Shown here piece after piece: positions 1 to 64,000 of a DNA stretch of 64,000 bases. The position numbers were made by a program, and so were the translations under genes. This DNA is from Streptomyces sp. NBC_01198. Its GTDB lineage: Bacteria > Actinomycetota > Actinomycetes > Streptomycetales > Streptomycetaceae. The DNA lies in assembly GCF_036010485.1 (NCBI RefSeq), contig NZ_CP108568.1, forward strand, positions 806,001 through 870,000. The letters are read 5' to 3'. Position 1 is the first letter of the stretch. Every line of letters begins with the position of its first letter. Under the pieces are notes generated by a model. The model was given only the letters and a program-made list of their open reading frames with translations, did not search any database and had not been told where the DNA came from.

Positions 1-5
1 GTCAC
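1..5 (-). CDS. 5' end of an unseen divergent gene (start codon only)
   Basis: On the minus strand, AAGGAG (18-13) is followed after 7 nt by GTG at 5-3, a well-formed Shine-Dalgarno and start. Only this codon lies in the window, so the product cannot be read. Its divergence from the SRPBCC gene across a palindrome array suggests it may encode the regulator that binds there; that is inference. Confidence 0.45.
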
Positions 6-36
6 GCGGAGGCTCCTTCACTGTCGCCGTATTGCA

Positions 37-151
37 CGCAACTACAGGGTTGCACATTGCTCCCGCCAGGTGCAACCTGGAAGTTGCATACGAGCGCCCG
101 CGCAACCGCTTGGTTGCGAATAAAGGCCTTACGTGCAACTCTTGGGTTGCA
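37..151. promoter_or_regulatory. Array of four 18-bp palindromic operators
   Basis: Four copies of the pattern GCAAC-N6-GTTGC lie at 37-54, 71-88, 101-118 and 134-151. The inner two-to-three copies extend to TGCAAC-N6-GTTGCA or CGCAAC-N6-GTTGCG. Centres are about 34, 30 and 33 bp apart, close to three helical turns, so bound dimers would sit on one face of the DNA. They fill the divergent region between the start at 5 and the gene at 178. The cognate regulator is not identified. Confidence 0.8.
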
Positions 152-177
152 GACATCGACAGTGAGGACCGACCGCC

Positions 178-609
178 ATGCAGGACAGTATTGAGCGCAG
201 CATCGTGATCGCGGCACCGATCGAACGCGTCTGGGAGCTCGTCACCGAGCCCGGCTGGTGGGTGCCGAGCGACACGCCCGTGCAGGGCGACCGAACGCCG
301 GGCGGTGTGACGGTGCGGGAGTCCGAGAAGTGGGGCCGTTTCCCGGTCGAGTTGGTCGAGTTGCGGCCGATGACCTACGCGGCCTTCCACTGGGCCAGCA
401 CCTTCCCGGGCGCGGAACTGGCCCCGGGGCGCACCACGCTCGTCGAGTTCGCCGTGACCGACACCGGGCAGGGCGTACGCGTCGCGGTCACCGAGAGCGG
501 CTTCTCCGCGCTGGAGGCCGCCGACGACGTCAAGGCCGACGGCATCGCGTCGAACTCCGACGGCTGGACCGGGCAGCTCTCCCACCTCCGCGACGAGGCG
601 CAGGCCTGA
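178..609 (+). CDS. SRPBCC (AHSA1/START-like) domain protein
   Basis: A 143-residue single-domain protein. The opening, with alternating hydrophobic residues followed by a PIERVWELVTEP stretch, is typical of the SRPBCC fold: first beta strand, then the helix beginning 'A-P-x-E-x-V-W'. Members bind hydrophobic ligands or act in polyketide and lipid metabolism; no substrate can be read here. The ATG at 178 has GAGGA 9 nt upstream. The gene follows the palindrome array directly, so expression is probably controlled by the regulator of that array. In other actinobacteria such genes often pair with ArsR regulators, but none is visible here. It is convergent with the LuxR-type gene. Confidence 0.8.
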   Translation: MQDSIERSIVIAAPIERVWELVTEPGWWVPSDTPVQGDRTPGGVTVRESEKWGRFPVELVELRPMTYAAFHWASTFPGAELAPGRTTLVEFAVTDTGQGVRVAVTESGFSALEAADDVKADGIASNSDGWTGQLSHLRDEAQA

Positions 610-697
610 CGGGTCCTGGCAGGCGGGCGACGACGCCCCCGGTCATGAGTGGCCGAGCAGCCCTCGGCGGCGTCCTCTGACGGCCCCGCCACCGGCC

Positions 698-2020
698 TCA
701 GCGCGACGCGGCCGAGTGGAAGAGCGCCGCCGCCTCGCCCCGCGAGCCGACCCCGAGCTTGGCGAGGATGTTCGCGACGTGGAACTTCACGGTGGACTCG
801 CCGATGTGCAGCTCCTGCGCGATCGTCCTGTTGCGGTGGCCGAGCGCCAGATGCTCGAGCACCTCGATTTCCCGTGTCCCCAGATCCGCCAGCGGGTCGG
901 CGCCGGGCGCCCGGTCCGGCGAGGCGGCGGGCATGGGCCCGGGGATCCTCTTGGCGGCGGCCTCGGACAGTCCCAGCGGGAACGTCAGCTTGGTGGTCAT
1001 CCCCCAGCCCGGCACCGCGTCCAGCGCGAAGGAGCCGCCCTGGGCCTCGACCCGCTGGGCGATCTGGCCGGCCCGGAGGTCGTCGTGCGGCACACCGGGG
1101 CCGTCGTCCCGCACGGTCGCGACGAGCTCGGTGAGCCCGAGCTCCCAGCCGACCCTGATCCGCCGGACCTCGCCCTGCCGCAGCGCCGCCAGGACGGCGG
1201 CGCGCACGGAGACCCTGGCGGCGTGCGCGGTCGCCGACGTGAGCGGCCGGTCGTTCGCGGGCGGATCCAGTTCCAGCCGCACGGCGCTGTGGCCGAGCAG
1301 CGTCTTCAGCGACTCGGCGAGGTGGCCGAAGGCCTGTCCGGCCGGCTCCTCCCACACCGGTGACGTGCCCCGCTGGGAGTCGTTGCGCAGGCCGATGAGC
1401 GCGTTGACGGCCAGGTCGACGGCGGTGGAGCGGGCGGTGGCGTTGTCCAGCCGATGGCTGCGCAGGACTCCGAGGATCCCGGAGAGCGCCGTCGCGTGGG
1501 CCTCGCCGAGTTCGGCGACGGCATGGGACCTGGCCTGTGCGACCGCCCGGGACTGCGCCAGGGTGCTCGGCGCGGCATCCGTGACCAGCCGCTCCAGGTG
1601 AGTGGTGAAAAGGTCCACCAGCGCCTGCACGGTCAGCAGGACGTCCGCCGCGAGCGGGGTGTCCGCGTCGAGGACCATGACCAGGCCGGCCCCCCGGGGC
1701 GTCAGATCGCTCGCCACGACCAGGACCGGCCGCGTGGCACCAGCGAGGTCCGCGGTGCCCTGCCAGGGGTGGCCAGGGGTGACCTGGGCGACGAGCGCGC
1801 CCAGCACCACGGCGGTGAGCGTGCCGGTCAGTTCGGCGTCACCCTCGGTGGCGACGGGGGACGACGCGCACTGGGTCGCCAGGAGGGCGACCGCCCGGTG
1901 CGGCACCTCGTCGGCCAGGGCCGCGGAGATATGGGCGGCCATCTGTGACGGCGGGGCGTTCATGATGTGCGCGGCTGTGACCAGCGCTGACGACGGCTGT
2001 GCGAATCCGGCGTAGTCCAC
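698..2020 (-). CDS. ATPase-like / LuxR-HTH hybrid transcriptional regulator
   Basis: About 440 residues. The C-terminus (about 380-435) is a LuxR/NarL helix-turn-helix containing TREIEVLEHLALGHRNRTIA. Before it, around 305, lies DDGPG with a downstream GWGM turn, which resembles the N and G boxes of a histidine-kinase HATPase domain. A helical region upstream with an EAHATALSG motif sits where a HisKA_3 dimerisation helix would be. The protein therefore joins a kinase-like module to its own DNA-binding domain, and no receiver domain is seen. Its phosphorylation chemistry is not established. The GTG start at 2020 has no Shine-Dalgarno but has TAGTCT 7 nt upstream, suggesting a leaderless transcript. 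An ATG at 1963 is an alternative start. Confidence 0.75.
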   Translation of the reverse strand: MDYAGFAQPSSALVTAAHIMNAPPSQMAAHISAALADEVPHRAVALLATQCASSPVATEGDAELTGTLTAVVLGALVAQVTPGHPWQGTADLAGATRPVLVVASDLTPRGAGLVMVLDADTPLAADVLLTVQALVDLFTTHLERLVTDAAPSTLAQSRAVAQARSHAVAELGEAHATALSGILGVLRSHRLDNATARSTAVDLAVNALIGLRNDSQRGTSPVWEEPAGQAFGHLAESLKTLLGHSAVRLELDPPANDRPLTSATAHAARVSVRAAVLAALRQGEVRRIRVGWELGLTELVATVRDDGPGVPHDDLRAGQIAQRVEAQGGSFALDAVPGWGMTTKLTFPLGLSEAAAKRIPGPMPAASPDRAPGADPLADLGTREIEVLEHLALGHRNRTIAQELHIGESTVKFHVANILAKLGVGSRGEAAALFHSAASR

Positions 2021-2192
2021 GCGGTCAAGACTACGACCGGCGTCGCCCGGCGGGCCCCGCCCTTCGGAGGGGTGCGAACCGTCCGAAAGACCGGCGGGAT
2101 CGCCGCACGCACGGCCGACCATGGGAGCACGGAAGGTGACCGGCACCGTCTCGGGCCGGTCCGATGTCTGTGTTTCCCGCTGGAGGCTGACC

Positions 2193-3107
2193 ATGCAGGC
2201 GATAGTTTTCGAGGAGTTCGGCGGGCCCGAGGTGCTGCGGTTCACGGCGGTCGAGGAGCCCCATCCGGGCCCCGGCGAGGTGCGCGTCGCGATACGGGCG
2301 ATCGGCGTCAACCCCATGGAGTTCAAGGTGCGTCGCGGCTGGTTCGAGGCCTTCGTGCCCACCGTGCTGCCGTCCGTGCCGGGTGTCGAGGCCGCCGGGG
2401 TGGTCGACGAGGTCGGTGCGGGCGTCACCGCCTTCGCCGTCGGGGACGAGGTGGTGGGCTGGGTCAAGGGCGGTTCCTACGCCCAGTACGCCATCGCCGA
2501 CAACGTCGTCCTCAAGCCCGCGGGACTCAGCTGGGAGCAGGCCGTCGCGCTCCCGGTGGCAGGCGAGACCGCGGATCGGGTGCTGCGCGAGCTGGATGTC
2601 GAGAAGGGCGAGACCCTGCTGATCCACGGCGCCGCGGGCGCGGTGGGCACGCTCGCCGTACAGCTGGCCGTGGCGCGCGGCGTGACCGTGGTCGGCACGG
2701 CCTCCGCCGCCAACCACGCCTACCTGCGGGAGCTGGGAGCCGTCCCGGTGACCTATGCCGAGGGTCTGGTCGAGCGGGTGCGGCAGGCCGCACCCGCCGG
2801 GGTGGACGCGGTCTTCGACGCCGCGGGCTTCGGGGCGCTGCCCGACTCGATCGAGCTGCGGGGCGGCACCGGCCGGATCGTCACCGTCGCCGACGTGGCG
2901 GCGCAGGGGCTCGGCGTGGCCCTCTCCCTCGGCGCGAGCACCACGCCGGGCGAGGTCGCCGACGTCGTCGGCGAGCAACTGCGCGGCCTCGCGGACGGCA
3001 CGCTGCGGGTGCGCATCGACGAGGTGCTCCCGCTGGCCGAGGCAGCGAAGGCCCAGGACAGGAGCGAAGGCGGCCACGCCCGCGGCAAGCTGGTTCTGGT
3101 GCCCTGA
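2193..3107 (+). CDS. NADP-dependent quinone-oxidoreductase-like MDR enzyme
   Basis: A 304-residue medium-chain dehydrogenase/reductase of the zinc-free quinone oxidoreductase type. It starts MQAIVFEEFGGPEVL, the usual opening of this family. The cofactor motif GAAGAVG (about residue 146) lies at the start of the Rossmann fold. No structural or catalytic zinc cysteine cluster is visible. Such enzymes reduce quinones or activated alkenes with NADPH in the cytosol; the substrate is unknown. The ATG at 2193 was chosen because GGAGG lies 6 nt upstream, although the frame stays open further upstream. It is divergent from the LuxR hybrid across about 170 bp. Confidence 0.88.
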   Translation: MQAIVFEEFGGPEVLRFTAVEEPHPGPGEVRVAIRAIGVNPMEFKVRRGWFEAFVPTVLPSVPGVEAAGVVDEVGAGVTAFAVGDEVVGWVKGGSYAQYAIADNVVLKPAGLSWEQAVALPVAGETADRVLRELDVEKGETLLIHGAAGAVGTLAVQLAVARGVTVVGTASAANHAYLRELGAVPVTYAEGLVERVRQAAPAGVDAVFDAAGFGALPDSIELRGGTGRIVTVADVAAQGLGVALSLGASTTPGEVADVVGEQLRGLADGTLRVRIDEVLPLAEAAKAQDRSEGGHARGKLVLVP

Positions 3108-3147
3108 GGACCCGCACCCGCCGAGAGCAGCGCCACAAGGTCCGGGT

Positions 3148-3174
3148 GGCCGGAAGCCCCCGAGGGGGCCGGCC
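3148..3174. terminator. Hairpin between convergent MDR and MFS genes
   Basis: GGCCGG and CCGGCC pair around an inner CCCCC-GA-GGGGG stem, with AAG bulged on one side. Its place between two convergent stop codons fits a bidirectional terminator. No U-run follows. Confidence 0.5.
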
Positions 3175-3212
3175 TGGAGTTCCGCTCCGGGTCCACGGGC
3201 GACGCGGGACGG

Positions 3213-4841
3213 TCAGGGGGGCGGCTGGGCGAAGTCCTTGGTGCGGATCGTCGCGAAGGACACCACGCTCGCGACGAGCGCGATGATCGCACCGACCAGG
3301 AAGAGCTCGTTGAGGCCCGAGGTGAAGGCCGCGGCGGTGAGTCTCCTGAGCGGGGCGCGGACCTCGGCCGGGAGCGAGTCGAGGGTCTGGGTGACGGTGC
3401 CGGACTCGACGGCGGTGGAGATCCGCGGGCCGAGCCCGCTGACCTGGGGGACGGCGCCGATGTGGTCGGTCACGTAGGCCTTGACCTTGCTGGAGAACAG
3501 CGTGCCGAGCAGGGCGATGCCGGTGGCGATCCCGATCTGCCGGAATGTCGAGTTGATGCCGGAGGCCATGCCGGCGTGCTCCGGCTGGACGACACCGACG
3601 GCCGTCGACGCCAGCGGCGGGTTGACCAGGCCCAGACCGGCGCCGGACATGATCAGGCCGGGGATCAGGTGGGTCCACTCGCTAGTGGCGCTGAGACCGC
3701 GCATCCACAGCAGCCCGCCGCCGACAAGGAGCAGGCCGGGCCCGATCAGGAACCGCACCGGCATCCGCGAGGAGAGCCGTCCGGACACCGCCGACATCAC
3801 CAGCAGGCCGGCGGAGATGAGCAGCAGCCGCACCCCCGCGCCCAGGGCGCTGAACCCGAGCACGTCCTGGAGGTAGAGCACGAGGTAGAGGAGCAGCGAG
3901 AGGAGTGAGGCGCTGAGGGCGAAGGCGGCGACCAGGCCGCCGGTGAAGGTCGGCTTCCGGAACAGGGACAGGTCGAACATCGCCTGGCGGCTGCGCAGTT
4001 CGACCGCCACGAAGGCGGCCATCAGCACGACCGCACCGGCCAGGCAGCCGATGACGGTGGGGTCGGAGAAGGTTTCGTGGCTCGACTGGATCAGCGCGTA
4101 GACCAGGCTGGACAGGGCGAGGGTGAAGAGGACGAAGCCGGGCCAGTCGGGGCGGCGGGCGGCGGGAAGCTGGGAGTCGGCGACCTTTCGCAGGGTGATC
4201 GCGACGGCGAGCGCGCCGACGGGCAGGTTGACGTAGAAGATCCACTCCCAGGACAGGCCCGTCGTGAGCACACCGCCGAGCAGCGGTCCGACCGCCACCG
4301 CCAAGCCGGTGATGGTGCCCCAGACCCCGAAGGCGATACCGCGGTCCTTGCCGCGGAAGGCGTCCGCCAGCAGGGCGAGCGACACCGAGAACATGATGGC
4401 GCCGCCGATCCCCTGCAGCCCCCGGGACAGTTGCAGCATCAGCGAGTCGTGGGCGAGCCCGCACAGCAGCGAGGCGAGGCTGAAGACGGTCAGGCCGATC
4501 ACGTAGAGCCTTCTGCGGCCGTACATGTCGGCGAGGCTGCCCGCGGTCAGCAGCAGCGCGGCCAGCGTCAGGGAGTAGGCGTCGACGACCCACTGCAGGT
4601 CGGAGAAGCTGGCGTGCAGCGAGCGCTGGATGTCGGGCAGCGCCACGTTCACGATGGTGATGTCCAGCAGGAGCATGAAGGTCCCCAGGCACACCGCGGT
4701 CAGCGTCCACCACTTGTTCGGCGCGGGCGGGGTGCGGCGGCCCGCCGGCGGACGACCGCGGCGCCCCGGCGCGGAGGGGCCGGTCGGGCCGGCCCGGTGC
4801 GCCCCGCCGGGTTCGGGCACGTCGGGTTCGGTCCCAGGCAT
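3213..4841 (-). CDS. DHA2-family (14-TM) MFS drug exporter
   Basis: A 542-residue membrane protein. The motif LDITIVNVALPDIQRSL in the first membrane segment is the DHA2 (EmrB/QacA) signature, and the YGRRRLYVIG loop between TM2 and TM3 is the major-facilitator motif A. Fourteen hydrophobic segments can be drawn. Proteins of this family export hydrophobic drugs, dyes or antibiotics by proton antiport. The N-terminal 40 residues are Pro/Arg/Gly-rich and cytosolic. The ATG at 4841 is preceded by a purine-rich GGAG about 6 nt away. It is divergent from the amine oxidase gene and has no adjacent regulator. Confidence 0.9.
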   Translation of the reverse strand: MPGTEPDVPEPGGAHRAGPTGPSAPGRRGRPPAGRRTPPAPNKWWTLTAVCLGTFMLLLDITIVNVALPDIQRSLHASFSDLQWVVDAYSLTLAALLLTAGSLADMYGRRRLYVIGLTVFSLASLLCGLAHDSLMLQLSRGLQGIGGAIMFSVSLALLADAFRGKDRGIAFGVWGTITGLAVAVGPLLGGVLTTGLSWEWIFYVNLPVGALAVAITLRKVADSQLPAARRPDWPGFVLFTLALSSLVYALIQSSHETFSDPTVIGCLAGAVVLMAAFVAVELRSRQAMFDLSLFRKPTFTGGLVAAFALSASLLSLLLYLVLYLQDVLGFSALGAGVRLLLISAGLLVMSAVSGRLSSRMPVRFLIGPGLLLVGGGLLWMRGLSATSEWTHLIPGLIMSGAGLGLVNPPLASTAVGVVQPEHAGMASGINSTFRQIGIATGIALLGTLFSSKVKAYVTDHIGAVPQVSGLGPRISTAVESGTVTQTLDSLPAEVRAPLRRLTAAAFTSGLNELFLVGAIIALVASVVSFATIRTKDFAQPPP

Positions 4842-5044
4842 GCTCACTCCGCTCCTCCTCGGCCTGACGGTTCTCCCCGTCCCAGCGACTATCTCCTCCG
4901 GACGGCTCCGTTCGTTCCTCCGCCGTGCGGCCAGCCGGGTGGATCTCGACGCCGCGCCCTGCGCGCCAGGCGCCCTGCGCACGACGGGGTCGGCCGTCGG
5001 CCCGGCGCTGTAAGGTCCCGGCACCGACCGAGAGGGGCACCGGG

Positions 5045-6676
5045 ATGACACCGCTCAACCGCCGCGATTTCCTCCGTTCCGTCGGGGCGACCGCGGGTGC
5101 GGGCACCATGTTCGCGACCATGGGGGCGCTGGGCCTGGCGCCCACCGCCGCGGCGGCGGCCCGGGACCGGGAGTACCGGGCGCCCTGGCCGGGCGACTTC
5201 ACCCTCACCGGCAGGACGGCGGCCGACGTCGTCGTGCTCGGCGGCGGGGTGGCCGGACTGACCGCCGCGTACGAACTCGGCAAGGCGGGCTATCGGTGCA
5301 CGGTCCTGGAGGCCGGTGACCCGACCGGCGGCCGGAACTTCACCGTTCGCGGCGGCGACACCGTCACCGACCTGCTCGGCTTCCGCCAGACCGCCCGCTT
5401 CGCCCCCGGCCAGTACATGAACGCCGGCCCCGCGCGGATGGCCCAGTGGATGATCAGCATGGACTACTGCCGCGAACTCGGCGTGCCCGTCGAGGTGTTC
5501 ACCAACACCAACGCGGACGCCTACATCTACAACGAGTCCGCGGGCATGACCGAGGCGATGCGCTACCGCACGGCCAAGGCCGACATGCTCGGCTACGTCA
5601 GCGAGGTCCTGGCCAAGGCCACCGACAGCGGCGCCCTGGACCAGGAGTTGACCGCCGACGACCGCGAGCGCCTGGTCGAGTTCCTCGCGGACTACGGCGC
5701 CCTCGGCTCGGGGTACGACTACTCCGGCAGCTCCCGCCGCGGCTTCTCCGTCTACCCTGGCGCGCCGGGCACCCCCGGGGTGCCCTACGGGGACCTGCCC
5801 TCCGCGTCGGAGATCCTCGCCACCGGTGTCGGCCGCTACTTCTCCTTCGAGTCCGAGTTCGACCAGGCGATGCCGATGTTCCAGCCGGTGGGCGGCATGG
5901 ACGCGATACCCGAGGCGCTCACCCGGGCCGTCGGCGCCGGCAGGATCCGTACCGGGTGTGTCGTCACCGGGATCACCGACGGGGCCGGCGGGGTCACCGT
6001 CACCTACACGCGGGACGGCCGCACCCACCGCGTGGAGTCCGACTACTGCGTGGCCGCCATGCCGCCGAACCTCCTCGCCGGGGTGCGGCACAACCTCGGC
6101 GCCGCGGTGCAGTCCGCGCTCGGCAGCTTCAACCCCTTCTCCGCCGGCAAGATCGGCCTGGAGTACGTCTCGCGCTGGTGGGAGAGCGACCACCGCGTCT
6201 ACGGCGGCATCACGGAGACCGACCTGGACGTCAACCAGATCTGGCACCCCTCGCACGGTTACCACGGCGAACGCGGCGTCCTCATGGGCTACTACACCCT
6301 GGACGCCGGCGCCGACGAGTACGCCCGGCTCAGCCCCGGTCGACGCGAGCAGCGCGCCGTCGCCGCAGGTGTGAAGATCTACGGTGCCAAATACCGCACC
6401 GAGCTTGCCTCGTCCTTCTCCGTCCACTGGCGGCAGTTCCCCCACCAGGAGGCGGCCTGGCACACCTCGCTGGAAAGCCCCGACGCGGCCCGCTACAGAC
6501 CGCTCACCGAGCCGACCGGGCGGGTGTACTTCGCGGGCGACTGGCTGAGCTACATGGATGCCTGGCAGCACGGGGCCTTCGCCTCGGCGCGCAAGGCCGT
6601 CACCGCCCTCCACCAGCGAGTCCTCGGTGGCGCGGGCAGCGCGGGAGCGGCGGCGTCCCTGCGGGGCGCCCCATAG
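5045..6676 (+). CDS. Tat-exported flavin monoamine / L-amino-acid oxidase
   Basis: A 543-residue FAD-dependent amine oxidase. The N-terminus NRRDFLRSVG followed by an Ala/Gly-rich hydrophobic stretch is a twin-arginine signal, so the folded flavoprotein is probably exported. The dinucleotide motif LGGGVAGL with a downstream LEAGDPTGGR (about residues 65-100) binds FAD. The C-terminal GRVYFAGDWLSYMDAWQHGA is the second FAD contact typical of monoamine and L-amino-acid oxidases. These enzymes oxidise amines or amino acids to imines and release H2O2; the substrate is not readable. The start at 5045 gives the complete Tat signal and has GAGAGGGG upstream. Confidence 0.88.
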   Translation: MTPLNRRDFLRSVGATAGAGTMFATMGALGLAPTAAAAARDREYRAPWPGDFTLTGRTAADVVVLGGGVAGLTAAYELGKAGYRCTVLEAGDPTGGRNFTVRGGDTVTDLLGFRQTARFAPGQYMNAGPARMAQWMISMDYCRELGVPVEVFTNTNADAYIYNESAGMTEAMRYRTAKADMLGYVSEVLAKATDSGALDQELTADDRERLVEFLADYGALGSGYDYSGSSRRGFSVYPGAPGTPGVPYGDLPSASEILATGVGRYFSFESEFDQAMPMFQPVGGMDAIPEALTRAVGAGRIRTGCVVTGITDGAGGVTVTYTRDGRTHRVESDYCVAAMPPNLLAGVRHNLGAAVQSALGSFNPFSAGKIGLEYVSRWWESDHRVYGGITETDLDVNQIWHPSHGYHGERGVLMGYYTLDAGADEYARLSPGRREQRAVAAGVKIYGAKYRTELASSFSVHWRQFPHQEAAWHTSLESPDAARYRPLTEPTGRVYFAGDWLSYMDAWQHGAFASARKAVTALHQRVLGGAGSAGAAASLRGAP

Positions 6677-6767
6677 TGTGCGAGCCTGGCGGGGAGAGGA
6701 GTTCCCTGTTCAGGCAGGTCTTCCGCGATGCAGTCGACGACCCTGTGCGATCCTGGGGGAGCAGACG

Positions 6768-8783
6768 GTGAACAGCCCGTTCGAACTGGTGGCTGTGATC
6801 AGCGATGCCGGCACCGTGGTGCGCTGGACGCAGGCCGCAGAGCGCCTGTGGGACCGCCCGGCTGCCGAGGCGGTGGGCCGTCCCTCCGGCGGGCTGCTGG
6901 CGGCCGGGGGCGAGGACGGGCCGGCGGGTCCGCCGAGCGGGTCAGGGCCGTGGTCAGGGCCGGTACAGCTCACGCAGCCAGGCGGCCGCCGGCAGACCGT
7001 GGATCTCCGGGTGACCCCCTTCTCCGTCGGTGAGGCCGGCGGGGACTGGTGCGTGTGGGAGGCCGCCGCGACCGGCCCGCTTCCGCGCTCCGGCCTGGAC
7101 ACGGAGGCGCTGCGGACGCTGTTCGGGCACGCGCCGATGGGTGTGGCGGTGTGGGGACTCGACCTGCGCTGCACCTGGCACAACGAGGCGATCGTCGGCA
7201 TGGACTTCATTCCCGGCGGTCCGCGCGTGGGGTCCCGGCTCACGGAGTTGTTGCCGGCGGGGCGCGGGGACGGCCTTGAGGCCGCGATGCGGCGCCTCCT
7301 GGAACGCGGGGCGCCGTCGGTGGACCTGATGTGGATGCTGCCCAGGTCGGACGACAACCCCGACCCGTCGCTGTCGCTGTCCCTCTTCCGCGTCGATGAC
7401 CCGGAGGGCCGGGCAAAGGGCCTGTGCCTGATGGTCGAGGACATCCGCGAGAGCTGGTCCCACCAGCGGTTCGGGCTCCTCATCGAGGCCGGGACCCGGA
7501 TCGGGACCACCCTGGACGTCATGATCACCGCGCAGGAGCTGGCGGACACGGTGGTGCCGACGCTCGCGGACTTCGTCACGGTCGAACTCGCCGACTCCGT
7601 CATGCCCGACCAGGAGCCGCTGGAACGCCTGGAGTCCACGGACGCGAGCATCCCCGCCTTCTACCGTGGCGGGATGGCCTCGGTCCACCCCGACGTCCCC
7701 GAGGCCCTCTGGCAGCGCGGGATGCCGGTCTTCGTTCCCCCCTCGTCTCCTTACACCGAGGTGCGGGACACCCTGCAGTCCCACTTCGAGCCGGTGCTCG
7801 ACACCTCTCCGGGGACCTGGCGCGACAACGACCCGAACCGGGCCAGAGTCGTCAGGAAGTTCGGGATGCACTCGCTGATGGTCGTGCCGCTCCAGGCCCG
7901 CGGGCACGTGCTGGGCATCATCACCTTCGTCCGCTCCCGCAACCCGGTGTCCTTCAGCAGGGTCGACCTCTTTCTCGCCGAGGGGCTGGCGGCCCGCGCC
8001 TCGCTGAGCCTGGACAACGCCCGCCGCTACAGCCGCGAGCACACCGCGGCGCTCGCCCTGCAGCGCGACCTGCTGCCGCACATCCTGCGCAGCGGCGACG
8101 CGGTCGAGGTGGCCTCGCGCTATCTGCCCGCCGACAAGTACGGGGGTGTCGGCGGCGATTGGTTCGACGTGATCCCGATGTCCCACGACCGGGTCGCCCT
8201 GGTCGTCGGCGATGTCGTCGGCCACGGCATCAACGCGGCGGCGACCATGGGCCGGCTCCGCATGGTGCTGAACACCCTGACCAACCTGGAACTGCCCCCG
8301 GCCGAGGTGCTCGCCCGGCTGGACGAGCTCGTCGTCGGTCTGGCCCGGGACCGGCCCGAGGAGGAGCTGACCTCACCCAGCGTGGGGGCGACCTGCGTCT
8401 ACGTGGTCTACGACCCCGCGACCCGCTCCGCCACCATGGCCAGCGCGGGGCACCCGCCGCCGGCCATCGTCACCCCCGACGGGACCGTCGAATTCGTCGG
8501 GCTGCCGCCCGGGGCACCGATCGGCGTCGGACTCGGCGACTTCCGCTCCGCGGAGACCCAGCTGGCGGAGGGAAGCCTGATCGCGCTGTACACCGACGGC
8601 CTGGTCGAGACCCGCGAAGCCGACATCGACCAGGGACTGGAACGGCTGCGCGGCGCGCTCGCCCGTCCGGCGGCGCGGCTGGAGGACCTCTGCACGGCGG
8701 TCGTCGACACCATGCTGGCCGGCGGCCGGTCCGAGGACGACGTCGCCCTGCTCCTCGCCCGTACGCTCCCGCTCGCACGCTGA
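6768..8783 (+). CDS. PAS-PAS-GAF-PP2C (SpoIIE-type) phosphatase
   Basis: A 671-residue cytosolic regulator. A PAS domain (about 1-95) is followed by a second PAS-like domain (about 105-235), a GAF domain (about 240-430) and a SpoIIE/RsbU PP2C phosphatase (about 440-665). Phosphatase landmarks are GGVGGDWFDV, GDVVGHG, SAGHPPP, LYTDGLVE and DDVALL, with the metal-binding Asp residues present. The family dephosphorylates anti-sigma-factor antagonists (STAS proteins); no STAS or kinase partner gene lies nearby. The GTG at 6768 was chosen because a G-rich Shine-Dalgarno lies about 8 nt upstream; the open frame extends back into the oxidase gene. Confidence 0.85.
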   Translation: MNSPFELVAVISDAGTVVRWTQAAERLWDRPAAEAVGRPSGGLLAAGGEDGPAGPPSGSGPWSGPVQLTQPGGRRQTVDLRVTPFSVGEAGGDWCVWEAAATGPLPRSGLDTEALRTLFGHAPMGVAVWGLDLRCTWHNEAIVGMDFIPGGPRVGSRLTELLPAGRGDGLEAAMRRLLERGAPSVDLMWMLPRSDDNPDPSLSLSLFRVDDPEGRAKGLCLMVEDIRESWSHQRFGLLIEAGTRIGTTLDVMITAQELADTVVPTLADFVTVELADSVMPDQEPLERLESTDASIPAFYRGGMASVHPDVPEALWQRGMPVFVPPSSPYTEVRDTLQSHFEPVLDTSPGTWRDNDPNRARVVRKFGMHSLMVVPLQARGHVLGIITFVRSRNPVSFSRVDLFLAEGLAARASLSLDNARRYSREHTAALALQRDLLPHILRSGDAVEVASRYLPADKYGGVGGDWFDVIPMSHDRVALVVGDVVGHGINAAATMGRLRMVLNTLTNLELPPAEVLARLDELVVGLARDRPEEELTSPSVGATCVYVVYDPATRSATMASAGHPPPAIVTPDGTVEFVGLPPGAPIGVGLGDFRSAETQLAEGSLIALYTDGLVETREADIDQGLERLRGALARPAARLEDLCTAVVDTMLAGGRSEDDVALLLARTLPLAR

Positions 8784-8802
8784 GCCGCCGACGGGCGCCG
8801 TT

Positions 8803-8827
8803 GGGCGCTGTTCCATGAGCAGCGCCC
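8803..8827. terminator. Hairpin between convergent genes
   Basis: GGGCGCTG and CAGCGCCC form a perfect 8-bp stem with a 9-nt loop, between the stop of the phosphatase (8783) and the stop of the DJ-1 gene (8874). It probably terminates both. Confidence 0.55.
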
Positions 8828-8873
8828 GGCCGGGGACGTCCGGCCGCCCTCCCTTCCGGGGCCGGTGGAGTTC

Positions 8874-9569
8874 TCAGGCCAGGATCTTCAGCAGCCGCTC
8901 CCCCAGGATCGCGGCGGAGTGCGGGTTCTGCCCGGTGACGAGGTTGCGGTCCTCCACCATGTACGGCTCCCATATCGGCCCGCGGCTGTAGTCGACGCCG
9001 ACCTTCTCCTTCAGCTCGTCCTCCAGCAGCCAGGGCGCCCGCGAGGCAAGCCCGACGCCCTCCTCCTCCTCGTTGGTGAAGCCGGTGACCTTGTAGCCCT
9101 TGAAGGGCGACACACCGTGGATCCGGGTGGCCAGCAACGACGCCGGCGCGTGGCACACGATTGCGAGCGGGTTGCCCGATTCGAGCTGTGCAGTCAGCAG
9201 CCGGCCCGCGTCGGCGTCGTACGCCAGATCCGACATGGGGCCGTGCCCGCCGGGCAGGTAGACCGCGTCGTAGTCCTCAAGGCGCACGTCGGACAGCTTG
9301 AGCGGCCGGCGCATCACCTCCGCGTCCCGTATGACGGCTTCCAGGTCGAGCGCTCCCTGCTCACCGCCCGCCATGGACGGGCGCAGGCTCATCATGTCGA
9401 CGTTCGGGGTCACGCCGCCTGGAGTCGCGACGACCACCTCGTGGCCGGCGTCCGTGAGCAGCTTGTAGGGGTTGGCGAATTCCTCGGCCCAGTAGCCGGT
9501 CGCATACCGGGAACCGTCCTTGAGAACCCAGTAGGTCGCTCCGCTGACGATGAAAAGGATCTTCGACAT
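8874..9569 (-). CDS. DJ-1/PfpI superfamily protein (Hsp31/glyoxalase-III-like)
   Basis: A 231-residue protein of the class-I glutamine-amidotransferase-like fold. The nucleophile elbow AIVCHAP puts the conserved Cys at 139 with His140, the oxyanion loop GGHG is at 107-110, and Glu29/30 lies in the position used by Hsp31-type members. Length and motifs match the Hsp31/glyoxalase III subgroup rather than short PfpI proteases. Likely roles are methylglyoxal detoxification, protein deglycation or a chaperone; which one cannot be decided. GAGGAGG lies upstream of the ATG. It is downstream of the terpene synthase by 87 bp on the same strand and may be partly co-transcribed. Confidence 0.88.
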   Translation of the reverse strand: MSKILFIVSGATYWVLKDGSRYATGYWAEEFANPYKLLTDAGHEVVVATPGGVTPNVDMMSLRPSMAGGEQGALDLEAVIRDAEVMRRPLKLSDVRLEDYDAVYLPGGHGPMSDLAYDADAGRLLTAQLESGNPLAIVCHAPASLLATRIHGVSPFKGYKVTGFTNEEEEGVGLASRAPWLLEDELKEKVGVDYSRGPIWEPYMVEDRNLVTGQNPHSAAILGERLLKILA

Positions 9570-9656
9570 CGACCCTTCGCCTCCTCATCCGCATGCAGGA
9601 CATATCACCCAACCAGCCTAAATCGACACCGCACCGTCGCGCGCGCCCAGCAAGGT

Positions 9657-10685
9657 CTAGGTCGGCCGGGCGTCCGGGCCGGTGTGCAGCACCTCGTCGA
9701 AGTAGCCGGGGCCGGAGGGCGGGACGACCTGCGGGGCGGTGCGGTAGCGCAGGGTCTCGGTCTGCCATGCGTGGTAGCCGCTCATCCAGGCGGCCATGAG
9801 GCGGGTGTAACTGTCGACCGTGCTCCGCTGCCGGTCGGACAGGTCGAGCCGGGCGCACATGTCCGGGACCTGGCCGGCGAGCTCCAGGAACCGCCGCACG
9901 CGCCGGTGCACCTGCTGGCGGGCGGCGGCGACGGCTTCGTCGCGGGTGCAGCGACGGGTGTGTTCGATGACCAGGACGATGTTGTCCATGTCGCCGCGTG
10001 CTTCTTCCTTCTCCAGGGAGTACACGTCGTTGCACATCAGGGTGACGTCGATGGCGGCCCGGCGCATGATGCGCAGTTGGGGGCTGTGGAAGGCGACGGC
10101 GGGGACGGTGATACCGGCGGCGTGCTCACCGAGGGAGAGGGGCAGGTCGGTGCCCGCGGTGCCGCGCCGGACCTGGAGGTAGCTCTGCATGTCGGCGGGG
10201 GTGGCACGGAGGCGGCCTATCGCCTCGTGGGCCTGGGCGGCGAAGTAGTACTCCCACTCGTGCGCGGTCCGTGCGGTCCAGGCGGGGTGGGTGTCGCGGG
10301 TGCTGCGGGCCCAGATGTCGGCGAACGCGCGCGAGCAGGGATCGGCGCCGGATCGCGGCGGGATGCCGTGGACGATGTCGATCAGGTCCTGGCACGCGCG
10401 GGCGGCCCTGGCGGGATCCCGCCCGAGGGGACCGTCGAACTGGTCGTCGAAGATGAAGAAGAAGGCCATCGCGTCCGCGCACAGGTCCAGGGCGGCCCCG
10501 CGGGCGTACGGGTAGCCGAGAGCGGCCAGGCGTGGCATGTCCCAGGACGCGTACCAGGCGAGGGAACGGTCGCCGTCCACCAGGCCCGTCCGGCGCACCC
10601 ACTGCAGATTGCGCCGGCGGGCGCCGTCGAGGTCGGGGCTGGCCCCCGCGGCAGGGGGCAGGTCGAAGTGGATGTCCTGCGGCAC
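9657..10685 (-). CDS. Class I sesquiterpene synthase, pentalenene-synthase-like
   Basis: A 342-residue all-alpha terpene cyclase. The Mg-binding acidic motif DDQFD is at 80-84 and the NSE triad NDVYSLEKE has Asn219, Ser223 and Glu227. A candidate pyrophosphate-sensor Arg is at 173/174 and the C-terminal RY pair at 313-314. The opening [11 protein letters not shown] and overall length resemble recalled pentalenene-synthase sequences, so farnesyl diphosphate is the likely substrate; the product is unknown. The GTG at 10685 has GGGAGG upstream; the open frame running further upstream is a shadow of the SDR gene. It lies 23 bp downstream of the SDR and is almost certainly co-transcribed with it. 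Confidence 0.9.
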
Positions 10686-10708
10686 CGGATCCTCCCGTGG
10701 TCGGTTCC

Positions 10709-11689
10709 TTACGCGGGGGAGGCCGGGGTGGACAGGTCGAGGGCGAGCGGCTCGGTGCCGCCGACCCCCAGCCGGGCCATCGAGTAGGCCATGGAGGCGC
10801 TCACGCTCTGCGGGGTCCTGAACCCCTCGGTGCTCCGGATACGCGGGAAGTGCTCGTGGACCGACTCCGGTGTCGGGTCGCCCGCCGACAGCGCGCCTTC
10901 GGTGGCGGCCAGGAAGATCCGCCCGGTCCTGCGGCCGGCGGCGTGCAGGAGCTCCCCCGTGCAGGGCACGCCCTCGTGGGCCAGGAACGCCACCACGGGC
11001 GCGACGTGCCGGGCGGGGAAGAGCGAGGTGAGGGTCGCGGCCAGCTGGTCGTCGCCCTCGACGGCCTCCAGGGACATCCGGGTGGCTGCGACGGGCACGA
11101 CCGCGTTCACCGTGATGCCGAGCGAGGCGCCTTCGGCCGCCAGCGAGGTGGTCAGGCCGAGCACCGCCCCTTTGCCCGCCGCGTAGACGCTGAGCCCGGT
11201 GTCGCCGAACAGCGCCTCGGAACACGTGTTGACGATCCGCCCGTATCCCGCCGCGGCCATGTGCGGCCACACCGCGCGCAGCATGTTCAAGGTGCCGCCC
11301 AGGTGGGTGTCGAGCACGCGCCGGCACTCCTCGTCGGAGAGCTCCTGCAACGGCCGCAGGACCGAGATCCCCGCGTTGTTGACCAGGACGTCCAGCCGCC
11401 CCCAGCGCTCCAGCGCCACCGCGGCCAGCTCCCGCGCGGCAGCCGCGCCGGTGACGTCGTGAACATCCGCGACGGCCTCGCCACCGCCCGCCCGTATCTC
11501 CTCGGCCACCGCGTGCGCGGGCGACGGCGAGGCGCCGCGGCCGTCGATCCCGGTCCCGACGTCGTTGACGACCACCCTGGCGCCGCGCGCCGCCAGCAGC
11601 AGCGCGTACTCCCGGCCGAGGCCCCGGCCGGCCCCCGTCACCACTGCCACCCGGCCGTCGAAACGCAGCGGATCCACCGCTCCCACCAC
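10709..11689 (-). CDS. Short-chain dehydrogenase/reductase (MFE-2-like)
   Basis: About 326 residues. The Rossmann motif TGAGRGLG is at about 18-25, NNAG at 104-107, and catalytic Ser157, Tyr169 and Lys173 form the SDR triad. The VVVNDVGTG segment after the first strand resembles the hydroxyacyl-CoA dehydrogenase half of MFE-2/17-beta-HSD4 proteins. An extra C-terminal 60 residues are present. Placed directly before a terpene synthase in one transcription unit, it is a candidate tailoring oxidoreductase for the terpene alcohol; that is inference from context. The start is uncertain: GTG at 11689 leads to another in-frame GTG four codons later, and GAGAGG lies close upstream. Confidence 0.85.
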
Positions 11690-12045
11690 CTCTCAGCGGC
11701 TGTGCGCCGCCAGATCGGGGGGAGGCGTGCGCGCCGCTGACCCGGACAGCTGTCAACGGCCGCCCGGGCCGCCGGTGTTGCGCGGCACCGGACGTCCCCC
11801 GTATCGCTCATCCTGCCCGGCCGCCACCGCGCCGGACAGGGTACGCGGGCATCGAGCGGACGCATGCGGGCACGCACGCATCGCCCCGAACGCTCCGGAA
11901 CGCGCCGGTGCGCATGGGCCGTGTCTGGCAGAGCGAAGCCCACGCCGTCCTGGGCGGCGCGGTCGGGCAGCGGCGGCCGGTTGGGATCGCAGATCATTAT
12001 CATGGGACGATATTGGGCAAATCGGTCGAGCGAACCGTGAGGCAG
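11690..12045. other. Divergent intergenic region, SDR and phosphatase
   Basis: About 356 bp between the SDR start and the second phosphatase gene. The first 280 bp are GC-rich with no clear coding signal. The last 65 bp before 12046 are unusually AT-rich (around 11985-12020) and probably hold the phosphatase promoter. I could not assign a -35/-10 pair with normal spacing. Confidence 0.4.
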
Positions 12046-14193
12046 GTGGACGTGCGCGGGAACGAGGGCAGCGCCGCAGCGGAGGAGGCCGCCACACGTC
12101 TCGACCAGTTGCTCGACCGCGCCTTTCGGGACGCGGGTGCGCACATCGGGGCCACGTATCTCCTGGTCCCCGAGCAGCAGGTGCTGCAGCTGACCACGGC
12201 CGTCGGGGCGCCCGTCAGGCTCGCGCTGCCGTGGGTCCGGCAGGCGCTGGCGGCGCCCGCGGCGGTGCCCGAGGCGGTACGGACGCGAGAGCCGGTATGG
12301 CTGTCCGACCAGCTGGACCTGGCCCGCCGATTCCCGCGGGCCGCGCTCGCCTTCCCTTACTCCGTCGCCTTCTATGCCGTTCCCCTGGTGGCCGGCGGGA
12401 CCTGCTGGGGCGCACTGGTCCTGATGTGGCCCGGCGGCCGCCCGGAGGGCCTGTCGGCGAGCGAGGAGGCGCGGATCGGTGCCGCAGCCGAGCGGATGGC
12501 CGAGGTGTTGCGGGACGCCGCCGCCGCCGAGGAACCGGTGCGCCCGAGGGACCAGCCACTGATCCTGGAGACGCCGCTCCCCCGGGGCGCCGATCCCCTC
12601 TCCGCGTTCGTCGGGCGCTTCACCGAGGGCCTGCTCGCGCTCGACCTGCGCGGCAGGATGACCTTCCTCACCGACCGTGCCGCCGCACTGCTCGGCCGCG
12701 ACCGCGCCGAACTGCAGGGCGCAGAGCTCTGGGACGCGCTGCCCTGGCTGGACGATCCGGCCTACGAGAACGCTTTCGTCTCCGCGATCTTCAGCCGCCG
12801 GACCACCGGCTTCACCGCCCGCCGGCCGGACCGCGGCTGGCTGTCGTTCGCCCTCTACCCGGACGCCACCGGCATCAGCGTACGCATCACGCCGACCGAG
12901 GCCCCCGACGGCGGGCAGGGCCGGCTCGCGGAGGCGCCCCCGACCACTCCCGCCCGGGCAGGCGCGCTCTTCCAGCTCCTGCACCTGGCGTCCGCGCTCA
13001 CCGAGGCCGCGGGCGTCAGCGACGTGGCCGACTCGGTCATGGCGCAGATGCGGCCGGTGCTGAACGCCGCGGGACTGGCCCTCATGGTCGCCGACGAGGG
13101 GCGGCTGCGGGTGGTGGGCTCGTGCGGTTTCCCGCCGGAGATGCCGGAGCACTTCAACGGCCTGCCGCTGGCCGCGCAGACCGAGGGCATCCGGACCATC
13201 GAGACCGGTGTCGCGAGTTTCCACCCCACCACCGCCGGGCTGACACGCGCGTACCCGCAGCACGAGCACTACCGGCAGATGGGCGCCTTCGCGTTCCTGC
13301 CGCTGACCGTCTCCGGCGACTCCTTCGGCTGCCTGGTGCTCGGCTACGACAGCCCGCGGCCCTTCGCGACGGACGAGCGGGCCGAACTCACCTCGCTGGC
13401 CGGGATGATCGCCCAGGCACTGGAGCGCGCCCGCCTCTACGACGCCAACGCGCGGGTGGCCCGCGGCCTCCAGGACGGGCTGCTGCCGCGCCACCTGCCC
13501 GAGATCCCCGGCCTGGAGGTCGCCGCGCGATACCTCCCGGCCACGCACGCCCTGGAGGTGGGCGGCGACTTCTACGACCTGATCGAGCTCGGCTCGCAGA
13601 CCGCCGTGGCGGTGATCGGCGACGTGCAGGGGCACAGCATCCAGGCGGCCGCCCTGATGGGCCAGATCCGTACCGCCGTGCACAGCCACGCCAGGACGGG
13701 GGTGCCGCCCGAGGAGGTCCTCACCCACGCCAACCAGCTGCTGCTTGAGCTGAACAGTCCGCTGTTCTGCAGCTGCCTCTGCGTCCACGTCGACGTGGCG
13801 GCGCACCGCGTCGTGCTGGCCTCCGCCGGCCACCCCCCACCCCTGCTCCGCCACCCCTCCGGCCGGACGGAGGTGCTCGACCTGCCCCCGGGGATGCTGC
13901 TCGGAGTGCAGGAGGACGTCCGCTTCGAGAGCATCGAGGTGCCGCTGCCGCCCGGTGCGGTGCTGGCCCTCTACACCGACGGGCTGGTGGAGCGGCCGGG
14001 CATCGACCTGTCGCTGTCGATCGGCCAGCTGGCCGACCGGCTCACCGAGGCCGAGGAGGGGTCGCTGGAGACGCTCGCCGACCTGGTCGTCAAGCGCTCC
14101 CAGGAGACGGTGGTGGCGCGCAGCAGCGACGACATCGCCCTGCTGCTGGTGGCGTGCGGCACCGCCGCGGCCGCGGTGGGGCCGTGCCGGTAG
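12046..14193 (+). CDS. GAF-PAS-GAF-PP2C (SpoIIE-type) phosphatase
   Basis: About 715 residues. An N-terminal GAF-like domain (about 15-165) is followed by a PAS-like segment (about 185-290), a second GAF (about 310-470) and a SpoIIE PP2C domain (about 490-705). Phosphatase landmarks are VGGDFYDL, GDVQGHS, ASAGHPPP, LYTDGLVE and SSDDIALLL. It resembles the protein at 6768 in architecture but differs in domain order. The family resets anti-sigma antagonists; no partner is adjacent. Start choice: GTG at 12046 or 12052, with GAGG at 12039-12042; an upstream open extension crosses an AT-rich stretch that looks non-coding. Confidence 0.82.
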   Translation: MDVRGNEGSAAAEEAATRLDQLLDRAFRDAGAHIGATYLLVPEQQVLQLTTAVGAPVRLALPWVRQALAAPAAVPEAVRTREPVWLSDQLDLARRFPRAALAFPYSVAFYAVPLVAGGTCWGALVLMWPGGRPEGLSASEEARIGAAAERMAEVLRDAAAAEEPVRPRDQPLILETPLPRGADPLSAFVGRFTEGLLALDLRGRMTFLTDRAAALLGRDRAELQGAELWDALPWLDDPAYENAFVSAIFSRRTTGFTARRPDRGWLSFALYPDATGISVRITPTEAPDGGQGRLAEAPPTTPARAGALFQLLHLASALTEAAGVSDVADSVMAQMRPVLNAAGLALMVADEGRLRVVGSCGFPPEMPEHFNGLPLAAQTEGIRTIETGVASFHPTTAGLTRAYPQHEHYRQMGAFAFLPLTVSGDSFGCLVLGYDSPRPFATDERAELTSLAGMIAQALERARLYDANARVARGLQDGLLPRHLPEIPGLEVAARYLPATHALEVGGDFYDLIELGSQTAVAVIGDVQGHSIQAAALMGQIRTAVHSHARTGVPPEEVLTHANQLLLELNSPLFCSCLCVHVDVAAHRVVLASAGHPPPLLRHPSGRTEVLDLPPGMLLGVQEDVRFESIEVPLPPGAVLALYTDGLVERPGIDLSLSIGQLADRLTEAEEGSLETLADLVVKRSQETVVARSSDDIALLLVACGTAAAAVGPCR

Positions 14194-14374
14194 ACCGGTC
14201 GGCGCCGGGAGAAGGCGGCCGGGCAGGCACGAGGCCGGCACGGCGGCCGGGTTCGCCGCGCCAGTCGTGGTCGGGCACCTTCTCGGCGGCGCACCGGCCA
14301 CCGTGTGCGGGCCGCGGCGTCGTCACCCGGGCGGACGGCGGGAAGGCCGCCCGCCGGGCGGAGGGTGCGGGCGG

Positions 14375-15307
14375 CTAGCCCTCCGCCATTTCCATCAGCC
14401 CGTGGATGTCGTCGATGGCGACCAGGGTGGCCGCCCAGCACACCACGATCCCGGCGGCGACGAGCGCCCAGGCGATCCGCTGCCGGGCAGGGGGCCGCAG
14501 CAGGAAGTCGACCCTGCGGCCGACGTCGGTCCGCGCGCCGCCCAGGCTTCCGGCCGGCGCCGGACGGGCCGCCGCGGACGCCAGCGCGGCCGCCGCCAGC
14601 GCGCGGGCGACGGTCCCGCGGTCGCCCACCTCGGCCGCCGCGCTCTCGTCGGCCCACCGCTCGACCGCCAGGTCGATGGCGCGGGAAACCGGCCGCAGCA
14701 ACGGGTTGGCGGCCGCCGCCAGCCGCCCCAACTGGACATACCGATGGTGGTGGTGCCGCAGATGCGAGGCCTCGTGCGCCAGCAGCGCACGCCGCTGGGC
14801 CGCCGACAGCGCTTTCAGCATGCCGGTGGACACCACGATGCGGCGGTGGCGGCCCGGCACGGTGTGGGCGATGGCGGCGTCGTCATGGACGATGCTCATA
14901 CCGCCGCTGAGCCGCGGCAGTGACGCGGCGGCCGCCGACGCCCGGCGGGCGCCGCGGACGACCCGCACCAGGTGGACGGCCGCCGAGGCCAGCAGCAGCG
15001 CCGCGACCACGCCGCCGGCAGCGCCCACCGCGGGAGGCACCGGGACGAGGGCGCGCAGCGCGCTCGGCGACCAGTGGGACAGGCCGGACAGGCCGGGCGC
15101 CTCGGCCAGCGCTATCACCGCCGCCAGGCAGAGCAGCAGTCCGGTGCTCAGCGACACCGACAGGGCGAGGCAGGTCAGCAGCACCGCCGCGGCGGAAGGT
15201 GCCAGCCGGGCGCCGGCACGATGGGCGTGCCGGGCGCTCGACGCACCGAGGACGAACGGCACGGCGGCCAGGACGAGGACGGGCCAGTGCGTCCCGGTGG
15301 CCGTCAC
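14375..15307 (-). CDS. M56-family (BlaR1/MecR1-like) membrane metallopeptidase
   Basis: A 310-residue integral membrane protein with several N-terminal helices, the zinc motif HEASH at 178-182 and a downstream ERWADE that would give the third ligand (Glu216). A last membrane helix follows near the C-terminus. It lacks the penicillin-sensing domain of true BlaR1. In this family the peptidase senses a signal and triggers inactivation of the partner BlaI repressor. The start overlaps the stop of the BlaI-like gene by 4 bp (ATGA), so the two are translationally coupled. The effector genes they control are not obvious nearby. Confidence 0.85.
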   Translation of the reverse strand: MTATGTHWPVLVLAAVPFVLGASSARHAHRAGARLAPSAAAVLLTCLALSVSLSTGLLLCLAAVIALAEAPGLSGLSHWSPSALRALVPVPPAVGAAGGVVAALLLASAAVHLVRVVRGARRASAAAASLPRLSGGMSIVHDDAAIAHTVPGRHRRIVVSTGMLKALSAAQRRALLAHEASHLRHHHHRYVQLGRLAAAANPLLRPVSRAIDLAVERWADESAAAEVGDRGTVARALAAAALASAAARPAPAGSLGGARTDVGRRVDFLLRPPARQRIAWALVAAGIVVCWAATLVAIDDIHGLMEMAEG

Positions 15308-15696
15308 GGCCGGTCTCCGGACTCCGGCTCCTCCAGTAGCGCCCGCAGCACGCTCTCGGTCTCCTGGTCCAGGGCGCCGACGAAGCGGGCCAGCACGCTC
15401 GTACGGTCCGCGCCGGCCTTCAGCAGCATGTGCATCCGGTGGGCGGTGACGCTCGCCTCGGCGTCGGCGGCCCCCTCGCCGGCCAGCCGGTAGGCGAAGG
15501 CCCGCCCCTGGGGGGAGCGCTGGAGTGCCTGCTTGGCGTACAGCCGGGACAACGCGGTCAGCACGGTGTTGTAGGCCAGACCGCCGCCCAGTTCGGCCTG
15601 CACCTGCGACGCGGTCATCGGGGCGCCCGACGCCGCGAGACAGGCGATCACCTCACGTTCCAGGCCACCGGGCGACCGGCCCTGCCTCGCACTCAT
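15304..15696 (-). CDS. BlaI/MecI/CopY-family repressor
   Basis: A 130-residue winged-helix repressor. The helix-turn-helix includes MTASQVQAELGGGLAYNTVL (about 27-46), typical of BlaI/MecI, followed by the wing and a C-terminal dimerisation helix. The ATG at 15696 has GGAAGG about 5 nt upstream; an upstream in-frame extension is Gly/Arg-rich and lacks support. It overlaps the M56 peptidase gene by 4 bp. Such pairs respond to cell-wall antibiotics or other envelope signals; no beta-lactamase is adjacent. Confidence 0.88.
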   Translation of the reverse strand: MSARQGRSPGGLEREVIACLAASGAPMTASQVQAELGGGLAYNTVLTALSRLYAKQALQRSPQGRAFAYRLAGEGAADAEASVTAHRMHMLLKAGADRTSVLARFVGALDQETESVLRALLEEPESGDRP

Positions 15697-15801
15697 CGCA
15701 CCCTTCCGCTGTCCGCCGCCGCCGCGTCCCACCAGGCGCGGCGCGCTCCTCCGAGGAGTGTGTCAGACCCCTCCGTGCTGATCGGCACGGGCCGCAAGCA
15801 C

Positions 15802-15849
15802 GCAGGCCGTCGGTCCGCCGGGCGTGGCTCCGGCGGGCCGACGGCCTGT
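15802..15849. terminator. 20-bp hairpin downstream of the FtsX permease
   Basis: Two 20-nt arms (15802-15821 and 15830-15849) pair with a single wobble position around an 8-nt loop, 6 bp beyond the permease stop at 15856. The size and position fit an intrinsic terminator without a U-tract, as is common in actinobacteria. Confidence 0.65.
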
Positions 15850-15855
15850 GCGCCG

Positions 15856-18177
15856 CTACTCGTTGCGCGCCGTCTCCGGCCCGGTGATCCGTCCGAGCAG
15901 CGGCATCGTGGAGGCGATGAGCCCCAGCGAAGCCGCGAGCCCGGCGAGCACGATCAGGTAGTACGGGAGGCCGGGCGCCCGGATCGAGTAGCCGAACTGC
16001 GCCTGCACGAAGAGCTGGGCGGCCAGGAAGCCCGTCCCGACGGCCACCGCCGAGACCACCAGGAGCGGCACCGCGCTCTCCAGCAGCACCACCCTGCGCA
16101 GCACTCCGAGCTGGGTGCCCGCCAACCGCAGCAGGCTGAAGGGACGTTTGCGGTCGCGCAGGCTCCCCGCCACGCTCACCGCGAGGCTGCAGCCGGCGAT
16201 CGGGAACGTGACCAGGACGACCACGTCGGACAGCTGCTGGTATCCGGCCAGTTCGGCGTTCCGGTCGGCGTGGTCCTCGCGGAGGGTCCACGGGACGTCC
16301 TGGTCGGGGTAGGAGTTCGCGAGGATGGTGCGGGCCCGCTCGACCGCCGACGCCGACCCGTCGGTGGCCACGACGATGTGCTGGACCGGCAGGCGTTCGA
16401 GCCGCTGCGCGGAGATGGCGGCGGCAGGCCATGAGGCCGGCCAGGGTGTCTGGTCATAGGCACCGAAGAAGCCGTAGTCCTCGGGGACCGACGCGGATGT
16501 CGCCCCCGGTGCGCACGCGCTGTGCGCCGGCATGCCGGCCAGCTCCGCGCACACGGCCAGACCCGCCGGCGGCAGCGGCGGGGCCCCGGGTGGCGGTGGC
16601 GGGCCGCCCATGGTCCCGACCGGGTCCTTGGTGTCCAGCGGGTTCGTGTGGATCGACAGCACCGCGTCGACGCCCGCCACGGAACGCAGTTCGGCGAGCG
16701 CGGCCGCCGGGATCGGCGGCACGCTGCCGATCCACCTGCCGGAGGACCGGTCGACCCCGCGGACGTAGTCGGCGACCACGACGCCGGCCACCGCTCGCGG
16801 GCCCTTCGGGATGTCGCGCTCGGCGTTCAGCGCCCCGATGATCCCGACCGCCGCGCTGGTGACGCACAGGGCCAGGACGAGGCCGCTGACCGCGCGGAAG
16901 CCGGCCTTCGGATCGTCGGCCAGCCGCCGACCGGCCACGAGCAGCGCGGGACGGCTGGTGACCCGGGCCAGGGCCCGGGCTCCGGCCATGGTCAGCCAGG
17001 GGCCGGCGACGACGAGCCCGGACAGGACCAGCAGCATGCCGGGGACGAAGGCCCAGATCTGGCCGTTCGTGCTCTCCGGCACCCGGCCGATGACGTAGGA
17101 GAGTTCGGCGATGCCGGCGACCAGGGGGATCACCCGGTAGGCCCGTGGCGGTCGCGGTGTGAGGCGCCGGCTGACGCCGAGCGGGGAGATCTGGACCCGG
17201 CGCAGCGCGACCCGGGCGGCGATCGCGGCCACGACCGGCACGCCCAGGGCGACGAGCAGGATGTCCGCGGGCCTGAGGGTGAGATCGGCGGTGAAGAACC
17301 GCGTACGCGTGAGGTTCACCGCCGCCAACTGCGCACGGAGCGCGGAGAAGAGCGCGAAGCCGGCCGCGGTGCCGATGACGGCGGCGACCGCCGACTCGAC
17401 GGTCGAGAGCAGGGTGATCTGCCGGGGCGTGGCGCCCACCAGCCGCATCGCGGCGAAGCGCTGCTCGCGGCGGGCGGCCGCCAGCCGGGTGGCGGTGCCG
17501 ATGAGGATGAGCACCGGGAAGATCAGGGCGGTGCCCGCGATCGACAGGATGAGCTTGGTGCCCCTGTTGTCGATGCCCGCCCTGACGGTGCAGTTGCTGC
17601 CGTTGCACCCGCTGGGGGTGACGGTGGTGATCGAGGTGACCCGGGCGGCGTCGGGGTTCTTCGCCAACTCGCCGGGAGTGTGGCCGATGACGATGACCGG
17701 CGAGTCGGGCCCGGGCAGGGCCGCGGAGCCGACGGTCCCGACCTGGTGGCCCGGGTAGCGGTCGGCGAGTTCGGCGGCCGGCGTGGCGCGGAGGATCCTG
17801 CCCATGGCGGGCGAGGCGTAGAACTCGCCGGGGCCGGGGAGGCGGGAGAGTCCCGGCGGCACCGGGGAGTTCGGGCCGGTCGCGGCGACGTCGACGCGGC
17901 CGATGGTCCTGCCCTCGAAGCGGTCCGCCCGGAGCAGCCACCACAGCGGGTCCTGGTGCGCCGTCGCGGCGGACGGGCCGCCCACCGGGCCCGAACTCGT
18001 GCCGGTGCCGGTGTTCAGCCAGGCGGTGCGGGCGTTCTGCGTCGCGGTGGCGTTGACGGCCGCCAGGATGCTCAACAGCAGGCCGACGCCGAGAGCGGTG
18101 GCCGCGGCGATGACGGCCAGGCGGGCGGCGGCCTCCCGGCCACCGGTCACGGTGAGGCGCAGGCCGAGGCGGATCAC
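15856..18177 (-). CDS. ABC transporter permease, FtsX/MacB-like, duplicated core
   Basis: A 773-residue membrane protein with an N-terminal TM helix, a large extracytoplasmic region, a three-helix FtsX core (about 195-330), a central pair of helices, a second extracytoplasmic region and a C-terminal FtsX core. The layout matches actinobacterial permeases of PadR-linked ABC systems, usually exporting peptides or lipids or acting mechanically on the envelope. The GTG start overlaps the ATPase stop by 4 bp. Pro-rich segments and Cys pairs occur in the outer domains. The substrate is unknown. Confidence 0.88.
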   Translation of the reverse strand: MIRLGLRLTVTGGREAAARLAVIAAATALGVGLLLSILAAVNATATQNARTAWLNTGTGTSSGPVGGPSAATAHQDPLWWLLRADRFEGRTIGRVDVAATGPNSPVPPGLSRLPGPGEFYASPAMGRILRATPAAELADRYPGHQVGTVGSAALPGPDSPVIVIGHTPGELAKNPDAARVTSITTVTPSGCNGSNCTVRAGIDNRGTKLILSIAGTALIFPVLILIGTATRLAAARREQRFAAMRLVGATPRQITLLSTVESAVAAVIGTAAGFALFSALRAQLAAVNLTRTRFFTADLTLRPADILLVALGVPVVAAIAARVALRRVQISPLGVSRRLTPRPPRAYRVIPLVAGIAELSYVIGRVPESTNGQIWAFVPGMLLVLSGLVVAGPWLTMAGARALARVTSRPALLVAGRRLADDPKAGFRAVSGLVLALCVTSAAVGIIGALNAERDIPKGPRAVAGVVVADYVRGVDRSSGRWIGSVPPIPAAALAELRSVAGVDAVLSIHTNPLDTKDPVGTMGGPPPPPGAPPLPPAGLAVCAELAGMPAHSACAPGATSASVPEDYGFFGAYDQTPWPASWPAAAISAQRLERLPVQHIVVATDGSASAVERARTILANSYPDQDVPWTLREDHADRNAELAGYQQLSDVVVLVTFPIAGCSLAVSVAGSLRDRKRPFSLLRLAGTQLGVLRRVVLLESAVPLLVVSAVAVGTGFLAAQLFVQAQFGYSIRAPGLPYYLIVLAGLAASLGLIASTMPLLGRITGPETARNE

Positions 18178-18872
18178 GAGGTCAGCCGTTCGACGTAGAG
18201 CGGTGTCACCCTGCCGTCGCGGACGACGGCTTCGCGTTTCGCGTAGGCGGCCACCCGCGGCTCGTGGGTGACCAGGACGACGGTGGTGCCTTCGGCACGG
18301 ACGGACTCGACCAGCAGGTCCATCACGTGCTCGCCGGTCAGCGAGTCCAACGACCCGGTCGGCTCGTCGGCGAAGAGCACCCTGGGGCGGGAGGCCAGCG
18401 CGCGGGCCAGGGCGACCCGCTGTGCCTGCCCGCCGGACAGTTCACCGGACCTGCGTCCTTCCAGGCCGTCCAGGCCGAGCCGCCCGAACCACGACCGCGC
18501 CTCGGCCATCGCGCTCGCCCTGCGGGACTTGGCCAGCAGCAGCGGGAGGGCGACGTTCTCCTCGGCGGTCAGCTCGGGGACGAGCTGGCCGAACTGGAAG
18601 ACGAAGCCGAAGCGGTCCCGGCGCAGCGCGCTGCGTTCGGGCTCGCCCCGGGTGTCCAGGCGGCTGCCGTCGAACCAGATCTCGCCCTCGTCCGGCACGA
18701 GGATCCCCGCGAGGCAGTGCAGCAGCGTGGACTTGCCGGAGCCGCTGGGCCCGGTGACCGCGAGGATCTCCCCGGCGCGCACGCAGAGGGTCGCGCCCTG
18801 GAGCGCGGGAGTCTGCCCGAACGACAGCACGGCGCCTCGCGCCTCCACCAGGAAGCCGTCCTCGGGGCTCAT
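18174..18872 (-). CDS. ABC transporter ATP-binding protein (LolD/MacB type)
   Basis: A 232-residue ATPase: Walker A GPSGSGKST, Q-loop in FQFGQLVPE, signature LSGGQAQRVALARAL, Walker B VLFADEPTGSLD and the switch His in VTHEP. It energises the FtsX-type permease encoded next. The ATG at 18872 overlaps the PadR stop by 4 bp (ATGA), giving a tightly coupled regulator-ATPase-permease operon. The in-frame extension upstream of 18872 lies inside the PadR gene and is not used here. Confidence 0.93.
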   Translation of the reverse strand: MSPEDGFLVEARGAVLSFGQTPALQGATLCVRAGEILAVTGPSGSGKSTLLHCLAGILVPDEGEIWFDGSRLDTRGEPERSALRRDRFGFVFQFGQLVPELTAEENVALPLLLAKSRRASAMAEARSWFGRLGLDGLEGRRSGELSGGQAQRVALARALASRPRVLFADEPTGSLDSLTGEHVMDLLVESVRAEGTTVVLVTHEPRVAAYAKREAVVRDGRVTPLYVERLTS

Positions 18873-19393
18873 CCCCGCACCTCCGTCGTCAGGGCGGCGA
18901 GCCGCGCCACGGTCAGGTCCATCCACCGCAGGTCGGCCTCCAGGTGGAAGACGCCGTGATCGGCGAGCAGCGAGTCGATCGTGCCCCCGCTCCTGCGTAC
19001 TTCGGTCAGCTCGCGCATCCGCTCCATGTGGGAGCTGCGCTGGATGTCCAGGTACACACGGGGGTCCCGGTCCAGCAGCACCGCCAGCACGACCTTGGTG
19101 AACAGCACTGCCTGCAGGTGCGGTTCACCGGCGACCGGCTCGGTCAGCCAGGCCTCGACCTGGGTGACCCCCAGCTCGGTGATCACGTAGCGCTTGCGGT
19201 CCGGCCCCGCGCCTGGCTCGGTCCCGCCGACCTCGACCTTCCCGTCGCGGGCGAGGCGCGCCAGGGTCGAGTAGACCTGCCCGGCGGGCAGCGGCTTGCC
19301 GCGGCTGAAGTAGGCGTCGTAGTCGCGCTTGAGGTCGTAGCCATGGCTCGATTCCCGCTCGAGGAGGCCGAGGAGCGCCAGAGGAACAGTCAT
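18869..19393 (-). CDS. PadR-family repressor of the downstream ABC operon
   Basis: A 174-residue PadR regulator with the N-terminal winged helix (LALLGLLERESSHGYDLKRD, about 5-24) and the long C-terminal dimerisation helices of the PadR-s2 type. Members repress an adjacent transporter until a drug or metabolite binds. The ATG at 19393 has no Shine-Dalgarno; TAGATA ends 7 nt before it, preceded 18 bp upstream by TTGACG. The mRNA should therefore be leaderless, and the promoter overlaps two tandem repeats that look like the operator. Confidence 0.9.
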   Translation of the reverse strand: MTVPLALLGLLERESSHGYDLKRDYDAYFSRGKPLPAGQVYSTLARLARDGKVEVGGTEPGAGPDRKRYVITELGVTQVEAWLTEPVAGEPHLQAVLFTKVVLAVLLDRDPRVYLDIQRSSHMERMRELTEVRRSGGTIDSLLADHGVFHLEADLRWMDLTVARLAALTTEVRG

Positions 19394-19430
19394 AACTCAG
19401 TATCTACACTCAGTATCTACTCGACGTCAA
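19394..19430 (-). promoter_or_regulatory. Leaderless PadR promoter with tandem 13-bp operator repeats
   Basis: Plus-strand ACTCAGTATCTAC occurs twice, back to back, at 19395-19407 and 19408-19420. On the minus strand TTGACG (19430-19425) and TAGATA (19406-19401) are separated by 18 bp, and the start codon begins 7 nt after the -10. The repeats cover the -10 and the spacer, so a bound PadR protein would block RNA polymerase. Confidence 0.75.
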
Positions 19431-19500
19431 CAGCTCCGGCCCGCAAGCCGGTTGGCCCCCGGTCCGCAGGTGCCGTCGCGGGCACGCGTTGCCGCAGCAC

Positions 19501-19550
19501 GCAGCAGGGGCCCCTGGCCGGCGGTGACGCCGGCCAGGGGCCCCTGCTGC
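19501..19550. terminator. Perfect 23-bp inverted repeat terminator
   Basis: Arms 19501-19523 and 19528-19550 are exact reverse complements around a GTGA loop. The hairpin lies 12 bp past the stop of the YncE-phosphoesterase gene (19562, minus strand). Confidence 0.8.
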
Positions 19551-19561
19551 GGTCGGGCTGG

Positions 19562-22315
19562 TCAGTCGTCGTTCTCCGACGACGGGATGTAGGCGCCGGG
19601 CACGTCGTTCGGCGCGTAGATCCTGGTCTCGCCGGGGTAGGGCACGGCCCAGTTGTGCGTCTGATACCAGGTCAGGTGGTTCATCTGCGCGGGGTTGGCG
19701 TAGTCGGGGACGGCGGTGGGCCCGGTGAGTCGCTGCTGCGACTTCCAGGTGGTCCACTTCGCCGCGACGTCCGCGGCGGCCGCCGGCACCTTCGTCGCGG
19801 GTACAGCCGCCGCGGCCGGGTCCTGCGGTGCGGGGGTGTCCAGGCCGCAGGAGGGCGGGGCGGACACGCCGTCGGTCAGCGAGGTCCGGTTGGCCAGCGC
19901 GTTGAAGGGCTTGAGGTCGGCCTTCTTGGTGAACGCCCCGGCCATCGGGGTGGCCGCGCTGTCCTTCTGGTTCATCGGCTGGATACCGAGGATCTGCTCG
20001 ATGGTGCGGATCATGGTGATCTGCGAGTAGTAGTGGTCGTCGACCGCGCCGCGCTGGGCGTAGGGGCTGATGATCTGGATCGGCGCACGGTGGCCGTCGA
20101 CGTGGTCAAGACCCGCCTGGGAGTCGTCCTCGACGACGAAGATCGCGGAGTCCTTCCAGTACGAGCTGTGCGAGATCTCGTCGACCATCTTGCCGACCGC
20201 GAGGTCGTTGTCCGCGACCTGCGCGGTTGGGCTCGCCGGACCGCCGGTGTGATCGCTGGAGAGCCAGAACATGTTCAGGTTCGCCGGCCCGTTCTTCTCG
20301 AAGTCCTGCTTCCAGATCTGCTCCCGGTAGACGTCCGGGACGCTGGTGTCGAACTTCGGGAAGCCGGGCACCGACACGTCGTTGAGCGACGGGATCGGCG
20401 AGGAGGAGTCCAGTGGGTAGGCCGTGCCCTGGCCGGTCGCCTCCATGTTCTTCGCGTCGCAGTACAGGTTCTGCCAGCTCGCGTCCGCGGGCTTGGTGAG
20501 GAACTGCTGGAACTCACCGAAGTCCCGCACGGTCTTGCCCGCGGCCTGCGCACCGGTCCACAGGAAGCCGCTCTTCTGGTGGCCCAGGGCGTCGTCCTCG
20601 GTGTCGTAACTGCGCAGGTACTCGCCGGCCGAGGATTCGGTGTACTCCGGATTGTCGGCCTGCATCAGCCAGTTGTGGCCCTCGGCGGAGTTGGTGCCGA
20701 TGTCGTAGGTGTTGTCGTACAGGCCGAACTGCTCGGCCAGCGCGTGCTGGTTCGGCGTGACGTTCTCGCCGAACTGCGTGAGCGTGGGGTCGCCGTTGCC
20801 CTGCGGGAGGTCGCCGAGTACCTGGTCGTAGGTGCGGTTCTCCTTGACGATCAGGAAGACGTGCTTGATCGTCGACGGGTCGCCGAGCCGTACCGGCACC
20901 GGCACCGGCTTCGCCTTGCTCTTGCCCTTGGCCTCCTTGACCGAGCCGTCGGTCCAGCCGTTCTGCTTGAAGACCTTGTCCGTCTCGGACTTGACCGTCC
21001 TGTCGCTGGGCAGGGTGAACTGCTGCAGGCTGGAGGTCGTGTCGTGGGTGCCGTGCCCGGCGCCGGTGGCCGGGCGGCGGGCGTCGACACCCCGGGTGTT
21101 GGAGACGACCACCTGCTTGCCGACCGTGGTGATCTCGGCCGGGAAGTAGTCGGTCGGCAGCAGGCCGACGTAACTGACCGGCTCCTGGGGTGTCGTGTAG
21201 CGGTAGACCGCGACCGCGTTGGCGCGGCCGAGGGTCACCAGCAGGTGACCGTCGTCGGTGAGGGTCACCGCGTTCGGCTCGTAGCCCACCGTCGCCTCGG
21301 GCCACGGCCGGGTGGCGATGGTCTGCACGACCTTGTCGTTCGCGGTCTTGATCACCGACACGTCGTTGGTGGCGGTGTTGGTGACGAACACCGCGCCCTT
21401 GGTGACGTACAGGGCGGTGGGATGCAGGCCGACGTCGATGCTCGTCGGGGCGGCCGCCGGCTTGGCCAGGTTGATGACGCTGACCGTGCCGGTGGTGGTG
21501 GCGCCGGTCACCGGGTCAGCCGGCACCTGGGTGTTGTAGGAGTTGATGGTGGTCTCGCCGGGCCTGGCGGGACGCCCGCCCTCGTTGCTGACGTAGAGCT
21601 TGTCGCCGACCCTGACGATGCCGCGCGGGGCGTTGCCCACGGTCCAGCTCTGCTGGACCGTCCCGGTCGACGTGTTGATGGCGACCACCCGGTTCTGGCC
21701 GTTGACCGCCGCGTAGACAGTGGCGCCGTCGGCCGAGAACACCGCGCCGGCCACCAGGGCGTGCTTGGCGCCGTCAGCCGGGATCGGGACGGTCACCGGG
21801 CTGGTGAGCGTGCCGTCCGCGGCGACGGTGAACTTGGTGTAGCCGTCGGTCTGCCCCAGCCAGAGCTGTGTGCCGTCGGGCGAGTAGGTCGGGCCCTCCT
21901 GCCCGACGGCGGCGCTCTTGATGCGCAGGGTGTCAGCCGCGTTCGTGCCGATCTTCTGCTTCACCTGGCCGGTCTTGAGGTCCATGATGACCAGCGCGGC
22001 GTCACCGTCGGTGACCGCGGCCGCGAGCGTGCTGCCGTCCGGGCTGACAGTGGAGGACATGATCTTGCCGTCGTTGATGACCGTGCGGCTGCCGTACGGG
22101 TCGATGTACTGGTCGTCTGAGACGACCTGGCCCTTGGGGGTGACCTGGCCGACCTGCTGGGTGCCGAACTGCTGCGTCGAGGCGACGGCGGTGCCTGTGA
22201 CGCCGAGGGCGACCGTGATACATGCCGTGACCAGTGCGCTCCGGCGGCCGACGCGTCGGCCGAGAAGGCTGATCTGCGCCTTCTCGCTGCTCCGGCGCTG
22301 CCGTGTTACCTGCAT
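19562..22315 (-). CDS. Secreted YncE-type propeller / phosphoesterase fusion
   Basis: A 917-residue exported protein. Residues about 1-45 form an Arg-rich signal peptide ending near AVAS. The next 400 residues contain repeated strands such as VAINTSTGTVQQSWTVG and VSVIKTANDKVVQTI, a YncE/NHL-like beta propeller. From about residue 500, VFLIVKENRTYDQVLGD opens a phosphoesterase domain (acid phosphatase / phospholipase C superfamily), with FVVEDDSQAGLDHVDGHR further on. The substrate is unknown. The ATG at 22315 lies 4 bp after the permease stop, so it is third in an ABC operon. A strong hairpin follows. Confidence 0.88.
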   Translation of the reverse strand: MQVTRQRRSSEKAQISLLGRRVGRRSALVTACITVALGVTGTAVASTQQFGTQQVGQVTPKGQVVSDDQYIDPYGSRTVINDGKIMSSTVSPDGSTLAAAVTDGDAALVIMDLKTGQVKQKIGTNAADTLRIKSAAVGQEGPTYSPDGTQLWLGQTDGYTKFTVAADGTLTSPVTVPIPADGAKHALVAGAVFSADGATVYAAVNGQNRVVAINTSTGTVQQSWTVGNAPRGIVRVGDKLYVSNEGGRPARPGETTINSYNTQVPADPVTGATTTGTVSVINLAKPAAAPTSIDVGLHPTALYVTKGAVFVTNTATNDVSVIKTANDKVVQTIATRPWPEATVGYEPNAVTLTDDGHLLVTLGRANAVAVYRYTTPQEPVSYVGLLPTDYFPAEITTVGKQVVVSNTRGVDARRPATGAGHGTHDTTSSLQQFTLPSDRTVKSETDKVFKQNGWTDGSVKEAKGKSKAKPVPVPVRLGDPSTIKHVFLIVKENRTYDQVLGDLPQGNGDPTLTQFGENVTPNQHALAEQFGLYDNTYDIGTNSAEGHNWLMQADNPEYTESSAGEYLRSYDTEDDALGHQKSGFLWTGAQAAGKTVRDFGEFQQFLTKPADASWQNLYCDAKNMEATGQGTAYPLDSSSPIPSLNDVSVPGFPKFDTSVPDVYREQIWKQDFEKNGPANLNMFWLSSDHTGGPASPTAQVADNDLAVGKMVDEISHSSYWKDSAIFVVEDDSQAGLDHVDGHRAPIQIISPYAQRGAVDDHYYSQITMIRTIEQILGIQPMNQKDSAATPMAGAFTKKADLKPFNALANRTSLTDGVSAPPSCGLDTPAPQDPAAAAVPATKVPAAAADVAAKWTTWKSQQRLTGPTAVPDYANPAQMNHLTWYQTHNWAVPYPGETRIYAPNDVPGAYIPSSENDD

Positions 22316-22319
22316 TGCG

Positions 22320-23693
22320 TTATCCCTTCGGGGAGGTGTGGAGCAGCTCGACGTTCCCGTCGAACTGCCACAGCGGATTGGGTGCGTCGCCATGGGAGGT
22401 GTGCACCAGGAAGTAGCCGTTGACTTCCTTCGGTCCGTCACCGTCGGCGACGTACCGCCCGTCCGCGGTGATGTCGAGCTGGTAGACGGCCGTCCCCGCG
22501 GCCTGCACGCCGGGGAGGTGCCAGGTGACGACGCAGCGCCAGTCGTTGCCCGCTCCCTCGTCCGCGGTCCGGTCGCCGCCCTTGTCGCACGCGGCGGACA
22601 CCCGGAGCTGCTCCTCGGCGACGGCGGGGCGGTTCAGTTCGTCGGTCTGCATCCGGTACAGGTGCGCGAACGCCGTGGCGAGCGACCGCTGGACCTTCGG
22701 CTGGTCGATGCCTGACCCCATCGACGGGGTCGCCAGCCCGACCACCGCGACGGTGGCGCCGGCCAGCACGGCCAGCGGCAGGAATCCGGCCGTGACCGCG
22801 CGGCGGCCCGAGGTGTCCTGGGTCAGGTTGGTGAAGTCGCGCCGCAGGAACAGCAGATACGCGATCGCCGTCGCCACCAGGGCCCACACCAGGCTGACCG
22901 CGATGCCGATCAGCAGCGGCCCGGCCTGCTGCGGGCCGGTGAACAGACCGTTCCAGGCGATGAAGGCGTAGCCGGGCAGTGCCATGCGGACCGCGACGGG
23001 CAGCGGCAGCATCTGGGCGAGCTGCATCACCAGCGCGGCCAGCACGGGGAGCAGCAGGCCCATCGGTGAGCGTCCGAGCGCGACCGAGCCGATCAGTCCG
23101 ATCCCGGCCAGCGCCAGCGTCGGGGCGATGACGCACGCCCAGGCGAGGAACACCTCGGCGGCGGCGTGCGAGGACGACAGCAGGTGGCCGTCGAGTCCGA
23201 CCAGCGGCCGGTTGCCGACCGCGAGCAGCCCGCCGACCGCGCCGGAGGCAGCCAGGCCCACCAGCATCGACAGGATCACGGTGAGGCTCGCGAGACCCTT
23301 CGCCGCGAAGATCCGCCGCGGCGAGCGGACCGCCACCAGCAGGTGGCGCCACGTGCCGAGCCGGTCCTCGGCGGCGAAGACGTCGCCGGCGACCACCGAG
23401 GTCAGCAGCGGCAGCGCCCACGTGCCGGAGAATCCGAGCACCACCAGCGGCCCCGCCCAGCCGGTGGCGTGCATCCACCGGCCGAAGAGGGTGTCGGTGG
23501 GCAGCGTGCTCTGCTGGCTGACCGCGGCCACGAAGAGCGCCGGCGCGATCCAGCAGGCCAGGACCAGCAGCCGGATCCGCCATTGCGACATCAGCTTGAC
23601 CAGCTCGAAGCGGTAGCAGCGGGCGACCGAGACGGGGTGGGCCCGCGGGGCAACGCTGTTGCCGGCCAGGGGCGCGGTTTCGGTGGCAGTCAT
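22320..23693 (-). CDS. ABC-2-type permease with extracytoplasmic C-terminal domain
   Basis: A 457-residue membrane protein. After a cytosolic start there are six or more TM helices characteristic of ABC-2 permeases, then a last helix near 330 followed by about 120 residues outside the membrane. That tail contains CDKGGDRT and WRCVVTWHLPG, whose two Cys could form a disulfide, plus a beta-rich segment. Such a tail is unusual for an exporter permease. The ATG overlaps the ATPase stop by 4 bp, and the next gene begins 4 bp downstream. Confidence 0.85.
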   Translation of the reverse strand: MTATETAPLAGNSVAPRAHPVSVARCYRFELVKLMSQWRIRLLVLACWIAPALFVAAVSQQSTLPTDTLFGRWMHATGWAGPLVVLGFSGTWALPLLTSVVAGDVFAAEDRLGTWRHLLVAVRSPRRIFAAKGLASLTVILSMLVGLAASGAVGGLLAVGNRPLVGLDGHLLSSSHAAAEVFLAWACVIAPTLALAGIGLIGSVALGRSPMGLLLPVLAALVMQLAQMLPLPVAVRMALPGYAFIAWNGLFTGPQQAGPLLIGIAVSLVWALVATAIAYLLFLRRDFTNLTQDTSGRRAVTAGFLPLAVLAGATVAVVGLATPSMGSGIDQPKVQRSLATAFAHLYRMQTDELNRPAVAEEQLRVSAACDKGGDRTADEGAGNDWRCVVTWHLPGVQAAGTAVYQLDITADGRYVADGDGPKEVNGYFLVHTSHGDAPNPLWQFDGNVELLHTSPKG

Positions 23694-24631
23694 CGGGCGG
23701 TCTCCTGCTGTTCGGTCAGGGCGACGAAGGCGGCCTCCAACGGCGAGACGACCGGGGCGAGTTCGCGTACCGCGATGCCGTCGCGCACCAGGCCGGACAC
23801 CAGCGCGTCCAGGGCGGGCGTCAGGGCCCGGACGACGAGTGCCTCGGCGCCGCGCCACTCCACGGCCTCCTCGACGACGCGGACCCCGTCGGCGGCCGCG
23901 GCCAGCCGGTGCGCGGCCCGCGGGTCGGACGTGAGGATGCGGTAGTCGAGTTCACGGTTCTCGGCGGCCAGCTTGCCCAGCGGGCCCGAGAAGACGACCC
24001 GGCCGCCGGCCAGGATGGTGACCTCGGAGCACAGCGCTTCCAGGTCGTCCATGCGGTGGCTGGAGAGGACCACGCTGGTGCCTTCGGCGGCGAGCCGGGT
24101 CAGGACACCGTGCACGTGCTTCTTGCCCGCCGGGTCCAGGCCGTTGGACGGCTCGTCGAGCACGAGCAGCCGTGGCGCGGCGAGCAGGGCGGCGGCCAGG
24201 CCGAGCCGCTGGCGCATGCCGAGCGAGAAGCCGCGCAGCCGGTCGTCGGCGACATCGGTCAGGCCCACCTCGGCCAGGGCGTCGGCGATCGCCGAGGTCG
24301 CCGGTCCGTCGCCGCGCAGCGCGGCGAGCGCGGCCAGATTCTGCCGGGCGGTCAGCGAGGGGTACAGGCCCGGCCCGTCCACGAAGCCGGCGACACCGTC
24401 GGGGGCGGCGAGCGCCCGGCCGACCGGCGTGCCGAGGATCTCCAGCTCACCGCTGTCGGCCACGGCCAGCCCGAGCAGCAGCCCGAGCAGCGTCGTCTTG
24501 CCCGCGCCGTTCGGTCCGGCCAGACCATGGATCTGACCTCGCGCCAGGTCGAGATCGATGCCGTCCAGCGCGACGACATCGCCGAAGTATCTGGTGATTC
24601 CGCGAGCCCTGACCGCGAGGCGAGTATCCAT
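23690..24631 (-). CDS. ABC transporter ATP-binding protein
   Basis: A 313-residue ATPase of the ABC-2/drug-export type: Walker A GPNGAGKTT, signature FSLGMRQRLGLAAAL, Walker B LLVLDEPSNGLDP and switch His in SSHRMDD, followed by the usual C-terminal accessory region of about 90 residues. It pairs with the permease at 22320-23693. The ATG at 24631 has AAGAAGGG upstream. The frame remains open far upstream, but that part is antisense to the carboxylesterase gene and is not coding. Confidence 0.9.
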   Translation of the reverse strand: MDTRLAVRARGITRYFGDVVALDGIDLDLARGQIHGLAGPNGAGKTTLLGLLLGLAVADSGELEILGTPVGRALAAPDGVAGFVDGPGLYPSLTARQNLAALAALRGDGPATSAIADALAEVGLTDVADDRLRGFSLGMRQRLGLAAALLAAPRLLVLDEPSNGLDPAGKKHVHGVLTRLAAEGTSVVLSSHRMDDLEALCSEVTILAGGRVVFSGPLGKLAAENRELDYRILTSDPRAAHRLAAAADGVRVVEEAVEWRGAEALVVRALTPALDALVSGLVRDGIAVRELAPVVSPLEAAFVALTEQQETAR

Positions 24632-24650
24632 AGAACCCTTCTTCCAAGAC

Positions 24651-24665
24651 CTACAAAGACTGTAG
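24651..24665. promoter_or_regulatory. 15-bp inverted repeat upstream of the ABC operon
   Basis: CTACA-AAGAC-TGTAG lies 20 bp upstream of the ATPase start in an AT-richer patch. Its position fits an operator or promoter element; no adjacent regulator gene is present. Confidence 0.4.
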
Positions 24666-24895
24666 GGAGCACGTATGAGGCAGGTGTGGAAGGTGAGTTG
24701 AACGTTCGCCGAACAGCAGACAACCGCCGCTGGTGGCGGCGGGGCCCTCTCGCGACCGGCCCCCGCGTGGCGCACTGCCGCCGCAGGCCGATCAGGCCGT
24801 AAACCATTGGCGGCATCCGAGCGGAACGGATGATCCTGTAGGCCCGGGGCGCGGTGGCTGCCCCCCTCCTGCTTGACGTGAGAGGACGTGGTGAC

Positions 24896-26449
24896 GTGAC
24901 CGCTGCCGAGTCCGGGCCGTCCGGGTCCCGGCCCGAAGTCCGCTCGGCGGCCGGGTGGCTGCGCGGCAGCCGGGAGGCGGGTGTGGCGGTCTTCCGCGGG
25001 ATCCCGTTCGCCGAACCCCCGGTCGGCACGCTGCGCTTTGCCGCGCCGCGAGCCATACCGGCCTGGAGCGGGGTGCGGGACGCCCTCGCGTACGGTCCGC
25101 CGCCCCCGCAGGGCGGCCACTTCGGCATGGCGGCGCGGTCGCAGCACGTGGGCGACGGCTGGCTGACCGCCAACGTGTGGTCGCCGGAGCCCGACCCGGC
25201 AGCGGGACTGCCGGTGATGGTGTGGATCCAGGGCGGCGCCTACGTGATCGGGATGTCGGGCCTGCCGGAGTACGACGGCGGCCGGCTCGCGCGAGAAGGT
25301 GGCGTGGTGGTCGTGACCTTCAACTACCGCGTGGGGATCGAGGGCTTCGCGCAGATCGAGGGGGCGCCCGCCAACAGGGGTCTGCTCGACCAGGTCGCGG
25401 CTCTGGAGTGGGTCCGCGACAACGCCCGGGCTTTCGGCGGCGACCCCGACCGGGTCACGGTCTTCGGCCAGTCGGCGGGCGGGGGGTCGATCGCCGCCCT
25501 GCTGGCGATGAGCCGCGCGGCAGGTCTGTTTCGCCGGGCCGTCGTGCAGAGCATGCCGGGCACGTTCTTCTCGCCGGAGCTCGCCGCGGACATCGCTGCG
25601 GCCTGCGCCGCCGAGCTCGGACTGCGGCCCACGGTGGCCGACCTGTCCGGCGTCGCCCCTGACCGGCTGTCCTCCGCCGCCGACGCGGTGGGCGCCGCCA
25701 TGGACCAGCGGGTGCGACGGTGGGGCCTGCCCGCGCACCGGGCGATCCCCTTCTCGCCCGTCGTCGACGGGGAGGTTCTGACCGACACACCCTGGCGTGC
25801 CCTCGCTGGCGGGGCCTGCCGCGGTGTCGAGCTTCTCGTCGGCCATACTCGCGACGAGCAGCGGCTGTTCACCGCCGTCAGCGGTCTGCTCGGCGAGGTG
25901 ACCGACAAGCAGGCCGCCGACGCCCTGCGCGTCTTCGCACCCGGCCCGGACGGCGCCCGCCGCTACCGCGATGCCTTCCCGGCGGCAAGTCCGGACGAGC
26001 TCTACGATCTGGTGCACTCCGACTGGCTGTTCCGGATGCCCTCGCTCCACCTCGCCGAGGCGCAGACGGCTGCCGGCGCCCGCGCGCATGTCTACGAGCT
26101 CGCCTGGCCGGCCCCGGGCATGGGCGGTGCTTTGGGGGCCTGCCACGGCCTCGACGTGCCGCTCGTCTTCGGCAACCTGGACCGCGGGCAGCCCGCCGCG
26201 CTCATCGGCGGCGCGCCCTCTCCGGAAGCGGAGGCGCTGTCCGCCCGGATGCGCGCCGCATGGGTGTCCTTCGCCGGACGCGGCGACCCCGGCTGGCCCG
26301 CGTACGACACCGAGCGGCGCCTCGTCCAGCGCTTCAGCAGCCGGACGGGGGTCGTCCCGTACCCGGAGGAGTCCGCCCGCCTGATCTGGCGGAGACATAC
26401 TTTCCCCGCGCTGCCGCTGATCGACCGGACAGGAGAGCCGACGACGTGA
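24896..26449 (+). CDS. Type-B carboxylesterase (alpha/beta hydrolase)
   Basis: A 517-residue esterase of the carboxylesterase/para-nitrobenzyl esterase family. The oxyanion loop is in WIQGGAYVIG, the nucleophile elbow is GQSAGGGS (Ser near 190), and a late CHGLDVPLVFG supplies the catalytic His. A catalytic Glu/Asp around residue 320 is likely. It hydrolyses ester bonds of an unidentified substrate and shows no signal peptide, so it is cytosolic. The GTG at 24896 has AGAGGA 9 nt upstream. Its stop overlaps the VOC gene start. Confidence 0.88.
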   Translation: MTAAESGPSGSRPEVRSAAGWLRGSREAGVAVFRGIPFAEPPVGTLRFAAPRAIPAWSGVRDALAYGPPPPQGGHFGMAARSQHVGDGWLTANVWSPEPDPAAGLPVMVWIQGGAYVIGMSGLPEYDGGRLAREGGVVVVTFNYRVGIEGFAQIEGAPANRGLLDQVAALEWVRDNARAFGGDPDRVTVFGQSAGGGSIAALLAMSRAAGLFRRAVVQSMPGTFFSPELAADIAAACAAELGLRPTVADLSGVAPDRLSSAADAVGAAMDQRVRRWGLPAHRAIPFSPVVDGEVLTDTPWRALAGGACRGVELLVGHTRDEQRLFTAVSGLLGEVTDKQAADALRVFAPGPDGARRYRDAFPAASPDELYDLVHSDWLFRMPSLHLAEAQTAAGARAHVYELAWPAPGMGGALGACHGLDVPLVFGNLDRGQPAALIGGAPSPEAEALSARMRAAWVSFAGRGDPGWPAYDTERRLVQRFSSRTGVVPYPEESARLIWRRHTFPALPLIDRTGEPTT

Positions 26450-26799
26450 CGAACCGCTGGATCGGAGTGACCGTCGACTGCGTCGACGTGGAGCGGGTGG
26501 CGGGATTCTGGAGCGTGCTACTGGACCGCCCGGCCCTGCCGTCCCGCCCTGGCTGGGTCTACCTCGGCCGTCCGGGCGACGCGCAGCCGCGCCTCACCTT
26601 CCAGCCCGTCAGCGAGCCGAAGCAGGCCAAGGTGCGCCTGCACCTCGACGTCGCGGTGGACGACATCGCCCAGGGCATCGCCCAGGTCACCGCCCTCGGT
26701 GGACAGTTCAGCGGCGAACGGCACGACTACGACGAAGGCGTCGTCGTCGTGATGACCGATCCCGAAGGACACGAATTCTGCCTGGTCCAGTTCTACTGA
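26446..26799 (+). CDS. VOC (glyoxalase/bleomycin-resistance) family protein
   Basis: A 117-residue single VOC module: an opening strand TVDCVDVERVAGFWSVLL, a central LHLDVAVDD and a terminal TDPEGHEFCLVQFY, all typical of this fold. Members chelate a metal for dioxygenase or isomerase chemistry or bind antibiotics; the role here is unknown. The GTG at 26446 overlaps the esterase stop by 4 bp (GTGA) and has AGGAGA 9 nt upstream, so the two genes form an operon. Confidence 0.87.
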   Translation: MTNRWIGVTVDCVDVERVAGFWSVLLDRPALPSRPGWVYLGRPGDAQPRLTFQPVSEPKQAKVRLHLDVAVDDIAQGIAQVTALGGQFSGERHDYDEGVVVVMTDPEGHEFCLVQFY

Positions 26800-27010
26800 G
26801 CCGACCCGCGCCCGGCCGGGCGACGGTGTCCGTCGTGCTCACGCCGTGGGCAGAGGCCTCCTGCCGCGGCGAAGTCCACCGGTTCCTCCGCCGAGGGACG
26901 CGGCAGGAGAAGGGCCTGCTCCAGGTAGCGCCGCAGCAGGACCGCGTCGTGGTCGGTGCCGAGCCGGGCCAGAGCAGTCCCAGCCGTAGCCACTCCCCCG
27001 AGGGGAACGG
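26793..27010 (-). pseudogene. Possible remnant of a small cytosolic (DUF6000-like) gene
   Basis: The minus-strand frame ending at 26793 reads as about 70 coherent residues, including ATAGTALARLGTDHDAVLLR and a following LEQALLLP, which resemble my memory of the C-terminal part of DUF6000 proteins. The upstream part lies in other frames (for example KVEEYDLFWPFPSGEW), and the 27000-27170 region is AT-rich. This would be a truncated, decayed gene. The assignment is weak. Confidence 0.25.
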
Positions 27011-27448
27011 CCAGAAAAGATCATATTCTTCGACTTTCCTCGCGTGCGCCATAAACGCGATTGCCTTGTGATCCATGACACACATGAAATTCACTGGATG
27101 CGCACTTTGCCTCGATCGTGCCCTTGTTCTCGAATCATTTGAATGCCAAAGTATTTCGGCATTCACATTTCAATCGTAGCGGGGGGTGAATGCGAAGAGT
27201 CACGTCCAGCGTTGACGGAATTATGTGCGAGCCGGGGAAAGATCGTTGCCGCACACAAGCGGAATTCACCGTACCGCGAGCTGGACGCGATCACTCCGAA
27301 TACGTGACGCGACGCATTGCCGCCGGATGCGGCCCGCCGCGCGCGCTCGGAGGAAAGTAGCGACCCTCTCATGTGCGCTGCGACATCGGCATGAGCAGGG
27401 CGGACCCGCTGCCGTCCGGCGCGGGAGATCCAAGGAGAGGGAATATTC
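27011..27448. other. Long AT-rich leader before the golvesin-domain gene
   Basis: About 440 bp with clearly lower GC between 27000 and 27200. An inverted repeat, GAATGCC-N10-GGCATTC, lies at 27141-27164. AAGGAGAGG at 27432-27440 is the Shine-Dalgarno of the next gene. No convincing ORF on either strand. Confidence 0.5.
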
Positions 27449-30400
27449 GTGCAATTGCATCGAAAAGCTGGGATCACGCTGGCGGCCTCGGCTGCCGGCT
27501 TACTCCTGGCCGCACTGGTGCCCATGTCCGCGGGTGCCACCACCCCCGACTCCACGCCGCAGTCCGCGGCCAAGGCCCCGACGGCCGCGAGGCCGGACCC
27601 GGCCGGCGTACCGGCGGGTGACAGGGCCGAGGCCCTGGGCAAGGACTGGGCGAAGTCGACCGACCGTGCGTGGACCACGACCGGCGACCAGACCGGCTTC
27701 CACGTCCTGGTCGCCGACGCCCGTAGCGGTTACACCTGGCGGACGGCTGCCACCCTCTCGGAACCGGGCCTGACGACAGACCAGTGGATCGGCAACGCCT
27801 GCGTCACCGGTTCGGGGAAGTACGCGGTGGCGGTCTACGCACCCCGCACCTTCACCAACACCCAAGAGCTCTTCGACCGCGGGGCGTTCACCGCGGTGGT
27901 GAACCTGGACACCGGAAAGGTCAGCAAGCTCTCGCTCAACGCCAGCCTGGCCTACTTCGATCCGGGGTGCGGCGCGGACGACACCGTCGTCGTCACGCAG
28001 GCGGCGGATGACGGCGACAGCGCGCAGACACAGCTGCAGACCGTCGATGCCCGTACGGCGAAGGTCGTCCGCACGGCGACCGTCAATGGGCAGGCCACCT
28101 CGGCGGTGCCGGTGGGCGACGACATCGTCACCGCCTCGGGTCCGCGCATCCTGCGCATCGCGAGCTCCGGAGCGAGCCGACTGGTCACCACCACCAGGAC
28201 CACCGCCTTCCGCCTCCATGCCGACGCCTCGGGCGGCGTCGACTACCTGGAGACGTCGGGGAGTTCGGGCAAGCAGGCGGAAGTGAAGCGGCTGGCCGGC
28301 AGCAAGGTCACCACGCTCGCCCGCGGCGATCTCGGCGCCATGGGCCTGGCCCAGGGCGTACACGGTCACGTGTACCTGACCGGAAGCTCCACGGCGGTCT
28401 CCGCACTGCCCGGCGAGATCAGCCGACTTGCCGTGCCGGCGGACGCCGGCGTCTCCACCCGGGGCGAACTGGCCCTGACACAGGCCACATCACAACACCT
28501 CGCCGCGAAGGTCGCGTCCCCGCTGGCTCAGGTCACCACCGGCGCGCCCGACCCGGTCGCCATCGAGGCGGTCGCCACCAGGACGAAGAAGAAGCTGTCC
28601 TTCACGGTGGCCGGGCAGGCTGCCGGAGCCGACGGCGGCAAGCCGTCGCCGATCCTCCCCTACGTGGTGGGCGGCGCGGCCGCCGCCCAGGACGCCCGAC
28701 CGAAGTCCACGCGGACGGCGGCGGCCGCGGCGGACCTCTCGACGGACCCGGTCGACCAGGACCGGTACTGCTCGGTCCCGCGCAACGACGTCGGCACCCA
28801 GGTCTACCAACCCACCCCGAACCAGGTCGAGTGGGCCGCCGATATGGCGATCAGGGGCCTGCTGACCTCGGCGAACATCAGCCGGCCGGCGGACTGGCGG
28901 CACTCGGGGCTGCCCGCCTGGACCCCGCAGGGGATGTTCCCGCCGCCCGGACTGACGACCGGTGGCCGGGTCCCTGCACAGGTGCTCCTCGGGATCCTGG
29001 CGCAGGAGTCCAACCTGTGGCAGGCGTCCTCGCACGCCGAACCGGGCGAGTACGGCAACCCGCTCGTCGGCAACTTCTACGGCGTCAACATCTACCCCGG
29101 GACCACGGGCTACGACCCGAACCTCATCTGGAAGATCGACTGGACGAAGGCCGACTGCGGCTACGGCATCGGCCAGGCCACCGACGGCATGCGCATCGCC
29201 GGTCACCCCAAGGACGGCGAGACCGTACTGCCGGCCACCCAGCAGCGGGCGGTCGCTCTGGACTACGCCACCAACATCGCCTACGCCGAGCGGATCCTGG
29301 AGCAGAAGTGGAACGAACTCCACGTGTCCGGGGCGTCCATCAAGCTCAACAACGACGATCCGGCCCGTCCGGAGAACTGGTTCGCCGCCGCGTGGAACTA
29401 CAACGAGGGCTACAACACGCCGGTCGCAGGCGGCCCGTGGGGTCTCGGCTGGGGAAACAACCCCGCCAACCCGAACTACCCGGCTGACCGCTCCCCCTTC
29501 CTCTACAACAACCACTACGCCGACGCGGCCTCGCCGCAGAAGTGGCCCTACGAGGAGAAGGTGATGGGCTGGGGCGGCTACCCGCTCGACACCGGACGCT
29601 CGTACGACGACAACGGCGTGCAGAACAGCGGCAACACGCACGGCTACTCGGCGGCCTGGTGGACGACTCTGGACAACCAGGCCACGTCGATCGAACCGCC
29701 GCTCTCCACCTTCTGCAACAGCAACAATGCCTGCAACTCGGCCACGCCGCCGGTCTGCCACGACGTCGCCTGCTACACCCAGCACTGGTACACCGCGTCG
29801 GTGACCTGGAAGAACTGCACGGCGACCGACCCAGGAAACGGAAAGTACAACCAGTGCGGCAACGAGTACCTGACCTACAAGACCGTCCGCAGCGAACCCG
29901 GCAGCGCCAACCCGCATCCCGGGCCCTGCGACGCCTCGGCGCTGCCCAGCGGAACCGTGATCGTGGATGACGTGCCGAACTCGGTGGCGTCCACCCGATG
30001 TGCGACGCGTGGCTGGAACAGCGGTGGCACCTTCTCGTGGTCCTTCCCCAAGGACGCGAACAACGCCTACGAGGCCAAGGAGGACCTTCACCAGATCGGC
30101 GGCGGCTTCGGCGGGCACTACTGGTTCTCGCACGGCCGGCAGCCGAACAACTGGGGCAACCTGCTGCTGACCAACGGCACGTGGACCCCGAACAGCCTGC
30201 CGGCACACGTGTACCAGATCCGGGCCTTCATGCCCTATCTGGGCAGCAAGACCAAGTCGGCCACCTACCAGATCACCTCGCCGGACGGCACGGTCTACAC
30301 GCGGACAGTCGATCAGAGCAAGGCGACGAACGACTGGGTCACGGTCGGCTACTACTACCTCGGCTCCAATGCCAAGGTCACCCTCACCAACGTCACCAAC

Positions 30401-31732
30401 GACAGCACGTCGGGCGACACGACGGTCGCCTACGACGCGCTCGCCTTCACCCCCATCGCCGGAACGTGGGAGCACCACACGTTCGACGCGGCCTCGATCT
30501 TCGCGTCGACCCAGAATCTGGACACCTCCGCACCGAGCTTCCTGAACACCCCGATGCGGAGTCGCCAGACGCTGTACGACTGGGCGCACTCGCGGACCGA
30601 AGGCGGCTCCTACGGGGGAACGCCGATGCAGGGTCTGACCAGCTTCCCCACCTGCGTGGGCGGTAACACCACCCAGTGCATCGGCCCGGCGCTCCGCAGC
30701 GCGGCCACCGCGTGGGCCGACGCCGTCGACAGAGCAGGGACCAGCAGCATCGCGGACTGGCTGGGATTCTCGAACCCCGCCCCGCCGCAGACGATCGACC
30801 CCTTCCACTCCTTCACCGACGACCATTCGTACAAGATCAAGACCCATATCGACGCCCAGTGGGTCACCGGGCCGGACGGAAAGATCGTCACCGGCACGCC
30901 GAACGTCACCTACACACCGCGCACCGGGGACACCGATATCGCGCCGTTCGTGAAGAACTTCATCCAGGCAACGGTCTCCGACTACGGAAGTCTCGGAGTC
31001 ACGCTGCCGGATCTCTCCTTCACCGCGACGGACCCCAACGTCTACGGGTCCACGGAAAGCGTGCCGAATCCGCTGTCGACAGGGATCACCCCGGGCAAGG
31101 CCTACATTCCCAAGCAGAATGACGCGGCGACCGACAGCAGCGGGAGGTGCGTCGACACCAAGATCGTCAGCGGCGGCAGCATCGGCTACCGCATGCTCAA
31201 CGGGCAGTCCACCACCGACGCCCACCTCAACGCCTGGGTCAACAAGCTCAAGGACCTGTCCTCGGCGGGGAAGGTGCCGCGGGAGGTGGCCGACACCGCC
31301 GGGGACATCTTCAGCACGTTCTTCCGCAGCGGCCTCACCAACGGATCGCTCTTCAACATGGCCCCGCCGATCTGGCAGAACGCGGCCATCGCGTTCTGTG
31401 TCGGTGGAACCGTCAACCAGATCCAGACCGCTCCGGACACGGACGACGACCCGGAGTACGGCCTGGTCTACCAGAGCCACATGCCCGACCTGTACCTGTA
31501 TCTCGACGGGCACATGGTGAACGAGAGCGGAGCCGCCGCGTCGGGTCCCGTCCAGCGGGGGGACTTCGACAATTTCTCCACGGGCGGCTACGGCGGATGC
31601 CAGTCGGTGGGCCGCGGTAACGGCGGAAATCCCTGGGACATCAGCCTCGACAGTTCGACCGATACCCGACCTGGCGGGTCCGGCTACTGCGACATGATGC
31701 CCCCGCCGCCGGTCTCCAGAGCTCAGCGGTAG
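27449..31732 (+). CDS. Giant secreted protein with SLT-like and golvesin-like domains
   Basis: A 1427-residue exported protein. Residues 1-30 are a Sec signal (GITLAASAAGLLLAALVP). About 60-400 form a propeller-like repeat region. Around 510-660, LLGILAQESNLWQ, CGYGIGQATDGM and AAWNYNEGYN form a lysozyme-like/SLT transglycosylase fold with the candidate acid Glu near 518. About 836-998 is a golvesin C-terminal-like domain beginning VIVDDVPNSVAS. The last 400 residues are of unknown type, with several Cys. It probably binds and cleaves peptidoglycan in the extracellular space; activity is inference. The GTG at 27449 has a strong AAGGAGAGG 8 nt upstream. Confidence 0.8.
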   Translation: MQLHRKAGITLAASAAGLLLAALVPMSAGATTPDSTPQSAAKAPTAARPDPAGVPAGDRAEALGKDWAKSTDRAWTTTGDQTGFHVLVADARSGYTWRTAATLSEPGLTTDQWIGNACVTGSGKYAVAVYAPRTFTNTQELFDRGAFTAVVNLDTGKVSKLSLNASLAYFDPGCGADDTVVVTQAADDGDSAQTQLQTVDARTAKVVRTATVNGQATSAVPVGDDIVTASGPRILRIASSGASRLVTTTRTTAFRLHADASGGVDYLETSGSSGKQAEVKRLAGSKVTTLARGDLGAMGLAQGVHGHVYLTGSSTAVSALPGEISRLAVPADAGVSTRGELALTQATSQHLAAKVASPLAQVTTGAPDPVAIEAVATRTKKKLSFTVAGQAAGADGGKPSPILPYVVGGAAAAQDARPKSTRTAAAAADLSTDPVDQDRYCSVPRNDVGTQVYQPTPNQVEWAADMAIRGLLTSANISRPADWRHSGLPAWTPQGMFPPPGLTTGGRVPAQVLLGILAQESNLWQASSHAEPGEYGNPLVGNFYGVNIYPGTTGYDPNLIWKIDWTKADCGYGIGQATDGMRIAGHPKDGETVLPATQQRAVALDYATNIAYAERILEQKWNELHVSGASIKLNNDDPARPENWFAAAWNYNEGYNTPVAGGPWGLGWGNNPANPNYPADRSPFLYNNHYADAASPQKWPYEEKVMGWGGYPLDTGRSYDDNGVQNSGNTHGYSAAWWTTLDNQATSIEPPLSTFCNSNNACNSATPPVCHDVACYTQHWYTASVTWKNCTATDPGNGKYNQCGNEYLTYKTVRSEPGSANPHPGPCDASALPSGTVIVDDVPNSVASTRCATRGWNSGGTFSWSFPKDANNAYEAKEDLHQIGGGFGGHYWFSHGRQPNNWGNLLLTNGTWTPNSLPAHVYQIRAFMPYLGSKTKSATYQITSPDGTVYTRTVDQSKATNDWVTVGYYYLGSNAKVTLTNVTNDSTSGDTTVAYDALAFTPIAGTWEHHTFDAASIFASTQNLDTSAPSFLNTPMRSRQTLYDWAHSRTEGGSYGGTPMQGLTSFPTCVGGNTTQCIGPALRSAATAWADAVDRAGTSSIADWLGFSNPAPPQTIDPFHSFTDDHSYKIKTHIDAQWVTGPDGKIVTGTPNVTYTPRTGDTDIAPFVKNFIQATVSDYGSLGVTLPDLSFTATDPNVYGSTESVPNPLSTGITPGKAYIPKQNDAATDSSGRCVDTKIVSGGSIGYRMLNGQSTTDAHLNAWVNKLKDLSSAGKVPREVADTAGDIFSTFFRSGLTNGSLFNMAPPIWQNAAIAFCVGGTVNQIQTAPDTDDDPEYGLVYQSHMPDLYLYLDGHMVNESGAAASGPVQRGDFDNFSTGGYGGCQSVGRGNGGNPWDISLDSSTDTRPGGSGYCDMMPPPPVSRAQR

Positions 31733-31741
31733 GATACGAAT

Positions 31742-31780
31742 CCGAATGGGGGACCGTTCACTGTGCGGTCCCCCATTCGG
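31742..31780. terminator. Perfect 15-bp hairpin after the golvesin-domain gene
   Basis: CCGAATGGGGGACCG and its exact complement CGGTCCCCCATTCGG flank a 9-nt loop, starting 9 bp after the stop. Confidence 0.8.
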
Positions 31781-31833
31781 GGAAACACTTCGGAGAATCG
31801 GCGAGACCCCTTGCGCAGCTTTGCAGGCACCAC

Positions 31834-32430
31834 ATGAAGAATCAGGACCGCGACACCGGCGTCGCGATTAGAGGCGGTTCGGTCCGAGTGCCGGTCCTCG
31901 CCACCCTTCCCACCGCCGGTGCGCTGTGTTCGCTGGTATTCGGTTTCTTCGACTCGACGTCCGGCGTGGCGACTTCGGCCGCCTGCGCGCTCCTCGTCGC
32001 AGCGCCGTCCGCGTGGGCGTTCGCCGAGAACCGGCGCATCCGCTCCTCGAACTCCGCGCTGTCCGGCGCGGCTTACCTGTCGGCCGCTCTCGCCGCGTTC
32101 ACCCTGCTGGTGCCCGTGGCGTCGGTGATGGCGATCGCCGCACGATCGCCGGCTCTCACGCTTGCCGGCTTCATGGCCGTCGTCCCGTCCTCCCTGACGT
32201 CATGGCTCGCCGTGCGCGGTGTCTCCGCCCTCCGGCGCGGCCACTGGTGGGGGGCGCTGATGACGACGGCGCCGGCCATCGGCTACGGCATCGTCGCCAC
32301 GTTGCTGACGACCGCCGACTCCGCCGTCTCCTGGACCGCGTTGCGGCTGGCCGGGGCGGCGCTCGTCGGCGTGTCCCTTCTCGACGTGGCGCTCGCGGTG
32401 ACCCCGGACCCCCGACCCCGTCAGGGGTGA
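31834..32430 (+). CDS. Small integral membrane protein of unknown function
   Basis: 198 residues with about five hydrophobic segments (near 25-45, 50-70, 80-105, 112-130, 145-185), short loops and no recognised motif. I do not recognise the family. The ATG at 31834 has only a weak AGG upstream. It follows a strong terminator, so it has its own promoter. Codon use matches the neighbours. It is convergent with the decayed permease remnant at 32452. Confidence 0.6.
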   Translation: MKNQDRDTGVAIRGGSVRVPVLATLPTAGALCSLVFGFFDSTSGVATSAACALLVAAPSAWAFAENRRIRSSNSALSGAAYLSAALAAFTLLVPVASVMAIAARSPALTLAGFMAVVPSSLTSWLAVRGVSALRRGHWWGALMTTAPAIGYGIVATLLTTADSAVSWTALRLAGAALVGVSLLDVALAVTPDPRPRQG

Positions 32431-32451
32431 GCCATCACGTCGCCACGTGCG

Positions 32452-32715
32452 TCAGCGCCGCGGCGCGTCCAGCGGCTCGGTCCGTGCCGCCCGCAGCGCC
32501 GGGTTGTCTCGCCGGTACGCTCGATCACCGCCACGAGTGTGGTGTTGGCGATGCCGACCGCCCCCACGATCAGGCAGATCGCCGCCAGGACCAGGAAGAG
32601 TCCCGACAGGTCGGTGCCGACCGCGTCGCGCAGCGAGTGCGGGTCGGCGGCGGAACAGCCTTGAGGATCCGCGGGTTGTCCGGGCGCAGCGCCAGCGGCG
32701 CCCGGTGCGCGACGT
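32452..32715 (-). pseudogene. Decayed FtsX/MacB-type ABC permease C-terminus
   Basis: Three pieces of one permease lie in different minus-strand frames. LALRPDNPRILKAVPPP (about 32650-32700) is followed after a frameshift near 32650 by LRDAVGTDLSGLFLVLAAIC and GAVGIANTTLVAVIERTGE. After a deletion near 32508 comes PALRAARTEPLDAPRR and a stop at 32452. The conserved middle of the FtsX core and everything upstream are missing. It is a relic with at least two lesions, wedged between two intact genes. Confidence 0.75.
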
Positions 32716-32718
32716 GCG

Positions 32719-34257
32719 TCAGGCGCCGACCGGCGTGGCACCGGCGTCGCTGTCCGTGTCGGGGTCGGCGTCGGGGTCGGGGTCGGCGTCGGGGTCGGCG
32801 CCCGACAGGTACTCCTCCGAGATCTCCTTGGGCCCGAAGGGCCAGACCTTCTCGTAGCGGGACCACAGCGCGAAGGCCACGGCCCCGAGGGCCACCCAGG
32901 CCAGCGACCACTCGATGGGGTGGCGGCCGGGTGAGTTCTTGTCGGCGTAGCCGTAGATGACGATCCAGCCGACCAGCGCGATGATCGCCGGCGCCGGGTA
33001 GAGCCACATCCGGTACGGGCGGCGCAGCCCGGGCTGGCGGCGGCGCAAAACGCCGACGGCGAGGATCTGGGCGAGCGCCTGGACGATCACCATCACCGTG
33101 GTGAGCAACTGGATCAGGGTCTGCAGGTCGGTGTGCCGGCCGATCAGGAAGCCGCCCGCGGTGACCACGCCCATGGTGGCCAGCCCCCATACCGGGAAGC
33201 GGTGGCTGGCATGGAGCCGCCCGTACGGCCGGAAGAAGACGCGCTCGCGCGCGGCGTCGTACGGCACGCGGGACCCGCCCAGCAGGCCGGTGAAGACCGA
33301 GGCGAACGCGGTGATCAGGATGAGCACCGTCACGGTGTCCGCGGCGCCCTTGCCCCAGGTCTTCTCCAGCACCGCGGAGGCGACTGAGGTGGACGCGATG
33401 TCGTGCGGGTCGAGCATCCGGTGCCAGTCGACGACGCCGAGGGTGCCGATCTGGAGCATCACGTAGATCGCCATGATGCCGAGGATCGAGTAGATGATGG
33501 AGCGCGGCAGCACCCTGCCGGGGTTCTTGATCTCCGCGCCCATGTAGGCGGTGGTGTTGTAGCCGAGGTAGTCGTAGATACCGATGGTCAGACCGCCGGC
33601 GAAGCCGGTCCAGAAGTGACCGGTGGTCAGCGCGAAGGCATGCGCGGGGTAGGTGAAGGCCAGGTGGCCGGAGAAGTTGCTCGCCGCGGCGACGATCACC
33701 AGCAGGACCGACACGATCATCACCACCCACATCACCGCGGTGATCTTGGCGATGTGCTCGATGCCGCGCCACAGCAGCGCGACCACCACCGCGATCACCG
33801 CGAGGCCCACCAGGTCGCCGGTGGTGCTGCCCATGTGCGGGGCGAGGTAGCCGAGGTACTGCACGAAGCCGACCACACCGGTGGACATGATCAGCGGGAT
33901 GAAGAGCATGGCCGTCCACACGAAGAGGAACGGCATGAGCTTTCCGCTGCGGTACTGGAACGCTTGCCGCAGGTAGACGTAACTGCCGCCCGAACCCGGC
34001 ATGGACGCGCCCAGCTCCGCCCACACCAGGCCGTCGGCGAGGGCCAGCAGGGCGCCGGCCACGAAGCCGATCACCGCCTGCGGCCCGCCGAAGGCCCCCA
34101 CCATCAAGGGGATGGTGACGAAGGGGCCGATGCCGCACATCTGACTCATGTTGATCGCGGTGGCCTGGAACGGGCCGATACGGCGGACGAAACCGCCGGG
34201 TGGCGGCGGACCGCCGGACGTTCGCCCGGACGGGCTGGCTGACGGGTGAGCGCACAT
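32719..34257 (-). CDS. APC-superfamily amino acid/polyamine permease
   Basis: A 512-residue transporter with about 12 TM helices. The first helix contains the APC unwound-helix motif in INMSQMCGIGPFVTIP, and GSGGSYVYLRQAF follows TM2, as in amino-acid permeases. It imports or exchanges amino acids or amines; the substrate is unknown. The C-terminus is an acidic Asp-Pro-Asp-Ala repeat tail. The ATG at 34257 has GGGAG 6 nt upstream. It is divergent from the ROK regulator, which probably controls it. Confidence 0.88.
   Translation of the reverse strand: MCAHPSASPSGRTSGGPPPPGGFVRRIGPFQATAINMSQMCGIGPFVTIPLMVGAFGGPQAVIGFVAGALLALADGLVWAELGASMPGSGGSYVYLRQAFQYRSGKLMPFLFVWTAMLFIPLIMSTGVVGFVQYLGYLAPHMGSTTGDLVGLAVIAVVVALLWRGIEHIAKITAVMWVVMIVSVLLVIVAAASNFSGHLAFTYPAHAFALTTGHFWTGFAGGLTIGIYDYLGYNTTAYMGAEIKNPGRVLPRSIIYSILGIMAIYVMLQIGTLGVVDWHRMLDPHDIASTSVASAVLEKTWGKGAADTVTVLILITAFASVFTGLLGGSRVPYDAARERVFFRPYGRLHASHRFPVWGLATMGVVTAGGFLIGRHTDLQTLIQLLTTVMVIVQALAQILAVGVLRRRQPGLRRPYRMWLYPAPAIIALVGWIVIYGYADKNSPGRHPIEWSLAWVALGAVAFALWSRYEKVWPFGPKEISEEYLSGADPDADPDPDADPDTDSDAGATPVGA
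32755..32800. repeat. Short tandem GTCGGG-type repeats in the permease tail
   Basis: Alternating GTCGGG and GTCGGC units encode the DPDADPDP-type acidic tail of the permease. Such short repeats are prone to slippage, so length variation between strains is expected. Confidence 0.7.
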
Positions 34258-34302
34258 GAAGGCTCCCTGGACCGGTGGGATCGCGGGCACGATGCGGCGC
34301 TC

Positions 34303-34325
34303 AAGTTAAGTTCCTTTACTAATAG
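34303..34325. promoter_or_regulatory. AT-rich candidate ROK operator
   Basis: TTAAGTTCCTTTACTAA, an imperfect TTA/TAA palindrome, lies in the 120-bp gap between divergent permease and ROK genes and is strikingly AT-rich for this genome. AT-rich imperfect palindromes are typical ROK-repressor sites. Confidence 0.55.
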
Positions 34326-34381
34326 CGTCAAGAGGGTGCGCCGCACCGACCTGCGCCCGGCTGTCCGGACGATGGGTGACA

Positions 34382-35584
34382 ATGCCCTTCATGACCAGCA
34401 GCGACGGCGCGGGCGGGCGGCCCTGGGACGGGCACGAGAGCGGCGCCCGGCCCTGGAACCAGCAGCGGCTGCGCAGTTCCAACGAGCGCCTGCTGCTTGA
34501 GCAGTTGCGCGCCGCCCCCGCCTCCCGCGCCCAGCTCGCCCGCACCACCGGGCTGTCCAAGCCCACCGTCTCCAGCGCGCTGGCCGCCCTGGAAGCGGCC
34601 GGGCTGGTCCGCGAGGCCGGCCACCACGTCCCCGAGCGCGGCAGGTCCGCCGTCCTCTACTCCCCCGACCCGTCGGCCGGTTACGCGGTCGGCATCGACA
34701 TCGGCCGGGCCTGGCTGCGGGTGGCGCTGGCCGACCTCGACGGCTCGGTGGTCGCCCGCGGCGACGTCCGCAACCGGGCCCGCACGTCGGCGGCGATGGC
34801 CGATCTGGTGGTCGCCACCGCGCACCGGGTGGTCGCCGAGTCCGCGGTGCCCGCGGCGAAGGTCGTGCACGCGGTCGTCGGCACCCCCGGTGTCTACGAC
34901 GCGGCCGCACGCCGGGTCCGCTACGCCCTGCACCTGCCGGGCTGGGGCCGCGCCGGGCTCTTCGACCGGATGCGCGACGAGTTGGGCATGCCGCTCGCCG
35001 TCCACAACGACGCGAACCTCGCCGCCCTCGGCGAGCACTCCTTCGGCGTCGGCGCCGGCAGCAGGCTCTTCGTCTACGTGATGATCGGCACCGGCCTCGG
35101 CATGGGCATCGTCGCCGACGGCCGGCCCTTCACCGGGGCGAACGGCGCCGCCGGGGAGATCGGCTTCCTGCCCTGGCCCGGCCGCGAACCGGGCACCCTG
35201 GAGGACACCGTCTCGGCCGACGCGGTGGTCCGCGCCGCCCGCGCGCTCGGCATGACCGGCACGCTCACCGCCAAGTCCGTCTTCGACGCGGCACGTTCCG
35301 GCTCCCCCGCCGCGGTCGCCGCGGTCCGCCAGGAGGGCGAGCGGCTCGCGCACACCGTGGCCGCGGTCGCCGCCGTCCTGGACCCCGATCTCGTCGTACT
35401 CGGCGGCGGCGTCGGCCACAGCGCCGACCTGCTGCTCGACACGGTCCGCGACACCCTGCGCCGGCTCACCCCGCTGCGGCCCCGGGTCGTGGCCAGCGCG
35501 CTGGGCGAGGACGCGGTCCTCCTCGGCGCCGTCGCCACCGCCCGGGCCACCGCTCGGGACGTGGTCTTCGCCCAGCGCCTGTGA
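34382..35584 (+). CDS. ROK-family transcriptional regulator
   Basis: About 400 residues. An N-terminal winged helix (ASRAQLARTTGLSKPTVSSA) is joined to a ROK sugar-kinase-like domain: ATPase-type DIGRAWLRVALADLDG, a VGTPGVYD loop, a VHNDANLAALGE segment and LGGGVGHSADLL. The Cys-rich zinc motif of many ROK proteins is not seen; in its place the GANGAAGEIGFLPWPGREPG stretch has no Cys. ROK repressors usually sense sugars. Start options are GTG 34376, ATG 34382 and ATG 34391; none has a clear Shine-Dalgarno. Confidence 0.87.
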   Translation: MPFMTSSDGAGGRPWDGHESGARPWNQQRLRSSNERLLLEQLRAAPASRAQLARTTGLSKPTVSSALAALEAAGLVREAGHHVPERGRSAVLYSPDPSAGYAVGIDIGRAWLRVALADLDGSVVARGDVRNRARTSAAMADLVVATAHRVVAESAVPAAKVVHAVVGTPGVYDAAARRVRYALHLPGWGRAGLFDRMRDELGMPLAVHNDANLAALGEHSFGVGAGSRLFVYVMIGTGLGMGIVADGRPFTGANGAAGEIGFLPWPGREPGTLEDTVSADAVVRAARALGMTGTLTAKSVFDAARSGSPAAVAAVRQEGERLAHTVAAVAAVLDPDLVVLGGGVGHSADLLLDTVRDTLRRLTPLRPRVVASALGEDAVLLGAVATARATARDVVFAQRL

Positions 35585-35605
35585 GGACCCGCCGGCCCGC
35601 ACCAG

Positions 35606-35629
35606 CGCCGGTCGCGGCCGGGACCGGCG
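35606..35629. terminator. 8-bp hairpin after the ROK gene
   Basis: CGCCGGTC and GACCGGCG pair around an 8-nt loop, 21 bp past the ROK stop and before the convergent TetR gene end. Confidence 0.5.
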
Positions 35630-35726
35630 TCGCCGGATCCGCCCCGGACGCCGAACCGGCCGAACGGCTCCACCCGGTCGCCCGGGAGCGCCTGCGCTGA
35701 AGCACCGTCAGGCCGGCCCGCGAGGG

Positions 35727-36362
35727 TCATCCGCGGGCGGCCGCGGACTCCACCAGGCGCACCAGGTCGTCGAGGTCGGCCTCGAACTCGGCGTCCCAGT
35801 CGACCGGTGGGTCCAGCCAGGCGGCGACCGCGCTGTGGCCGGGCAGGTCCCGCTGCGGGTGCCGGCCGCGGCGGCCCCGGGGGTCGAGGGTGCCAGGGCC
35901 GAAGCGGCCGCCCGCCTCCGAGGCGATCCAGCCGAGCACATACGTGCTCACCAGCCGCTCCAGCCGCGGGACATGGGCCCGCGGCACCCCCGCGTCGAGC
36001 AGGGCGCGGTAGAACAGGTCAACCAGGGCGACCGCGTCGGGCGCCACCGCGGGGCGGGAGAAGAGCAGCGAGGCCGCCCACGGGTGGCCTGCGGCCAGGC
36101 CGCGCGCGGCGGTGGCGAAGGCCCGCATCCGCGTCCGCCAGTCCGCCGCGTCCGCCATCTCCGGCGCCCCCTGCCTCACGGTGGACAGCAGCCGGCCCAG
36201 CATCGCGTCGAGCAGCCCCGCCTTGTCCCCGACGTGCGGGTAGAGGGCCATCGGGGTGACGCCCACCGCCGTGGCGACCGCCCGCATCGACACCCCTGCC
36301 AGGCCGCGCTCGTCGGCCAGGGCCACCGCGGCGTCCAGGATCTCTTCCCGTTTTCCCGTCAT
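35727..36362 (-). CDS. TetR-family repressor beside an ABC-2 exporter
   Basis: A 211-residue TetR regulator. The N-terminal helix-turn-helix reads VSMRAVATAVGVTPMALYPH (about 24-43), and the C-terminal ligand domain is of the TetR_C type with hydrophobic helices. It is divergent from the ABC genes at 36450-38172, which it most likely represses. The ATG at 36362 lacks a spaced Shine-Dalgarno; TACAGT lies 8 nt upstream, which suggests a leaderless transcript. Long upstream open extensions are antisense to the ABC gene and are not coding. Confidence 0.9.
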   Translation of the reverse strand: MTGKREEILDAAVALADERGLAGVSMRAVATAVGVTPMALYPHVGDKAGLLDAMLGRLLSTVRQGAPEMADAADWRTRMRAFATAARGLAAGHPWAASLLFSRPAVAPDAVALVDLFYRALLDAGVPRAHVPRLERLVSTYVLGWIASEAGGRFGPGTLDPRGRRGRHPQRDLPGHSAVAAWLDPPVDWDAEFEADLDDLVRLVESAAARG

Positions 36363-36366
36363 GCCT

Positions 36367-36395
36367 CTACACTGTAGATCTATACGATGTAGATC
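36367..36395. promoter_or_regulatory. TetR operator candidates at the divergent promoter
   Basis: CTACA-C-TGTAG is an 11-bp palindrome (36367-36377). TGTAGATC occurs as a direct repeat at 36373 and 36388 with a 15-bp period, and 36378-36394 is a near-palindrome (ATCTA...TAGAT). They overlap the putative -10 (36376-36371) of the TetR gene. Confidence 0.65.
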
Positions 36396-36449
36396 ATTTA
36401 CACCCGGGCCGGCCTGCGGGCCGGGGATCCGGGGACGGGGTGGTGGGCG

Positions 36450-37376
36450 ATGCTGGCGGTTCACGAGTTGCGCAAGAGCTACGGCGCGCGGGCAGCGCTG
36501 GACGGTTTCAGCCTGGAGGTGCGGCCGGGCGAGGTCGTCGGGCTGATCGGGCACAACGGGGCGGGCAAGACGACGTTCGTCGAGATCGTCACCGGCCTGG
36601 TGCGGGCCGACGCGGGAAGCGCCAGGGTGTGCGGGGTCGACGCGCTGGACAGGCCGCGCGAGGCCCGCGCCCTGCTCGGCGTGGCACCGCAGGAGCTGGC
36701 CCTCTACCCGGAGGTGACCGTTCGTGAGCACCTGCGGCTGTTCGCCGGCCTGGCCGGCCTGCGCCGGTCGGCGGCGGCCCGCGCGGTCGCCAGGACCGCC
36801 GCGGACCTGATGCTCACCGACGTGCTCGACCGCCGGTGCGGCGTGCTGTCCGGCGGCCAGCGCAGGCGTACCCAGGCCGCCACCGCACTGGTCGGCGATC
36901 CGCCGGTGCTGCTGCTCGACGAACCCACCGCCGGCGCCGACCCGCAGACCCGCACCGCCCTGCTGTCCGCCGTCCGGGCTCGCGCCGCGGCCGGCGCCGC
37001 CGTCGTCTACACCACCCACTACCTGCCCGAACTGGTCGACCTCGACGCCACGTTGGCGGTGGCGCGGGCCGGCCGGGTGGTGGCCAGAGGGTCCCGCGCC
37101 GAGCTCACCGCGGACCTGCCCGGCGAGATCCACATGACCCTCGACCCGGCCCTGCCGCGCCCGGACCTGCCCGCGCCGCTGGCTGCCCGTACCCGGCTGG
37201 ACGCCGGGGACCGCCTGCGCATCGTCACCCGAGACCCGTCGGCCGACCTCGCCGTGCTGCTGGCCTGCGGCTGCGCCCCCACGGCCGTGGACGTGCGCCG
37301 CCCGGACCTGGACGCCCTCTACGCCACCCTCGCCACGTCCGGCGCCGCCACCGAGGAGGCCGGCCGTGCCGCATGA
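36450..37376 (+). CDS. ABC-2 exporter ATP-binding protein
   Basis: A 308-residue drug-exporter ATPase: Walker A GHNGAGKTTF, signature LSGGQRRRTQAATAL, Walker B VLLLDEPTAGADP and switch His in YTTHYLPE. The C-terminal 90 residues form the accessory region. It would drive the permease encoded by the overlapping next gene. The ATG at 36450 follows a G-rich stretch. Expression is probably controlled by the divergent TetR protein. Confidence 0.92.
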   Translation: MLAVHELRKSYGARAALDGFSLEVRPGEVVGLIGHNGAGKTTFVEIVTGLVRADAGSARVCGVDALDRPREARALLGVAPQELALYPEVTVREHLRLFAGLAGLRRSAAARAVARTAADLMLTDVLDRRCGVLSGGQRRRTQAATALVGDPPVLLLDEPTAGADPQTRTALLSAVRARAAAGAAVVYTTHYLPELVDLDATLAVARAGRVVARGSRAELTADLPGEIHMTLDPALPRPDLPAPLAARTRLDAGDRLRIVTRDPSADLAVLLACGCAPTAVDVRRPDLDALYATLATSGAATEEAGRAA

Positions 37377-38172
37377 CCTGCCGCCCCGCCGCGAGCCCGG
37401 CCCCGGCGCCCCTGTCGGCCGGGGGCCCCGGCTGCTGCGGACCGGGATACTGGTCCGCCACAACACCCGTCTGCTGCTGCGCGATCCCGGTCCGCTCATC
37501 GGGCGGATCCTGATGCCCGTCCTGGTGATGCTCGCCCTGCGCCCCCTCTACGTGGCCGCCGAGGGCCCGGCGGGCGCGGGGCAGGCGGCCGTCGGCGCGC
37601 TGGTGACCTTCTCGCTGCTGGCGCTGTCGATCGTGGGCGGCTCGATACTCTCGGAACGGGCCTGGCACACCTGGGACCGGCTGCGCGTGGCGCCGGTGCG
37701 TCCGCTCGAACTCCTCGTCGGCAAGGCGGTGCCGATCGCCGGTGTGCTCGCCGTGCAGCAGGCCGTCGTCCTCACTGTCGGCGTCGCCGTCTGCGGGGTG
37801 AGCGTCGACTCCCCCGGCCTGCTCGGTCTGGCCTGCGCCGCCTGGGGTCTGGCGCTGCTCGGCATGGGGAGTGCCGTCGGCGTCACCGCCCGCAGCTTCG
37901 GCCAGTTGACCGCGACCTTCGACATCGGCGGCTTCTGCCTGACCACCGTCGGCGGCGCCATGGTGCCGCTGGCCGTCCTGCCAGGGTGGATCAGGACCGT
38001 CGCCCCCGCGTCCCCCGGCTACTGGGCGGCCACCACGATGCAGCACGCCTCGGCGGGTGACACGGCCGGTACGCTCCGCGGCGTCGCGGTCCTCCTCGCG
38101 GTGGCCCTGCTGGGCGGGGCGCTGGCTGTCCGGCGGGTCCGCCGCGGCTGGGGCCGCGGGCACGTGTCCTGA
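37366..38172 (+). CDS. ABC-2-type permease
   Basis: A 268-residue membrane protein with six TM helices in the ABC-2 arrangement and an N-terminal cytosolic Pro/Arg-rich segment. The WDRLRVAPVRPLELLVGKAV loop after TM2 is typical of ABC-2 permeases. The GTG at 37366 overlaps the ATPase gene by 11 bp. Together they form a two-gene exporter probably for a hydrophobic compound. Confidence 0.9.
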   Translation: MPHDLPPRREPGPGAPVGRGPRLLRTGILVRHNTRLLLRDPGPLIGRILMPVLVMLALRPLYVAAEGPAGAGQAAVGALVTFSLLALSIVGGSILSERAWHTWDRLRVAPVRPLELLVGKAVPIAGVLAVQQAVVLTVGVAVCGVSVDSPGLLGLACAAWGLALLGMGSAVGVTARSFGQLTATFDIGGFCLTTVGGAMVPLAVLPGWIRTVAPASPGYWAATTMQHASAGDTAGTLRGVAVLLAVALLGGALAVRRVRRGWGRGHVS

Positions 38173-38284
38173 GCGGTGCGCTTGCTGGGGCGCGGGCGCT
38201 CGTACGCCTGATGGCGGAGGGGGCCGGGTCCGCGGGGCGTAGGCACGGCGCGAGGGGCGGACAGGGCGGGACCGGGTCGATAGT

Positions 38285-38298
38285 GTTCGCCGGCGAAC
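38285..38298. promoter_or_regulatory. 14-bp perfect palindrome upstream of the lipoprotein gene
   Basis: GTTCGCCGGCGAAC lies 39 bp upstream of the lipoprotein start. Its position fits an operator; no regulator is assigned. Confidence 0.4.
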
Positions 38299-38336
38299 GC
38301 CGCCAACGCCGTGGCGGTGTGGGCCGAGGGGGAATC

Positions 38337-38750
38337 ATGAAGCGCACGGCATCGGTCGCTCTGCTGTTGCTGCTCACCGTCTGCGGGTGCGGTCCGAGCA
38401 AGTCCGCCTCGGATCAGGCTCCCTCGTCCGCACCTGCCGCGACGACCGCCGCGACCGTTGCGGCGACGACCGCGGACACCGGTGCGTCCGACGGCAAGAA
38501 CCCGGTGGACGGGCCGCAGTTCTGCGCCTTCCTGGGGAAGCTGGAGCCCAGGCTCAAGAGCGATGGTTCCGCGGCGGGCGCCGAGGCCGACCTGGCGGTC
38601 GAGCTGGCGAACTGGATCGGCGAGCACCCTGGCCAGAAGCCGCGCACGGCCGCGGACCTCGACAGCGCGTCACAGCAGTCGTGCCCGAAGACCCGCACGG
38701 CGGCACTGGCCGACCTGCACGCGGGCAGCTTCGACGAAGCACTCGGCTGA
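38337..38750 (+). CDS. Small secreted lipoprotein of unknown function
   Basis: 137 residues. The signal MKRTASVALLLLLTVCGC ends in a lipobox-like VCGC, with Cys18 the probable lipidated residue. A Thr/Ala/Ser-rich linker (about 25-55) follows, then a compact helical domain with a conserved-looking Cys pair (FCAFL and SQQSCPKT). I do not recognise the domain. The ATG at 38337 has GAGGGGGA upstream. A hairpin overlaps the stop codon. Confidence 0.75.
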   Translation: MKRTASVALLLLLTVCGCGPSKSASDQAPSSAPAATTAATVAATTADTGASDGKNPVDGPQFCAFLGKLEPRLKSDGSAAGAEADLAVELANWIGEHPGQKPRTAADLDSASQQSCPKTRTAALADLHAGSFDEALG

Positions 38751-38769
38751 TCCGCGGAGCGCGGCAGCC
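38745..38769. terminator. Hairpin overlapping the lipoprotein stop codon
   Basis: GGCTG/CAGCC enclose CCGCG-GAG-CGCGG with AT bulged on the left. The stem includes the TGA stop of the lipoprotein gene. Confidence 0.5.
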
Positions 38770-38856
38770 GGAAGAGCGCGGCAAGGGAACGTGCCGGGAG
38801 GCGCCGTCCCGTCCGGCCCGAGGGTCCGCACCGCCCCCGGGTCCGTCGGCCGCAGC

Positions 38857-39314
38857 TCAGCTGAAGATGTAGCAGCCTGCCCAGACGTTGGGATTTCCCG
38901 CGCCCTGGAACGAGGCGTTCTCGTTGTAGGTGTGGGCCAGCCTGTCGGCGTACCAGTTGGCACTGATCGCGTCGCAGCTGCCCTTGTAGTTGCTGTTGTA
39001 ATAGATGACCTCGAATTCCTGGCCGCCGGTCGGCGTCCGGGCCCAGACGTTGGCAGAGGCCGCGTTGTTCTTCACGACCTGCCCTTTACCCGCACCCGCG
39101 CTCAGGAACTTGTTGTTCGCGAAGTCGTTGTCGCTGCCGAAGAGGGAGGTGTGGGAACCCAGCTGGGAACTGCTGTAGAAGAGCGTCAGGCAGAGGTCCC
39201 AGATCGGCTCGCAACTTGCCCCGGACTCCTGGGATGCTGACGCGGTGCCGGCTGTGGCGAGGCTGGAGGCGCACAGGATCGCGGTACCGCGCCGACCTCA
39301 CAGAAGGCGGGCAT
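38857..39314 (-). pseudogene. Secreted peptidase-inhibitor I36-like gene with N-terminal frameshift
   Basis: From about 39290 down to 38857 one minus-strand frame reads a signal-peptide core (AILCASSLATAGTASAS) and a mature secreted domain with CEPIWDLCLTLFYSSSQLGS, SLFGSDNDFANNKF, VVKNNAASANVW and TYNENASF. This resembles the I36-type secreted proteins common in streptomycetes. However, that frame begins with a TGA at about 39300 and has no start codon. GGAGG and good GTG/ATG starts lie just upstream (39311-39325) in another frame. A one-base frameshift near 39280-39300 would join them, so the gene is broken or the base is a sequencing error. Confidence 0.6.
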
Positions 39315-39602
39315 GGTCCTCACCGGGAATCCTCCGTGGAATGTGGAATTACGCTTTCCCTGCCGAGAATGAGCGGCCTATCCGAGTGCGTGTCAGTTCG
39401 ACGCTGAACCATACGGATATCATAGCGTCAACGAACTCAAAAGTTCCGGTCGGGAAATGCGGATCGAAGCGAAGCGGCAGGTCGCTCCGGCTCGCAGGCT
39501 GCGATTGCGGGTGCGGGGATCCCGGGTGAGACTGGATGAATGTGTATCGGTGGTGTTCCCGCTGACCACGCCGAAGGGGTGCTGCACGACTTCGAGCCGC
39601 GC

Positions 39603-40580
39603 ATGCCCGTACCGCTGGTCCCGGTCGACTCGGTGACGGTCACGTCGGTGATGGACAACATCACCGACGTGCTCATGCCCGACCAGGGGCCCGCCCGGCG
39701 GCCGCGCCCCGGCACCGGGGGCAGCGTTCCGGTCGCGACCATGGTCGACGGACGGGGTCCCGACCCGCTGCGGGCGGAACACGGATACTCCGCCCTGATC
39801 ACCGTGGTCAAGGCCGGTCGCGAGCACCGGTTCCTCTTCGACACCGGCACGAGCCCGGACGGTGTCGTGGAGAACCTCCGCCGACTCAAGGTCGATCCGA
39901 CCTCCATCGAGGCGATCGTGTGCAGCCACGGCCACTTCGACCACACGACGGGCCTGGACGGTCTGATCCGGGTACTGGGCGGGCGGGTCAACCTGCCGGT
40001 GCTGATCCACCCCCACTTCTGGCGCCGCCGCCGGCTCACGGTGCCCGGCAGCGAGCCGGTGGAGATCCCGACGACGAGCCGGCGCGCCCTGGAAGAGGCC
40101 GGATTCACGGTGATCGAGGAGCAGCAGCCCAGCTTCCTCTTCGACGGCTCCGTCCTGATCACCGGCGAGGTGCCGCGGACCACCGGTTACGAACCGGGCT
40201 TCCCGCCGCAACAGGCCCTGCTGGACGGGGCGTGGGAAGCCGATCCGCTGGTCCTCGACGACCAGGCGATGATCGTCGACATCAAGGACAAGGGGCTGAT
40301 GGTCGTCACCGGCTGTGGGCACTCCGGCGTGGTGAACATCTGCCGCTACGCGCGGCGCCTCACGCAGGACCGGCCGATCCACGCCGTCATCGGCGGGTTC
40401 CATCTCGGCGGGCCGCTGTTCGAGCCGCTGATCCCGCGCGTGATGGCGGACCTGTCGGAGATGACCCCGTCGATGCTCATGCCCGCGCACTGCACCGGCT
40501 GGCGGGCGCAGCACGCGATGTCGCGCCGCTTCCCCGAGGCGTTCGTCCCCAACACCGTCGGCACGGTCGTCTCCTTGTGA
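39603..40580 (+). CDS. Metallo-beta-lactamase-fold hydrolase (COG1237-like)
   Basis: About 325 residues. The zinc motif SHGHFDHTTGL (about 108-118) is the HxHxDH signature. Later metal ligands are TGCGHSGVVN and GGFHLGG. The pattern, with an opening VTVTSVMDNITD, matches the branch that includes archaeal RFA-P-synthase-like proteins. It is cytosolic; the substrate is unknown. The ATG at 39603 fits the family start; an upstream ATG at 39540 would add 21 residues. It converges with the isochorismatase-like gene. Confidence 0.83.
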   Translation: MPVPLVPVDSVTVTSVMDNITDVLMPDQGPARRPRPGTGGSVPVATMVDGRGPDPLRAEHGYSALITVVKAGREHRFLFDTGTSPDGVVENLRRLKVDPTSIEAIVCSHGHFDHTTGLDGLIRVLGGRVNLPVLIHPHFWRRRRLTVPGSEPVEIPTTSRRALEEAGFTVIEEQQPSFLFDGSVLITGEVPRTTGYEPGFPPQQALLDGAWEADPLVLDDQAMIVDIKDKGLMVVTGCGHSGVVNICRYARRLTQDRPIHAVIGGFHLGGPLFEPLIPRVMADLSEMTPSMLMPAHCTGWRAQHAMSRRFPEAFVPNTVGTVVSL

Positions 40581-40584
40581 CCGG

Positions 40585-40620
40585 CCCGGCCGCTCCTGTG
40601 CTGGCCGGAGGGCGGCCGGG
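40585..40620. terminator. 9-bp hairpin between convergent genes
   Basis: CCCGGCCGC and GCGGCCGGG form a perfect stem with an 18-nt loop between two convergent stop codons (40580 and 40623). Confidence 0.55.
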
Positions 40621-40622
40621 AA

Positions 40623-41264
40623 TCAGCGGGCGGCGAGTACGGCGCGGAACTCCTCGCTCGTCGCCAGCAGGGAGTCACCGGCGAAGCGCAGTGCCGCCAG
40701 TGATCGCTCGGCGGCCTCGACGTTGCCGGCCCCGCAGGCATCGGTGACCACCACCGGGATGTAGCCCAGGTCCGCCGCGTGACGGACGGTGGGTTCGATG
40801 CCGATCTCCATGGCGGCCCCGACGACGGCCACGGTCGTGATGCCGCAGTCCCGCAGGGCGATGTCGAGCCATGTGCCCTCGAACGCCGACATGGTGATCT
40901 TGTCCAGCACCGCGTCGCGCTCCGTCGGCCGCAGCTCGGGGACGATCTGCGTCTGCGCCGCGTCCGGCGGGAAGGGCGAGACCACCCCGGCCGAAGTGTC
41001 GGTCCGCTGCCAGCCACGCCACATGCGCAGCTGGGAGACACCCATCAGCTCGACGGGGAGGGTGATGTGGCGCAGGAAGAACGTACGGACCCCGGCGGCC
41101 CGGGCGGCGTCGACCACGGCCGCCGCCGTGCTGATGACCCGGTCACGCTCGCTGATCTGGTCCATGACGCCGACCTGCATGTCGTACACCAGCAGGGCCA
41201 GTCGCCGCGGATCGCACGCCTCCTGAAGAGAACGCGGGACGCCAAGGCCGTTTCGCTCATCCAC
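40623..41264 (-). CDS. Isochorismatase-like hydrolase lacking the nucleophilic Cys
   Basis: A 213-residue member of the isochorismatase/cysteine-hydrolase fold. Asp28 (LLVYDMQ) and Lys122 (LDKITMSAF) of the usual triad are present. The nucleophile loop reads AMEIGIEPTVRHAADLG, so the expected Cys is Gly (about 155). The enzyme therefore cannot act as a typical cysteine amidohydrolase; isochorismatases proper also lack that Cys. A Cys in DACGAGN lies near but not at the site. Function unknown. Confidence 0.82.
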   Translation of the reverse strand: MDERNGLGVPRSLQEACDPRRLALLVYDMQVGVMDQISERDRVISTAAAVVDAARAAGVRTFFLRHITLPVELMGVSQLRMWRGWQRTDTSAGVVSPFPPDAAQTQIVPELRPTERDAVLDKITMSAFEGTWLDIALRDCGITTVAVVGAAMEIGIEPTVRHAADLGYIPVVVTDACGAGNVEAAERSLAALRFAGDSLLATSEEFRAVLAAR

Positions 41265-41466
41265 GGGCGCGACGCTACCGCGCTTCCGCTGTCACGATCA
41301 CGCCTACGCGCGGATCGAGCCGGATCCGACGGGCGGCAGTCACCGTCATCTCAGGCGTGACCTGCACTGACGCAGGATCGCGGGAAGGACGGCGCCGGTG
41401 AATTGCGCGCTCGGGTCCTCGTGTCGTCAGGGGGAGCTGATACGGCCGAGAGGATAGGAAGAGGGG

Positions 41467-42306
41467 GTGAGCCACGAGGACGAAGCCACATCCGGGCGAG
41501 GACGCCGATGGCGCCGGTGGAAGAGGCGCTGGGACTCGTCCTCCGCCGCGCTGGTGGTGCGCCGGGGCGTCGAGATGGAGCTGATGGCCCGGGCGCTGAG
41601 CTTCGCCGCCCTCAGCCTGCTCACGCTGCTGCCCCTCCTGACCCTCGTCGGCGCCGTCGACCCGCACAGCGGTCTGGGAGCGGGGAAGTTCCTGGGGCGA
41701 GTCCTGGGCCTGTCCCCCTCGTCCCGGACACGCATCGCCGAGGTGGTCGTCAGTCCGGCGCAGGCGTTGCGCCGGACCACGGCGTTCGGGATCGCCGTGC
41801 TCGCCGCGTTCGGTCTCACCTTCGGCACGGCGCTGCAGACGGGGTACGAGAAGGCGTGGGAGCTGAAGGCCGCCCACTGGCACTCGCTGTGGCGCCACAT
41901 CATCTGGCTCGCGCTCTTCGTCGGCTTCCTGCTCGTCGCCGTCACGGCGCTCGCTCACGGCACGAGCGTCGGCGAGCAGGCCCTCGGGGTGGTGCTCACC
42001 GTGGTCGTCTCGCTGTTCTTCTTCTGGTGGTCCCAGCGGTTCCTGCTCGTCGGACGCGTGAGCTGGCGGGCCCTGCTGCCGGGGGCGGTGGCCACGACGC
42101 TGGGCCTGATCGGTCTGCGGATCTTCTCCGGCCTCGTCTTCTCCCCGCTGATCGCCTCGAACGCCGTGACCTACGGGCCGGTGGGCACGATCCTGGTCGT
42201 CCAGTCCTGGCTCACCGGCGTCGGCTTCGTCGTCTACGGCGGCGCGATCCTCGGACGGGTGCTGCATCAGCGCCACACGGCGGAAGGCCGGGCGGGCGGG
42301 ACATGA
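41467..42306 (+). CDS. YihY/BrkB-family inner-membrane protein
   Basis: 279 residues with six hydrophobic segments. The first, ALSFAALSLLTLLPLLTLVG, follows a charged Arg/Trp N-terminus, as in YihY/BrkB (formerly RNase BN) proteins. FGTALQTGYEKAWEL and VGRVSWRALLPGAVATTL match conserved loops of that family. The molecular role is not established. The GTG at 41467 is preceded by AGGAAGAGG. Confidence 0.83.
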   Translation: MSHEDEATSGRGRRWRRWKRRWDSSSAALVVRRGVEMELMARALSFAALSLLTLLPLLTLVGAVDPHSGLGAGKFLGRVLGLSPSSRTRIAEVVVSPAQALRRTTAFGIAVLAAFGLTFGTALQTGYEKAWELKAAHWHSLWRHIIWLALFVGFLLVAVTALAHGTSVGEQALGVVLTVVVSLFFFWWSQRFLLVGRVSWRALLPGAVATTLGLIGLRIFSGLVFSPLIASNAVTYGPVGTILVVQSWLTGVGFVVYGGAILGRVLHQRHTAEGRAGGT

Positions 42307-42522
42307 GTGCGGCCGCGCCCGGTGCGGCTGCACGGCCCGCTCGGCGGGCCCAGGGCGGTCAGGAGGCACGGCGACCCCGTCGAACCGGGCTCGCGCGCGG
42401 CGGTCCGTCCGCGACCTCGCGCGGGCCGGCTCCGGTAGGTGCTGTACGCCGGCCGGGCGTGCGCCGCGGTCCGCCGGGTACGCGGTCCCCGTCGTGTATC
42501 ACCTGCCCGAAGGAGCTGCCCC

Positions 42523-43353
42523 ATGCCGGATTCCTCGCGGGGGGAGCTGCCTGCGGGCGAGCCGGGCGCCGAGGTCCTGGCCGGTCGCTACCAGGTGGAG
42601 GGATATCTGGGACAGGGAGGTACCGCGGACGTCTTCCTGGCGACGGATCTGCGTCTGGGCCGCACGGTGGCCGTGAAGCGGTTCCGTCCGGGTACCAGCG
42701 CGGTGGTCGAGGACCGCTTCTGCGAGGAGGCCGTCCTGCTGGCCCGGCTGCGCCATCGGAATCTGGTGACCGTCTACGACGCCGGCCGCGACGCACAGGG
42801 CGCGTATCTGGTGGTCGACCACATCGACGGCTCCACCCTGCGCGAGCGGATCGCGGCCGGTCCACTGCCGTACGGCGACGTCGTACGGCTCGGCCGCCGC
42901 CTGTCGTCGGCACTGGCGCACGTGCACGCCGCCGGCGTGGTGCACCGCGACATGAAGCCGACCAACGTCCTGCTGAACGCGGACGGGGAGCCCTTTCTCG
43001 CCGATTTCGGAGTGTCACGCCCGATCGACGAAGCCACCCGCGCCGAACCGGGCACGCTCGTGGGCACCGTGGCCTACATGGCCCCCGAGCAGATCCTCGG
43101 CAAGGGTTCAGCACCGGCCTCCGACGTCTACTCGCTGGGGCTCGTCCTGCTCGAATGCCTCAAGGGCGCGCGGGAGTTCCAGGGCACGCTGCCGGAGGCC
43201 GCATACGCCAGAGTGCTGAGGTCCCCGGAGACCGGGGGGGATGTGCCCGAGCCCCTGCGGCCGATCCTGGAGGCGATGACACGCTCCGACCCGGCGTCAC
43301 GACCCGGTGCGGACGAGTGCGCCGCACTCTTCCGCTCGGCCCCCGACACGTAG
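42523..43353 (+). CDS. Ser/Thr protein kinase (PknB-like), cut by an in-frame TAG
   Basis: 276 residues that form a complete Hanks-type kinase domain: GQGGTADV P-loop (about 30-37), VAVKRF with Lys52, catalytic HRDMKPTN with Asp143, Mg-binding DFG at 161-163 and APEQ. The reading ends right after the kinase domain at TAG (43351-43353). The next in-frame codon is GTG, and the continuing frame encodes the membrane helix and outer tail such kinases normally carry. As written, the kinase would be soluble. The ATG at 42523 has AAGGAG 7 nt upstream. Confidence 0.88.
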   Translation: MPDSSRGELPAGEPGAEVLAGRYQVEGYLGQGGTADVFLATDLRLGRTVAVKRFRPGTSAVVEDRFCEEAVLLARLRHRNLVTVYDAGRDAQGAYLVVDHIDGSTLRERIAAGPLPYGDVVRLGRRLSSALAHVHAAGVVHRDMKPTNVLLNADGEPFLADFGVSRPIDEATRAEPGTLVGTVAYMAPEQILGKGSAPASDVYSLGLVLLECLKGAREFQGTLPEAAYARVLRSPETGGDVPEPLRPILEAMTRSDPASRPGADECAALFRSAPDT

Positions 43354-43824
43354 GTGCGCCCGCCTGCCACCGTGCCGGTGCTCGTGGCACCAGGGGCAGC
43401 GGCCGCCGCCGGATCGCCACAACGCCGCTGGATACGGCGGCGACGCGTGCCGCTCGCCCTGGCGGCCACGACTGCCGCCGCGCTGATGGCGGCGGGCATC
43501 GTTCTGCTGGTGACGGCGGGCGGCCATCACGCCCCGGATACGGCCGACGACCGGCCCGCGACGGCCACGTCGCCGGCGACGACGCCCAGCAGCCCGCGGC
43601 CGGTGACCGCGACCCGTACGCCCCGCCGGACCACGTCTCCCGTCGACCCGTCGCGGGGCCCCACGCGGGCAGCGGCCGTCGCGCGACCGGGCGGACCGGG
43701 TCACGGCCCCCAGGCCCCGCCGGCTCCCGACCACGGCCACGGCCCCGGCAAGGACCCGGGCCCGGGCAAGGGCAAGGGCAAGGGCAAGGGTCTGGCGAAA
43801 GGCAAGCCCGAGGGGAAGGGCTGA
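43354..43824 (+). CDS. Membrane anchor and Pro/Gly/Lys-rich tail, in frame after the kinase stop
   Basis: 156 residues in the same frame as the kinase, directly after its TAG. It begins with a basic segment (RRWIRRRRV), one hydrophobic helix (LALAATTAAALMAAGIVLLV) and a long extracytoplasmic tail rich in Pro, Thr and then Gly-Lys repeats. This is what normally follows a PknB-type kinase domain. It has no Shine-Dalgarno of its own. It may be expressed by re-initiation or read-through, or be the orphaned end of a kinase gene hit by a nonsense mutation. Confidence 0.5.
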   Translation: MRPPATVPVLVAPGAAAAAGSPQRRWIRRRRVPLALAATTAAALMAAGIVLLVTAGGHHAPDTADDRPATATSPATTPSSPRPVTATRTPRRTTSPVDPSRGPTRAAAVARPGGPGHGPQAPPAPDHGHGPGKDPGPGKGKGKGKGLAKGKPEGKG

Positions 43825-44036
43825 GGAGGGACGCGGTTCACCGCGCCCCGAGGCAGGGAACGAGGCGCCAGCCCCCGGACCGAAGCGGCAGGTAGGTGCC
43901 AAAGCCGTGGCCAATTGCGCTGCCCCTCGGGCGCATCGCGGCCGGCGGGCATGATCCGGTCGCCCCGACCGCGGCGGCCGTCGCGTGACGGCCGGGCCCT
44001 TCGCGGGCGGGCAGGAGGCTCGTTGCCGCGCCCGTA

Positions 44037-44053
44037 GTATCGAGGCCCGATAT
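44037..44053. promoter_or_regulatory. PadR-type operator upstream of the PadR gene
   Basis: GTATCG-N5-CGATAT is a near-perfect inverted repeat. The same arrangement, ATATCG-N5-CGATAT, occurs at 45755-45771 upstream of the divergently read permease. TAGTAT at 44035-44040 could be the -10. Confidence 0.7.
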
Positions 44054-44095
44054 CGGATGCGTCACCGGTACGGCGAGAGCGGAGGCGGTGGACGG

Positions 44096-44410
44096 GTGGG
44101 GGAGTTCCAGCGGGCCGCGGTGCGACTGCACATCCTGCATCACGCGGCGCAGGAGGAGATCCACGGCGCGTGGATGACCCGGGAACTGGCCGGCCACGGC
44201 TACCGGATCAGCCCCGGCACCCTCTATCCCACGCTGCACCGGCTGGAGTCCGACGGGCTGCTGACCTCCGAGCAGCGGATCGTCGACGGCCGCGGCCGTC
44301 GGGTGTACCGGGCGACCGAGGCGGGCAGGGCGGCGCTGGAGGAGGACCGCCGGGCGCTGGCCGAACTGGCCCGCGAGGTGCTGCCCGGCACCGACCACCC
44401 CCGGCCGTGA
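44096..44410 (+). CDS. PadR-family regulator linked to the amino-acid permease
   Basis: About 104 residues, the short PadR type: EFQRAAVRLHILHHAAQEEI, then ISPGTLYPTLHRLESDGLL in the recognition helix and wing. The GTG at 44096 fits the family start and has GGAGG 10 nt upstream; an ATG at 44057, three bases after the operator, is an alternative that would make the transcript near-leaderless. It converges with the APC permease gene, which carries the same operator in its promoter. It most likely represses both. Confidence 0.85.
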   Translation: MGEFQRAAVRLHILHHAAQEEIHGAWMTRELAGHGYRISPGTLYPTLHRLESDGLLTSEQRIVDGRGRRVYRATEAGRAALEEDRRALAELAREVLPGTDHPRP

Positions 44411-44418
44411 CCGGCCTG

Positions 44419-45714
44419 TCAGGCGTGTCCGGTGGCTTTGCGTACGCCGTAGGAGCCCGCGCCGGCCGCGATCACCGCGGCTCCCACCAGGACCGATGCC
44501 GGTGGCAGCGCGAAGGCCAGGACGAGGCAGCCGGCCGAGCCGACGACCGGCACGATCGGCGCGGGCCGCCCCTCGGCGGGGCTGAGGGTCAAGGCCGAGG
44601 CATTGGCGACGGCGTAGTAGGCCAGTACCCCGAAGGAGGAGAAGCCGATGGCACCGCGGACGTCCGTGGTGGCCGCCAGGACCGCGACGACGGCCCCGAC
44701 CGCCGACTCGGCGCGGTGCGGCACCTGGAAGCGGGGGTGGACGGCAGCCAGGGCATGGGGCAGGTGCCGGTCCCTGGCCATCGCCAGGGTGGTGCGCGAG
44801 ACTCCGAGTATCAGGGCGAGCAGTGACCCCAGCGCAGCGACGGCCGCGCCGGCCCGCACGACGGGGCCGAGTCCCGGCACGCCGGCGGCGCGTACGGCTT
44901 CGGCGAGCGGTGCGGAGGCGTGGGCGAGCCGTTCCGGGCCGAGCACCAGCAGGACGGCGACGGCGACGGCCGCGTACACGACCAGTGTGATGCCCAGTGC
45001 CAGCGGGATCGCCCGGGGGATGGTCCGCTGCGGGTCACGGACCTCCTCGCCGAGGGTGGCGATGCGCGCGTAGCCGGCGAAGGCGAAGAACAGCAGCCCG
45101 GCGGCCTGCAGTACCCCGCCGAAGCCGACGTCGGAGGCGATCCGGAGGTGGGCGGACCCGGCGGTGCCGCCGCTCACGCACGCGACCACCACGGCGGCGA
45201 GAACCGCCAGCACGACCGCCACGACTCCCCTGGTCAGCCAGGCCGACTTCTGGACGCCCAGGTAATTCACCGCGGACAGTGCCACCACGGCGGCGACCGC
45301 GACGGCATGTGCCTGCCCGGGCCACACGTAGGAACCGACGGTGAGGGCCATCGCCGCGCACGAGGCGGTCTTGCCGACCACGAAGCCCCAGCCGGCCAGG
45401 AACCCCCAGAACTCGCCGAGCCGCTCCCGCCCGTAGACGTAGGTCCCGCCGGACCGCGGGTAGCGCGCGGCCAGCCGGGCGGAGGAGGTGGCGTTGCAGT
45501 AGGCCACCACCGCGGCGAGCCCGAGGCCCAGCAGCAGTCCTGACCCGCCCGCCGCCGCGGCCGGCGCGAGCGCGACGAAGACGCCCGCGCCCACCATCGA
45601 GCCGAGCCCGATCACCACGGCGTCGAAAACGCCCAGGTGCCGCTTCAGCTCGCCGGCCCCGGCGGCCGGTGCCGGAGTGCCGCCCGCCTCGGCCGGCGTC
45701 GCGGGCATACCCAT
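44419..45714 (-). CDS. APC-family amino acid permease
   Basis: A 431-residue transporter with 12 TM helices. VIGLGSMVGAGVFVALAPAA is the first-helix APC substrate motif, and the GGTYVYGRERLGEFWGF loop is typical of amino acid-polyamine-organocation permeases. The substrate is unknown. The ATG at 45714 has GAGGAG 6 nt upstream. A perfect ATATCG-N5-CGATAT site lies 41 bp upstream of the start, matching that in front of the PadR gene, so it is predicted to be regulated by PadR. Confidence 0.9.
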   Translation of the reverse strand: MGMPATPAEAGGTPAPAAGAGELKRHLGVFDAVVIGLGSMVGAGVFVALAPAAAAGGSGLLLGLGLAAVVAYCNATSSARLAARYPRSGGTYVYGRERLGEFWGFLAGWGFVVGKTASCAAMALTVGSYVWPGQAHAVAVAAVVALSAVNYLGVQKSAWLTRGVVAVVLAVLAAVVVACVSGGTAGSAHLRIASDVGFGGVLQAAGLLFFAFAGYARIATLGEEVRDPQRTIPRAIPLALGITLVVYAAVAVAVLLVLGPERLAHASAPLAEAVRAAGVPGLGPVVRAGAAVAALGSLLALILGVSRTTLAMARDRHLPHALAAVHPRFQVPHRAESAVGAVVAVLAATTDVRGAIGFSSFGVLAYYAVANASALTLSPAEGRPAPIVPVVGSAGCLVLAFALPPASVLVGAAVIAAGAGSYGVRKATGHA

Positions 45715-45754
45715 CGCTCACTCCTCGATCGCGGTTCCGGCTCTACGGAAGCCG

Positions 45755-45771
45755 ATATCGGTGCACGATAT
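45755..45771. promoter_or_regulatory. PadR-type operator upstream of the permease
   Basis: ATATCG-GTGCA-CGATAT is a perfect 6-5-6 inverted repeat, located 41 bp upstream of the permease start. It is the partner of the site at 44037-44053. Confidence 0.75.
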
Positions 45772-45855
45772 AAGACGGGTCCTTCCCGGACGCCGGGGAG
45801 CCGTGCTGCCTGTGGCCGGCGGTGGCACGCAGCGCGCGAAGGCTGGTAGCCCCCG

Positions 45856-46749
45856 TCACTCCGGTGCGGTGAGCCGCTTCTCGAACCAGTGGTGGGCGTA
45901 CGGCTCGTCGTTGAAGGCGGCGACCTCCTGGAAGCCGAAGGAGTGGTAGAGGCTGATCGCCGCGTCGAGCGCCTTGTTGGTGTCCAGGCGCAAGGTGTCA
46001 CAGCCGTGCCGGGCCGCCCGCTCCTCCAGCTCGGCCAGGAAGCGGCGGCCGAGTCCGAGCCTGCGGGCACGGGGGGCGACCCACATGCGCTTGATCTCCG
46101 CCGGCGCCCCGGGCGGCAGCTTCAGACCGGCACAGCCGACGGGCTCGCCGTGCAGCCGGGCGACCAGGAACAGGCCGCGTGGCGGCCGGAGTTCACCGGC
46201 GTCGGGCAGCAGGCTGCGGGCAGGGTCGAACCCGCTCTCGAAACGCTCCTGCATCTCGGCGAAGTAGGACGACAGGCAGTGCTGGGCCTGCGGATGGTCG
46301 GGGTCGACGACGTCCAGCGTGACGGAGGCGGCGGTCAGCAACCGCTCGACCTCGGCCATCGCCGCGACCAGCCGCGCTCGCTGTGCGGGGTTGAGCGGCT
46401 TGAGGAGGGAACCGGCGAGCTCGTCGCTGCGGGCGTCGAGCACGGCGCGCGCCGCCCGGCCCTCGGCGGTGAGCCGCGCGATCCGCACGCGCCTGTCCTC
46501 GGGCTGCGGCTCCACCGTCAGCAGGCCCTCGGTCTCCAGGGAGCGCAGCAGCCGGCTGGTGTAGCCGGAATCGAGCCCGAGACGCTCCCGCAGGCGTCGC
46601 ACGTCCTGGCCCCGCTCGCCGATCTCCCAGAGCAGCCGGGCCTCGCCGATCCGCCGGCCGCAGCCCAGGTAGTGATCGTGCAGCACGCCCGCGCGCTCGG
46701 TGACCGTGCGGTTGAACCGCCGTACTTGTTCGATCTCCGTCGCATCCAT
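45856..46749 (-). CDS. MarR-GNAT fusion: regulator and acetyltransferase
   Basis: 297 residues. The N-terminal half (about 1-145) is a MarR-type winged helix: RRLRERLGLDSGYTSRLLRS and the wing VEPQPEDRRVRI. The C-terminal half (about 155-297) is a GNAT acetyltransferase with the acetyl-CoA loop RRLGLGRRFLAEL and the strand-helix SLYHSFGFQEV. Such fusions are widespread in actinobacteria and other bacteria; the acetyl acceptor is unknown. The ATG at 46749 has TAGAGT 6 nt upstream and no Shine-Dalgarno, suggesting a leaderless transcript. Confidence 0.9.
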   Translation of the reverse strand: MDATEIEQVRRFNRTVTERAGVLHDHYLGCGRRIGEARLLWEIGERGQDVRRLRERLGLDSGYTSRLLRSLETEGLLTVEPQPEDRRVRIARLTAEGRAARAVLDARSDELAGSLLKPLNPAQRARLVAAMAEVERLLTAASVTLDVVDPDHPQAQHCLSSYFAEMQERFESGFDPARSLLPDAGELRPPRGLFLVARLHGEPVGCAGLKLPPGAPAEIKRMWVAPRARRLGLGRRFLAELEERAARHGCDTLRLDTNKALDAAISLYHSFGFQEVAAFNDEPYAHHWFEKRLTAPE

Positions 46750-46767
46750 TCTCTGACTCTAGTCAGA
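46750..46767 (-). promoter_or_regulatory. Leaderless promoter inside a 16-bp palindrome
   Basis: TCTGACT-CT-AGTCAGA (46752-46767) ends 2 bp before the MarR-GNAT start. On the minus strand TAGAGT (46761-46756) is followed by 6 nt and ATG, so the transcript would begin at or next to the start codon. The palindrome covers the -10 and is the likely autoregulatory operator. Confidence 0.75.
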
Positions 46768-46813
46768 TAACCTCGTGCGAGGCGAGCGGCGGACCCCCTG
46801 CGCCGCGATGCCG

Positions 46814-46847
46814 GCGGGCCCCCACCGTGAGAACGGTGGGGGCCCGC
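46814..46847. terminator. Perfect 15-bp hairpin after the serine hydrolase gene
   Basis: GCGGGCCCCCACCGT and its exact complement enclose a GAGA loop, 17 bp past the stop of the serine hydrolase (46864, minus strand). Confidence 0.8.
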
Positions 46848-46863
46848 GTCGTGGGCGGTCGGG

Positions 46864-48162
46864 TCAGTGGCGCAGGGGAGCGGGGGCGAGGCCGGTGGTC
46901 TCCTCCTGGGCGACGTGGGTGGCGGCCGTGGCGGACTTGCGGGTGGCGGCGGGAGACGCGGGGGCGCCGCAGAAGACCGGGTCGAGGGCGGTGCGTTCGG
47001 CGGCGAAGACGTCGGAGTTGTTGGACGCGTCGGCCGAGACGGTGAGCTGCCGGGAGCCGTCCTTCGTTGTGTAGGAGTACGTCTGGTAGCCCTGGAGGAT
47101 CCCGTCGTGGCCGTACACCTGGGTGCCGCAGGACAGGGTGTACTGGCGTATGCCGAGGCCGTAGAAGGAGGTGCCGGTGGTGTCCGCCGGCTGCGTGGTC
47201 TCCATCTCCGCGAGCTGCGCGGCGGGCAGCAGCGCGCCGGAGGTGAGGGCGCGCCAGTACCGGTTGAGGTCGGCGGTGGTGGAGATGGCCGCGCCGGCCG
47301 TCCAGATCCACGAGGCGGTCTGCTCGGTGGCGTCGAACAGCGGCTTGGAGCGGTCGTCCTCGGTGAGGTAGCCGACGGCGTGCGGGCCGGGGATGTCGGT
47401 GCGGGGCACGACGAACCCGGTGGCGGTCAGACCCGCGGGCCGCAGGATCCGGTCGGTGAGGACCTTCGCGAACGGCTCCCCGGTGAGGTGCTCGACGAGC
47501 AGGCCGAGCACCACGAAATTCGTGTTGGAGTACTCGTACTGGCTGCCGGGCGTGAACTGCGAGCCGTGCGTCAGCGCTCCGGCGACCAGATCGGCGGGGG
47601 CGTAGGTCCGGTAGCGGAACTGCTGGTAGCCGGTGACGGTGTCGCCGACCAGGATGCCGGGCAGGTCGTTGCTGTAGTCGTACAGGCCGCTGGTGTGGTC
47701 GAGCAGTTGCCGCACGGTGATCGGCGACCCGGCCGGCAGCACTCCCCCGGGCAGGTACGCGGTGGCGGGCGCGTCGAGGTCGACCTGGTGGCGGGCGACG
47801 AGTTGCAGGGTGAGCACGGCGGTGAAGTTCTTGGTGATGCTGCCGACCCGGAAACGTCCCCGGGGATCCACCGGCGCCTGGGTGGCCAGGTCGCCGGTAC
47901 CCGTGCTGACCGTCCCGCCGGCGCCGCCCCGGTCGCTCACGAGCGCGAAGGCGCCGGGCGAGCCTGCCGCGACGACACCGGCCAACGCCTGTCGTAGACC
48001 GGGGTAGTCGGGCGCCGGACCGGAGGCCGCGGGTGCGGCGCCCGCCGGACCCGCGGCGAGCAGTACCGAGGCGGCGGCCGCAGACGCGACGGCGGCCGAG
48101 GCGGCACGAAGGCGGCGCCTGCTGCGGGAAGGGCGGGTGGAACCAAGGGATCGGGTGGACAA
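46864..48162 (-). CDS. Secreted serine hydrolase (class C beta-lactamase / DD-peptidase fold)
   Basis: 432 residues. An Arg-rich signal peptide (about 1-44) is followed by the beta-lactamase fold: SITK (Ser108-Lys111), YSN (211-213) and a YGHDG motif that replaces the KTG box. These residues fit D-alanyl-D-alanine carboxypeptidases/esterases of the R61 type, probably acting on the cell wall or on peptide esters. The start is a TTG at 48162 with GGAG 7 nt upstream; no ATG/GTG fits the signal. A terminator lies downstream. Confidence 0.87.
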   Translation of the reverse strand: MSTRSLGSTRPSRSRRRLRAASAAVASAAAASVLLAAGPAGAAPAASGPAPDYPGLRQALAGVVAAGSPGAFALVSDRGGAGGTVSTGTGDLATQAPVDPRGRFRVGSITKNFTAVLTLQLVARHQVDLDAPATAYLPGGVLPAGSPITVRQLLDHTSGLYDYSNDLPGILVGDTVTGYQQFRYRTYAPADLVAGALTHGSQFTPGSQYEYSNTNFVVLGLLVEHLTGEPFAKVLTDRILRPAGLTATGFVVPRTDIPGPHAVGYLTEDDRSKPLFDATEQTASWIWTAGAAISTTADLNRYWRALTSGALLPAAQLAEMETTQPADTTGTSFYGLGIRQYTLSCGTQVYGHDGILQGYQTYSYTTKDGSRQLTVSADASNNSDVFAAERTALDPVFCGAPASPAATRKSATAATHVAQEETTGLAPAPLRH

Positions 48163-48592
48163 GACGGAACTCCAGTTCTTTGCCGGGACGATCGGGACGG
48201 CCGCGCCGGCGGCCGATGATCACTACAGGTAAAGACGTCCCGGGGACGCGACTTTGTTACGCCCCCGTGGCGGCCGGGCCGGTCCGGGCGGCCGCGGCGA
48301 CGGCTCCCCGGCCGACCGGCCTCACCGCCTGTTTCGCTCACTTTGTACATAAGGCCCCGCAGAACAGGGCCGCCTTTACCGCAAAGACCTTTCAAAATAG
48401 CCATTGTCGCGGGGCCGCGTTTTGACTTACGCCTAGCACCGGCTGAATATGTGTGCTGCGCCACAGGGACGCCGCCATTTGCAGCGAGTCGAGCACAACC
48501 GGCGATCTCCGACCGCGCCCGACGATGAGCGGGGCCGTGATCCGGCTCAACGCCACGGGCGGAATGGCACCATCACATTTCCGGAGGCATTT
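48163..48592. other. Divergent region before GH54, AT-rich promoter patch
   Basis: 430 bp between the serine hydrolase and GH54 genes. The half nearest GH54 (48330-48460) is AT-rich for this genome. TTGACT (48422-48427), a 17-bp spacer and GAATAT (48445-48450) form a plausible sigma-70-type promoter for GH54. Open frames across this region show no coding character. Confidence 0.55.
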
Positions 48593-50119
48593 GTGCTGGT
48601 CATACCCACACTCCGACGCCGGACGCGGTTGCTCCTCGCGTTCCTGCTCGCGGTGGCGATCGCGGTGCCGGTCTTCGGCACGACGGCGACGCCGGCCAGG
48701 GCGGCTTCGTCGGGGCCCTGCGACGTCTACGCGTCCGGTGGCACGCCGTGCGAGGCGGCGTACAGCACCACCCGGGCGATGTTCACCTCGTACAACGGCC
48801 CGCTTTACCAGGTCCAGCGCGTCTCGGACAGCAAGACCTTGAACGTCGGCCTCGCGTCGGCGGGCGGGGTGGCCAACGCGGCGCCGCAGGTCTCCTTCTG
48901 CTCCGGCACGACGTGCACCATCACCCAGCTGTACGACCAGACGTCAAACGCCAACAACCTGCCGATCTCGCCGGGCAGTTCCTGCTCCGGCTGCTCGGGC
49001 AGCCTGTCCGGTCCCGGCCCGAACGGCTCGGACGTCGGCGCCGACGCGATGGCCCTGCCGATCACCGTCGGCGGCCACGACGCCTACGGCGTGCTGGTCG
49101 ACAACATCGGTACCGGATACCGCAACAACGCCGCCAAGAACGTGCCCACCGGCTCGCAGCCCGAGGGCATCTACATGCTCACGTCGTCGAACATCACCAG
49201 CGGAAGCTGCTGCTTCGACTTCGGCTCGGCCGAGACCAACGACTCCGACGACGGCAACGCGACCATGAACGCGATCTACTACGGCTCGGCCTGCTGGACC
49301 GGCGGCTGCACCGGATCGGGCCCGTGGGTCGGCGGCGACCTCGAGAACGGCATGTACTTCAGCGCGGCCGGCCCCAACCCGTCGAACATCCCCAGCGAGA
49401 CCGGTTCTTTCCTGTCCGCGTGGGAGAAGAACAACGGCACGACGAACTTCACGCTGAAATACGGCAACGGGCAGTCCGGCGGGCTGACGCAGGCGTACTC
49501 CGGCGCCCTGCCCAACGGCTACAACCCGATGAAGGTGCAGCCCTCGGTCGAACTGGGCACCGGCGGTGACAACAGCCCGGAGGGCACGGGTGAGTTCTTC
49601 GAGGGCGCCGTCACGAAGGGCTTCCCGAGCGACGCGACCGAGAACTCCGTGCAGGCCAACATCACCGCGGCCGGCTACAGCAACAACACCACCTCGTTCC
49701 CGCCGCCCACCGTGTCCGTGATCAGCCTCAAGGCCCACGCCAACGGCAAGTACGTGGACGCGGCGAACAGCACCACCTCGCTCATCGCCGACGCCACCTC
49801 GGTCGGCACGAACGAGACCTTCACCATGGTCGCCAACAACAACGGCACCGTGAACCTGAAGGCGCGCTCCAACAACAACTGGATCACCGCCGAGAGCAAC
49901 GGGAACTCGCCGCTGGTCGCCAACCGCGGTGCGCCCGGGCCGTGGGAGACGTTCTACCTCATCCACAACCCCGACGGCAGCGTCAGCTTCCGCGCCTACA
50001 ACAACCAGCACATCGTCACGGCCGAGAACGCGGGCGCCGCGGCGCTGATCGCCAACCGCACCGCGATCGGCCCCTGGGAGGAGTTCGACCTCGGCCACGT
50101 CGCCCTCCAGGCCGGCTGA
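48593..50119 (+). CDS. Secreted GH54 alpha-L-arabinofuranosidase with beta-trefoil
   Basis: 508 residues. The signal peptide (about 1-37) ends at TPARAAS. The mature part opens GPCDVYASGGTPCEAAYSTT, the start of the GH54 catalytic domain (AbfB type), with clustered Cys (CSGTTC, CSGCSG, SCCFD) as in that fold. The C-terminal 130 residues contain three repeats like ISLKAHANGKYVDAANS, LKARSNNNWITAES and FRAYNNQHIVTAEN, a fascin-like beta-trefoil, in place of the CBM42 trefoil of fungal enzymes. It removes arabinose from arabinan/arabinoxylan outside the cell. The GTG at 48593 has CCGGAGG 5 nt upstream. Confidence 0.88.
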   Translation: MLVIPTLRRRTRLLLAFLLAVAIAVPVFGTTATPARAASSGPCDVYASGGTPCEAAYSTTRAMFTSYNGPLYQVQRVSDSKTLNVGLASAGGVANAAPQVSFCSGTTCTITQLYDQTSNANNLPISPGSSCSGCSGSLSGPGPNGSDVGADAMALPITVGGHDAYGVLVDNIGTGYRNNAAKNVPTGSQPEGIYMLTSSNITSGSCCFDFGSAETNDSDDGNATMNAIYYGSACWTGGCTGSGPWVGGDLENGMYFSAAGPNPSNIPSETGSFLSAWEKNNGTTNFTLKYGNGQSGGLTQAYSGALPNGYNPMKVQPSVELGTGGDNSPEGTGEFFEGAVTKGFPSDATENSVQANITAAGYSNNTTSFPPPTVSVISLKAHANGKYVDAANSTTSLIADATSVGTNETFTMVANNNGTVNLKARSNNNWITAESNGNSPLVANRGAPGPWETFYLIHNPDGSVSFRAYNNQHIVTAENAGAAALIANRTAIGPWEEFDLGHVALQAG

Positions 50120-50140
50120 GGCCTCCACCGCGACGGACAC

Positions 50141-50181
50141 GGCGGCTGTCCCTGCCCTGGTGACGGGCGGGGACAGCCGCC
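50141..50181. terminator. 17-bp hairpin after GH54
   Basis: Arms 50141-50157 and 50165-50181 pair with one wobble around a 7-nt loop, 22 bp past the GH54 stop. Confidence 0.7.
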
Positions 50182-50224
50182 TTTCGCAGCCCTGGCGTCC
50201 TTTTTGCATCTGCCGGCGCAGCTA

Positions 50225-50255
50225 TGTCATCGTGTGAAGACATCATGCGATGACA
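50225..50255. promoter_or_regulatory. Inverted repeat before the MFS-TetR operon
   Basis: TGTCATCG and CGATGACA, 15 bp apart, lie 17 bp upstream of the MFS start. Since the TetR gene is second in the operon, this is the best local candidate for its operator. Confidence 0.5.
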
Positions 50256-50271
50256 AGCTGGGAGAGTGTGG

Positions 50272-51783
50272 ATGACCGCCGGACGCGTAGGGCCTGACCT
50301 GCGGCAGCGTGCGTTGGTTCCGGTGCTGGTGTTCCTCGGCACAGTGGTGGCCGTGATCAGCAGCCTCGGGGCTCCGCTGGTGCCGACCATCGCCGACGTG
50401 GACCACGTCTCGCTGGCCGACGCGCAGTGGTCGCTCACGATCACGCTGCTGGTCGGATCGGTCGCCACGCCCGTGCTGGGACGGCTGGGCGACGGGCCGC
50501 ACCGGCGCAGGGTGGTGCTGGGGGCGATCGCGGTGGTGCTGGCCGGCAGCGTGCTGGCGGCGCTGCCGCTCGGATTCGGTTACCTGGTCGCCGGGCGCGG
50601 GCTCCAGGGGGTGGGCCTCGGGCTCATCCCGCTGGCCATCGCCACCGCACGCGACGTGCTGCCGGCCGATCGGTCACGCCCGGCGGTGGCGCTGCTCTCC
50701 ATCACCACCGTGGCCGGCGTCGGCCTCGGCTACCCGCTCACCGGGCTGATCACCGAGTCGCTGGGCATCCACGCGGGCTTCTGGTTCGGAGCGACCATCA
50801 GCGGCCTCGCCCTGCTGGCCGCCGCGCTGGTCGTCCCCGGGGTCGGCGCACGGGAGAAGCGGCCGCTGGACGCCCCGGGGGCGGCGCTGCTCGCCCTCGG
50901 ACTGGCCTCGCTGCTGCTCGCGCTGAGCGACGGCGAGGTGTGGGGCTGGACCTCGGCCCGGGTGCTCGCCCTGGTCCTCGTCGCACTGGCCCTGCTGGTC
51001 GGCTGGAGCCTCCACGAGCTGCGCACCGCCCACCCGCTGGTGGACCTGCGGACGCTGCGCAACCGGTCGGTACTGACCGCCAACGTCGCCGGGTTGATAG
51101 CCGGTGTGGCGATGTACATGCTGATGTCGATGGTCACCCGCTTCGTGCAGACCCCGAGCGCCACCGGCTACGGCTTCGGCACCTCCGTGCTGGTCACCGG
51201 GCTGGTGCTGCTGCCCTTCTCCGCCGCGAGCGTGGCCTCCAGCAAACTGGTGCCGCTGCTGACCCGGCGGACCTCCGCGGCGATGGTGCTGCCCATCGGC
51301 TGCGGGATCTCGCTGCTGTCGATGGTGGTCTTCCTGCTGGCCCGGGGCAGCCTGTGGGAGCTGTTCCTGGTCATGGGTGTCGCCGGACTCGGCGTCGGAT
51401 GCACCTTCGCGGTGATGCCGGGACTGATCGTCAACGCGGTGCCCGCGCACGAGACCGGCAGCGCCATCAGCTTCAACCAGGTGCTGCGCACCATCGGCTA
51501 CACCACCGGCAGCGTGCTGAGCGCCGTCGTCCTGGAGGCGCACACCGCCTCCGGCCGCCTGCTGCCGGCCAACAGCGGCTACCAGGCCGCCGCCTGGCTG
51601 GGGTGCGCGATCTGGGTCGTCACCGCCGTCGTCGCGGTCGTCCTGCCGGGGCGGGCCACCGCGGCGCGGCGGACCGTGGCCCCCGTGCCCGTGGACGAGG
51701 AGATCCTGATGGACGAGAGCATCGCCGACGCGGAGACCGTCGAGGACAGCGTCACCCCGGCACCGGGGCGGTCCGGCCGGTGA
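50272..51783 (+). CDS. MFS drug-efflux transporter (14-TM type)
   Basis: A 503-residue transporter. TM1 is followed by LGAPLVPTIADVDHVSLADA, and the motif-A loop is GRLGDGPHRRRVVLG. Fourteen hydrophobic segments fit the DHA2-like group. It probably exports a toxic compound by proton antiport. The ATG at 50272 has GGGAG 7 nt upstream; GTG 50266 is an alternative. The last 35 residues are acidic and cytosolic. It is co-transcribed with the TetR gene, overlapping it by 4 bp. Confidence 0.9.
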   Translation: MTAGRVGPDLRQRALVPVLVFLGTVVAVISSLGAPLVPTIADVDHVSLADAQWSLTITLLVGSVATPVLGRLGDGPHRRRVVLGAIAVVLAGSVLAALPLGFGYLVAGRGLQGVGLGLIPLAIATARDVLPADRSRPAVALLSITTVAGVGLGYPLTGLITESLGIHAGFWFGATISGLALLAAALVVPGVGAREKRPLDAPGAALLALGLASLLLALSDGEVWGWTSARVLALVLVALALLVGWSLHELRTAHPLVDLRTLRNRSVLTANVAGLIAGVAMYMLMSMVTRFVQTPSATGYGFGTSVLVTGLVLLPFSAASVASSKLVPLLTRRTSAAMVLPIGCGISLLSMVVFLLARGSLWELFLVMGVAGLGVGCTFAVMPGLIVNAVPAHETGSAISFNQVLRTIGYTTGSVLSAVVLEAHTASGRLLPANSGYQAAAWLGCAIWVVTAVVAVVLPGRATAARRTVAPVPVDEEILMDESIADAETVEDSVTPAPGRSGR

Positions 51784-52331
51784 GCCCCACCAGACGGCGC
51801 GACTCCACCCGCAGCCGGCAGCTGCTGCTTGAGGCGGCGGCCGGCCTGTTCGCCGAGCGCGGCTTCGACCGCAGTACGACCAGGGAGATCGGCGAACGCG
51901 CCGGCGTCGACCCGGCGCTGATCGCCCGCTACTTCGGCGGCAAGGCGCAGCTGTACATCGCCGTCCTCGACCTGGACCGGGCCAGCGCCAGGCCCGCCGA
52001 CCTGCTGGAACCCGAACGCAACCTGATGCTGGTCAACGGCGTCGCCCAGCGCGGCCCCGGCCCGGTCTTCCGGGCCGCGGTCACCCCCCTGGAGGACCCC
52101 GCAGTCCAGGCCGCCGCCGCGAGCCAGCTGCACTGGCGGCTGGTGGACCCGCTGCGCGAACGCTTCACCCGTGAGGGCCTGGACCGCCCCCAACTGCGGG
52201 CGGAGATCGCGGTGGCGGCCTTCGTCGGCATCGTCCTGTCCCGCCACGGGGGCGCGTTCACCGCGCTGGCCGAGGCCGGCACGGACGAGGTCGTCCAACT
52301 GGTCCTGGACCTGCTCGACCAGGGCCGCTGA
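51780..52331 (+). CDS. TetR-family repressor of the MFS operon
   Basis: 183 residues. The N-terminal helix-turn-helix is STTREIGERAGVDPALIARY (about 32-51), followed by FGGKAQLY, the usual start of helix 4. The C-terminal domain fits TetR_C-type ligand-binding domains. The GTG at 51780 overlaps the MFS stop by 4 bp (GTGA), so repressor and pump are made together, a self-limiting arrangement. The upstream inverted repeat at 50225 is its probable target. Confidence 0.87.
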   Translation: MSPTRRRDSTRSRQLLLEAAAGLFAERGFDRSTTREIGERAGVDPALIARYFGGKAQLYIAVLDLDRASARPADLLEPERNLMLVNGVAQRGPGPVFRAAVTPLEDPAVQAAAASQLHWRLVDPLRERFTREGLDRPQLRAEIAVAAFVGIVLSRHGGAFTALAEAGTDEVVQLVLDLLDQGR

Positions 52332-52375
52332 GCCCCCCGCTCGCCCCCGGGGCGTCCGGCGCCGAGCGGCCGGCC

Positions 52376-52772
52376 CGGATATCACGTTCGACTGGCAGGC
52401 CGCCAGCGCCAGCGCGTGGACGTCGTAGCCAGGGACGTTCCTGGACTTCCGGATCGGATCCCCGCTGTCGTCGATCTCATACGTGGCGACGGCGGCGGTA
52501 TCCACCGGAGCGGGATAGCCGGCCGCGATACACGGAATCGCCATGACCACGACGTCCGTCGCGTTCTTCGCACCTTTCGACCGGCCAGGGACGAGCTGAC
52601 CGACTATCGATCGATGATAATTCCACGTCACCCTCTTGCTCACATCCGGTCCCGCCGCACCGGGATTTTGAGCCGACGGAAGCGCCGAATCATATATCTG
52701 GCGGTACTGGCTGGGGTTGAGGAACCCTTCACCCGGTGGAATCCAGTGCCGCGGTCGCCGGCATCGGGGCAC
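52376..52772 (-). pseudogene. Unrecognised coding remnant next to the IS element
   Basis: One minus-strand frame (52772 towards 52376) reads as plausible protein: HWIPPGEGFLNPSQYRQIYD, RSIVGQLVPGRSKGAKNATD, VVVMAIPCIAAGYPAPVDTA and a later NVPGYDVHALALAACQSNV. Its codons use more A/T at third positions than the neighbours. It then runs into the 3' end of the TetR gene, where the sequence is only a shadow. On the plus strand a short frame ends at 52807 (VAGIGALGESVVNAISN). Either or both may be leftovers of genes cut during rearrangement. I do not recognise either. Confidence 0.35.
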
Positions 52773-52807
52773 TGGGCGAGAGCGTGGTCAACGCGATCTC
52801 CAACTGA

Positions 52808-53034
52808 CAGTGATGATGTTCGTGGTGACGCTACGGGTGGGCCTGACTCGCCAACTGACTGACGTCTCGACTGTCCTGTTTGGGATTTGTCGGCCCGCCG
52901 GGCGTCACCACGCACGCGGCCGGACGGGCGCTTGTGACTTCATAGGAGCTTGGTCCAGAAGCCCCGTCACTGTCTTGTCCACCCGCCCGACCGGCGCGTG
53001 CCGCCCTCGGAACGGACACGCCACAAGGACGGAC
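52808..53034 (+). ncRNA. Candidate bridge RNA region in the left end of the IS110 element
   Basis: IS110-group elements encode a structured bridge RNA in the non-coding left end. Here 227 bp upstream of the transposase contain no ORF of their own. GTGAC (52934-52938) and GTCAC (52965-52969) can close a loop that contains ATAGGAGC (52942-52949), which recurs exactly in the element's right end at 54126-54133. That is what a donor-binding loop should look like. Exact RNA ends and the target-binding loop cannot be set by eye. Confidence 0.4.
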
Positions 53035-54120
53035 ATGACCAGCATGACGCACGACGGCCCGCAGATCACCGGCGGAGTCGACACCCACGGCCTGACCCAC
53101 CACGCGGCGGTGATCGACACCATCGGCCGGCACCTGGCTGACCAGGAGTTCCCGGCCACGATCCGCGGCTACCGGGATCTGCTGGCCTGGATGCGTTCAC
53201 TCGGCGAGCTGGCCGCGGTGGGTGTGGAGGGCACCGGCGCCTACGGGGCCGAACTCGCCCGGGTGCTCACCGCCGCAGGAGTCACAGTCATCGATGTCGA
53301 CCGTCCGGACCGCAAAACCCGGCGGATGAAGGGCAAGTCCGACCCGATCGACGCCTACGCCGCCGCGACAGCCGTACTGTCCGGGCGGGCCACCGGCACC
53401 CCCAAGAGCCGGGACGGCGTGGTCGAGGCCGTGCGCGTGCTGCGGACCGCTCGCCGCAGCGCGGTCAAGGCCCGCACCCAGGCGATGAACCAGATCCGGG
53501 GCCTGCTGGTCTCGGCGCCTGCGATGCTGCGCGAGCAGGTCGCGGGAGTGGACCGGGCCACGCTGATACGCACGCTCGCCCGGCTGCGGCCCGGCGACGA
53601 CCTGTCCCGCCCGCTGACCGCCACCCGGGCAGCCCTGCGCCGCCTGGCCCGCCGCCACCAGGCGATGGACGCCGAGATCGCCGAGCTGGACGCGGAACTC
53701 GGTCCGCTGACCCGGCAGGCCGCTCCCGCACTGCTGGAACTGTTCGGCGTCGGCCCCGAAACCGCCGGCCAACTGCTGGTCTCGGCCGGGGACAACCCCG
53801 AACGTATGCGTTCGGAGGCCGCCTTCGCGCACCTGGCCGGGGTCGCACCGATCCCGGCATCCTCCGGCCGCACCCACCGCCACCGCCTCAACCGAGGCGG
53901 CGACCGGGCCGCGAACAACGCCCTGCACACCATCGTGCTCGTCCGCATGCGCTACGACGAGCGCACCCGCACCTACGTCGAACGCCGCACCAAGGAAGGC
54001 CTGTCCAAAAAGGACATCATGCGCTGCCTCAAACGATTCGTCGCCCGCGAGGTCTACCGCGCCCTGACCAGCACACCGACCGAACAAGCCACACAAACCG
54101 ACCTTGCTCCTGCCGCTTGA
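53035..54120 (+). CDS. IS110-family transposase (DEDD recombinase)
   Basis: 361 residues, apparently intact. The N-terminal RuvC-like DEDD domain starts GGVDTHGLTHHAAVIDTIG (first Asp near 15) and includes GVEGTGAYG and the KGKSDPIDAYAA motif. The C-terminal Transposase_20 domain reads LFGVGPETAGQLL, AGVAPIPASSG and LNRGGDRAANNAL, carrying the conserved catalytic Ser region. The protein recombines a circular intermediate into targets without making long duplications. The ATG at 53035 has AAGGAC upstream; the open frame before it lies in the left-end region. Confidence 0.93.
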   Translation: MTSMTHDGPQITGGVDTHGLTHHAAVIDTIGRHLADQEFPATIRGYRDLLAWMRSLGELAAVGVEGTGAYGAELARVLTAAGVTVIDVDRPDRKTRRMKGKSDPIDAYAAATAVLSGRATGTPKSRDGVVEAVRVLRTARRSAVKARTQAMNQIRGLLVSAPAMLREQVAGVDRATLIRTLARLRPGDDLSRPLTATRAALRRLARRHQAMDAEIAELDAELGPLTRQAAPALLELFGVGPETAGQLLVSAGDNPERMRSEAAFAHLAGVAPIPASSGRTHRHRLNRGGDRAANNALHTIVLVRMRYDERTRTYVERRTKEGLSKKDIMRCLKRFVAREVYRALTSTPTEQATQTDLAPAA

Positions 54121-54134
54121 CATCTATAGGAGCA

Positions 54135-54495
54135 TCCCCCAAATCGCGATCACTTCCGCACGGCAGCCACGGCCGTCCGTCCCGGTCGGACAACCGGTAC
54201 AAAGCCCCGGGCTCATGGCGACGTTCGAGTTCGCCTTGATGCGTCCGGTTCCGCCTCGCGGCGACGCTGTCGGCGGGGCCCGCCGCGCGCCCGCCAACTC
54301 GCCTTGAACCGCCCGCACTTGCCGGGCGGGGGCGGGCTGCGGCGAGCTGACCAGGAGAAGGTCAAGGTCTTGACAACGTGACAAAGGCCGGAGGAGCATC
54401 GCTTGCTGTTGCGATGACAACGTTGTCCAGCTCGGCAGGCACCCCACCCCCTCCCCCGGGGTGCCTCTCCTCCCCGTACGTCCGAAGGGCAGGAA
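54135..54495. other. Intergenic region between the IS element and GH92
   Basis: 360 bp without a convincing gene. The distal part probably predates the insertion. The 130 bp before GH92 are less GC-rich and hold two TGACAACGT motifs and the palindrome at 54416. AGGGCAGGAA precedes the GH92 start. Confidence 0.5.
54416..54427. promoter_or_regulatory. LacI-type operator upstream of GH92
   Basis: GACAACGTTGTC is a perfect 12-bp palindrome with the central CG typical of LacI-family sites. A related half-site, TGACAACGTGACAA, lies 44 bp upstream at about 54371. No LacI gene is in the window. Confidence 0.6.
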
Positions 54496-57400
54496 ATGTC
54501 AGTCAGATTCCCCTCACCCGGCGGAAGAACCCGTCTGCTGCATCGGGTCGCCACCGCGGCCACCGCCGCCACCGCGCTGCTCGGTCTCGGCCTCGGGGCG
54601 CAGAGCGCCGGTGCCGCGTCCCCGGGTGCCGCGCCGGCCGACCCGGCCTCGTACGTCAACCCGCTGATCGGCAGTTCGAACGCCGGGAACACCTACCCCG
54701 GCGCCGTCGAGCCGTTCGGCATGCTCTCCTGGAGCCCGCAGACCTCGACGGGCAACCAGTTCTCCAACCCGGCCCCGGGCGGCTACCGCTACGACGCCAC
54801 CAGGATTCGCGGCTTCAGCCTCACCCACCTCAACGGCGTGGGGTGTTCGGGGGCCAACGGCGACATCCCGATCATGCCGTTCGTCGGCGACGTGACCTCC
54901 TCGCCGAGTTCCGACACGGGCGACGCGGTCTACGCGAGCACCTTCTCGCACGCCAACGAGACGGCGCAGGCCGGCTTCTACAAGGTCGCCCTCGACAGCG
55001 GCGCCACCGCACAGCTGACCACCACCGACCGCACCGGCACGGGTGAGTTCGGGTTTCCCGCGGACAAGCCGGCCAGCATGCTGCTGCGCACCTCCAACTC
55101 CGAGAGCGGCAGCAGCGCGGCCAGCGTCGACGTCGACGCCGCCACCCGCACGGTGACCGGCTCGGTCGACGCCGGCAACTTCTGCGGCCCGCAGAGCGCC
55201 AACAACCGGCACGACGTCTACACCCTGCACTTCACCGCCCACTTCGACCAGCCGTTCGCGAAGGTCGGTACCTGGACCGACGGCACCCTCGCCCCCGGCT
55301 CCACCTCCGCCGACGGCGGCACCGGCTACAACAGCAGCGGCAACCCCACCGCGGGCAAGGGTTCCGGCGCGTACATCACCTTCCCCGCCGGCACCCATGA
55401 CGTGCAGGTGAAGGTCGCCATCTCCTACGTGAGCACCGGCGGCGCCGAGGCCAACCTCCGCGCGGAGAACCCGCCGTCGCGCTCCTTCGACTCCGTGCGC
55501 GCGAGCGCGAAGGCCGACTGGAACGCGGCGTTGCGCCGCATCGCGGTCTCCGGCGGCAGCCCCGACCAGTTCAGCACCTTCTACACCGCGCTCTACCACT
55601 CGATGCTGGAGCCCACGCTCACCAGCGACGTGGACGGGAGATACCTCGGCGGGGACCGCGCGGTCCACAAGCTCGCCAAGGGCCAGCACGCCCAATACGG
55701 CACCTTCTCCGGCTGGGACCAGTACCGCGCCCAGGTGCAGCTGCTGACGCTCCTGCAGCCGAGGATCGGCAGCGACTACGCCCAGTCGCTCTTCAACTAC
55801 GCCACCCAGCGCGGCGGCGAGTGGGACCGCTGGCTGCTGGAGAACGGCAAGACCAGCATCATGTCCGGTGACCCCTCGGACGCGGCGCTGGCCGGCATCT
55901 ACGCCTTCGGCGGCCACGACTTCGACGTCAAGGGCGCCCTCGCCTCGCTGGTCAAGGCCGCCACCGTGCCCACCGCCAACGACTCCGACAGCGCCGGCTG
56001 CAACGTCGAATGCGTCGGCCAGCGACCGGCGCTCGACCAGTACCTGAAGCTCGGCTACGTGCCGTCCGACGACTGCCACTGCTGGGGCGGCGCCGCCGAG
56101 ACACTGGAGGACGCGGCGGCCGACTTCGGCCTGTCCGAACTCGCCGGCGCCGTCGGCGACAAGCCGGCGCAGAAGTCCTTCGCCGAGCGCAGCGGCAACT
56201 GGACCAACGTCTTCGACCCGAACGCGACCGCGCAGGGCGGCTACATGCGCGACCGCGACTCCGACGGCTCCTGGGCCGGTGCCACCTTCAGCCCCAGCAC
56301 CGGGAACGGCTTCGTCGAGGGCAGCAGCGCCCGCTACAACTGGATGGTCTACTCCGACGTCGCCGGGCTCGCCCAGGCGATGGGCGGCGACGCGACCGCG
56401 ATCCAGCGGCTCGACGCCTTCTTCCGAGCTCCCGACGGCACCTTCGACTTCTCGGCGCAGGACCAGACCCGTTACGACCCCACCAACGAGCCGGACATCA
56501 ACGCGCCCTATCTCTACGACTACTTCGGCGCCCCCTACAAGACACAGCAGACCGTCCGTGCCGAGACCGACCAGCTGTGGACCGACACTCCCGGCGGCAT
56601 CCCCGGCAACGACGACGCAGGCACCATGTCGTCCTGGTACGTCTTCTCCGCGCTCGGCCTCTACCCGCAGGTCCCCAGCCGCGCCGACCTGGTGCTGAGC
56701 ACGCCGGTCTTCCCCAAGGCCGTGATCCGCACCGGTTCCGGCCACACCATCACCGTCAACGCCCCCCAGGCCTCCGCGAAGAACATCTACATCCAGGGCC
56801 TGCGCGTCAACGGCAAGAAGTCCGACCAGCCCTGGGTGCCGGCCTCCTTCACCACCCACGGCGGCACCCTCGACTACACCGTCGGCGCCACCCCCGACAC
56901 CCGCTGGGGCAGCGCCGCCAAGGACGCCCCGCCGTCCTTCCGCACCGGTGAGGCCCCGTTCTTCGCGGCCGCCTCACCCACGTCGGTGAAGGTCGAGCCC
57001 GGCAGTTCCGCGACGACCTCGCTCGCGCTGTCGACCCTCCAGGACAAGAAGACCCGGGTGTCCTGGAGCGCCGACGCCCCGGCCGGCATCACCCTGTCGC
57101 CCTCGCGCGGCACGGTGACCGTGCCCGGGAGCGGCGCCACCAGCACCAAGGTGGCCGTCCGCGTCGACGCAGGCACCAAGCCAGGGGTCTACCGGGTGCC
57201 GTTCACCCTCACCGGTCAGCACGGCGCGAAGGCCCCGACCGTGTGGCTGAGTGTCACCGTCGGCGTCAAGGGTTCCGTCACCTGGTACGTCAACAGCAAC
57301 GGCATCTCGTACGACGACGACGCTCCGAGCGCCAACTTCGACGGCGGCGGCTGGAGTTACTCCGCCAAGGCACTCGCAGCAGCGGGAGCCGTCCCGGGCG

Positions 57401-57852
57401 GGACCGTCTCGGCCGGCGGCTTCGACTTCACCTGGCCCGACGTCGCACCCGGAGCGCCCGACAACATCGTGGTGGGCGGCGGGGACCAGGTCCTGGACGT
57501 GTCCAAGACCTCGGCAGGAGCCACGAAGCTGAGCCTGCTCGGCAGCGCCGCCTTCGGCGACACGTCAGGCACCGTCACGCTCACCTACACCGACGGCACC
57601 ACCCAGCAGGCAGAGATCGGCTTCAGTGACTGGACGCTCGGCGGCGGCGGAGGCACCCCCTCCTTCGGCAACACCGTCGCCGTGCACACCACTTACCGCG
57701 ACGTCATGGGCGGCTCCACCGACCCGGTGGGCACCGATGTGTTCGCCACCGCGCCGACCGCCCTGCAGTCCGGCAAGCAGCTGGCATCCGTGACCCTGCC
57801 TGCCACCACGCAGGGCGGGGACATGCACGTCTTCGGCATCGCCACCGCGTGA
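54496..57852 (+). CDS. Secreted GH92 alpha-mannosidase, multi-domain
   Basis: 1118 residues. The signal peptide (about 1-37) is followed by YVNPLIGSSNAGNTYPGAVEP, the start of the GH92 N-terminal domain, and a long catalytic (alpha/alpha)6 region ending with GNDDAGTMSSWYVFSALGLY (about 710-730). About 830-925 is an NEW3-like beta domain (VKVEPGSSATTSLALSTLQD). The C-terminal 190 residues look like a galactose-binding-type module. GH92 enzymes are Ca-dependent exo-alpha-mannosidases acting on N-glycans or yeast mannan. It is monocistronic, with a LacI-like operator upstream. Confidence 0.9.
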   Translation: MSVRFPSPGGRTRLLHRVATAATAATALLGLGLGAQSAGAASPGAAPADPASYVNPLIGSSNAGNTYPGAVEPFGMLSWSPQTSTGNQFSNPAPGGYRYDATRIRGFSLTHLNGVGCSGANGDIPIMPFVGDVTSSPSSDTGDAVYASTFSHANETAQAGFYKVALDSGATAQLTTTDRTGTGEFGFPADKPASMLLRTSNSESGSSAASVDVDAATRTVTGSVDAGNFCGPQSANNRHDVYTLHFTAHFDQPFAKVGTWTDGTLAPGSTSADGGTGYNSSGNPTAGKGSGAYITFPAGTHDVQVKVAISYVSTGGAEANLRAENPPSRSFDSVRASAKADWNAALRRIAVSGGSPDQFSTFYTALYHSMLEPTLTSDVDGRYLGGDRAVHKLAKGQHAQYGTFSGWDQYRAQVQLLTLLQPRIGSDYAQSLFNYATQRGGEWDRWLLENGKTSIMSGDPSDAALAGIYAFGGHDFDVKGALASLVKAATVPTANDSDSAGCNVECVGQRPALDQYLKLGYVPSDDCHCWGGAAETLEDAAADFGLSELAGAVGDKPAQKSFAERSGNWTNVFDPNATAQGGYMRDRDSDGSWAGATFSPSTGNGFVEGSSARYNWMVYSDVAGLAQAMGGDATAIQRLDAFFRAPDGTFDFSAQDQTRYDPTNEPDINAPYLYDYFGAPYKTQQTVRAETDQLWTDTPGGIPGNDDAGTMSSWYVFSALGLYPQVPSRADLVLSTPVFPKAVIRTGSGHTITVNAPQASAKNIYIQGLRVNGKKSDQPWVPASFTTHGGTLDYTVGATPDTRWGSAAKDAPPSFRTGEAPFFAAASPTSVKVEPGSSATTSLALSTLQDKKTRVSWSADAPAGITLSPSRGTVTVPGSGATSTKVAVRVDAGTKPGVYRVPFTLTGQHGAKAPTVWLSVTVGVKGSVTWYVNSNGISYDDDAPSANFDGGGWSYSAKALAAAGAVPGGTVSAGGFDFTWPDVAPGAPDNIVVGGGDQVLDVSKTSAGATKLSLLGSAAFGDTSGTVTLTYTDGTTQQAEIGFSDWTLGGGGGTPSFGNTVAVHTTYRDVMGGSTDPVGTDVFATAPTALQSGKQLASVTLPATTQGGDMHVFGIATA

Positions 57853-57884
57853 GCGCTCCGCCGGGGTGACGCGCCTGCGCAACC

Positions 57885-57918
57885 GGCCGCCCCGGGCCGC
57901 ACTCGGCCCGGGGCGGCC
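57885..57918. terminator. 15-bp bidirectional hairpin between GH92 and GH18
   Basis: GGCCGCCCCGGGCCG and its exact complement flank a CACT loop, between the convergent stops at 57852 and 57928. Confidence 0.75.
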
Positions 57919-57927
57919 TGCCGCAGG

Positions 57928-59559
57928 TCAGCGTCCCTGGAGGGACTTGACGTTGTCGCCGAAGGACCAGCCCTTCGAGCCGTCCCAGTTGATCGACCAG
58001 GTCATGAGGCCCTTCAGCGAGCCGCTGAAGGAGTTCCACGCCTGGCTGACCAGGTTGGGCGCCATGTAGCCGCCGCCCGCCCCGGGTTGGGCCGGCAGGC
58101 CGGGGACCTGCTTGTCATAGGGGACCTTGATCGTGGTGCCCTGCACGACCAGGCCGCTGTTCAGGCAGCTCGTCTGCGCGGTGAAGCCCGCCACGGTGCC
58201 GGCCTCGTACGAGTCGCCGGAGCAGCCGTACATGCTGCCGTTGTAGTACTGCATGTTGAGCCACCACAGGCGGCCGTTGTCCGCGTACTTCTTCACGATC
58301 GGCAGGTACGCGCCCCAGATCGACCCGTAGGTGACGCTGCCGCCGGTGACGTACGCGGTCTCGGGGGCCATCGTCAGGCCGAAGCCCGCGGGCATCTGCG
58401 ACAGCACGCCGTCGATGATGCGCTCCAGGTTGGCCTGCGAGGCGGACAGCGTCTTGATGTTGCCGCTGCCGGACAGTCCGGTCTCGATGTCGATGTCGAT
58501 ACCGTCGAAGTTGTACTTCTTCAGTATCGGCACGACGGTCGCCACGAAGCGGTCGGCGACGGTGCTCGAGGACAGGTCGATGCCGGCGGTCGCGCCGCCG
58601 ATGGACATCAGGATCGTCACCCCCGCCGCCTTGGCCTGGCACATCTCGGCCGGCGTCGCGACCTTGACGCCGCTGTCCATGCCGTCCTGCCATTCGACCG
58701 TGCCGTCCGAGAGGATGACAGGGAAGGCGGCGTTGATGACGTTGTAGCCGTGCTGGGCGATCCGGCTGTCGGTGATAGGGGTCCAGCCGAGGCCGGGGTG
58801 GACGCCGTTCGCCGCGCCGTCCCAGTTCTCCCAGTATCCCTGCAGGACCTTGCCGGACGGCCGGGGCTTCGTCGCGCAGGTGGCACCGCCCGGCGGGGTG
58901 CTGGTGGGCGGTGTCGTGGTGGGCGAGGTGGTCGGGGAGGTGGGCGGCGTCCTGGTGGGCGAGGTCGTCGGTGACGTGGGCGGGGTGGTGGTCGGGGAGG
59001 TGGGCGGTGTGGTGCCGCTGCCGCCCGGCCCGGTGAGCGAGATGTCGTCCGCGTAGTAGGTGGGCTGCCCGTACCAGCCGTGCAGGTAGACGGTCACCGA
59101 GGTGGCGCTCGCGCCGGTGGTGAAGCTGAGGCTGAGCTGGGTGTACGAGGTGGCGCCCGGCGTCCAGGTGGACGGGTCGCCGGCGGCGCCGGTGCCGGTG
59201 GCGCCCAGGTAGACGTAGCTGCCCTGGACGAAGGCGCTCAGCGTGTACTGGGAGTTGGGCCGCACGCTGACGGTCTGGGTGCACTGGGCGTCGTCGGCAC
59301 CGGTGGGCGTGGCCTTGAGCGCGGAGGCGCCGGAGTGCACCGGGCTGCTGACCGCGGCGCCGGATCCGCCGGAGCAGGTCCAGTTGGACAGCCCGCTCTC
59401 GAAACCGGGGTTCGCCAGCAGGTTCGTGGTGGCGGCGCCCGCCGCGCCGGAGACGGCCAGGGCGGCGGTGGCGCCGATGACGGCGGCCGCGCTCACCCCG
59501 GCGACGGTCCTTTTCCTGACGGCCGATCCGTGCTCGGCACGGCTCGTGTGACGGAACAT
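57928..59559 (-). CDS. Secreted GH18 chitinase with N-terminal CBM
   Basis: 543 residues. The signal peptide covers about 1-42. LLANPGFESGLSNWTC begins a carbohydrate-binding beta-sandwich (about 45-180). A Thr/Pro/Ser linker (about 180-227) leads to a GH18 catalytic domain whose DGIDIDIE gives D352-D355-D357-E359, the DxxDxDxE catalytic motif with Glu359 the acid. MQYYNGS and MTWSINWD are further TIM-barrel landmarks. It cleaves chitin outside the cell. The ATG at 59559 has AAGGGAG 6 nt upstream. A DasR-like site and a promoter lie upstream. Confidence 0.92.
   Translation of the reverse strand: MFRHTSRAEHGSAVRKRTVAGVSAAAVIGATAALAVSGAAGAATTNLLANPGFESGLSNWTCSGGSGAAVSSPVHSGASALKATPTGADDAQCTQTVSVRPNSQYTLSAFVQGSYVYLGATGTGAAGDPSTWTPGATSYTQLSLSFTTGASATSVTVYLHGWYGQPTYYADDISLTGPGGSGTTPPTSPTTTPPTSPTTSPTRTPPTSPTTSPTTTPPTSTPPGGATCATKPRPSGKVLQGYWENWDGAANGVHPGLGWTPITDSRIAQHGYNVINAAFPVILSDGTVEWQDGMDSGVKVATPAEMCQAKAAGVTILMSIGGATAGIDLSSSTVADRFVATVVPILKKYNFDGIDIDIETGLSGSGNIKTLSASQANLERIIDGVLSQMPAGFGLTMAPETAYVTGGSVTYGSIWGAYLPIVKKYADNGRLWWLNMQYYNGSMYGCSGDSYEAGTVAGFTAQTSCLNSGLVVQGTTIKVPYDKQVPGLPAQPGAGGGYMAPNLVSQAWNSFSGSLKGLMTWSINWDGSKGWSFGDNVKSLQGR
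58880..59022. repeat. Pro/Thr/Ser linker repeats in the chitinase gene
   Basis: Imperfect repeats encode PPTSPTT-type units between the binding and catalytic domains of the chitinase. They are probably flexible and O-glycosylated. Confidence 0.7.
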
Positions 59560-59662
59560 GGTGTGCTCCCTTCTCGCCACATGCCCGAGGGCGCGGGCGA
59601 GTCGTGGGGGGATGGCCCCGGCTCCGGGCGGAGTGAGACGTGCGACGCGGTGACCGACGGGG

Positions 59663-59707
59663 ATCGTAGGAGCGGCGGCAAGGCGCGTCAATAGGTCTGG
59701 ACCAATC
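59663..59707 (-). promoter_or_regulatory. Chitinase promoter with DasR-type (dre) site
   Basis: On the minus strand, TTGGTCCAGACCTATTGACG contains a near-perfect GGTC-N2-GACC site (59693-59704) that runs into TTGACG (59691-59686). After 17 bp comes TACGAT (59668-59663). TGGTCTAGACCA-like boxes are the DasR responsive elements of streptomycete chitinase promoters. Its place against the -35 would let DasR block transcription until aminosugar phosphates are present. Confidence 0.8.
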
Positions 59708-59813
59708 CGCCCTCAGGTACGGAGGACGCCGGGGACGGGCGCCGCCCCGTTCGCTTCGCGGGGGGCCGCTCGTCGGTCTCGGCCGCCGGGAGCTGCGGGG
59801 GGCTGTTCCGGGA

Positions 59814-60311
59814 TCAGGGGTGCCGCTGCTCGCGTGCTGGACGGCGGCGCCTGAGGAGCTGGCGCAGGGCCAGATGGGCGGCGGATGCGGCGAAGAGGGC
59901 CGCGGTGATGAGGAGCCAGCGGCCGAGGAAGACGCCTTCGTTGAGAGCGGTGTCGCCGCGATAGGGCTGGGAGCGGTCGAGGATCAGCGGATACCAGACG
60001 AGCAGCAGCAGGCCGGACAGGTACACCGGGACGCGCAGGTGGTTCAGGTACGGTGTCGCGCCGCCGCCGGTGCGGCGGACCGCCCGCCGGGCGGCGAGGT
60101 CGGCCGCCGAGTACAGCGGCACGAGGACCAGGTCGTGCACCAGGGCCGCGCCGACGAACCACGCGGCCACCGCCAGGGTGCGGCCGGCCAGCAGCTGGAC
60201 GGCCGCGTAGGCGGCGAGCGCGAAACAGCCCGCCATCGCGAGCAGATGGACCGGGCGGGCGCCGTAGGAGTCGAGGAACCTCCGGCTCAGCCGGTTCGGG
60301 CGACGCACCAT
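59814..60311 (-). CDS. Four-helix membrane protein, partner of the molybdopterin oxidase
   Basis: 165 residues with four hydrophobic helices and His residues in or near them (VHLLAMAG, LVHDLVLVPL, LNHLRVPVYLS, AAHLALRQL), which could be heme or quinone contacts. No family is recognised with confidence. It begins 4 bp after the stop of the cytochrome b/molybdopterin gene and is therefore in the same operon. Confidence 0.7.
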   Translation of the reverse strand: MVRRPNRLSRRFLDSYGARPVHLLAMAGCFALAAYAAVQLLAGRTLAVAAWFVGAALVHDLVLVPLYSAADLAARRAVRRTGGGATPYLNHLRVPVYLSGLLLLVWYPLILDRSQPYRGDTALNEGVFLGRWLLITAALFAASAAHLALRQLLRRRRPAREQRHP

Positions 60312-60315
60312 CGGT

Positions 60316-61686
60316 TCACGTCCTGAAAGTGAGGGCGCCGACCCATTTGGTGTTGTTGACGCCGGGGTTGGCCGGGACGATGACCCGGGCGGGGAAGCCG
60401 TGGTCGCGCGACAGGTCGGCGCCGTTGACGTGCAGGGCCAGCAGCGACAGCGGGTTGTGGATCTGGTTGGCGGCCAGCAGGACGGTGCTGAAGGCACCTG
60501 CCGGCTGGACCGACTGGACCTTGACGCTGCCGGCGTTCGGCAGCCCGGCGAGTTCGGCCAGGGTCGCCAGGCGCAGCCCTGACCAGTGCTGGTCGTCGGT
60601 GGACCAGCCCTCCACGCAGGCGATCGGCAGCAGTGCCTGGTGCTGCGGCATCGCCAGCAGTTCGGCGCGGGTGAAGGTGCGGGTGCCGGCAGGTCCGTGG
60701 AGGCGCAGCCGCCAGTCCGGCCCGATGTCCGCGGCCGTGATGCCGACGTAGGCGGCGGTCTTGTTGACCGGGAAGCCGTTGGGTCCGCTGCCGGGGTTGC
60801 GTCCGTGCGGGGCCAGCAGTGCGGTCTTCCGCCAGTCGCCGCCGATGCTCTGCCCGGCGGTCACGGCAAGCAGCGCGAGCGACCCGGCGCCCGTGAACGC
60901 CAGGGCGCCGCGCCTGCTCATGGTCGGGCGGGACGGTGCGGTGGCGACGAGGCCGCTGTCGTCCGGCGGTTCGGGCTCGGTGCGGGCGGTGCCGGTCCGC
61001 AGCACGGTCATCAGCGGCACGGCCCGCAGGGCCCGGGCCACGATGCCCAGGCGCAGGGCGACATGGACGACGAAGGCGCCGATGAACACCCAGGCGCCGT
61101 AGAAGTGCAGGGTGTAGAAGGAGCCCGGGAAGATGTAGTGCAGCTGGATGTTCAGGATGCCGGTGGCGAATTCGAAGAGCGCGCCACCGACGAGCAGCAG
61201 CACGGACAGCCGCTCGACGGCCTGTGCGGGTCTGCGGGCGGGGGGCCAGCTGAAGAGTTTCGGGATCACCGACCACAGCTTCGCCAGCAGGACGGGGACG
61301 AGTACGACTCCGAGCGTCACGTGCACGCCCTGGTTCAGCCGGTAGAGCCAGGAGGGGTGAGTGGGCCAGGTGAAGAGGTAGAAGCCGAGGATTCCCTTGC
61401 CCGGCGTCTGGTCGTTGAGCGCGCCGAGCCGGGGGTTGTAGGCGGCGTAGGAGAACAGGCCGGTGACGAACTCGATGCTGATCCCGGCCAGCAGCACCAG
61501 CCCGAGCACCGAGGTCAGCCACCGTCCGCGGATGGGGCTGCGCCAGAATCCGGGGCGGAAGGGGCCGGCCGGGACCGTGGTCGCGAGCGCCGCCGCACGT
61601 CGGCGCAGCAGTCCGCTTCTCCGCAGGCCGCCGCCCCCGTCCCCGGTGCCGGGGTCGGGTGGACCGCTGCGTTCTTCACCGGTCAC
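60316..61686 (-). CDS. Cytochrome b-type membrane / sulfite-oxidase-like fusion
   Basis: 456 residues in two parts. The N-terminal 230 residues carry five TM helices with His in RLNQGVHVTLG, LHYIFPGSFYTLHFYGAW and FVVHVALR, like the b561-type subunit of thiosulfate reductase/hydrogenase. An internal SRRGALAFTGAG-hydrophobic segment (about 255-280) resembles a Tat signal and anchor. The rest is a sulfite-oxidase-type molybdopterin domain with Mo-ligand Cys357 in LPIACVEGWS. The whole would pass electrons from an outer substrate to membrane quinone. The GTG at 61686 fits best. Confidence 0.83.
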   Translation of the reverse strand: MTGEERSGPPDPGTGDGGGGLRRSGLLRRRAAALATTVPAGPFRPGFWRSPIRGRWLTSVLGLVLLAGISIEFVTGLFSYAAYNPRLGALNDQTPGKGILGFYLFTWPTHPSWLYRLNQGVHVTLGVVLVPVLLAKLWSVIPKLFSWPPARRPAQAVERLSVLLLVGGALFEFATGILNIQLHYIFPGSFYTLHFYGAWVFIGAFVVHVALRLGIVARALRAVPLMTVLRTGTARTEPEPPDDSGLVATAPSRPTMSRRGALAFTGAGSLALLAVTAGQSIGGDWRKTALLAPHGRNPGSGPNGFPVNKTAAYVGITAADIGPDWRLRLHGPAGTRTFTRAELLAMPQHQALLPIACVEGWSTDDQHWSGLRLATLAELAGLPNAGSVKVQSVQPAGAFSTVLLAANQIHNPLSLLALHVNGADLSRDHGFPARVIVPANPGVNNTKWVGALTFRT

Positions 61687-61774
61687 GAGGGGTCCCTTCG
61701 TCGGTCGGCCGCGCCGGGCCTGAGCCGCTCGCCCGTCGCGGCGGTGGCGGGATGGGGCCGGGGCGCCGCGGGCG

Positions 61775-63256
61775 TCACGAGGAACCTGCCAGGAGCGGGC
61801 CGATCCGGCGTCCCGGGTTCCGCTCCCGCCCGCGCACCGCGAGCCCGGCGAGTACCGCGACGGCGGCGATCGCGTACGCACCGGTCGCAGCCGACGGGTA
61901 CGTGTCCCTGCTCAGGCACGCGACGGCGCCGGCGGCGGCGGTGCCCAGCCACTCCCAGCGCCCGTCGAGGGCGACCAGGGCGACGAGCAGGAGGGCGTAC
62001 CAGGAGTAGCCGGGGGTCAGCAGCAAGAACGCGGTGCCGGTGACGACGAGGGCGCCGCTCCACGGGCGTTCGGGGTCGCCGCGCCGGATCACCTGGACGA
62101 CGACCGCCGCCATCGCCACGACGGCGGCGGGCAAAGCCCAGGAGTCCGGCAGCACCAGCCGCAGCAGCACGTACCGGTTGTTCCCGCCCGCGTCCTGGTA
62201 GCCCTCCTCGTGGGCGTAGCCGCCGAGATACCCCAGAACCGAGGAGTGCGACACCAGCAGGTACGGCAGGTACAGCGCGGCCACGACCGCCGCGGCGGCC
62301 GCCACCGTGCCGGCCGCGTCGCGGACCCGGCGGACGCCGGACAGGGCGCCGGGCAGCAGCAGGGCGGGCAGCAGCTTGGCCGCGACGGCCAGGCCCAGGA
62401 CCGTCCCGCCGGCGACCCGGTGACGGTAGGTCAGGCCGAGCGCGACCACGGCCGGCAGCACGCCGAGGACGTCGACGTGGGCGTTGTTGACGGCGTCCAT
62501 GGGGACCGCGGGGCACCAGGCCCAGTACGCGGCGGCGCGCGGGTCGCCGCTGCGGCGCAGGATCAGCAGCAGCGCCACGGTGGTCGCGACCGCCAGTACG
62601 GCGCCACCGACCTGGAACGCCTTGTGCCGGGCGTGCGCCGGTGCGACGGCGTGCACGAGCAGGAAGTACAGCTCGCTCGCCGGGGGGTAGATGGTGTGCA
62701 CCTGGGGGCGGTTGATGCGGGTGCAGCCGTCGTCGGGAAGGGGCGAGAGGTCCGGCTTCCCGCATGCCCCGGGAGGCGGGAAGAGCCAGCTGTCCCGCAG
62801 CCCGGCGAGCGCGGGGTCGGCGGGCGCGTGGTCGTACGGCGAGATGCCGGCGGCCTGCACCCGGCCGTCCCACGCGTAGCGGTAGGAGTCGGTGCTGGTG
62901 CGCGGTGCGGCGATCAGGCCGGTGGCGGCCACGACGACGCCCCCGGCGAGTACCAGCGCGGCGGCGCGCCGGGCCGGCACCCCGCGCAGCGCCACCACCG
63001 CCGCCGCGAACAGGGCCCAGGAGAGGGTGTAGCACCAGTAGAGCCCGCGGGGATTGGGGTCGTAGCCGCTGCCCGCGCCGACGGCGAGCAGCAGCGCCGC
63101 GGTCAGCGCGGCCAGCAGGACGGCGGTGGTGGCCGTGGCCGTCCGGGGGCGCCGCGGGCGGCGGCCGGGCGCGGCGGCCGCCTCCGGCGGGCGCGATGCG
63201 GCTGCCCCGGGGCGGGGATCGAGGGCTCCGGCGTGGTGCGGGAAGCGGTGGGTCAC
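61775..63256 (-). CDS. Polyprenol-phosphate-dependent (GT87-like) mannosyltransferase
   Basis: 493 residues with about 10-12 TM helices. The outer loop after TM2-3 has DSYRYAWDGRVQAAGISPYD, the DxD/E-like acceptor loop of GT-C glycosyltransferases; IYPPASELYF and a later WCPAVPMDAVNNAHVDVLG are typical of actinobacterial GT87/PIG-M-like enzymes. It uses a polyprenyl-phospho-sugar on the outer face of the membrane; acceptor unknown. The start is probably GTG at 63256. It is in line with the methyltransferase gene upstream. Confidence 0.82.
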   Translation of the reverse strand: MTHRFPHHAGALDPRPGAAASRPPEAAAAPGRRPRRPRTATATTAVLLAALTAALLLAVGAGSGYDPNPRGLYWCYTLSWALFAAAVVALRGVPARRAAALVLAGGVVVAATGLIAAPRTSTDSYRYAWDGRVQAAGISPYDHAPADPALAGLRDSWLFPPPGACGKPDLSPLPDDGCTRINRPQVHTIYPPASELYFLLVHAVAPAHARHKAFQVGGAVLAVATTVALLLILRRSGDPRAAAYWAWCPAVPMDAVNNAHVDVLGVLPAVVALGLTYRHRVAGGTVLGLAVAAKLLPALLLPGALSGVRRVRDAAGTVAAAAAVVAALYLPYLLVSHSSVLGYLGGYAHEEGYQDAGGNNRYVLLRLVLPDSWALPAAVVAMAAVVVQVIRRGDPERPWSGALVVTGTAFLLLTPGYSWYALLLVALVALDGRWEWLGTAAAGAVACLSRDTYPSAATGAYAIAAVAVLAGLAVRGRERNPGRRIGPLLAGSS

Positions 63257-63367
63257 GGCATCACCGTGGCATCCGGCGGACCCGCGCCACGGGCGGCACG
63301 ACGGTGTGTCCGGCTTCCGTAAGCCTTCGGACCCCTCCCGGGGCCCGGGCCGGCCCCGCCCCGGCCG

Positions 63368-64000
63368 TCACGGCGCGTCCGGCCGGCTGCGGCGGACCGG
63401 CCGCAGCTCGGCGAAGTGGCGTCCCGCAGCCGTCCAGGTGCGGGCGGGCACCCACCCGGCCCGGCCCGCGTGCCGGCGCAGGGCCGCGGGCCCGACACGG
63501 GCCCAGCGGAAGGGTGCTCCGAGGTCGCCGAGTCCGCCGTCGAGCCTGACCTCGCAGCACTCGTCCACCTCCGCGGGGGCCGCCTCGACGATCAGCCGCC
63601 CGCCGGGTGCGAGCACCTCCGCCGTGCGGGCGAGCAGCGCCCCCGGGTCGCCACCGATGCCGACGTTCCCGTCGAGCAGCAGGGCGGTGTTCCAGCGGCC
63701 CTCCCCAGGCAGCGGGTGGAAGACCGACCGGCACAAGGCGCTGCCGCCGCGAAGCACGGTCCTGGCCACCGCCGTCGGGCTGATGTCGATCCCGAGCGCA
63801 CGATGGCCCCGCCCAGCCAGTGCGGCCACCAGCCGTCCGGGCCCGCAGCCGATGTCCAGCACCGTCCCGCGGCACCGCAGCAGGACGCTCTCGTCCGCGG
63901 CGTCCGCGTCGGCCAGCCAGCGTTCGACCGCCAGCGGAAGCAGCCGGCCGTCCTGGAACCGCAGGTAGAGCGGGCCCGTTCCGGTCCGCAGCGCGCGGGT
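63368..64000 (-). CDS. Class I SAM-dependent methyltransferase (5' end beyond window)
   Basis: The frame is open to the window edge, giving at least 210 residues. The SAM motif LDIGCGPGRLVAALA and the post-II LGIDISPTAV segment identify a Rossmann-fold methyltransferase. The readable upstream part (GPLYLRFQDGRLLPLAVERW) belongs to it, so the GTG at 63862 is not the true start. Co-directional with the glycosyltransferase and molybdopterin genes, suggesting one locus; the substrate is unknown. Confidence 0.82.
   Translation of the reverse strand, partial: TRALRTGTGPLYLRFQDGRLLPLAVERWLADADAADESVLLRCRGTVLDIGCGPGRLVAALAGRGHRALGIDISPTAVARTVLRGGSALCRSVFHPLPGEGRWNTALLLDGNVGIGGDPGALLARTAEVLAPGGRLIVEAAPAEVDECCEVRLDGGLGDLGAPFRWARVGPAALRRHAGRAGWVPARTWTAAGRHFAELRPVRRSRPDAP

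What the first reader, a model, noticed from the sequence alone, without database searches (positions are those of the whole stretch)
52808..54140. IS110 element with candidate bridge RNA and a -35-like hexamer at the right end
About 230 bp of non-coding left end, a loop containing ATAGGAGC that is repeated in the right end (54126-54133), and TTGACA overlapping the transposase stop fit the IS110 model: the circular form joins right and left ends, builds a promoter and transcribes a bridge RNA that specifies donor and target.
Basis: partly seen in the sequence, partly recalled or inferred. Interest (0 to 1): 0.75.

Follow-up and report, generated by a model that had tools for sequence, protein, structure and literature searches.

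The report
IS110 element with its bridge RNA
This is an intact mobile DNA element that appears to carry its own guide RNA for choosing insertion sites; the guide contains the letters of a gene-ending codon, relatives carry rewritten guides that match their own sites, and some relatives have had this guide gene invaded by a second guide-RNA element aimed at it.

Summary
Observation and interpretation both hold. It encodes a 361-aa IS110 recombinase. The 227-bp left end folds into target- and donor-binding loops (25 of 50 consensus pairs have compensatory changes). Main evidence: in 67 of 71 insertions of related elements, LTG positions 2-5 equal the flanking target (by guide type 0.969 against 0.412 shuffled, 0 of 20,000).

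Three features go beyond IS621. (1) Target and donor cores differ (GA-C against AT-C), and two letters of each right-hand guide match the partner DNA's core: a natural test of handshake pairing. (2) The target holds TGA; in 23 of 46 sites it is a gene-like stop codon (background about 5%) and is kept after insertion, though selection may cause this. (3) In relatives a second IS110 sits inside the donor guide, with a target loop that spells that site. Transcription, circle formation and recombination are inferred, not shown.

The parts
52800..52807 (+). left part of the target site, CCAAC-TGA (outside the element)
   Evidence: left flank of the copies; TGA present in pre-insertion sites
52808..54135 (+). 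whole IS110 element, 1,328 bp
   Evidence: seven copies and empty sites
52808..53034 (+). left end (LE), non-coding, 227 bp
52812..52817 (+). -10-like GATGAT, 17 nt from TTGACA across the predicted circle junction
   Evidence: 4 of 6 to consensus; function inferred
52822..53012 (+). predicted bridge RNA (two stem-loops)
   Evidence: ends of the transcript not known
52851..52859 (+). left target guide LTG, CCAACTGAC
   Evidence: equals target positions 1-9; covariation
52882..52884 (+). right target guide RTG, GGG
   Evidence: complement of target CCC; covariation
52885..52886 (+). target-loop handshake letters AT, complementary to the donor core AT
   Evidence: matches the element's own donor in 54 of 54 usable rows
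52940..52949 (+). TCATAGGAGC: holds the LDG and is the exact target of a nested IS110 seen in relatives
52942..52949 (+). left donor guide LDG, ATAGGAGC
   Evidence: repeats 54126-54133; co-varying variants in L096, L102, L152
52967..52972 (+). right donor guide RDG, TCACTG
   Evidence: reverse complement of CAGTGA at 52808-52813; follows the LE in relatives
52973..52974 (+). donor-loop handshake letters TC, complementary to the target core GA
   Evidence: changes to TT with AA targets, 3 of 3
53035..54120 (+). IS110 recombinase gene, 361 aa
   Evidence: PF01548, PF02371, NF033542 above cut-off; ISCro4 and IS621
54117..54122 (+). -35-like TTGACA over the stop codon
54126..54133 (+). left donor, ATAGGAGC, in the right end
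54134..54135 (+). donor core letters AT, last bases of the element
54136..54139 (+). shared C and right part of the target, CCCC (outside the element)
   Evidence: right flank and empty sites

Best explanation
An intact IS110-group insertion sequence. Excised as a circle, its right end (TTGACA, ATAGGAGCAT) joins its left end (CAGTGATGAT), making a promoter that transcribes a bridge RNA of roughly 190 nt from the left end. The target-binding loop pairs LTG CCAACUGAC with the bottom strand and RTG GGG with the top strand of a target N-CAAC-TGA-C-CC. The donor-binding loop pairs LDG AUAGGAGC and RDG UCACUG with the circle junction ATAGGAGC-AT-C-AGTGA. The recombinase exchanges strands at the one shared base C, helped by two letters of each right-hand guide (AU, UC) that pair with the partner DNA's core, giving CAACTGA|CAGTG on the left and GGAGCAT|CC on the right. 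Shown from sequence: ends, target, RNA structure, covariation of guides with target and donor. Inferred from IS621: circle, transcription, strand exchange and its order.
For: Seven copies and readable empty sites at 4 of 11 tested insertions; family models and solved relatives ISCro4 and IS621; RNA structure with 113 cells changed on both sides against 35.4 in shuffles; covariance model finds RNAs not used to build it; LTG equals the target at positions 2-5 in 67 of 71, and in 32 of 32 among close relatives with nine different 4-mers; RTG, RDG, LDG and handshake letters follow their DNA; promoter-like spacing of 17 at the predicted junction.
Against: No expression or circle data. LTG mismatches in L033, L049, L125 and L155; RTG position 11 matches in only 36 of 54 rows; RDG of L150 does not match its left end; L011 and L071 break the LDG repeat. 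GATGAT is a weak -10 (4 of 6), and no promoter is found in the linear form. No empty site was found for the window's own copy. Shuffle tests do not correct for relatedness.
Confidence: 0.93

Rival explanations
1. The left-end RNA is a structured regulator of recombinase expression and not a guide.
For: [quoted passage not shown] the RNA lies directly upstream of the gene.
Against: A regulator would not spell each element's own insertion site: 67 of 71 at LTG positions 2-5, 0 of 20,000 shuffles, and donor guides follow the donor.
Confidence: 0.03
2. The element is 52805-54134 with a single-T core and a target CAAC-T-CC, as the seven copies alone suggest.
For: All seven copies read CAAC|TGACAG and GGAGCA|TCC.
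Against: Pre-insertion sites at L002, L004, L005 and L122 contain TGA before CC (or CG in one); relatives with other letters there (CGA, GGA, AGA, CAA) have matching guides.
Confidence: 0.02
3. Stop-codon landing is only purifying selection: the element inserts at any N4-TGA-CC and insertions inside genes are lost.
For: Background CTGACC lies mostly in coding-like frame 1 (242 of 758) and insertions do not (1 of 46), as selection would give.
Against: Nothing here excludes it; that TGA is part of the guide in most relatives shows only that stops are among the sites it can read.
Confidence: 0.6
4. The nested IS110 entered the donor guide once and was then carried along with the outer element, rather than homing repeatedly.
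For: Several Streptomyces share an identical 60-bp left junction; in Streptomyces sp. I6 all six close outer copies found carry it.
Against: Ten of 13 left-junction types lie in donor guides of outer elements that range widely in identity to this recombinase, and the inner guides change with the outer guide in L207, L208 and L219. In I6 six inner copies are identical while outer copies vary at 4 sites plus a one-base indel, weak evidence for later entry.
Confidence: 0.2

Closest known systems
IS621 and its bridge RNA (PMC11208160, PMC11208158)
   Same: DEDD/serine recombinase, bridge RNA in a long left end, target loop then donor loop, same layout of LTG, RTG, LDG and RDG, -35 in RE and -10-like in LE, handshake letters.
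   Different: IS621 has a shared CT core; here only one base is shared and the letters before it differ (GA, AT). No conserved 5' stem-loop before the target loop in the stretch aligned. Target holds TGA.
ISCro4 (solved chain 9t56)
   Same: Closest solved recombinase by sequence (E 5.9e-10).
   Different: Only weak similarity over the two domains; its RNA was not compared.
IS900 (IS110 family, target CATGNNNNNNTCTCCTT, PMC8141618; targeting of translation initiation signals known from a cited title, Doran 1997)
   Same: Target tied to a translation signal.
   Different: Start signals there; here the letters of a stop codon.
IS4321 and IS5075 (IS1111 group; target Tn21-family terminal repeats, known here from a cited title)
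   Same: Precedent for an element of this superfamily aimed at another mobile element, as in the nested case.
   Different: The nested element here is aimed at the donor guide inside another element's bridge-RNA gene.

Membership tests
IS110 family, IS110 group | DEDD N-terminal domain and Transposase_20 domain | tested here: met
   PF01548 80.2 bits (cut-off 29), PF02371 67.1 bits (cut-off 21.3); NF033542 183.4 bits (cut-off 140)
IS110 family, IS110 group | Catalytic acidic residues and serine | tested here: met
   E65, D103, D106 align with E, D, D and S277 with a serine of ISCro4 (residue numbers); D16 assigned by motif only; catalysis not tested
IS110 family, IS110 group | LE longer than RE, bridge RNA in LE | tested here: met
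   LE 227 bp, RE 15 bp after the stop; RNA model match at 52822-53012
IS110 family, IS110 group | Bridge RNA with target- and donor-binding guides | tested here: met
   structure, guides and covariation
IS110 family, IS110 group | Promoter rebuilt at the RE-LE junction | tested here: inconclusive
   TTGACA-17-GATGAT by sequence; no transcription data
IS110 family, IS110 group | Circular intermediate | not testable with these tools
   needs PCR
IS621 subgroup | Same CT core dinucleotide at both ends | tested here: not met
   GA-C in the target, AT-C in the donor; only C shared
IS621 subgroup | 5' stem-loop before the target-binding loop | tested here: inconclusive
   the consensus of the aligned stretch starts with the target-loop stem, but the stretch begins at an assumed start
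IS1111 group | Bridge RNA in a long RE | tested here: not met
   RE is 15 bp after the stop codon
IS1111 group | Subterminal inverted repeats of 7-17 bp | not tested
   no inverted-repeat search was run

The most novel reading that the evidence does not exclude
Guide against guide: a second IS110 lineage uses its own bridge RNA to home to the donor-guide letters inside the bridge-RNA genes of this and other IS110 elements, because the donor guide is among the most conserved letters those elements carry. It rewrites its target loop as its hosts' donor guides change and splits the host's guide RNA, acting as a hyperparasite of transposons. The window's element offers that exact site, still empty.
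Probability: 0.6. Interest if true: 0.8.

Novelty: new variant of a known kind. Interest (0 to 1): 0.62.

Why it matters
The subfamily is a natural experiment on bridge-RNA programming: closely related elements carry nine different left target guides, each matching its own insertion site. Because target and donor cores differ, it separates own-DNA pairing from handshake pairing at bases where IS621, with CT in both, cannot. A guide that includes stop-codon letters, and an insertion that keeps the stop, suggests how an RNA-guided element can land harmlessly in a gene-dense genome. The nested element suggests that guide RNAs themselves become targets in conflicts between mobile elements. If the handshake and homing readings hold, both become directly testable in laboratory strains.

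Tried and rejected
Ends from the seven copies alone gave 52805-54134 and a target CAAC-TCC with a T core; rejected after the empty sites. Rfam at gathering thresholds gave no match in the window; the permissive mode was not run. The promoter and terminator scan of the linear region found none, as expected if the promoter exists only in the circle. Of 11 joined-flank sites, five (L001, which is the window's own, L003, L006, L007, L123) gave no printed alignment across the junction, and L120 and L121 were too diverged to read. For L005, the alignments with L204 and L180 were uninformative.

Rows dropped: five pattern matches judged chance (L064, L088 minus strand, L101 second match, L172, L176) before the guide table, leaving 72 rows; L050 for a cut flank, leaving 71; L125 from the RTG test, together with rows without a readable right flank or RTG, leaving 54. 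Before the RNA alignment, elements with missing, truncated or nested left ends were dropped by list, and a further 19 were skipped by the guide filter, leaving 36; four of those 19 (L096, L101, L102, L152) had intact but variant guides that the filter did not recognise, and L011 and L150 were also skipped. In the handshake tally one row (GA with GC) is L132, whose match is a chance hit in a truncated element.

Literature: searches (listings only) and passages of PMC11208160 and PMC11187229 showed nothing on stop-codon targets or on an IS110 nested in a guide gene; most subscription papers and bioRxiv are not held, so this is weak. Structure prediction was not used, because family and motifs were clear. 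The nested element was searched in 249 genomes drawn from a larger family.

Full report
CHECK OF THE OBSERVATION. A search of the window's own genome (7.9 Mb, one contig) finds seven full copies. Aligned, they share 52805-54134 with one SNP in each of two copies; every left flank ends CAAC and every right flank starts TCC.

TRUE ENDS AND TARGET. The joined flanks of 11 insertions (seven here, four from an 88% identical relative in genome G012) were searched in 35 genomes of the genus. Four of 11 sites gave readable pre-insertion sites: L002 (CACCTGACCCCC in G033 and G004; the more diverged G031 has CAATCGACCC), L004 (CCAACTGACC in G011, ACAACTGACC in G030), L005 (CCCCAACTGACC in G004 and G005; G027 and G011 have CCCCAACTGACG), L122 (GCTCGGCTGACCTC in G027). 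TGA therefore belongs to the target, the element is 52808-54135, and the target is N-CAAC-TGA-C-CC. Left junction CAACTGA|CAGTG, right junction GGAGCAT|CC. Target and predicted circle junction (ATAGGAGCAT|CAGTG) share only the C at the crossover. L120 and L121 had homologues too diverged to read, and five sites, the window's own among them, gave none across the junction.

RECOMBINASE. The 361-residue protein matches PF01548 and PF02371 and NCBI's RNA-guided IS110 transposase model above its cut-off. Among solved chains it matches ISCro4 and IS621, both weakly. E65, D103, D106 and S277 fall on E, D, D and S of ISCro4 in that alignment; D16 is assigned by motif (for numbering).

THE RNA. The stretch 52822-53006 folds better than all 200 shuffles (z -4.41). 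An alignment of 36 left ends gives a consensus of two stem-loops, 50 pairs, 25 with changes on both sides. With controls: 113 cells changed on both sides against 35.4 in shuffles (0 of 500 reach it) and 18 to 38 when partners are slid. A covariance model scores the window at 214.7 bits, next best 10.9; the window's sequence was part of the model. In 35 genomes of the genus it finds matches at E up to 0.001 in 13, among them exactly the seven copies here, and RNAs not used to build it in G007 (C431), G002, G015, G022 and G005.

GUIDES. Positions are numbered so that the shared C is 9. LTG is CCAACTGAC (52851-52859), RTG is GGG (52882-52884), LDG is ATAGGAGC (52942-52949), RDG is TCACTG (52967-52972). 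For 71 usable insertions of 72, LTG positions 2-5 equal the left flank in 67 and positions 2-9 in 63; 24 different 4-mers occur at 2-5, one of them from the misaligned L125. In a close group of 32 instances (84% or more DNA identity to the window element, its own seven copies included), nine 4-mers occur and 32 of 32 match. With 28 LTG types the match at 2-5 is 0.969 against 0.412 when targets are shuffled, 0 of 20,000; at positions 6-8, 0.94 against 0.72, 0 of 20,000; position 1 is loose (0.51 against 0.28); position 9 does not vary enough to test. The failures at 2-5 are L033, L049, L125 and L155; L155 has the same flank as L163, which matches, so it may be an assembly chimera. RTG position 10 matches in 50 of 54 rows and position 11 in 36 of 54; L021, L045, L051 and L059 match over seven letters or nearly so. 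RDG follows the right donor: CAGTGA with (T/C)CACTG in 44 rows, CTGTGA with (T/C)CACAG in 8, with L150 an exception. LDG follows the left donor in the variants ATAAGAGC (L096) and ATAGGGGC (L102, L152); L011 and L071 are exceptions. Shuffles do not remove relatedness, but the guides vary among closely related elements, which relatedness alone does not explain.

HANDSHAKE. In IS621 two letters next to each right-hand guide pair with the partner DNA after top-strand exchange, and both cores are CT (PMC11208158, section 11 and passages). Here the two bases before the shared C differ: GA in the target, AT in the donor. The target loop carries AU, complementary to the donor's AT; the donor loop carries UC, complementary to the target's GA. 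Relatives whose right end reads GAGCTT carry AA in the target loop (L093, L095, L150 in the counted rows; L125 by eye); over usable rows the two letters match the element's own donor in 54 of 54 (by 17 types, 35 of 20,000 shuffles reach it). Where the target has AA (L101, L102, L152) the donor loop carries UU, 3 of 3; with GA it carries UC in 48 rows; the one CG target has CU, one letter of two matched. The published handshake model predicts this pattern.

PROMOTER. With the corrected ends, TTGACA and GATGAT (4 of 6 to consensus) are 17 nt apart across the predicted junction. Among 38 distinct junctions selected for holding TTGAC, 29 read TTGACA, 7 TTGACG and 2 TTGACT; the first GAT begins 17 nt later in 15, 20 nt later in 17 and elsewhere in 6. 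This fits a circle promoter but does not show transcription.

STOP CODONS. Of 46 distinct TGA-type insertions with enough upstream DNA, 23 have a coding-like frame (at least 60 codons, high third-position GC) that ends exactly at the target TGA, against 1 and 2 in the other frames. Background CTGACC in the fetched loci, both strands, is a gene-like stop by the same rule in 36 of 758 places, and in the window in 5 of 81. The window's own site does not pass the rule (28 codons). Insertion keeps the TGA. Selection against insertions inside genes can produce the same excess, so preference for stops as such is not shown; what is shown is that TGA is part of the guide in most relatives.

NESTED ELEMENT. 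In several relatives the left end is split exactly inside the LDG by a reversed element of about 1,280 bp, with two bases present on both sides. It has its own IS110 recombinase, 30 to 31% identical to this one, CT at both junctions, and guides of its own read by eye: LDG ACAGAGGC, RDG CAAGTCAG, LTG TGCTCCT and RTG TCATAG, which spell GCTC-CT-ATGA, the reverse complement of TCATAGGAGC. Matches at E up to 1e-40, some partial, are in 14 of 249 genomes of the family; at E up to 1e-30, in 7 of 8 genomes chosen by locus, the eighth being the window's own, which has none. Of 13 left-junction types, 10 lie in the donor guide of an outer IS110; outer recombinases range from about 38 and 53% identity to this one (L207, two stretches) and 50-52% (L206, L212, L219) to 92%. 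Of the other three, L150/L222 looks rearranged, L208 resembles the outer left end of L219 on one side only, and L210 has a different target, matched by changed guides of its own. The inner guides follow the outer guide: with an outer ATAGGGGC-type site the inner LTG reads TGCCCCT and the RTG CCAATAG (L208, L219), and with CTATCA on the right the RTG reads TGATAG (L207). L206, L209, L223 and L224 mismatch by one letter in the RTG, L212 mismatches more, and the first LTG letter does not match in most copies. The exact site GCTCCTATGA occurs 11 times in the window's genome, seven of them in this element's copies, against 0 for the reversed control pattern. In Streptomyces sp. I6 the six close outer copies are all occupied (a further 68% partial match aside); inner copies are identical, outer copies vary at four sites plus a one-base indel. 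Repeated RNA-guided homing is the best reading; single entry followed by spread as a composite is not excluded for near-identical cases.

VERDICT. Membership in the IS110 group is met on the features tested, with the promoter inconclusive and the circle untested. The shared CT core of IS621 is not met, so this is an IS110 element of another subgroup. Papers: of PMC11208160 I saw the outline, sections 5, 6, 7, 12, part 1 of section 43, and passages; of PMC11208158 section 11 and passages; of PMC11187229 and PMC8141618 passages only.

Noticed in passing
L012:130-1409 (reverse) and inner copies in L205-L237: A second IS110 element nested in the donor guide of relatives of the window's element, with a target loop that spells that site and varies with it.
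   Followed up: yes
L011, left end: The donor guide lacks three bases (TTATAGCTTGG instead of TTATAGGAGCTTGG), exactly at the nested element's target, while the right end keeps ATAGGAGC; possibly a scar.
   Followed up: no
L045 and L085-L088 (Saccharopolyspora spinosa): Several copies share the palindromic target GAACGG-A-CCGTTC, with guides CGAACGGAC and, where readable, AACGGAT that match both halves.
   Followed up: partly
L066 and L073 (Shewanella, Vibrio): Distant relatives (48-49% identical recombinase) still carry ATAGGAGC in both the left-end guide position and the right end (ATAGGAGCGT), so the donor guide is conserved across phyla.
   Followed up: no
52740-52807: The left flank reads as a short frame ending SVVNAISN-stop at the target TGA (28 codons back to the previous stop), perhaps the end of a degraded gene.
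   Followed up: no
L150/L222 (Streptomyces sp. NWU339): A nested copy whose right side is an outer left end but whose left side is the surroundings of another IS110, suggesting recombination between copies or misassembly.
   Followed up: partly
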